From a virus, in IMG/VR virus record IMGVR_UViG_3300025120_000503, positions 1 through 25,006 of that record: a stretch of 25,006 nt of DNA. One strand, written 5' to 3'. The translations under genes and the position numbers were made by a program. Numbering within the stretch: position 1 is the stretch's first letter; each line of letters opens with the position of its first letter. The notes under the pieces are model-generated. The model did no database searches and was not told where the DNA came from. It saw only the letters and a list, made by a program, of their open reading frames with translations. This document shows positions 1 to 25,006 of this stretch, one piece after another.

Positions 1-2
1 CT

Positions 3-572
3 TTATCACCAGAATGGACTGCTGATACTGGTTTAGATACAGGTGTACCTGGAACTATAAGCGTACAAGTAAATAACCCACTAGGTCATGCTTTATATAC
101 TGATTACATAAGTAAGTTATTAGTAGCGCCTAGCACCACAGTATTAAACACTATTTTTGCAACATCAGCAACACCGTCAGGTTATGTACCATTTGAAGTA
201 GATCCTTCTGGTGGAAATATAGATTGTTTGAGTAGAATTTATAAATCTAGCCAAAGTATAACTAGTAATCCTACTTGGGGAACTGCTAAATTTATAAATG
301 ATGGAAAGGTGTTACCACCTATGACATGGGCTATGTTTGTCTATGATAAATGTAAGATAGTTGGTAAAGAAGCTCCTAAGTGGACTATCTCTAATACTAC
401 TAACTCATCCGTAGCTGATATATATTTTGAAAGCAAGTATCTAACATATCTTTTTAAAGACCCAGGAAAGTATATGATAACATTAGAACTTACTGATACG
501 AATGGGAATAAATATAAAAAAGGTAGAAATATCTTAAATATAAAAGAGATAGAAATATCTCAACAAATTTAA
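3..572 (+). CDS. C-terminal part of a phage structural protein with a PKD-like domain (5' end outside window)
   Basis: The frame is open from the first complete codon (base 3) to the TAA at 570-572, with no stop upstream, so this is the last 189 residues of a longer protein. An internal TTG at 228 could be read as a start, but the open frame before it makes that unlikely. The last 75 residues or so look like a PKD/Ig-type beta-sandwich: a W-x-I strand, then YLFKDPGKYMITLELTD, then NGNKYKKGRNILNI. That is the usual PKD ending, in which a glycine turn is followed by two beta strands and a conserved T-D. Such domains are common in phage tail and fibre proteins as carbohydrate-binding or spacer modules. 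The 213-aa structural gene follows after 13 nt. The tail or fibre role is inferred from the domain and neighbours, and the full protein cannot be judged here. Confidence 0.75.
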   Translation, partial: LSPEWTADTGLDTGVPGTISVQVNNPLGHALYTDYISKLLVAPSTTVLNTIFATSATPSGYVPFEVDPSGGNIDCLSRIYKSSQSITSNPTWGTAKFINDGKVLPPMTWAMFVYDKCKIVGKEAPKWTISNTTNSSVADIYFESKYLTYLFKDPGKYMITLELTDTNGNKYKKGRNILNIKEIEISQQI

Positions 573-585
573 AACAAATAATAAA

Positions 586-1227
586 ATGGCAATCAGCGTA
601 ACAGAAATTTTAGGAACCGATTCTTTATCAGGATCGAGGTTAGTTATTAATGATAACTTTAATGTTCTTGCTAGTGAAATTAATGCAATGGAAGTATATT
701 TTGCTCCAACTGCAGGTACGATCACTAATTTAAACAATCTTTCAACTGAAGCATTAAGAGTAGGTTTAAGCACTATTTTACTTGATATTAATGCTAGTAC
801 TTTTGATATTCTTACGAATGTTAAAATGACTGGTAATTTAAATATGACAGGTGGTGGTGTATTTAGAAATGACACAAACCCATCAACCCTTAATGATACT
901 TTAGCAGGAGGTGTGGCTATTGAAGTAGGAACTACTACAGCAATTCCACCTTATACAATTAATAGGTGTGGAAATACAGATATTACAACTGCATTAGATA
1001 TAACATTATATAGTGGAGTAATAGGACAAGAGATATTCTTTATATGTACCGAAGGAAGTGGTGATGTTATAATATCAGGTTATTTAGGTAATATGGTAAC
1101 TACCGGTACATTGGACAAAATTACTTTAAATGCAGTAGGTGAAAGTGTACATCTTTTAGCAATTGACAATGGATCAAACATTCCTGTTTGGTTTATCGTT
1201 GGTGGGACAGGGTATACTATATCATAA
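586..1227 (+). CDS. Tail/fibre-associated structural protein with shared N-terminal docking-like module
   Basis: This 213-aa protein has no signal peptide or membrane segment. Its first ~30 residues (MAISVTEILGTDSLSG, then an N-D-N-F-N motif and I-N-A-M-E) match in pattern the start of the 991-aa collagen-like fibre protein (MPITIKEIIASDTIS, then T-N-F-N-F). In phage fibre proteins this kind of start, a polar strand followed by an N-x-N-F helix, is often the part that sits in the baseplate or neck. Residues ~80-213 are beta-rich with many G, T, N and I residues (for example GNLNMTGGGVF), as expected of a fibre shaft or small trimeric head. The start ATG follows an A-rich leader with no Shine-Dalgarno. 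I do not recognise the family by name; a short fibre or fibre-adaptor role is inferred. Confidence 0.7.
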   Translation: MAISVTEILGTDSLSGSRLVINDNFNVLASEINAMEVYFAPTAGTITNLNNLSTEALRVGLSTILLDINASTFDILTNVKMTGNLNMTGGGVFRNDTNPSTLNDTLAGGVAIEVGTTTAIPPYTINRCGNTDITTALDITLYSGVIGQEIFFICTEGSGDVIISGYLGNMVTTGTLDKITLNAVGESVHLLAIDNGSNIPVWFIVGGTGYTIS

Positions 1228-1249
1228 TTAATTAAAGAAAAAACTATAC

Positions 1250-3364
1250 ATGGCAACAACGCCCTTAATCAGAACTCCACAAGCAGATGGGGGAACATTT
1301 TACACGTTCTCTTCTTCTGCTAAAGACTTATCTAGAACTCTCAATAATGATGAGCTTAAATTAGTCTTTTCTAAATTTGTGCTTCTTAATCTACCAGACA
1401 TGGATAGATTAGATCCAACTACATTTAGTGAGTATCAAAACTATATGCAGTTTGATACTATAGATGGTGCAATTTGGAGCGGTGGTTTAAAAGGTGATCC
1501 TAATGTTAATTTTACTGAAAGTCTTCAAAACTACGCGCTGAATTTAGAAGAACTTATAATTAGTGATTCAACATATGATAATACTACAAACCTAACTGTT
1601 ACTGAAAGAGTATTCTTTAAATGGCTTAAAGAAACTGGGGCAATGAGATTTAGAGAAGCTACTGTTTTAGAAAAAGCAGGTGGAATAACAGAACCTAGAT
1701 TTGTTGAGGAAGATGAAATGACTGCAGGTACGCGACAGTACAGAAGAGTAGTTAGATATATCGGTGAAATTGATATTGTAAATAATGTAGATAAAGCCGG
1801 AGAGGCATATACTGAATTGTATATTAATGTACCGACAGAGGTAGGTAGAACTCCTACTATCCTCTTTAATTCAATTTCTGATACGAATTATCAACCGTCA
1901 TTAAAAATACAAGGTACAAGTGAGTATATAATGGGAAGAAACACTGCGACGGTACACCCGCAAGGTTTAGATATTTTAGCTTGGTATGATTATGATCAAC
2001 CTTTAGAAGGTGGTGGCCCTGCAGGTTATACTGATCCTAATGCAAACTGGATGGATGAATCAACCCCTCCTAATACCGTTGATGCTTACTTCACAGAACC
2101 AAATTCATTTACAAGTGTTCTTAATGCTAATATCAGAAAATACAAAGCAGATTATGATAACCCTCCTGGGTTTAATGATTCTGCTTATGTAAGAAGTGAA
2201 TTAGATGGTATTAGTGTAGATTTTAATGCTAATGACTATCAACAAATTGTACAAGATCCAACAATAAGTACTATCCCGCAATTTAATGGAACTGACTTAG
2301 CTGAATCATTTGAATTTAATGCAGTCCTAGTTTATTATGACATGGTAGACTTAAGTGATTCAAGTAAAACTAAAACAAACTTATACGGTATCTTAATCTT
2401 AGATAATATAACACCCACAACAGATGGTGGTTATATTCAAAGATATCCAAAATATAAACCTAATCTTACGACTGGGCAAAACGGTAACAGTTATGGATTT
2501 AAAATTAATCTAAGGTTTGATGCATCACCAGGAACTGCTGGTATTGATACTATTGTAAATGATTATAATACATTCTCAATGGGATTGTTTTCAGATGCAT
2601 CGGCTCAACTACAGGCATCTGCTCAAATATTCCAAAGACAACAATTGGAAATAGCTGATATTGAATTAAGACTAGCTGCTGTAGAAAATACTCTTAACTC
2701 TGTTAGTACATCTGCATTTTTGCAAACTCAGATTAATAACCTACAGTCGCAAATTGATAATGCCTCTCTTGCATTTGCAAGTAGTACTACATTACTAGAT
2801 TTGATTGCTAAAAACTCTGATGAAATACAGGCATTGGCAAATGGTGAAGTTGCTACTACTTTACAATATAATACAGAGGTAGTTAGGCAAGGTACAGGAA
2901 TTACAGTTAATACAAATACACCTAACCAAATACATATTTCTAATAATGTCCAGGCCTATAATTTAATGGTAACAATAGATAGTAATGATGTTCAAATCAC
3001 AACTACTAATCCACTAAACTTAAATGTAGTAAACCCTAGTGTATTTGTAGATTTAGGTACTTATACAAATATGCTAAGATTAGATACGATTAATCAAGCA
3101 AATGGTGACTTAGACATTTATATAGATGATACGGATGTTCAGTGGAGAACTGGTCAGACTGTAAGATTAACTTTTAATAATGTCCTATTAATAGGATCAA
3201 GAAATATAAAAATATACACTGATGCGCCAAGTAGACTTAACACAGGATCTTTTGGTAAATTAGCTGCAACTATACCTAATGCAAAATTAAGTAGTATTCC
3301 AATCATTGATCTGATTTGTACAGAGCAAGGTGTACTGAATTTTGTATATGACTGTGTTAAATAA
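1250..3364 (+). CDS. Phage virion structural protein with central coiled coil (704 aa)
   Basis: The 704-aa protein lies in the structural cluster, 22 nt after the previous gene and 23 nt before the next. Residues 1-120 are mixed helix and strand (TPLIRTPQADGGTFYTFSSS, then a helical F-S-K-F-V-L-L-N-L-P segment). Residues ~120-445 form a long globular beta-rich part. Residues ~448-528 are a heptad-type coiled coil (QRQQLEIADIELRLAAVENT, later LQTQINNLQSQIDNA), probably trimeric. Residues ~540-704 are a beta-rich C-terminal domain. An N-terminal platform, coiled coil and C-terminal head is typical of baseplate or fibre-connector proteins. I cannot map it to a particular T4 baseplate gene. A short frame-shifted ORF inside it (2010-2192) is a shadow. 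Structural role likely, exact position in the tail unknown. Confidence 0.75.
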   Translation: MATTPLIRTPQADGGTFYTFSSSAKDLSRTLNNDELKLVFSKFVLLNLPDMDRLDPTTFSEYQNYMQFDTIDGAIWSGGLKGDPNVNFTESLQNYALNLEELIISDSTYDNTTNLTVTERVFFKWLKETGAMRFREATVLEKAGGITEPRFVEEDEMTAGTRQYRRVVRYIGEIDIVNNVDKAGEAYTELYINVPTEVGRTPTILFNSISDTNYQPSLKIQGTSEYIMGRNTATVHPQGLDILAWYDYDQPLEGGGPAGYTDPNANWMDESTPPNTVDAYFTEPNSFTSVLNANIRKYKADYDNPPGFNDSAYVRSELDGISVDFNANDYQQIVQDPTISTIPQFNGTDLAESFEFNAVLVYYDMVDLSDSSKTKTNLYGILILDNITPTTDGGYIQRYPKYKPNLTTGQNGNSYGFKINLRFDASPGTAGIDTIVNDYNTFSMGLFSDASAQLQASAQIFQRQQLEIADIELRLAAVENTLNSVSTSAFLQTQINNLQSQIDNASLAFASSTTLLDLIAKNSDEIQALANGEVATTLQYNTEVVRQGTGITVNTNTPNQIHISNNVQAYNLMVTIDSNDVQITTTNPLNLNVVNPSVFVDLGTYTNMLRLDTINQANGDLDIYIDDTDVQWRTGQTVRLTFNNVLLIGSRNIKIYTDAPSRLNTGSFGKLAATIPNAKLSSIPIIDLICTEQGVLNFVYDCVK

Positions 3365-3387
3365 ATAATAAAATTGAAACCTAGATA

Positions 3388-6300
3388 ATGGCTGAAAATA
3401 ATTCAATACAAACAATGCTACCAGAATTGTTAAGACTCTTTAACAATTCACTGGAGAGCTTTGAGAAAGTTAATCAAGCAATTACATCAAGTAGAGAATC
3501 TGTAACTGTTAACATTCAGAATAATGATGGAACAAATTCTAGGATTACTATACCAAGTTTTGGATTTCTTAAGAATTCGGTTGATAGATTAAATACAAAC
3601 ATTAATACTCTTACTAATTTTAATGATGGTGATAGTTCTATAAGATTATCAGATGGTACATTTAGAAAATTAGTTTTAGCTAAATTACCAGTAGAAGCAC
3701 AAGACTTAACTTCATTGAATTCTATTAATGAATTTGATATTAAACCAAACTGGTTTTTTGAAGAATTAATTAATCCGCTACTTTATGTATCTTTTGATAT
3801 TACAGGACAGGCTCCTATTGATACTGAAAGATCTATTGTACAAAGATATATTTTAGACACGAATAGCCAAAGTAAAATTAACTTTTTTGAAAATAATTAT
3901 CTTGGTAATGCTAATATTGATTATAATAATTTTTTACAGGAAATTGTAGAAAAAAATATAGCTTATGTATTAGATGAAGCTGTTGTAGATTTACCACCAA
4001 GAGACAAGAGATTTTCTGGTAACTTTAGTGTAATTAGAATTGGAGAAGAAAGTATAACAGAAACTGTTAATGGTGTTGAGCAAACAACCGTTCAAAAATT
4101 ATATAAATTAAACAAAATATTTTATACAGATTCAGAGGCTGATTTTGCTGATACCGTACAACTTAAAGTAGGTGATAGTTTAGAAGTAGTATCAACACCA
4201 ATTGATACACGATATACTGTAACACAAATTGATAGTAGCACAAACTCTATTACAGTAAGATTGCAAGAAGGTTCTAGGACAATAAGTATTGGGGCTGATG
4301 TTTTAAAAATAGGATCTTTATTAAGTAATTCAGTAGAGGTAGATGTTACTGTAGGCTTTAATGAAAGGTGTGTAACATTTATTAAACCTATTGATCCAGA
4401 TTCAAAAATACCTGCAGTTAATTGGTCACCAGGAAGTGGTTTTTATACAAATGATTTAACAACTATTAATTCTGCAGGAACTGCACAAACCTTAGCTGAA
4501 TATTACCAACAGAACGCAGTTGATTTTGGTAGATACTTATTATCATTTGCACAAGACAAGATGCCAACAAGCAGAGAAGGTTTAACTCCTAATGCTCCAG
4601 TGTTATCACCTAATGATTTTACAGTATCACTGATAAATGGACAGGTTAGTAATTCAGATGCAGTTGTTCAATTACAAGATTTAAATAATCAAAAGAATAC
4701 TATACAATCTACATTATCCGAGCTTGATGTATCAATTGCTCAAAGTAGAACTAAAATACAAACAACTAATTATACTACTGAGGTTGAAAGAGATGCAGAC
4801 AAAAATGCATTACAAGGTTTAATCACCGAGCGAGCTTCACAAGCTAAATTATATTCATCTGTAGTAACAGAAATAGATGCATCTTCAAAAGACAATTCAG
4901 TAAGTAGTGTAAGCCCTAAGTACAGAGTAAGAGGTTTTTGGGCAATGCCTGAAGAAAAATCATCACCTGCAACTGGTGTACAGGATATTATTAAATTTAA
5001 ATACAGATATAGATATCTTTCAGCTGACGGCGCAGCCAATCCAGTTAATCAATTTACATATACAGATGGCAGTGGAACAAGCCAAGGTGCATTTTCTAAC
5101 TATGTAATTGTAGATAGCGTATTAAGACCGAGAACAAAAAACAATATAACAGGATTATATGAGTGGGCCGCATTAGACGATGATAACGCCGATTCAGTAA
5201 ATATTAATCAATTGGATATTCCAATTAGAAAAGGTGAACAAGTAGAAATAGAAGTAAAATCTATTTCTGAAGCAGGGTGGCCATCTAATCCATTAGAAAG
5301 TGAATACAGTACAGCAGTACGAGTAGAATTTCCGGCAGACCTAAGTTCGGATAGCGCTATCGAAGCGATATTGGCACAGAACCGAGAAGACTTAGCATTA
5401 GTTTCATTAAATGAAAATTTAGAATCTATTGGGTTGCCTACTCACTTAAGCAGTTCTTTTACTGCTAATGAAACATACTTTGCTCATTCATCTCCGGTAA
5501 TTGCATCTGGTTTTTTATCAGAAAATCAAACACCAATTGATTTATTTACTAAGTTAACAGAAATGCAAAATCAATTAAATTTATTTTCTGAAATATTAAG
5601 TAATTCACAAGGTGAAATTTCTACAACGCTAGTCGATGATACTGGTAATACTTTTAATTTAAGAAGAAATTCAACAACAAAAATCTTTGCGGGATTTTAT
5701 GGCCAAGAAGTTAAAGGATTAGATGATCCTAGAGGCGCAGTTGTATCTAAAACATATTTTATTAATATTGCAAATACTTCACAAACTGCATTACAATTAA
5801 TAGCTAGAATTACAGGTAGCCGATCAAGAATGGTAAAGCAATCTGAAAATCCAGCATCTTATGCGATTAATGTAGGTGATTTAATAAATGGTGCTACTAT
5901 TTTACCAGCTACATATTCATGGCTAGACAATAGTGCTGTAAACCAATCAGATAATAGATCCACATTTAGGGCAGACGATACTGATTATAATACAATTAGA
6001 AAATATGATTTAACTCCAATTTTATTGACTAACCCTGATGTTACTGCTAGTACACAGTATGGACAAATGGTATCTATACCACCGTTTCAATCATCACAAA
6101 ATAAGAATCAATTTTTATATAGTAGATTTTCTGATGTATCAGCAGAAGGTAATTTTTATAGTTATACTAACTCTAGTTCAGATTATACATTTAATTTAGA
6201 TACTCTTGAAAATTTTTACAGCGCGGCTGCTAATTCAGGTGCAGCCTCACCTACTACTGAATTTATATGGGGTGGTGGATTTTTAGATACTGGGTTGCCA

Positions 6301-7275
6301 ACTACTAGCCCTGGGTATCCTGCTTCTGATAATGTGGTTCAAGTATCAATTGCTCATCCATTTTTAATTAATTATACTGCATATAGAGATGCTTATGTAG
6401 CTTTAACTGGTGATGCTAACACTTTACCTGTGAATGTCCCAACTGGTGGAATAGATTGTTCAAATGCAGGTAATGGAACAGGTGCTGTATTATTTAGACA
6501 ATCTAAATTTGCACCAATTACATCAGATACAAAATATGGAAAACAACAAGGGATATATTTAAATGAAAATGTTACTGATTTATATAATTTAGCCACAGGT
6601 AGTGGTGGTGTTACACAATTAGTAGTGCCATTTGATAGCGGGCAAACTTTAGAAGCTAGCCCATCATTATCATCTGCTGCATTAGCAAACTTATGGGATG
6701 TAACTGCTGCAGGTTATATTACAGGTGGTTATAGTAGAAATGCTAAAAACTCATATGAAGGTTTTGACCAATATACATTAGGTAAACAGTCATGCGGTAG
6801 TTATTTGTTTATTTCATCTGATAACCATCTAAATATTCAAGTAGATGGTGATTCAATTCAATCACGAGAAATTATATCATTCGGACAACAGAATGCAATT
6901 AGTATACCAATAGTTTATCAATACAGAATGACCGACTATTTTGGAACTGTCTCAGGTAGTGGTTTAGGAAATGTTGGCGGTGATTCTACTGGGTCTACTG
7001 TAAATCTTACTTATGCGAAAAGAATAGGATTTGACATATACCCAAATAATTCTGATGTGGTTCAATTTGATATTGAATTTTCTGCAAAATATAGATCTGA
7101 TAGGTTAACACTAGATGTATTCCCTAAAGCAACCGTTACCAAAGGATTAAATGATTTAGAAAAAGTAGTTTCAGGATTAAGACCAACACTAACACAAACT
7201 AGCGTATCCCGCGGAAGCGGAGGTGGTGGTGGCCGTAGCGGTGGGCAAACTTTTATTGGGGAAGCTACCTTTTAA
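3388..7275 (+). CDS. Giant tail/baseplate structural protein with FN3-like domain (1295 aa)
   Basis: At 1295 aa it exceeds T4 gp7 (about 1030 aa), the largest T4 baseplate wedge protein. No signal peptide or membrane span is visible. Residues ~1-110 are helical (MLPELLRLFNNSLESFEK). Residues ~425-500 are a coiled coil (VVQLQDLNNQKNTIQSTLSE). Residues ~509-650 resemble a fibronectin-III-like domain: YRVRGFWAMPE, a K-Y-R-Y-R-Y strand, then GEQVEIEVKSISEAGWPSNP and STAVRVEF. This is the strand pattern seen in phage host-specificity proteins and baseplate hubs. The C-terminal half is beta-rich. The last 22 residues begin with a glycine/serine stretch (SRGSGGGGGRSGG) that could be a flexible tail. 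It is followed by a comparably large gene, as expected of a baseplate wedge cluster. Wedge identity is inferred only. Confidence 0.7.
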   Translation: MAENNSIQTMLPELLRLFNNSLESFEKVNQAITSSRESVTVNIQNNDGTNSRITIPSFGFLKNSVDRLNTNINTLTNFNDGDSSIRLSDGTFRKLVLAKLPVEAQDLTSLNSINEFDIKPNWFFEELINPLLYVSFDITGQAPIDTERSIVQRYILDTNSQSKINFFENNYLGNANIDYNNFLQEIVEKNIAYVLDEAVVDLPPRDKRFSGNFSVIRIGEESITETVNGVEQTTVQKLYKLNKIFYTDSEADFADTVQLKVGDSLEVVSTPIDTRYTVTQIDSSTNSITVRLQEGSRTISIGADVLKIGSLLSNSVEVDVTVGFNERCVTFIKPIDPDSKIPAVNWSPGSGFYTNDLTTINSAGTAQTLAEYYQQNAVDFGRYLLSFAQDKMPTSREGLTPNAPVLSPNDFTVSLINGQVSNSDAVVQLQDLNNQKNTIQSTLSELDVSIAQSRTKIQTTNYTTEVERDADKNALQGLITERASQAKLYSSVVTEIDASSKDNSVSSVSPKYRVRGFWAMPEEKSSPATGVQDIIKFKYRYRYLSADGAANPVNQFTYTDGSGTSQGAFSNYVIVDSVLRPRTKNNITGLYEWAALDDDNADSVNINQLDIPIRKGEQVEIEVKSISEAGWPSNPLESEYSTAVRVEFPADLSSDSAIEAILAQNREDLALVSLNENLESIGLPTHLSSSFTANETYFAHSSPVIASGFLSENQTPIDLFTKLTEMQNQLNLFSEILSNSQGEISTTLVDDTGNTFNLRRNSTTKIFAGFYGQEVKGLDDPRGAVVSKTYFINIANTSQTALQLIARITGSRSRMVKQSENPASYAINVGDLINGATILPATYSWLDNSAVNQSDNRSTFRADDTDYNTIRKYDLTPILLTNPDVTASTQYGQMVSIPPFQSSQNKNQFLYSRFSDVSAEGNFYSYTNSSSDYTFNLDTLENFYSAAANSGAASPTTEFIWGGGFLDTGLPTTSPGYPASDNVVQVSIAHPFLINYTAYRDAYVALTGDANTLPVNVPTGGIDCSNAGNGTGAVLFRQSKFAPITSDTKYGKQQGIYLNENVTDLYNLATGSGGVTQLVVPFDSGQTLEASPSLSSAALANLWDVTAAGYITGGYSRNAKNSYEGFDQYTLGKQSCGSYLFISSDNHLNIQVDGDSIQSREIISFGQQNAISIPIVYQYRMTDYFGTVSGSGLGNVGGDSTGSTVNLTYAKRIGFDIYPNNSDVVQFDIEFSAKYRSDRLTLDVFPKATVTKGLNDLEKVVSGLRPTLTQTSVSRGSGGGGGRSGGQTFIGEATF

Positions 7276-7296
7276 TTGATCCATGTCTTTTAGTGA

Positions 7297-7304
7297 ATAT
7301 ATAA
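7297..7304 (+). promoter_or_regulatory. Candidate phage promoter element ATATATAA
   Basis: ATATATAA followed by an A-run begins 24 nt before the ATG at 7321. The same octamer lies 25 nt before the 118-aa gene (19007), 27 nt before the gene at 24827, and once in the gp32 leader. T4-type late promoters are a single AT-rich -10 box (TATAAATA) with no -35. Spacing and recurrence fit that model, but the genome is AT-rich and no transcript data are available. Confidence 0.35.
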
Positions 7305-7320
7305 AAAAAGTAAAAGATAA

Positions 7321-10300
7321 ATGGCCGAAAACTTATTCGATAAAGCATCATACAGTTTAGTTAGAACTAACCCTAAGTTAACAGGTAATGTTAAGATAGT
7401 GTCAGATGGTACTGATATTTACTTAGAATCATTTAGCGCAAATACCAGACTCTCTTCTCAGAAATTTAAAGCATTTAAAGTTAATGGGTCTGATACCTAT
7501 GACCAAGATGTTTTTAGATTTTTTGATTTTGGAAAATTTCCATTAGAATCTGCATATGAAATATTTCAGGAATATGAAGATACTGCAGTGCTATCTAATT
7601 ATAGGAATCAATATGAAATGTTTTATTGTGCAGGAACTAGATCAATTGCATCCGAAAGCTACCCACAGTCTTTAGGAACATTAGCTCCGCTTTGGTTAAA
7701 TGAACAAATACCTAATTACTTTGTAATTTTTAGATTAGATAATCCTGCAGCTGTTAATAATTTTAGAGCTGAAACGGAAAATGCTAATACTCAAGATGCG
7801 CAAACATCAGCAAAGTTTAGTAAAAATGTATTAGAGAATTGTACAGCAATTAAAACATTTGATTTAACTGAAGGGACTGCACTGGGATCTTATATTAGGA
7901 ATTATAGAAATCAAGAAACTTTCCCTGAAGTCCCTCTTAATATAACATGGAGAAAGGACGAGCCTATTCTATGGAATGGTATATCTTATAAGAGTGGTGG
8001 TTTTACAAGTGCTGGAAATTTTGCTTATAAAGATATGATTGTTAAAGATTCTACAATTATACAAGATGAGTATTTATTTACGCAAGGGTTTCAAAATAAT
8101 GGTATTCTTTTAGCTAATTTATTAAACTTAGAATTTTTATTTGATGATCCTACTGCTGATGATTATTCAATTAATCGATATTTTGGTATGTATGTTAATG
8201 ATATAGAGGAAGGGCAGTTTGATATATCAGGCGAAGCATTTTTTAAAGGAACTTCAGCAGAAAAAACTCAACAACCTACAATAACAACAGTAGATGAAGT
8301 TTCTCAATATCTAAATACTCCATTTAAATTAACTAATGAAAATGGTATTTTATTATACTTAGACCCACTAAAAACAGAAGCTATTACTGGAGTACCAACA
8401 CCGGCTAGAGTTAATGAAGTTGAGTCTATTTTTTATGTAAAAGATAAAGAAGATGATTTTCATACTATTAAGAAAGGGTCTACTTGGGATACTGATCAAA
8501 TAAGATTGTTTGATACTGAAGTAGACATATCTTTATTTACAGGTTATAAAGAACCTGATACTTTTGCTAATGCAAGTATTATAAATCGTGCAGGTGTTGC
8601 ACAAATGTATATAAAGGTATTAGATAATGTACAAGAAGGTTCCAAAATATCTTTCTATGATGGTGTAGGTTTTACTGGATCAATTTTTGCCGATAGCACA
8701 ATGGCTCCAGTTGTTGGTAAAAGCTTTGAGCGTTTTTATAATCCTAATGGTACATTACAAGAAGTTGCCCAGTCTATAACTTCAGCTATTAATAAAGGTA
8801 TAAATGAAAATGATAGATTTTTTGTCGCTTCATATAATGACACAACAGTGTATGTTAAATCCAGATTTAGTGGTACTCGGTTTAATAGAATAGGGTTTGA
8901 AATGGATATTCAATTTCCAGAACAATTTAACCAATTAGAAACATATCCAATAACATCATTAGCAGATCCTTCTAAAAAGTTTGTTGGTGGAAATGATACT
9001 AAGAATAGTTTACTAAAAGTTACTTTAGGCGATCAAGATAGATTTGAAAAAGGTAATTTTGTTCAGACTACTGGCGGGTACGCAACTATTGGTGATTGGG
9101 TGCCTTATACTGACGAACCTATATATGATGGGTTTGATCGGATTATAGGTTACACTGATATTAATAAGTATGCAATCATTACATGTAATGATAATCAGAT
9201 TATGATTACTAGATCTAATCAAGTAGCTCTATATTCAGATTATAAACCTTCTTTTGGTAGATTTTCATTTTTTGAAGTTAGAGATTTTGATTTTGATTTT
9301 TATAGTACATTATATAGTAAAGAAGGTGAATTGGCTTTTGAAGAAGCTGAATATAATCAACTCGCAAGCAACGCAGTTCCTCCGTTTACTATAAACGATT
9401 ATGTAGGTGTAAGCAAAAATCCACAAATTAGAAATTTTTATGATAATGGTGGTTTTTATAATCTTATAGGATTACTTAATGATGCTGAAGATCAAAATCC
9501 TAATGATGAATATGTTAAGAGTGAGTATATTAGACTAGAAGAAAACTTTTTAACATCACAAGCTGCTATTTCTAGGATTGCACCTTATATAAATAAATGG
9601 GCATGGGTTAACGATGGAAAGGATGTAAGAAATCATCCTTATAGATTAGATGTAAATGAAGCATTTGGTTTAAATAATTTTGCGCCATCTAAATGGGACA
9701 AATCACAAGAAGCTAGTGGATATACTCATGAATGGTATTACTTATCGCAATTTCCTGAATATTTTACAAATGATGCAATTGAGAATTCATGGAGTTATAG
9801 CGTTAATTCACCAGTTGATAACACACCAGCTAATATAATTACTGGGCAATCATTAGTACTTGGTACATTTCAGGATGTAACTAAAAATTACTTTAATGAT
9901 TATTTTGTTGTACAAAAATTTGATTTTGGTGGTGGTCAAATTGTAGAAATTGATAGACAATTAAGATATGGTAGGTTTGATGGTGGGAATGAAAAGAATT
10001 TTTCGCAGACATTCTTGAGAGGTGTTAGAGTTATAGCAAAAGCAAAAGCAAAGGGTAATGAAAAACCTAACTTTGATGCAAGATCATTAGCCTATGTACA
10101 AAATGGTGAATTTAATGATTATAGATTTTCTGTTATGATGGTTCCTAATTTACCAAACAAGCCGGAATTTGAAATTAAATTTATAAAGAACGAAAAATGG
10201 AAAACTGTAGTAATGTTAATTTCTATTAACTATGCAGTAGAATGTTTAAATGATAAGACTAAATCTATTATAGATAGGACTAGCTTATATTCATTAAATA

Positions 10301-12033
10301 GTGGATTTAAAACTCTTAACACCTGCGCGCCTAATTTTAATTCGGCCACCGGTGAATATGATTACTTAAGTACAACTTTATCTGGTGCTATATCATTAAA
10401 TCAAACTATACAAGATAGTAATGGCGTATTTATAGTAAAAGGTCAGACTGATGTTAATGGAGTACCTTCAGATTTTGTTAATGATATTAGAATATTAGAG
10501 GACGGTACTTATGGATCAATTAAGTTTAGAATACCTGATGTGGTAGGTGGAAATCAATATGAAATTGGTGGTATTGTAGACGTCGTAGATTCCAATACAT
10601 TCAGGGCTAGTTCGTTTACAGTAAACGGTTTTCAGCTGAATGTACCTTCTTCAACACCAGGAAATGGTGATATGAAATCTGCTACTTATACTATTAGTGA
10701 TGGTGGATATTTACAATTTCAAAATCGATTAAACTCTGCTAGCTTTGGTGAAATATTTGATGCAGTTAATCAAGGTAACCCAAGCATTATTTATGAAACT
10801 ATTAAAGCTGATGGGTCACAGGTTAAAAATACTGATGGTACTCTTGCCCAAACTTTTATGATTGAATTAAGAGCACAGTCAGATATACTTAAATCAATAT
10901 ATGTAGGAGTATTACCAGACCCAGCAAAACCAACTGCGTTTAACTTAACAGATGTGGTAGGCTACGATTTATCATTACAAAAGACTCCTAGAATAACACC
11001 TATAGCTAGACATGCTGGCTACTATTCTCCTTATGCATTGCCTTTGCTTTCATTTAGAGATCCTTACCAAAATATAGATTTTGATGTAACAGGTGGAATT
11101 GATGATGAGGATTATAAATTAAAAGTAATGGAATTATGTAAATATAAAAATTCTCAATTCAATAGTAATGATCCAAAATTTGGACAAATACAAAATTTCT
11201 TTTATCATAAAGTAAATGAGGAAGACCCATCTACCGTTTTAGAGTTATCAAGAGAAAGTGCATTCCCTAGTTTATATCCATTAATTAATGAAATAGGAAT
11301 TGATTACAAAAACTTTTATGCATTTTCTTCTAATTGGGAACCTTCATATTTTACTAAGAGTATTGATAAATCCCAAACAGAAAAAATTATTGGAACTAGA
11401 TCTATGTTTGAAAGAAAATCATTTTTTGGTTCTAAATATTTAAAAGTGCCAGAAAGAATTATTTTAGACACGTTTAAACCAAGCCCTTTTGTAAAGGCTG
11501 CAATTAGACAACCTGATTTAATAGATGCTACATTTATGTATCAAGACCAAGCATCAGTAACAGTTAACCAAAGAATTATACAATCTGAGGGAGTTGCTAC
11601 TAGGCGAGCTATTAGTAAAAAACCATCAGCTCCGGTAGTTTCATTTTATTTATTTAATCAAAAAAGATTAATGGAATATTTATTTACTCCTATTAAAAAT
11701 CAATTTTTAAAATATGTTAACGAGGCTTATGGGTTTGGTGATTTAGAAACTCTTGATGATGATGTTAATCAGTACATAAAAGAAAACATATTAAAACTCT
11801 ATAAAGTAGAAAGAGTAGATTTTTATACATTAGCAAGTAGAATTAAAGAACCATCTACTTTTACTACCGCTGAGTTAACTGATGCAGAAAAAATTAATAA
11901 TGGATTAACTATTAATAGTAATGTATCATCAAAAACTTTAAATACAAACCTATTTGATTTAAAGCTAATATATAATAAAAGAACAGGTTTCTCTGAATCA
12001 TTTGGTTTCAGTGTCACTATAGTTAAAAAATAA
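7321..12033 (+). CDS. Giant virion structural protein (1570 aa), probably tail or baseplate
   Basis: This is the largest gene in the window. It starts MAENLFDKASYSLVRTNPKL and has no membrane span or signal sequence. It is rich in aromatic residues, asparagine and aspartate, with many short Y/F-x-D and N-Y-F motifs spread along the length, giving the look of a multi-domain beta-rich virion protein. I could not identify catalytic motifs, a peptidoglycan-hydrolase domain or an obvious long coiled coil. The start is supported by the stop at 7275, the A-rich leader and the ATATATAA element at 7297. It sits between another giant structural protein and the collagen-like fibre gene, with 10 nt to the latter. 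A baseplate or tail-spike scaffold role is likely from context and size; no family is recognised. Confidence 0.7.
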   Translation: MAENLFDKASYSLVRTNPKLTGNVKIVSDGTDIYLESFSANTRLSSQKFKAFKVNGSDTYDQDVFRFFDFGKFPLESAYEIFQEYEDTAVLSNYRNQYEMFYCAGTRSIASESYPQSLGTLAPLWLNEQIPNYFVIFRLDNPAAVNNFRAETENANTQDAQTSAKFSKNVLENCTAIKTFDLTEGTALGSYIRNYRNQETFPEVPLNITWRKDEPILWNGISYKSGGFTSAGNFAYKDMIVKDSTIIQDEYLFTQGFQNNGILLANLLNLEFLFDDPTADDYSINRYFGMYVNDIEEGQFDISGEAFFKGTSAEKTQQPTITTVDEVSQYLNTPFKLTNENGILLYLDPLKTEAITGVPTPARVNEVESIFYVKDKEDDFHTIKKGSTWDTDQIRLFDTEVDISLFTGYKEPDTFANASIINRAGVAQMYIKVLDNVQEGSKISFYDGVGFTGSIFADSTMAPVVGKSFERFYNPNGTLQEVAQSITSAINKGINENDRFFVASYNDTTVYVKSRFSGTRFNRIGFEMDIQFPEQFNQLETYPITSLADPSKKFVGGNDTKNSLLKVTLGDQDRFEKGNFVQTTGGYATIGDWVPYTDEPIYDGFDRIIGYTDINKYAIITCNDNQIMITRSNQVALYSDYKPSFGRFSFFEVRDFDFDFYSTLYSKEGELAFEEAEYNQLASNAVPPFTINDYVGVSKNPQIRNFYDNGGFYNLIGLLNDAEDQNPNDEYVKSEYIRLEENFLTSQAAISRIAPYINKWAWVNDGKDVRNHPYRLDVNEAFGLNNFAPSKWDKSQEASGYTHEWYYLSQFPEYFTNDAIENSWSYSVNSPVDNTPANIITGQSLVLGTFQDVTKNYFNDYFVVQKFDFGGGQIVEIDRQLRYGRFDGGNEKNFSQTFLRGVRVIAKAKAKGNEKPNFDARSLAYVQNGEFNDYRFSVMMVPNLPNKPEFEIKFIKNEKWKTVVMLISINYAVECLNDKTKSIIDRTSLYSLNSGFKTLNTCAPNFNSATGEYDYLSTTLSGAISLNQTIQDSNGVFIVKGQTDVNGVPSDFVNDIRILEDGTYGSIKFRIPDVVGGNQYEIGGIVDVVDSNTFRASSFTVNGFQLNVPSSTPGNGDMKSATYTISDGGYLQFQNRLNSASFGEIFDAVNQGNPSIIYETIKADGSQVKNTDGTLAQTFMIELRAQSDILKSIYVGVLPDPAKPTAFNLTDVVGYDLSLQKTPRITPIARHAGYYSPYALPLLSFRDPYQNIDFDVTGGIDDEDYKLKVMELCKYKNSQFNSNDPKFGQIQNFFYHKVNEEDPSTVLELSRESAFPSLYPLINEIGIDYKNFYAFSSNWEPSYFTKSIDKSQTEKIIGTRSMFERKSFFGSKYLKVPERIILDTFKPSPFVKAAIRQPDLIDATFMYQDQASVTVNQRIIQSEGVATRRAISKKPSAPVVSFYLFNQKRLMEYLFTPIKNQFLKYVNEAYGFGDLETLDDDVNQYIKENILKLYKVERVDFYTLASRIKEPSTFTTAELTDAEKINNGLTINSNVSSKTLNTNLFDLKLIYNKRTGFSESFGFSVTIVKK

Positions 12034-12043
12034 TAGAAAAGAA

Positions 12044-15019
12044 ATGCCAATCACTATAAAAGAAATAATAGCATCGGATACTATTTCACAGCTAGTCGAT
12101 AAAACAAATTTTAATTTCGACCAATTGTTACTTAATGGTGGAGGGCCACTTGGGCCAGCTGGCGCCATAGGACCAGTTGGACCTGCTGGTGGTAGAGGGG
12201 AAAAAGGAACCACATGGTATGATGGTACAGATAATCCAAATGTTACTGCCCCTACTGCAAATCCATTAACGAGTGATTATTATTTACAAGATAGCGGAAC
12301 TACACCACCTTCAGCAGGAGACGGTGATGTTTGGGAATACACTGGATTAACTTGGACTAATACTGGTATTAATATCCTAGGCCCTGTTGGACCGCAGGGT
12401 GCAAGTGGAGGTTTTGGAAAAGAATTTGGTGGACCGGTCCAGATAACTAAGCAAACCGCAAGATATAATGGCCCTATTGGTTTAGGTAATGGTGCAACAA
12501 CAGGTGCTGGTGGTAATGAAGGAGTACCGTCTGTTATGATAGGTGGTGTAGTTTCTAATACACAGCAACTTACAGGAATTCCACTTACTGCTGCATACGT
12601 AATACCAGATACTATAGCCACAACATTAATTTCTACAACTGCATCATTAATGATTCATCAAAAAGATTCTTCTGCAAGAGGAATAATATTTCATGGAGGT
12701 AATGCAGCAGGTAATAATGATAAATTTGAGCAAAACTCAATTGGACAATTAAGTGGTATTTTTATTGGCACAGATGATAAATTAGTATTAGATGTACCAA
12801 AGGTAGCAACTACACCAACACAACAAACCGACTTAATTGGATTTGAATTAAATGTTCCTAACCGTAGCCACGTGTATACAGCAGGTAAAGAAATTTCATT
12901 TCAAACAGGAACTAATAATTCTCAGCTAGTAGGTACAGAAAATTCGAACTTTTCAATAAATGTAGGAAATGGATCTAATGCAGGTGGTAATAAATTTGCC
13001 GTTTCAACTTCAGGAACCTCAGGTTCTTCACTTTTGGAGATGGGTGCAGGTTTTACTGATGTATCCACAACTGCAAGAGTTGGTGAATTTCAAGTGCAAG
13101 CAGGAAAGATTAATCTTGTAACATCAGTTAACCAACCAATACACTTAATGAGTGGTGGATCGATACTATTATCAACGGTAAATGGGAGTAACCCAACAGG
13201 AGCAATTACTAATGCAACTACAACTGGTGCATGGCGAGTAAATACTTCAGGTGGTGCTATTTCTTTAAACCAAAATAGCACCACCGCTACCAGTACCATT
13301 ATAATTTCAAACCTTTCAACAGTGAATGGTGGTGATGTTAGAATACAGGGTAGAAGACTAATAGTATTAAAGAATTCGGCCTTAACTTCATTAGAAGCAC
13401 CTAGTATAGTTATTGACCAAACAGGTACTATTACAAACCCACAACCGTTTACTAGGTTTGTAGGAAAACAAACAATTTCAGATACTGGTTTAAGTGGTAT
13501 TACTTATCCAGGAACTTCTCATAATACACTTATATATAAAGAACCTGAAACGGTAGTATCAACTGCAAATTCAATAATGGAATTAACAGGTACAGCAGCC
13601 AATATTGATTATGCACCAGGTATATTTTTACAAGCATGGACCGGTGGTACACAATCAGTATCAGGTGTTAGTGCTGGCTTATTAGCAATTAACTTAGGAC
13701 AAGAAGGACCGGTATCACCGGTTACTGCAGGATATGAAAGATGGGATAATTCATTAGGGTTTGGTGTAAGAAACAGCGCTAATAATAAAGATTATTTTAA
13801 TGCCAGCGCAGCAAAAATTGGAATAGCAACACCTATGGTATTTAAAAGATCAAACATTTTAAATACTTCAATTAATAGCAATCCATTTAATGTTCTCCCA
13901 CCAGGTGCACAAAGTGCAGCCGCTCCATTAAGTTTTGGATGGAATACATATCAAACCAATGGTCCTACTGCACCAACAAATAATACAGTTTCAGCCGGAA
14001 TGCCAACTACTGCCCAATTAGATGTACCGTTTATAAGTTTAAATTTCGGTCCTGGGTTAGGCCATTGGGAAGGCGGAGGGCAGACTCTAGGTAATACCAA
14101 TTATGACTATACATTTAATTTTCCAATTGGAGCTTACCCAGGCCAAAGGTTAACTGTTAAATTTTATCAACAAGCATTACAATGGTCTCAAATTAATCCA
14201 TCTACTGGGTTCCCACAAACATTTGTAAATAATGGAACAATTAGAATTAGGTTTCCAAAATATAGATTAGCGGTACCTTCAACAGCCGCTTTCACCCAAT
14301 GGTGGCAAGAGGATTCTGTAAATACCGCACCGTTTCTAGTTACACCGGCATACCAAGAAATATCATTAGGTCCTGCAGGAGATGCTGTTAATGGATCTGG
14401 TATTTTTAGAATGCTTGATTTAATATGGGATGGGCAAACCATACAGCAACAAGGCGCGAATCTTAATAATTCACCTTCTGGTGTATCAACGCGAACCCAA
14501 CATGGCTGGGCAATATTAAATGACTTTACTAGTACCTTCCAGATTCAGGGTATACAGACTGCTGGGTATTCGACAGTAAGTACATGTTTTATTGCAGGAA
14601 CAAAAGTTACAATGTCTGATAGAAGTATTAAGAATATTGAAGATGTTAAAATTGGAGATGAAGTATTAAGCCAATCAGGTGTAAATAAAGTATTAAGTTA
14701 TGATAGACCTACTTTAGGAATTAGAAAGTTGTATTCATTTAATGGTGGAACTGCATTTGTAACATCTGAGCATCCATTTATGTCTACCGATGGATGGAAA
14801 TCTATTGACCCTTCTAAAACAGCCGAAGAAAATTCAGATCTTATTGTAAGTATGTTAAAAGTTGGTGATGAAATAATAACTGAATCTAAAACAATTATTA
14901 TTAATAGCATAGAAGAACATGATGGAGATAGTAACCAAACATTATATAACTTTGAACTAGACGGTGATAAGACTTATTACGCAGATTCATATTTAGTACA
15001 TAATAAACAAAACAACTAA
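12044..15019 (+). CDS. Collagen-like tail fibre protein with C-terminal Hint (autoprocessing) domain (991 aa)
   Basis: Residues 1-30 resemble the N-terminus of the 213-aa protein encoded at 586 (MPITIKEIIASDTIS, then an N-F-N-F motif), probably the virion-attachment end. Residues 34-55 are collagen-like G-X-Y triplets (GPLGPAGAIGPVGPAGG), then a W-Y-D-G spacer, a segment of the DYYLQDSG...GDVWEYTGLTW type often found with phage collagen repeats, and a second short GPVGPQGASGG run (113-123). Residues ~130-847 are a long beta-rich shaft/head region full of S, T, G and N. From Cys848 to the end (144 aa) is a Hint domain: CFIAGTKV, then SEHPF with His910, and a terminal YLVHN. Receptor-binding or shaft function is inferred; the Hint domain should cut before Cys848 and release the fibre body. 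The start ATG lies 10 nt after the preceding stop. Confidence 0.85.
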   Translation: MPITIKEIIASDTISQLVDKTNFNFDQLLLNGGGPLGPAGAIGPVGPAGGRGEKGTTWYDGTDNPNVTAPTANPLTSDYYLQDSGTTPPSAGDGDVWEYTGLTWTNTGINILGPVGPQGASGGFGKEFGGPVQITKQTARYNGPIGLGNGATTGAGGNEGVPSVMIGGVVSNTQQLTGIPLTAAYVIPDTIATTLISTTASLMIHQKDSSARGIIFHGGNAAGNNDKFEQNSIGQLSGIFIGTDDKLVLDVPKVATTPTQQTDLIGFELNVPNRSHVYTAGKEISFQTGTNNSQLVGTENSNFSINVGNGSNAGGNKFAVSTSGTSGSSLLEMGAGFTDVSTTARVGEFQVQAGKINLVTSVNQPIHLMSGGSILLSTVNGSNPTGAITNATTTGAWRVNTSGGAISLNQNSTTATSTIIISNLSTVNGGDVRIQGRRLIVLKNSALTSLEAPSIVIDQTGTITNPQPFTRFVGKQTISDTGLSGITYPGTSHNTLIYKEPETVVSTANSIMELTGTAANIDYAPGIFLQAWTGGTQSVSGVSAGLLAINLGQEGPVSPVTAGYERWDNSLGFGVRNSANNKDYFNASAAKIGIATPMVFKRSNILNTSINSNPFNVLPPGAQSAAAPLSFGWNTYQTNGPTAPTNNTVSAGMPTTAQLDVPFISLNFGPGLGHWEGGGQTLGNTNYDYTFNFPIGAYPGQRLTVKFYQQALQWSQINPSTGFPQTFVNNGTIRIRFPKYRLAVPSTAAFTQWWQEDSVNTAPFLVTPAYQEISLGPAGDAVNGSGIFRMLDLIWDGQTIQQQGANLNNSPSGVSTRTQHGWAILNDFTSTFQIQGIQTAGYSTVSTCFIAGTKVTMSDRSIKNIEDVKIGDEVLSQSGVNKVLSYDRPTLGIRKLYSFNGGTAFVTSEHPFMSTDGWKSIDPSKTAEENSDLIVSMLKVGDEIITESKTIIINSIEEHDGDSNQTLYNFELDGDKTYYADSYLVHNKQNN
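12143..12208 (+). repeat. Collagen-like G-X-Y repeat
   Basis: Seven consecutive G-X-Y triplets (GPL GPA GAI GPV GPA GGR GEK, then G) near the N-terminus of the 991-aa fibre protein. Collagen-like stretches in phage fibres make trimeric shafts. A second, shorter run (GPV GPQ GAS) lies at about 12380-12409. Confidence 0.85.
14585..15016 (+). other. Hint (hedgehog/intein-type) domain coding segment
   Basis: Residues 848-991 of the fibre protein. Block A is CFIAGTKVTMSD with the nucleophile Cys848 right after a Ser-Thr. Next comes KNIEDVKIGDEVLS, the typical I-x-D-I/V-x-x-G-D-x-V-L strand. Block B is VTSEHPFMSTDGW with the T-x-x-H-P signature (His910). The end is YYADSYLVHNKQNN, where V-H-N (His986-Asn987) matches the intein C-terminal block. 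The residue after Asn987 is Lys, not Cys/Ser/Thr, and only four residues follow, so protein splicing is unlikely. N-terminal cleavage at Cys848, as in bacterial intein-like domains, is what the motif set predicts. Confidence 0.85.
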
Positions 15020-15052
15020 AATTGGACAATAATAATTTAATTTTTACATAAA

Positions 15053-15286
15053 ATGACAAACAAAGAAATAAAAGATTTAAATGGTTTTGTAGGAAGATAC
15101 AGAGAAATTCAACTTTCTCTTGATCTTATGCAAAAAAGTATTAAAAGTTTAGCTAAGAAAAGGGATGGTCTATTTGAAGAAGTAGATTTAATGAAAAGTA
15201 AAGAAAAAAAGTTTATTGAAAAAATTGCTAAAAAATATGGTGCTGCTGAAGTAACACCTAATAAGTTACTTAAGTATATAAAATGA
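15053..15286 (+). CDS. Small coiled-coil protein (77 aa)
   Basis: The 77-aa product is strongly helical and lysine-rich (REIQLSLDLMQKSIKSLAKK, then LFEEVDLMKSKEKKFIEKIA), suggesting a short alpha-helical coiled coil. No catalytic motif is visible and I do not recognise the family. Its stop overlaps the next start as ATGA (15283-15286), so its translation is probably coupled to that of the membrane-anchored protein downstream and the two may act together. It could be a partner of that protein or a tail assembly factor. Confidence 0.65.
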   Translation: MTNKEIKDLNGFVGRYREIQLSLDLMQKSIKSLAKKRDGLFEEVDLMKSKEKKFIEKIAKKYGAAEVTPNKLLKYIK

Positions 15287-16056
15287 TTTTAATTATTAAA
15301 AATATTCTTGGAATTCTAACAGACCCAAAGAACACTAGGATGTTTTTGTTTGGTGGTATTGTTATACTTTTTATTTTATTGCTTAGGCAGTGTAATGCTA
15401 CTGATGTTGCTAAAGGTGAAGCAAGTAGAATTGAAAATAATTGGAAAGCTTCATTAGATACTATTGAAAATTATATAGATAAAAATGGTAATGCAGCAGC
15501 AGAAATAAGAGCATTGAGTTTAACCTTAGAAGAAGTAGAAAACAAATTAGATTTTGAAAAAGGAAAACCGCCTTTAACTGTAATTAAGACTCAGACTGTT
15601 ATTAAAGAAGTTATTGTAGAAGTACCTGTTACTGTTATTGATACTGTTGTAGGAAATTTTAATTCTGCTTTAACCTTTTCAGATACGGCATCATGGGATA
15701 AAAGCTTTAGGGAAGTAGGTGTTTTTGTACCTTATGAAATTGATGGTACTTATATAGACTTTGGTAATGCTAAGATAGATTTAAATCAAAATATATTTTT
15801 ATCTGCTGCTTTAACTAGAGATACGAAAACAAAGGAATTATTTGTTAACATTTCAACAGATTATCCTGGCACTACTTTTAATAGCGCGGAGGGTATATTA
15901 ATTGATCAAAATAGTAAAGCATTTAAAGACTTACAATACCAAAATAGAAAAACATTAGGATTAGGTTTACAACTTGGTGTTGGGCTAAGCGGTAACGGTG
16001 TAACTCCTTATGTTGGAGTTGGATTAAATTACACGCCAAAGTTTTTACAATGGTAA
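15283..16056 (+). CDS. Membrane-anchored protein with Bacteroidota-phage-like C-terminus; possible spanin or tail protein
   Basis: The 257-aa protein has one N-terminal membrane segment (about residues 20-35, MFLFGGIVILFILLL), then R-Q-C and a helical stretch (~40-90) likely to form a coiled coil. A K-T-Q-T-V-I-K-E-V-I-V-E-V-P motif follows, then D-T-V at about 120. The C-terminus is a glycine/hydrophobic alternation (LGLGLQLGVGLSG, then TPYVGVGLNY) ending in W. From memory this layout (single TM, E-V-P-V..D-T-V motif, G-x-G-Y/L-x-P-Y-x-G-x-G-x-x-Y end) is common in small phage proteins of Bacteroides and related hosts, where Rz/spanin-like roles have been suggested. The Cys after the membrane span is not in a good lipobox (L-R-Q-C). 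An inner-membrane protein spanning to the outer membrane is a reasonable inference; a tail-tip protein is the alternative. Confidence 0.55.
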   Translation: MILIIKNILGILTDPKNTRMFLFGGIVILFILLLRQCNATDVAKGEASRIENNWKASLDTIENYIDKNGNAAAEIRALSLTLEEVENKLDFEKGKPPLTVIKTQTVIKEVIVEVPVTVIDTVVGNFNSALTFSDTASWDKSFREVGVFVPYEIDGTYIDFGNAKIDLNQNIFLSAALTRDTKTKELFVNISTDYPGTTFNSAEGILIDQNSKAFKDLQYQNRKTLGLGLQLGVGLSGNGVTPYVGVGLNYTPKFLQW

Positions 16057-16070
16057 ATAAATAGAATAGA

Positions 16071-17453
16071 ATGGAATCATCAAGGTTTATACAAATATCT
16101 GAGCAAATACTTATAGAGTATGTATATACTAGTCAGGCAACCCCGACTACGTTTAATACTGCTACTTACCCGATTGAGCTTATGAGGGATGCTAATACTA
16201 AAGGAACTTATTTCTTTAATACAGATAGCGTTTCTGCCGTGATGGGGAATTATAGAGATATATCTGCAGTTTCAAATAATAAAGAAAAAACACAATATGT
16301 TTATTTAGATACAGATATTGGAGTTCCTTATAATGATTTCAGCCCAGAATTAACAGATTCTGCTAATCTTTTACAAAGCTTCACACCTCAGCTGGATGTT
16401 GCCTATGACAAAATAAGAGTACATTTTGTAGCAGGATTTAGTTTTGAAGGATTTGATGGTATTGTATTTGAAGCATTAGCACCAAGGAGAGATGGTGTTA
16501 TGCTAAATCTTGCCTCTATAAATTTTCTAAAATCTGATACTCCTACCTTTAACCCAGATCCATTATTAATTGCAGATAGGTTATATGCAACATATATTGA
16601 ATGGCGAGTTCCTGCATTATTCTTTATGAATAATTTATTTAATGCAGCTCAGCCAAACGGTGTAGCTTATAAAATAACTGAAGGGCAAGGATTCATAGGA
16701 ACTCCTGCTATTACACTAAGAGCTAGTGGAATTTATGAGACTATAACTGAAAACGCATATAACTTTTATGAGATGCAAGAAATTAATTCTGTATCTATTT
16801 TAAGTAGAGATATTTATGATAACTTGTATGCGCAAGTAGTACAATCCGATAGTGGTGATTATTTTGAATTATCAGGACAAGTAACAGGTTCAACGTTTAG
16901 TAATTTTATTGCACAGTTAAATTCATCAGGAGGTCAGTATGTAGTATTTCATGAGATTAGTGTTACTGAACAAGTAGGGCAGGTTTTTACACAAACAAGT
17001 TTTCAGGCAATGACACAAGATAGCGATTTTGATGAGCCTGTTTTATTTAGGCCAATTATTAAAAATGCAAATACTGCAGTTTCTTTTTCTATTAATTATG
17101 TATTAAGACTATATAATAAAGCCGATGCTACACAGATCATTAAAAATGCTAGATTAACTTCGTTTGATACTCAGAAATATGGAAGACAAATGGTACAGAT
17201 AAATTTAGGTGTTGTGCCTACTGTAGCAAATGTTTATAATCAAATTAACAATGACACAGGTAAGCAAATAGTAGTTGGCTCAGGTGGTGCATCAACCGCA
17301 CCAGAGGCAGAAACATCAGATCAAATAGTTGAAAAGTTAGTTGTAAAAACAAGCTATGTAACAACATTTAGAGATAGAATAAAAGTAAAGGCTGCAATTT
17401 CTCCAGCTAAAATACAAACAATAACACAAACTAATGGCCGCGAAGAAAAATAA
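16071..17453 (+). CDS. Structural protein of unknown family, probably tail/baseplate (460 aa)
   Basis: No membrane segment or signal peptide is seen. The protein starts MESSRFIQISEQILIEYVYT and continues as mixed alpha/beta with many aromatic residues. A glycine/alanine-rich linker near residue 405 (VGSGGASTAPEAE) precedes a short C-terminal K/V-rich domain. The last 20 nt overlap the next gene in another frame, so the two are probably co-translated. I do not recognise a family. Cell-surface or enzymatic motifs are absent, and the surroundings (membrane protein, 335-aa protein, tube-like protein) favour a virion component. Confidence 0.6.
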   Translation: MESSRFIQISEQILIEYVYTSQATPTTFNTATYPIELMRDANTKGTYFFNTDSVSAVMGNYRDISAVSNNKEKTQYVYLDTDIGVPYNDFSPELTDSANLLQSFTPQLDVAYDKIRVHFVAGFSFEGFDGIVFEALAPRRDGVMLNLASINFLKSDTPTFNPDPLLIADRLYATYIEWRVPALFFMNNLFNAAQPNGVAYKITEGQGFIGTPAITLRASGIYETITENAYNFYEMQEINSVSILSRDIYDNLYAQVVQSDSGDYFELSGQVTGSTFSNFIAQLNSSGGQYVVFHEISVTEQVGQVFTQTSFQAMTQDSDFDEPVLFRPIIKNANTAVSFSINYVLRLYNKADATQIIKNARLTSFDTQKYGRQMVQINLGVVPTVANVYNQINNDTGKQIVVGSGGASTAPEAETSDQIVEKLVVKTSYVTTFRDRIKVKAAISPAKIQTITQTNGREEK

Positions 17454-18441
17454 ATTATCCGAAGCAGAAGAAATTCAGAAAAAAGCTAAAACTCCTCAGG
17501 TAGTTAGTGGTGTAAGAACTAATATATCTTTAACCAAAACTGAGAAGGAATTTTACCAAAGATTTGTTAATCTATCAGTTAATGAAATGCCATTACCACA
17601 GGGTGACGGTATGATTAGAATATCGCTATTTGACGATTATTTTTTATTTACTATGTATGATGAAGTGGATAATGAAGATACTCCGATTGACTTAAGCAAT
17701 GTAGGCGATCTATATTTAAATTTTATCGGTAGTAAAGATGAGGTCGATATATTAAATCATACACAAGTAGACGAAGTAGATTTAGCACAAGGGCAGGTAT
17801 TATTTAGAATTACTAGATCTGATAGCAAAAAGATATTAGCTTTAGACAATAATAATTTTTATATTTCAACTAAGATGGTTGATCCTAGTGATGGATCTAC
17901 ATCAGATGAATCTGTATTGTATCAAGGTATTTGGTTAGCAGTAGATGATGCTAATAGAATATCTCTTACTAGGCAAATTGAAGAAGCGCGTGTAGAGTAT
18001 AGTATATTATTAGCAAACTTACAAGATGAAAATGAAGAACTTAAAGCAGACAATGCAGAATTAATAACATCAGCCGAAGAAGATGAAACAACTATTATAA
18101 ATTTACAAAATAATAATAATGAACTAACAGATGAATTGGCTGAATTAAGTAAAGATTTAAAATCTTCAAAAATTGCAGCAATTATACAGAAAGCAAAAGC
18201 TGCACAAAAGTACGCAGACTTAAATAAACTTAGAAAACAGCAAATACGTGCAATTAGAACAAGAGCAGTAACCTCACAAACTAAAGCTAAAAAAGTACAG
18301 TATTATAAATCAGCAGCTAAGAACTTGCAAAATTATACAATCGGTAGTACTAGAGTAACTCAAACTCGTGATAAGTTTGAAAATAAGTTTGACAGAATAC
18401 GAGATATTATTGATAGAAGATATGGAAGAAATCGAAGATAA
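17434..18441 (+). CDS. Structural protein with N-terminal beta domain and long coiled coil (335 aa)
   Basis: Translation starts at ATG 17434 inside the end of the previous gene (20-nt overlap, different frame). Residues ~45-175 are a beta-sandwich-like region (MIRISLFDDYFLFTMYDEVD, then TPIDLSNVGDLYLNF and VLFRITRSDSKKILAL). Its order resembles the N-terminal domain of BppU-type baseplate upper proteins; this is a weak pattern match. Residues ~182-280 are an acidic then basic coiled coil (LANLQDENEELKADNAEL, then EDETTIINLQNNNNEL). The C-terminal 60 residues are strongly basic, ending RRYGRNRR. A baseplate-attached rod or scaffold is plausible, and the basic tail may contact nucleic acid or an acidic partner. 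No firm family assignment. Confidence 0.6.
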   Translation: MAAKKNKLSEAEEIQKKAKTPQVVSGVRTNISLTKTEKEFYQRFVNLSVNEMPLPQGDGMIRISLFDDYFLFTMYDEVDNEDTPIDLSNVGDLYLNFIGSKDEVDILNHTQVDEVDLAQGQVLFRITRSDSKKILALDNNNFYISTKMVDPSDGSTSDESVLYQGIWLAVDDANRISLTRQIEEARVEYSILLANLQDENEELKADNAELITSAEEDETTIINLQNNNNELTDELAELSKDLKSSKIAAIIQKAKAAQKYADLNKLRKQQIRAIRTRAVTSQTKAKKVQYYKSAAKNLQNYTIGSTRVTQTRDKFENKFDRIRDIIDRRYGRNRR

Positions 18442-18452
18442 ATTAATAAATT

Positions 18453-19007
18453 ATGATATTAAGCGCAAGAAATAACCAGTTTAAATTTGACTTTCCCAGA
18501 AATTTTATACCTGAAGAAATAGCTAGTAAGTATAAACCGTTTCTTACAAGAATTCCAGGTGGGCTAATCAAAGAACCTATTGATTATTGGAATTATGGAA
18601 TACAGTCTCTTAATTTACCAGGGCCTTCATTTGATGCTGTCACACAAGTAGATTATCCAGGTAACCAACGTGCGTTTAGATCTAGTTTACCAAAGCAACA
18701 ATTGTTTGATAAGACTATGACTGTTACAATGCAAGCATTTGATGGGTATGTTAATTATTGGATGGCTGTTGAGATGTTTGATTATTATTATAAATTAAGC
18801 GGAAAGCACCCTTATTTACCAGAAGGGGTTGGTGTACAAATGTTAGATGCTGATGGTACTGTATTTGTAACAGTTCAACTTAAAGATATGTTTATTACAG
18901 AAATAGGTGCATTGGATCTAAACTTCTCAAGTAACACTATAGAGTTTCAAACCTTTGACGTTACATTCGGATATAACATCTTAGATGTAGCAGTTAACAT
19001 AAGCTAA
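18453..19007 (+). CDS. Tail-tube-fold (gp19-like) structural protein (184 aa)
   Basis: The 184-aa protein is close in size to T4 gp19 (163 aa). Order of features: a short N-terminal strand (FKFDFPRNFIPEE), a loop (NLPGPSFDAV), then a strand-helix block (DKTMTVTMQAFDGYVNYWMA, EMFDYYYKLSG). After that comes V-F-V-T-V-Q-L-K-D-M-F-I-T-E-I, and finally LDLNFSSNTIEFQTFDVTF ending G-Y-N-I. Strand, helix, long strand pair and a final 'x-T-F-D-V-T-F-x-Y' strand is the pattern of phage tail-tube proteins and tube-initiator domains (gp19, gp48, gp54). Whether it is the major tube protein or a baseplate tube initiator cannot be told here. The gene directly precedes the candidate promoter at 19007. Confidence 0.5.
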   Translation: MILSARNNQFKFDFPRNFIPEEIASKYKPFLTRIPGGLIKEPIDYWNYGIQSLNLPGPSFDAVTQVDYPGNQRAFRSSLPKQQLFDKTMTVTMQAFDGYVNYWMAVEMFDYYYKLSGKHPYLPEGVGVQMLDADGTVFVTVQLKDMFITEIGALDLNFSSNTIEFQTFDVTFGYNILDVAVNIS

Positions 19008-19014
19008 TATATAA
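19007..19014 (+). promoter_or_regulatory. Candidate phage promoter element ATATATAA
   Basis: ATATATAA followed by AC begins at the last base of the previous stop codon, 25 nt before the ATG at 19032. Same octamer and nearly the same spacing as the copies at 7297 and 24800. A late-type promoter for the small head protein is possible. Confidence 0.35.
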
Positions 19015-19031
19015 ACAAATAAAGAACACTA

Positions 19032-19388
19032 ATGAAAACCTTTAACGATTATTTAACTGAGAATAAAGAAGAAGCTTTAAACATACAAGATTTATTAAAT
19101 GAATCTCATGATTTAACAGAAGAACAGGATGCTGCAATTGATATGGCAGTTGAAAGAATTCTCGAGGCTCAAAAAGAAGGTAAGAATTTAGAAGACTGTG
19201 TTGAAGAAATAATCAACGAAGGTTTATTAGGAAGTATATTTGGTGGTCTAACTGGATTTGCATTAGGAAAGACTATAGGTAAAGCAGTAGCTAAAGTATT
19301 AGGTGTTACTAAAGGTGCTCTTTATGATTTATTAACCTCACGTCTTGTAGGTGCTGCGCTAGGTGCAGTTATCGGCAAGAGAATATAA
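19032..19388 (+). CDS. Putative internal head protein: T4-like capsid-targeting N-terminus, glycine-zipper C-terminus (118 aa)
   Basis: The first ten residues (MKTFNDYLTE) align position by position with the capsid-targeting sequence of T4 internal proteins, MKTYQEFIAE. That sequence routes proteins into the prohead and ends where the gp21 protease cuts, after Glu. Residues 11-63 are acidic and helical and contain further L/I-x-E sites (after E24, E30, E44 and E63). From Gly64 the protein becomes a glycine-zipper, hydrophobic, cationic segment of 55 aa (GLLGSIFGGLTGFALG, then KTIGKAVAKVLG and LVGAALGAVIGKRI). It has about six net positive charges and no signal peptide. Cleavage at INE63|G64 would release this segment. 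A head-packaged, membrane-active protein ejected with DNA is the inference; a plain membrane protein or core peptide is the alternative. The RuvC-like gene follows after 5 nt. Confidence 0.55.
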   Translation: MKTFNDYLTENKEEALNIQDLLNESHDLTEEQDAAIDMAVERILEAQKEGKNLEDCVEEIINEGLLGSIFGGLTGFALGKTIGKAVAKVLGVTKGALYDLLTSRLVGAALGAVIGKRI

Positions 19389-19393
19389 TTAGA

Positions 19394-20053
19394 ATGATTC
19401 ATATAGGAATTGACTTTTCATTAAATAGCCCAGGTGCCTGTGTTGAAACAGCCGATGGTAAATATCACTTTATAACTTTTTTTAATTACGGAAATCGTAT
19501 ATGGGATGAAGAAGGTAGAAAAATACCTAAAGCATTTAGTATACATAAAGAATTAATGGATGATAACGCTTTATTAGGATTTCCTTATAATAGACAAGTT
19601 ACAAGTAAAGAGTTTTTACCTAGGGAGAGGCAGAAGTTAGAGGATGCTGGAAATATTAGCTCACTTATGGTTAATATATTTTCAACATTATTTGAAGGTG
19701 ATAAAGTAGCAGTTGCACTAGAAGGATTTTCATATGGCTCCAAAGGTAATTCATTTATAGACATAATTCAATATAATACATTTTTAAGAAAGGAATTAAT
19801 AGATAAGTACTCTATAGAAAATTTATCTGTATTTCAACCATCTCATGTAAAGAAGTTAGCAGGTAAAGGAAATGCTAATAAACATTATATGGCTAAAGCA
19901 TTCCAAGATGATGTACTTAATGATAAGAACCTAAGGAGCACTAAACTTTGGAAATGGACTCAAGGAAAAGACTTCAGCATTAAAATACCTAAACCTATCG
20001 ATGACATCGTTGATGCCTATTTTATACTTAAAGCCCTAAAGGCTAACAATTAG
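19394..20053 (+). CDS. RuvC-like Holliday-junction resolvase (RNase H fold)
   Basis: The 219-aa protein starts with an RNase H-fold strand HIGIDFSLNSPG (Asp7), has a second acid in VALEGFSYG (Glu110), and ends with a helix bearing PIDDIVDAYF (Asp203/204 and Asp207). These are the D...E...D-x-x-x-D positions of RuvC-type resolvases. The Ser-Pro-Gly after the first strand is the usual loop. It would cut four-way junctions formed during recombination-dependent replication before packaging. T4 itself uses endonuclease VII (gp49) for this; in this phage the role may be taken by a RuvC-type enzyme, as reported for other marine T4-like phages. It may also be a related phage RNase H-fold nuclease. 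Start ATG follows the previous stop by 5 nt. Confidence 0.7.
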   Translation: MIHIGIDFSLNSPGACVETADGKYHFITFFNYGNRIWDEEGRKIPKAFSIHKELMDDNALLGFPYNRQVTSKEFLPRERQKLEDAGNISSLMVNIFSTLFEGDKVAVALEGFSYGSKGNSFIDIIQYNTFLRKELIDKYSIENLSVFQPSHVKKLAGKGNANKHYMAKAFQDDVLNDKNLRSTKLWKWTQGKDFSIKIPKPIDDIVDAYFILKALKANN

Positions 20054-20098
20054 ATACTTTTCTTTCTCTGAATAGTTAAAAATTATATTGCAACATGT

Positions 20099-20106
20099 TA
20101 ACTTTG
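20099..20106 (+). promoter_or_regulatory. Candidate host-type -7 element TAACTTTG upstream of the co-chaperonin gene
   Basis: TAACTTTG fits the Bacteroidota -7 consensus TAnnTTTG and lies 40 nt before the ATG at 20139, in one of the few longer gaps of the window (85 nt). No convincing TTG element was found at the usual 17-23 nt upstream spacing, so the assignment is weak. It depends on a Bacteroidota host. Confidence 0.25.
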
Positions 20107-20138
20107 TTTCAGCTTTACTCAAAAAAAATTAAAATAAA

Positions 20139-20423
20139 ATGATAAAACCTTTAGGAAATAGAATATTTTTAAAAAAAGATGAACAACCAGAAAGAAAAGG
20201 GAGTATAATTTTAATAGAAAAGAAAGGTATGTTTGCACCACCATATTCTGGAACAATTGTTGGAATAGGTGATGGTGTTGAGGATTCTGATTTTCAAATA
20301 GGAATAAAGGTTCTTTTTCATGATTTAGCAGGTACTGAAATTAAATATAAAGGAGAAACTATATTAAGTTTAAGAGAACGTGATATAACTGCAATAATAG
20401 ATAAAAATGTACAAATAGTCTGA
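20139..20423 (+). CDS. groES: GroES-type co-chaperonin (phage gp31 analogue)
   Basis: The 94-aa protein aligns over its whole length with bacterial GroES (about 97 aa). It has IKPLGNRIFLKKDE at the start, a mobile-loop segment KGSIILIEKKG, SGTIVGIGDG, the roof/turn region GIKVLFHDLAG, and the end LSLRERDITAIID. The I-I-L triplet in the mobile loop takes the place of the I-V-L that binds GroEL in GroES. T4 gp31 replaces host GroES so that GroEL can fold the major capsid protein gp23. This one is closer to GroES in size and sequence than to T4 gp31, so it may also have been acquired from a host. It acts in the cytoplasm with host GroEL. The long leader (20054-20138) and its own possible promoter suggest separate regulation. 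Confidence 0.9.
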   Translation: MIKPLGNRIFLKKDEQPERKGSIILIEKKGMFAPPYSGTIVGIGDGVEDSDFQIGIKVLFHDLAGTEIKYKGETILSLRERDITAIIDKNVQIV

Positions 20424-20441
20424 AACAAACTGACTTAGGGG

Positions 20442-20449
20442 ATATATAA
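20442..20449 (+). promoter_or_regulatory. Candidate phage promoter element ATATATAA upstream of gp32
   Basis: ATATATAA followed by TAAAC sits 155 nt before the gp32 ATG, near the 5' end of the 173-nt gap after groES. Transcription from here would include the structured leader at 20484-20595. Same octamer as at 7297, 19007 and 24800. Confidence 0.35.
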
Positions 20450-20483
20450 TAAACAAAGGAATCAATAAAGTATTGGTACTTTT

Positions 20484-20595
20484 TAAACTGGCGATAACAA
20501 GGCAAAATAAATAGGCAATTAAAATAAGTAGTTTAGGCATAGAGCTTTGTTATCAATTAAATAATAATAAATTAATAACAAAAAAAGGCAATTAA
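20484..20595 (+). promoter_or_regulatory. Structured leader of the ssDNA-binding gene, candidate autogenous translational operator
   Basis: GATAACAAGGC (20493-20503) pairs with GCTTTGTTATC (20544-20554), an 11-bp stem with one G-U pair and a 40-nt loop. Loop bases AGTTTA (20530-20535) can pair with TAAACT just 5' of the stem (20484-20489), giving an H-type pseudoknot topology. An A/U-rich, apparently unpaired stretch (20555-20585) runs to the ATG. The 10-mer AGGCAATTAA occurs in the loop (20513-20522) and again right before the start codon (20586-20595). T4 gene 32 mRNA is repressed by its own protein, which nucleates on a leader pseudoknot and spreads over unstructured RNA to the start. The layout here is the same in kind. 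Pairing was done by eye. Confidence 0.45.
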
Positions 20596-20596
20596 C

Positions 20597-21520
20597 ATGG
20601 CAAATGAATTCGACATTTTTAACGTAAGTGTAAAAGATTTAGACACTGGTGAAAGACCATCTACCGCGGGTAGTGATCTTTATTCACCTAAACCAGATCA
20701 AGGACAGGACGGAACTTACCGTTCTTTAATTAGGTTTCTACCTAATGCTAAAAACCCAAGAAAACCATTCGAACGCAAGTATGTTTACTGGCTAGAAGAC
20801 AGAGAAGGTAACGGCTTTTATGCTGATTCACCATCAACAGTTGGAGAAAAATGTCCAGTACAGGATATGTTTTTTAAACTAAGAAACTCTGAATCTGCAG
20901 TAGACAAAAAGATGTCAGAAGGTTTAAAGCGTAGAGAAGTATTCTATGCGTTAGTACAAATCGTAAAGGATCCACAAAACAGAGATCTTGAAGGGCAAGT
21001 TAAAATCATGAAGTTTGGTTATAAAATCAAAACTAAAATTGATGAGGAGTTAAATCCACAATTTGATGAACCTACTCAAGTATTTGATCCTTTTGAAGGA
21101 AAAAACTTTGAATTGGTTATTTCAAAGAAAGCAGGATTTCCTAATTATGACTCAAGTAAATTTCATGGAAATAAATCACCAATGACAATTGAAGGTGAAC
21201 CAGTATCTAATGATGATGCAAGCCGTAAATCAATTTTAGGTTTATTAGAAACTGCACCTGATTTATCAAGCTGGGGTTATAAAGCATGGGATGATGTAGT
21301 AAGAGGAAAGGTAATGAATGTATTATCTCAATTTACATCTCCTGGTGATTCAATTCAAAATATCACAAGATCAAAACCAGCACCATCTACCCCAAAGGTA
21401 ACTGAGGCTGCTGCAACTAAAGCAACAACTGACACGAAGGAAACTCCTAAAGCTGAACCTGCAAAGGCTGGTGAAAAGGCAGATGACTTTGATGATTTCA
21501 TTAATGGTTTAGATCTTTAA
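20597..21520 (+). CDS. gp32: Single-stranded DNA-binding protein, T4 gp32 family
   Basis: The 307-aa protein matches T4 gp32 (301 aa) in layout. The core begins around residue 40 (TYRSLIRFLPNAKNPRKPF, typical gp32 OB-fold start), then KCPVQDMFFKL, VFYALVQIVKDPQNRDLEGQ, VKIMKFGYKI, FDPFEGKNFELVI and FPNYDSSKF. After residue ~255 comes a P/T/A/K-rich linker, and the end is the acidic tail ADDFDDFINGLDL used to contact partner proteins. It coats ssDNA in replication, recombination and repair and recruits primase, UvsY and other T4-type factors. Only one cysteine (Cys86) is left of the T4 zinc site (T4 reads C-P-V-C here, this one C-P-V-Q), so zinc binding is probably lost. The 173-nt leader suggests autogenous control. 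The primase follows after 5 nt. Confidence 0.9.
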   Translation: MANEFDIFNVSVKDLDTGERPSTAGSDLYSPKPDQGQDGTYRSLIRFLPNAKNPRKPFERKYVYWLEDREGNGFYADSPSTVGEKCPVQDMFFKLRNSESAVDKKMSEGLKRREVFYALVQIVKDPQNRDLEGQVKIMKFGYKIKTKIDEELNPQFDEPTQVFDPFEGKNFELVISKKAGFPNYDSSKFHGNKSPMTIEGEPVSNDDASRKSILGLLETAPDLSSWGYKAWDDVVRGKVMNVLSQFTSPGDSIQNITRSKPAPSTPKVTEAAATKATTDTKETPKAEPAKAGEKADDFDDFINGLDL

Positions 21521-21525
21521 TAAGT

Positions 21526-22599
21526 ATGGCAACAGAAGTAATAATATCTTCTGAAATGAAAGCTCGGATCATTGATAAGGTGGTCCGAGTTCTTCATACT
21601 AATCATACTCATCCAGAAAAAAGAAGATTACTGGAGAGTAAAGGTAGGCTAAATTTTGCATGCCCTTATTGTGGGGATTCACATGATAATGTTAGAAAGA
21701 AGAGGGGTAATCTTTATTGGAATGATTTATACTTTCACTGTTATAATTGTTCAGCTCATGCATCCTTAGATGTTTTCTTAGCCGAGCATAATCAAAACTT
21801 TGAAGGAGATGATAGAATTGACGTAATTAATTATATTAAGGAAAATCGTAAACATTTTTCTTTAGGCGAAAATTTAGATTTTTATTTATTTGATAAAGCA
21901 AAACAATTAGCATTAACCTTTGATGAAATAGCTTTAGGTTTTAATGTTTATCCAATTAATACTTTAACTTACCAAGCATATCCGTATTTAAAGAGTAGGT
22001 TGCTCCATCATAAAACTGAAAGATTTGGTTTTGACCCAAGACGTAGAGAACTGTATGTTTTTAATTTAACACCTGAAGGTAAGATATTAGGATTTCAAAC
22101 TAGAGACCTAGGTGGTAGCGGTGGTCCTAAATACAAAACATGGAACATAGAAAGAATCTATGATAGGCTAAAGTTAAAATTAAATGTTAATGAAGAAGAG
22201 CTAGATAATTTAAATAAAATATCAATGTTATTTGGTATCTTAACAGTTGATATGGCTAGAGACTTTTCTATATTTGAAGGTCCTATTGATGCAATGTTTA
22301 TGAATAATTCAATTGGATTAACCGGTGTAAAAAAACAAATAATAGAATTTAATGAAATACCTACAGCAAGATATTTCTTTGATAATGATATGGAAGGTAA
22401 AACCAGAATGATTGATAAATTAAAAAGTGGCCAAACTGTATTTATGTGGGATAAGTTTTTAAAAGATTTTGATATTCCATCAAGAAAGGTTAAAGATTTA
22501 AATGATTTAGTTAAATGGGAATACAGTAATAGATCTGGGTGCTTAGGTGACTTGGATAAATATTTTACAAAAGATTCATTAGATATTATTTTTATATGA
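21526..22599 (+). CDS. gp61: DNA primase, T4 gp61 family (zinc ribbon plus Toprim)
   Basis: The 357-aa protein is close to T4 gp61 (342 aa). Residues 46-75 are a zinc ribbon: CPYCGDSHD (Cys46, Cys49) and YFHCYNCSAH (Cys72, Cys75). A DnaG-like core follows: LGFNVYPIN, a YLKSRL segment, then R-R-E-L-Y-V-F-N, GKILGFQTRDLGG and PKYKTW. The Toprim domain has EGPIDAMF (Glu251, Asp255) and YFFDNDMEGK (Asp286, Asp288), plus KDLNDLVKW near 323. Metal-binding acidic residues and the four Zn-ligand cysteines are all present, so it should be active. It would make RNA primers for lagging-strand synthesis together with the replicative helicase, which is outside the window. The stop overlaps the next start (ATGATGA). 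Confidence 0.9.
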   Translation: MATEVIISSEMKARIIDKVVRVLHTNHTHPEKRRLLESKGRLNFACPYCGDSHDNVRKKRGNLYWNDLYFHCYNCSAHASLDVFLAEHNQNFEGDDRIDVINYIKENRKHFSLGENLDFYLFDKAKQLALTFDEIALGFNVYPINTLTYQAYPYLKSRLLHHKTERFGFDPRRRELYVFNLTPEGKILGFQTRDLGGSGGPKYKTWNIERIYDRLKLKLNVNEEELDNLNKISMLFGILTVDMARDFSIFEGPIDAMFMNNSIGLTGVKKQIIEFNEIPTARYFFDNDMEGKTRMIDKLKSGQTVFMWDKFLKDFDIPSRKVKDLNDLVKWEYSNRSGCLGDLDKYFTKDSLDIIFI

Positions 22600-22817
22600 T
22601 GAGTTTAAAAAATTATAATAATTTTGTGAGTGAAGAAGTAGATGACTTTTATAGAGACTTGGAAAATAGTAATAAGAGAATAAAATTATTTGCTACATTT
22701 AGTAAATCTGAATTATCTCAAGTTAAAACTAATTTTTCTATACCAGTACCTAAAAAGAAGTTTCAGCCTAAAGTAAAGGGCTTTAAAAAGATTAATAATG
22801 ATAAAGGTATATTTTAA
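22596..22817 (+). CDS. Small protein with capsid-targeting-like N-terminus (73 aa)
   Basis: Start codon ATG 22596 overlaps the primase stop; a second ATG three bases later (22599) is equally possible. The N-terminus reads LKNYNNFVSEE, which aligns with the T4 capsid-targeting sequence (K-x-Y-x-x-F-I/V-x-E) and ends in a V-x-E protease-like site. The rest is basic and lysine-rich (PVPKKKFQPKVKGFKK), suggesting nucleic-acid binding. It sits between primase and uvsY in the replication operon, which is an unexpected place for a head protein. If the CTS call is right it may be packaged into the head; otherwise it is a small basic protein of the replication operon. The function is unknown. Confidence 0.55.
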   Translation: MMSLKNYNNFVSEEVDDFYRDLENSNKRIKLFATFSKSELSQVKTNFSIPVPKKKFQPKVKGFKKINNDKGIF

Positions 22818-23266
22818 TGGAATATAATGATTCTGCTACTGGTGATGCTAATGAAGAATTGGCAACTAGATTAGCTAAAGACAGAGATGATTGGAAAGAA
22901 AAGATAACTCATTTGATTAGTTTACTAAAAGAAGTTAGAAATTTATCTGAGTGTCAAGTAAACATGTTATCTTATAGACAAATACTATTAGATAAAATTA
23001 CTGATTTTAAAACAACCAAACATAAAAGACAAGCTGCGTATGATAGGTACTATAAAATTAAGTACAGAGAATATTCAATTGACTATGATGTTAAATTAAC
23101 AAGTGGAGAAAAGGTTGCTTTTATAAAGGCAGACTTATCTCATTTAAGAACACAGATGGAAATGTTACAATCTCATATGGATTATTACCAAGAATGTATT
23201 AAGACTTGTGATAATCTAGCATTTGCAATAAGAAATAGAATTAACCTAGACGATAAAGAATATTAA
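22817..23266 (+). CDS. uvsY: UvsY-like recombination mediator
   Basis: The 149-aa protein is close to T4 UvsY (137 aa). The layout fits: a helical first half (THLISLLKEVRNLSECQ, then YRQILLDKITDFK), a K/R/Y-rich middle (HKRQAAYDRYYKIKYREY), then AFIKADLSHLRTQMEMLQ and a final helix ending NLAFAIRNRI, which resembles the F-A-I-K end of T4 UvsY. UvsY helps load the UvsX recombinase onto gp32-coated ssDNA. It is immediately followed by UvsW in a 1-nt stop/start overlap, and uvsW and uvsY are also adjacent in T4, which supports the call. It is a pattern match without a clear catalytic signature, so alternatives remain open. The start overlaps the 73-aa gene's stop by 1 nt. Confidence 0.65.
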   Translation: MEYNDSATGDANEELATRLAKDRDDWKEKITHLISLLKEVRNLSECQVNMLSYRQILLDKITDFKTTKHKRQAAYDRYYKIKYREYSIDYDVKLTSGEKVAFIKADLSHLRTQMEMLQSHMDYYQECIKTCDNLAFAIRNRINLDDKEY

Positions 23267-24771
23267 TGGACTTATCCCTATCCGAAAATAAAAAGTTTTT
23301 AGTTATAGATGCATGTACTGAATTAGAGTATGAGCAGCTAAAGAGTAGCTTGACTAAAAAAATTGAAGGGTGGAGATTTCACCCTTTGGTTAAAAAGAGG
23401 GTATGGGATGGCAATGTATCTTTTGTAAAAAGAAATAAAATTCCAGCTGGCTTATGGAAAGAAATTTTAGATATTTGTAAAGATTATGATTTCCCAGTTA
23501 CTTTAAATAATATAACTGATATATTTGATACTGAAATTAAAGAAGATGATTTTAGATTATGGGTTACTGAAATTTTTAAAAAACAGCCAGATTTTAAACC
23601 TAGAGAATATCAAATAGACGCGGCATATAAAATACTAAAGTATAGAAGATGTTTGGCAGAATTAGCAACATCTGCTGGTAAAACTTTAATATCATTTATG
23701 GTAGTTGCTTATCTTATGGATAAACTAAATAAGAAAAAGATCTTAATGATTGTTCCTAATGTAAATTTAGTCTTACAGGCTACTGGGGATTTTGATGAAT
23801 ACAATAAATGCGGTGTTCCACTAAAGACTCAGCAAATATATGCAGGTGTAAAAATACGAAAGAGTTCTAATCTAGTTATTGGAACTTACCAATCTCTAGT
23901 TAAAAAGGATGAGGAATACTTTAGCCAATTTGATGCTGTCTTCGTAGATGAAACACATAAAGCAAAAGCAAATTCAATCCAAAAGATTATGGATAAATGT
24001 TGGCATTGTGATTTTAGATTTGGCTTAAGTGGAACTATTCCTAAAAAAGGAACTGTTAATAGATTGAGTTTAATGTCAGCGATGGGGCCTTTGGTTACTC
24101 AAGTAAAAGCAAAACATTTACAAGATGAAGGTTTTATTGCAAGTTGTAAAGTTATACAATTACACATGGATTATGCAACGGATGAACAAAAGGAATCTTT
24201 TTCTTTCCTATCTAAAAATCCACAAGATAGACAAAGATTATTCGGACTAGAGCAAAATTTTATAAATCAAAGTGAAAAGAGGCTAGATTTTGTTTGTCAA
24301 GTAATTAAAAAGTCAACATCCAATTCACTAGTGTTATTTCATAAAATTGCATACGGTGAAAAATTATACAATAAATTAAGGCATATAACAGACAAGAAGG
24401 TTTACTATGTAGATGGCTCTGTTAACGTAGATATAAGAGAAGAATTTAAAAGCCGAATGGAAAAGAATGATGATGTTATTATTGTAGCATCTTATGGTAC
24501 CTTTTCCACAGGTATTTCAATAAAAAATATACATAATATCTTTTTTACCGAAAGTTTTAAATCTGAAGTAATAATCAGACAAAGTATTGGTAGAGGATTA
24601 AGAAAGCATGCATCCAAAGACGTAGTTAAAATATACGATTTTATAGATGATTTTAGATATAAAGCCGAAGACCATGATTGGGTTAACTATATCTACCGCC
24701 ACGGTATTGCTAGGCGAACAATATATAAAGAAGAAAAGTTTCCATTTGAAGTTCAGAACATAAGATTCTAA
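23266..24771 (+). CDS. uvsW: UvsW-type SF2 recombination helicase
   Basis: At 501 aa it matches T4 UvsW (about 503 aa). Residues ~1-100 are the N-terminal domain. KPREYQIDAA (111-120) corresponds to the Q-like motif, LATSAGKTLIS (133-143) is Walker A, and VFVDETHKA (225-233) is motif II, DETH in place of the usual DEAH. FGLSGTIPKKG (252-262) is motif III. VASYGTFSTGISIKNIHNIF (407-426) is motif V and IIRQSIGRGLRKH (436-448) motif VI. The end, R-H-G-I-A-R-R-x-x-Y and V-Q-N-I-R-F, matches the T4 C-terminus in kind. The enzyme unwinds D-loops and R-loops and migrates branches, promoting the switch to recombination-dependent replication. It is the last gene of the operon starting at gp32. Confidence 0.9.
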   Translation: MDLSLSENKKFLVIDACTELEYEQLKSSLTKKIEGWRFHPLVKKRVWDGNVSFVKRNKIPAGLWKEILDICKDYDFPVTLNNITDIFDTEIKEDDFRLWVTEIFKKQPDFKPREYQIDAAYKILKYRRCLAELATSAGKTLISFMVVAYLMDKLNKKKILMIVPNVNLVLQATGDFDEYNKCGVPLKTQQIYAGVKIRKSSNLVIGTYQSLVKKDEEYFSQFDAVFVDETHKAKANSIQKIMDKCWHCDFRFGLSGTIPKKGTVNRLSLMSAMGPLVTQVKAKHLQDEGFIASCKVIQLHMDYATDEQKESFSFLSKNPQDRQRLFGLEQNFINQSEKRLDFVCQVIKKSTSNSLVLFHKIAYGEKLYNKLRHITDKKVYYVDGSVNVDIREEFKSRMEKNDDVIIVASYGTFSTGISIKNIHNIFFTESFKSEVIIRQSIGRGLRKHASKDVVKIYDFIDDFRYKAEDHDWVNYIYRHGIARRTIYKEEKFPFEVQNIRF

Positions 24772-24799
24772 TATAGAATATCTTTTCACTAAGACATGG

Positions 24800-24807
24800 A
24801 TATATAA
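24800..24807 (+). promoter_or_regulatory. Candidate phage promoter element ATATATAA
   Basis: ATATATAA followed by an A-run begins 27 nt before the ATG at 24827, in the 55-nt gap after uvsW. Position and spacing match the copies at 7297 and 19007. Confidence 0.35.
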
Positions 24808-24826
24808 AAAAAATAAAATAACTAAA

Positions 24827-25006
24827 ATGAAGTCAATCAAAAAGTTTTCTGCAATGACTGCAAAAGATCAACCGATCAATGAGTCAGCAAAAGTAACAAA
24901 AGAAGCTGTTGATGAATTGATCAAAAAGATTGGTTTTGACAGTATAGAAGAGTTAAAAAAGGAGAAAGATCTTCTTGCAAAACTCGAAGCAATGTCTAAG
25001 ACATTT
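24827..25006 (+). CDS. N-terminal part of a small helical protein (3' end outside window)
   Basis: The frame is open from ATG 24827 to the window end (60 codons seen). It begins MKSIKKFSAMTAKDQPINES and continues as a charged helical region (KEAVDELIKKIGFDSIEELK). The N-terminal M-K-x-x-x-x-F and the I-N-E|S site are reminiscent of T4 prohead core/internal proteins cut by the gp21 protease, but the match is weaker than for the 118-aa and 73-aa proteins. Its leader contains the ATATATAA element. Function is not recognised. Confidence 0.55.
   Translation, partial: MKSIKKFSAMTAKDQPINESAKVTKEAVDELIKKIGFDSIEELKKEKDLLAKLEAMSKTF

Follow-up and report, generated by a model that had tools for sequence, protein, structure and literature searches.

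The window analysed here, a 25,006-base viral record from IMG/VR, encodes a 118-residue protein that we interpret as the precursor of a head-cargo protein in a huge phage related to T4, an account that, taken whole, has in our estimation an even chance of being right. The precursor consists of a T4-type capsid-targeting sequence (CTS), an acidic pro-region and a glycine-zipper C-terminus (Table 1), and the strand opposite positions 19,032-19,388 is stop-rich and has no open frame. By its predicted gene content, the phage belongs with the T4-related group: the immediate neighbours encode gp19/tail-tube-like and RuvC-like proteins, and GroES, gp32, UvsY and UvsW-type genes lie further downstream of the latter. 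The gp19/tail-tube-like gene is also a conserved neighbour of the homologue in LR756500.1, a 462-kb uncultured huge phage, and in the relatives L235 and L236. Head genes are absent from the window itself, a fragment of 25 kb. A (G)ATATATA stretch immediately 5' of the start codon is conserved within the 50 bases upstream of most homologues.

Table 1. Positions in the window of the 118-residue precursor, its parts and nearby genes
Feature	Positions	Strand	Basis
Whole gene, 118-residue precursor (CTS, acidic pro-region, glycine-zipper C-terminus)	19032..19388	+	Open reading frame; ATG start, TAA stop
CTS of T4 type (MKTFNDYLTE), residues 1-10, with cleavage predicted after E10	19032..19061	+	Conservation; match to T4 IpII
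Pro-region (residues 11-63), acidic with net charge -13 and many L/I-x-E motifs	19062..19220	+	Charge; shuffle test
L22-N-E24, best-conserved internal L/I-x-E site	19095..19103	+	Conservation; loop in AlphaFold model
I61-N62-E63/G64 junction	19212..19223	+	E63-G64 invariance; helix break at 63/64 (AlphaFold)
C-terminal glycine-zipper domain, residues 64-118, net charge +6, predicted helices	19221..19385	+	Charge; zipper; AlphaFold
gp19/tail-tube-like protein, upstream gene	18453..19007	+	phrog_45 tail tube, E 5.5e-9
RuvC-like resolvase, downstream gene	19394..20053	+	phrog_159, E 1.9e-11
Second CTS-like gene of the window, MMSLKNYNNFVSE plus 60-residue tail, basic C-terminus	22596..22817	+	N-terminal pattern common to ~16 marine homologues

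The capsid-targeting tag

The original prediction, made from the window alone, held that the protein begins with a near copy of the T4 CTS, and comparison with the propeptide of T4 IpII (MKTYQEFIAE) bears this out. Our IpII reference is 100% identical to GenBank X04567 over residues 1-86, and the feature in that entry is annotated as a precursor of AA -10 to 90 with a propeptide of -10 to -1. The first 10 residues of IPIII are enough for packaging in T4; mutagenesis of the same protein shows that targeting depends mainly on residues 4 and 7 and processing on residues 8 and 10, with Asp at position 10 blocking processing but not targeting (PMC9026906). The window's protein has F4, Y7, L8 and E10 at these positions, and all four are unchanged in 52 distinct coding sequences in which positions 5 and 9 vary; residues 2-4 were fixed by the regular expression used to collect this set, and other samples free of that bias agree. 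In favour of the original prediction, conservation of the tag extends to marine homologues at 50-99% identity, in which the key residues are invariant or more than 90% conserved. More distant members begin with MKTYEEFINE, MKTYLEYINE, KTFIDFINE or VKTFEDILKE, and two homologues carry Asp at position 10. F4 and Y7 are missing from the Lak, L235 and L236 members, so the case for head targeting of these proteins rests on their genomic context.

Similar tags are also in excess across whole genomes. We counted the motif [FY]xx[FYL][LIVFM]xE within the first 10 residues of non-overlapping ATG-initiated reading frames against its rate at inner positions, and found 24 N-terminal tags in LR756500 where 2.8 were expected, and 5 in each of three marine contigs (0.09, 0.19 and 1.1 expected). 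The motif was defined after the first proteins had been seen and its exact form is thus post hoc, although that choice could not account for an excess of the size seen in LR756500. Taken together with the features described below, the tag makes it very probable that the 118-residue protein is targeted to the phage head.

Candidate cleavage sites in the pro-region

T4 gp21 cleaves after L/I-x-E (PMC9026906). Five such motifs are present in residues 1-63 of the window's protein and none in residues 64-118; among 33 sequences, the pro-regions contain 142 (71 expected by shuffling) and the C-terminal domains 3 (5.4 expected). This enrichment in the pro-region is specific both for Glu and for a spacing of 2, the count for Asp at spacing 2 being 0.52-fold. 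Of the acidic residues of the pro-region, E24 and E63 alone stay Glu throughout 40 diverse homologues, and these two sites differ at P3, where Leu or Ile precedes E24 in 38 of the 40 sequences, E10 in 34 and E63 in only 12; Thr takes the P3 position of E63 in 20 of 32 representatives.

These counts bear directly on the junction. An I-N-E/G site does sit at the domain boundary in the window, as had been claimed, and the E63-G64 pair is invariant down to LR756500 and Lak; what is not conserved is the Leu or Ile that the T4 rule places at P3. The exact cut at Gly64, as originally proposed, is therefore less certain than head targeting or proteolysis, and to treat E63 as the sole or principal scissile bond is over-specific, E24 being the better fit to the T4 rule. 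Moreover, the invariance of E63-G64 could be structural, because Thr occupies P3 in most representatives and the AlphaFold model breaks its helix at this point. On the basis of motif conservation we consider it probable that the precursor is trimmed by a protease, with cuts likely after E10 and E24, the second of which would yield a 94-residue product; whether a cut also occurs at E63 seems to us evenly balanced. Rates of polymorphism, in a sample dominated by close relatives, are consistent with this arrangement: pN/pS is 0.075 in the CTS, 0.016 at the junction and 0.19 in the C-terminal domain, and 0.29 in the pro-region, where it reaches 0.44 for residues 11-24 and 0.23 for residues 25-60. 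Selection retains the tag, the junction and the C-terminus, and the spacer directly after the tag is freest, which is the profile of a precursor.

The invariant junction falls exactly between the tag and pro-region on one side and the membrane-like domain on the other, a position that would also suit a tether between prohead and membrane. The CTS and acidic part would then lie in the prohead core and the zipper C-terminus in the host inner membrane at prohead initiation, and a cut at E63/G64 would free the prohead, leaving the peptide in the producing cell and not in the virion. T4 proheads are indeed built on the inner membrane and released by gp21 proteolysis, and uncut SPN3US proheads remain attached (PMC9026906). 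The membrane attachment of T4 itself, however, employs gp20 and YidC, the conserved E24 site would part the CTS from the domain anyway, and the more distant members lie amid other tagged genes, as cargo would. We judge a tethering role unlikely, but it is the foremost competitor of the cargo account and deserves to be taken seriously. It had been left out of account in the original prediction, of which the CTS, the junction and the protease have stood and the Gly64-specific cut is less well supported.

The glycine-zipper domain

The C-terminal 55 residues are, as predicted, cationic and glycine-zippered, and they are free of Glu. Glycines 67, 71, 75, 79 and 83 are spaced four apart, and further glycines stand at positions 107, 111 and 115; when the 55 residues were shuffled, chains of at least five such glycines came up in 0.8% of cases. 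The opening stretch, residues 64-82, is hydrophobic and non-amphipathic (mean Eisenberg hydrophobicity 0.58, moment 0.03), and residues 79-91 are amphipathic and lysine-rich. Kyte-Doolittle peaks reach 1.2-1.45, under the usual transmembrane cut-off of 1.6, so that the description "membrane-active" is plausible but unproved by the sequence. AlphaFold, run with 40 sequences (mean pLDDT 73, pTM 0.65), predicts helices at residues 53-63, 65-90, 96-101 and 104-117, the second of which would be long enough to span a membrane. The modelled domain fits a glycine-zipper membrane hairpin of moderate hydrophobicity, and we put the insertion of the product into a membrane at about half probable. Pfam and PDB sequence searches with the 118-residue protein gave no significant match, Foldseek searches against PDB and BFVD gave no fold match at E <= 0.001, and no significant match to known membrane or ejection families was obtained.

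The moderate hydrophobicity could also point to a CTS-tagged internal head protein whose C-terminal hairpin is not membrane-active. Such a protein might form a soluble zipper bundle, associate with DNA, with a shell protein or with a portal protein, or act on a host target after injection as T4 IPI does, and its main cut would be at E24, the best L/I-x-E site, to leave the 94-residue form. The moderate conservation of residues 25-60 is compatible with this idea, as are the conserved lysines, given that T4 internal proteins touch DNA through lysines (PMC3012670). Nevertheless, the chain of five GxxxG-spaced glycines with a second GxxxGxxxG, together with the non-amphipathic hydrophobic start and a predicted helix of 26 residues, would be unusual in a soluble protein, and the invariance of E63-G64 also stands against it. 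A non-membrane role of this kind has, we think, only a small chance of being correct.

Relatives, proteases and genomic surroundings

IMG/VR contains 550 relatives of the 118-residue protein, and a query with the C-terminal domain brings in more divergent ones. When 50,697 phage records were searched by tblastn (E up to 10), the only significant matches among those listed (the best 40 of 134) were LR756500.1 (52% identity) and Prevotella Lak megaphages (35-40%); Klebsiella phage matches at E 0.7-4 were discarded as chance. GTDB genomes yielded no relative, so the family is viral and not of the host, and a near-identity DNA search of cultured phages gave no match. As judged from these searches, its members are carried by huge or large phages, both in the sea and in the gut. 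No significant PHROGs family of known function was recovered, and matches to two profiles of unknown function, phrog_22557 (E 6e-4) and phrog_5453 (E 1.5e-4), were taken as compositional and set aside. The family is thus previously without annotation, yet widespread.

A gp21-type protease, on whose presence the original prediction depended, is encoded by relatives: Peptidase_S77 scores above its cut-off in G001, LR756500, Lak-B5 and Lak-C1. G001 is a 181-kb marine relative with a 90%-identical homologue, and its protease (phrog_207 head maturation protease, E 2.3e-40) is encoded between the genes for a portal-like protein and the major head protein (phrog_138). A tagged 356-residue protein, starting MAKLKTYSEFLNE/G, is encoded directly after the major capsid gene of G001. 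The most distant relatives include L235 and L236, in which the homologue stands at the head of a gene cassette with several products that begin MKSLxxYLxE/A. In Lak-C1, the gene after the homologue has an LFDD tag, a divergent neighbour has a tag of LY(E/N) type, and about 4 kb separates the homologue from the protease. The surroundings vary by lineage and, from their gene content, appear to remain head-cargo-like. A motif of the major capsid protein's N-arm, NVNGMGxxSxP..GSGDxP, is also present in the pro-regions of L235, L236 and L244, and its recurrence in non-capsid proteins may mark an additional type of head signal. A non-capsid protein of G002 (11423-11815) has a variant of the capsid N-arm motif, NVQSMGNATLPGNPG..GSGD. 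Adjoining the LR756500 homologue (locus L082, 20380-21231), a 283-residue protein (P0002) with an acidic N-terminal half combines LEE/GIGTIAKKVAHGSKK with a cationic, Gly-rich hydrophobic segment, an architecture like that of the 118-residue protein; searches of Pfam and PHROGs gave no match to it.

An ordinary membrane protein of the infected cell, unpackaged, of superinfection-exclusion or holin-like function and with a CTS-like start by coincidence, would accord with the small size, the glycine-zipper hairpin and the location between tail and DNA-metabolism genes, but is very unlikely in view of the conservation at residues 4, 7, 8 and 10, the genome-wide excess of similar N-terminal tags, the invariant protease-type glutamates, the adjoining cassettes of tagged genes and the failure of Pfam and PHROGs searches to match a holin or exclusion family.

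Proposed mechanism and relation to known systems

In the head-cargo account that we favour, the CTS would bring the precursor into the prohead core, where the S77 (gp21-type) protease of the phage would cleave L/I-x-E sites at the predicted loops around E10 and E24, and probably also the invariant E63/G64. Until trimmed or destroyed, the acidic pro-region would hold the cationic glycine-zipper domain soluble and off membranes. The protease-proof hairpin would then remain in the head, exit with the DNA and enter the inner membrane of the next host, its most likely role being passage of the genome through that membrane. Head targeting and proteolysis are well supported by the CTS, the S77 protease in relatives, the tag enrichment, the invariant Glu residues and the tagged surroundings; against the account, the gene adjoins tail and DNA-metabolism genes and lies outside the head operon. 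That the protein is packaged, cleaved, ejected and inserted into a membrane, and what it does there, we infer from sequence, and it is the glycine zipper that suggests membrane action and ejection; ejection with the DNA could, in our view, equally well occur or fail to occur. A broader proposal, which we put forward tentatively and with some doubt, is that the heads of Lak, LR756500 and marine huge phages contain a membrane peptide activated by proteolysis, which its acidic pro-region would silence until the E/G cut is made within the sealed head and which would then accompany the genome, opening or crossing the host inner membrane, and that this peptide would be one conserved member of a larger set of tagged cargo.

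How the DNA of long contractile-tailed phages passes the inner membrane is poorly understood, and a conserved head-tagged zipper product, shared by hundreds of marine phages and the Lak megaphages of the gut, would provide a small, concrete candidate for this step. A search of the open-access literature gave nothing on Lak virion proteins or on phage glycine zippers in DNA ejection.

The closest parallel is provided by the internal proteins of T4. Like IPI, IPII, IPIII and Alt, the window's protein has a tag of about 10 residues with aromatics at positions 4 and 7, a hydrophobic residue at 8 and Glu at 10, and it shares with T4 internal proteins a small cationic product, L/I-x-E sites and a gp21-type protease, encoded here in relatives. 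It differs from them in its long acidic pro-region with further sites, and from IPI, a folded nuclease inhibitor, in the glycine zipper of its C-terminus. No homology to the mature parts of IPI, IPII, IPIII or Alt was seen among the tblastn matches listed (the best 40 of 134 from the 50,697 phage records), and mature parts of CTS cargo are usually not shared (PMC3012670). Apart from such homology, and from the L/I-x-E rule at the Gly64 boundary, which fits the window but only 12 of 40 homologues, the defining features that can be examined in sequence agree, and the 118-residue protein appears to work like a T4 CTS internal head protein.

Ejection proteins of the giant phages phiKZ, 201phi2-1 and SPN3US have long propeptides with redundant Glu-x sites and an S77-type protease (PMC9026906, PMC5694885), and propeptides of this kind are chopped and lost (PMC9026906). 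The long propeptide of the window's protein, with its redundant Glu-x sites, resembles theirs, although their cleavage motif is S/A-x-E (phiKZ) or A-x-E (SPN3US) and no sequence match to these proteins was obtained. To our knowledge, giant-phage ejection products include no glycine zipper. The proposed exit with DNA and insertion into a membrane recall the conduits formed by P22/T7-type ejection and tape-measure proteins, but the 118-residue protein is far smaller than these and has a T4 CTS; a search for such homology gave phrog_167, a tape-measure profile, at E 0.53 as the best sequence match, which is not significant, and no fold match at E <= 0.001. Finally, the GxxxGxxxG repeat and two-helix hairpin are like those of Gly-zipper_Omp (PF13488) and Rick_17kDa_Anti (PF05433), whose members, unlike this viral protein, are bacterial envelope proteins; the Pfam cut-offs for these families were missed (17.6 vs 25 bits and 15.0 vs 24.2 bits, respectively).

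Other tagged proteins

The tag also offers a route to reading head cargo of uncultured huge phages from sequence, with about 20 tagged proteins in LR756500 and, in Lak-C1, two further families of tag. The LR756500.1 proteins (loci L086-L095) have a T4-like tag of consensus MKYIKEYEEFLLE/A, examples being those at 198758-199531, 180972-181730, 313382-313912, 317088-317720 and 200318-201793. A PNK3P phosphatase, a DUF2201 metallopeptidase/VWA-like protein and LRR proteins are among the members, a number of which also have the C-terminal motif NADDFGFFDN in common, and the group has the look of packaged effectors. Use of the marine/T4-type CTS by Lak phages was rejected, the motif being found 3 times in Lak-C1 against 2.2 expected. 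Two Lak-specific N-terminal tags, unlike that of T4, are instead candidate head-targeting signals by their positional bias: LYE.[ILM], within starts such as MNKKALYEAIMRDISKIVKKKINE, occurs 11 times (0.7 expected), and E[SN]LFD occurs 9 times in first residues and 0 times elsewhere. The corresponding families in Lak-C1 (MK250029.1, loci L125-L153) follow the patterns KALYExIMxxISKxxKxxINE and IKxLxESLFDDxDD, with examples at 448487-449098, 488343-488723, 358040-358330, 1557-2606 and 151442-152827, and the second pattern is borne by apparently LRR/BspA-like proteins.

Two CTS-tagged homologous proteins of ~420 residues (L091, 22941-24206; L115, 925-2196), for which Pfam and PHROG searches gave no match, have conserved GG(A/S)xGHxxHPFxD, EKxDG and ARNKG motifs reminiscent of nucleotidyltransferases/ligases. 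Within the window, positions 12044-15019 encode a long structural protein that opens with a collagen-like GPxGPxG stretch and has a C-terminus, CFIAGTKVTMSDRSIKNIEDVKIGDEV..VHNK, similar to a Hint/intein-type domain. The second CTS-like gene of the window is kept between primase-like and UvsY-like genes across many marine relatives, and the basic tail of its product terminates in KKINNDKGIF.
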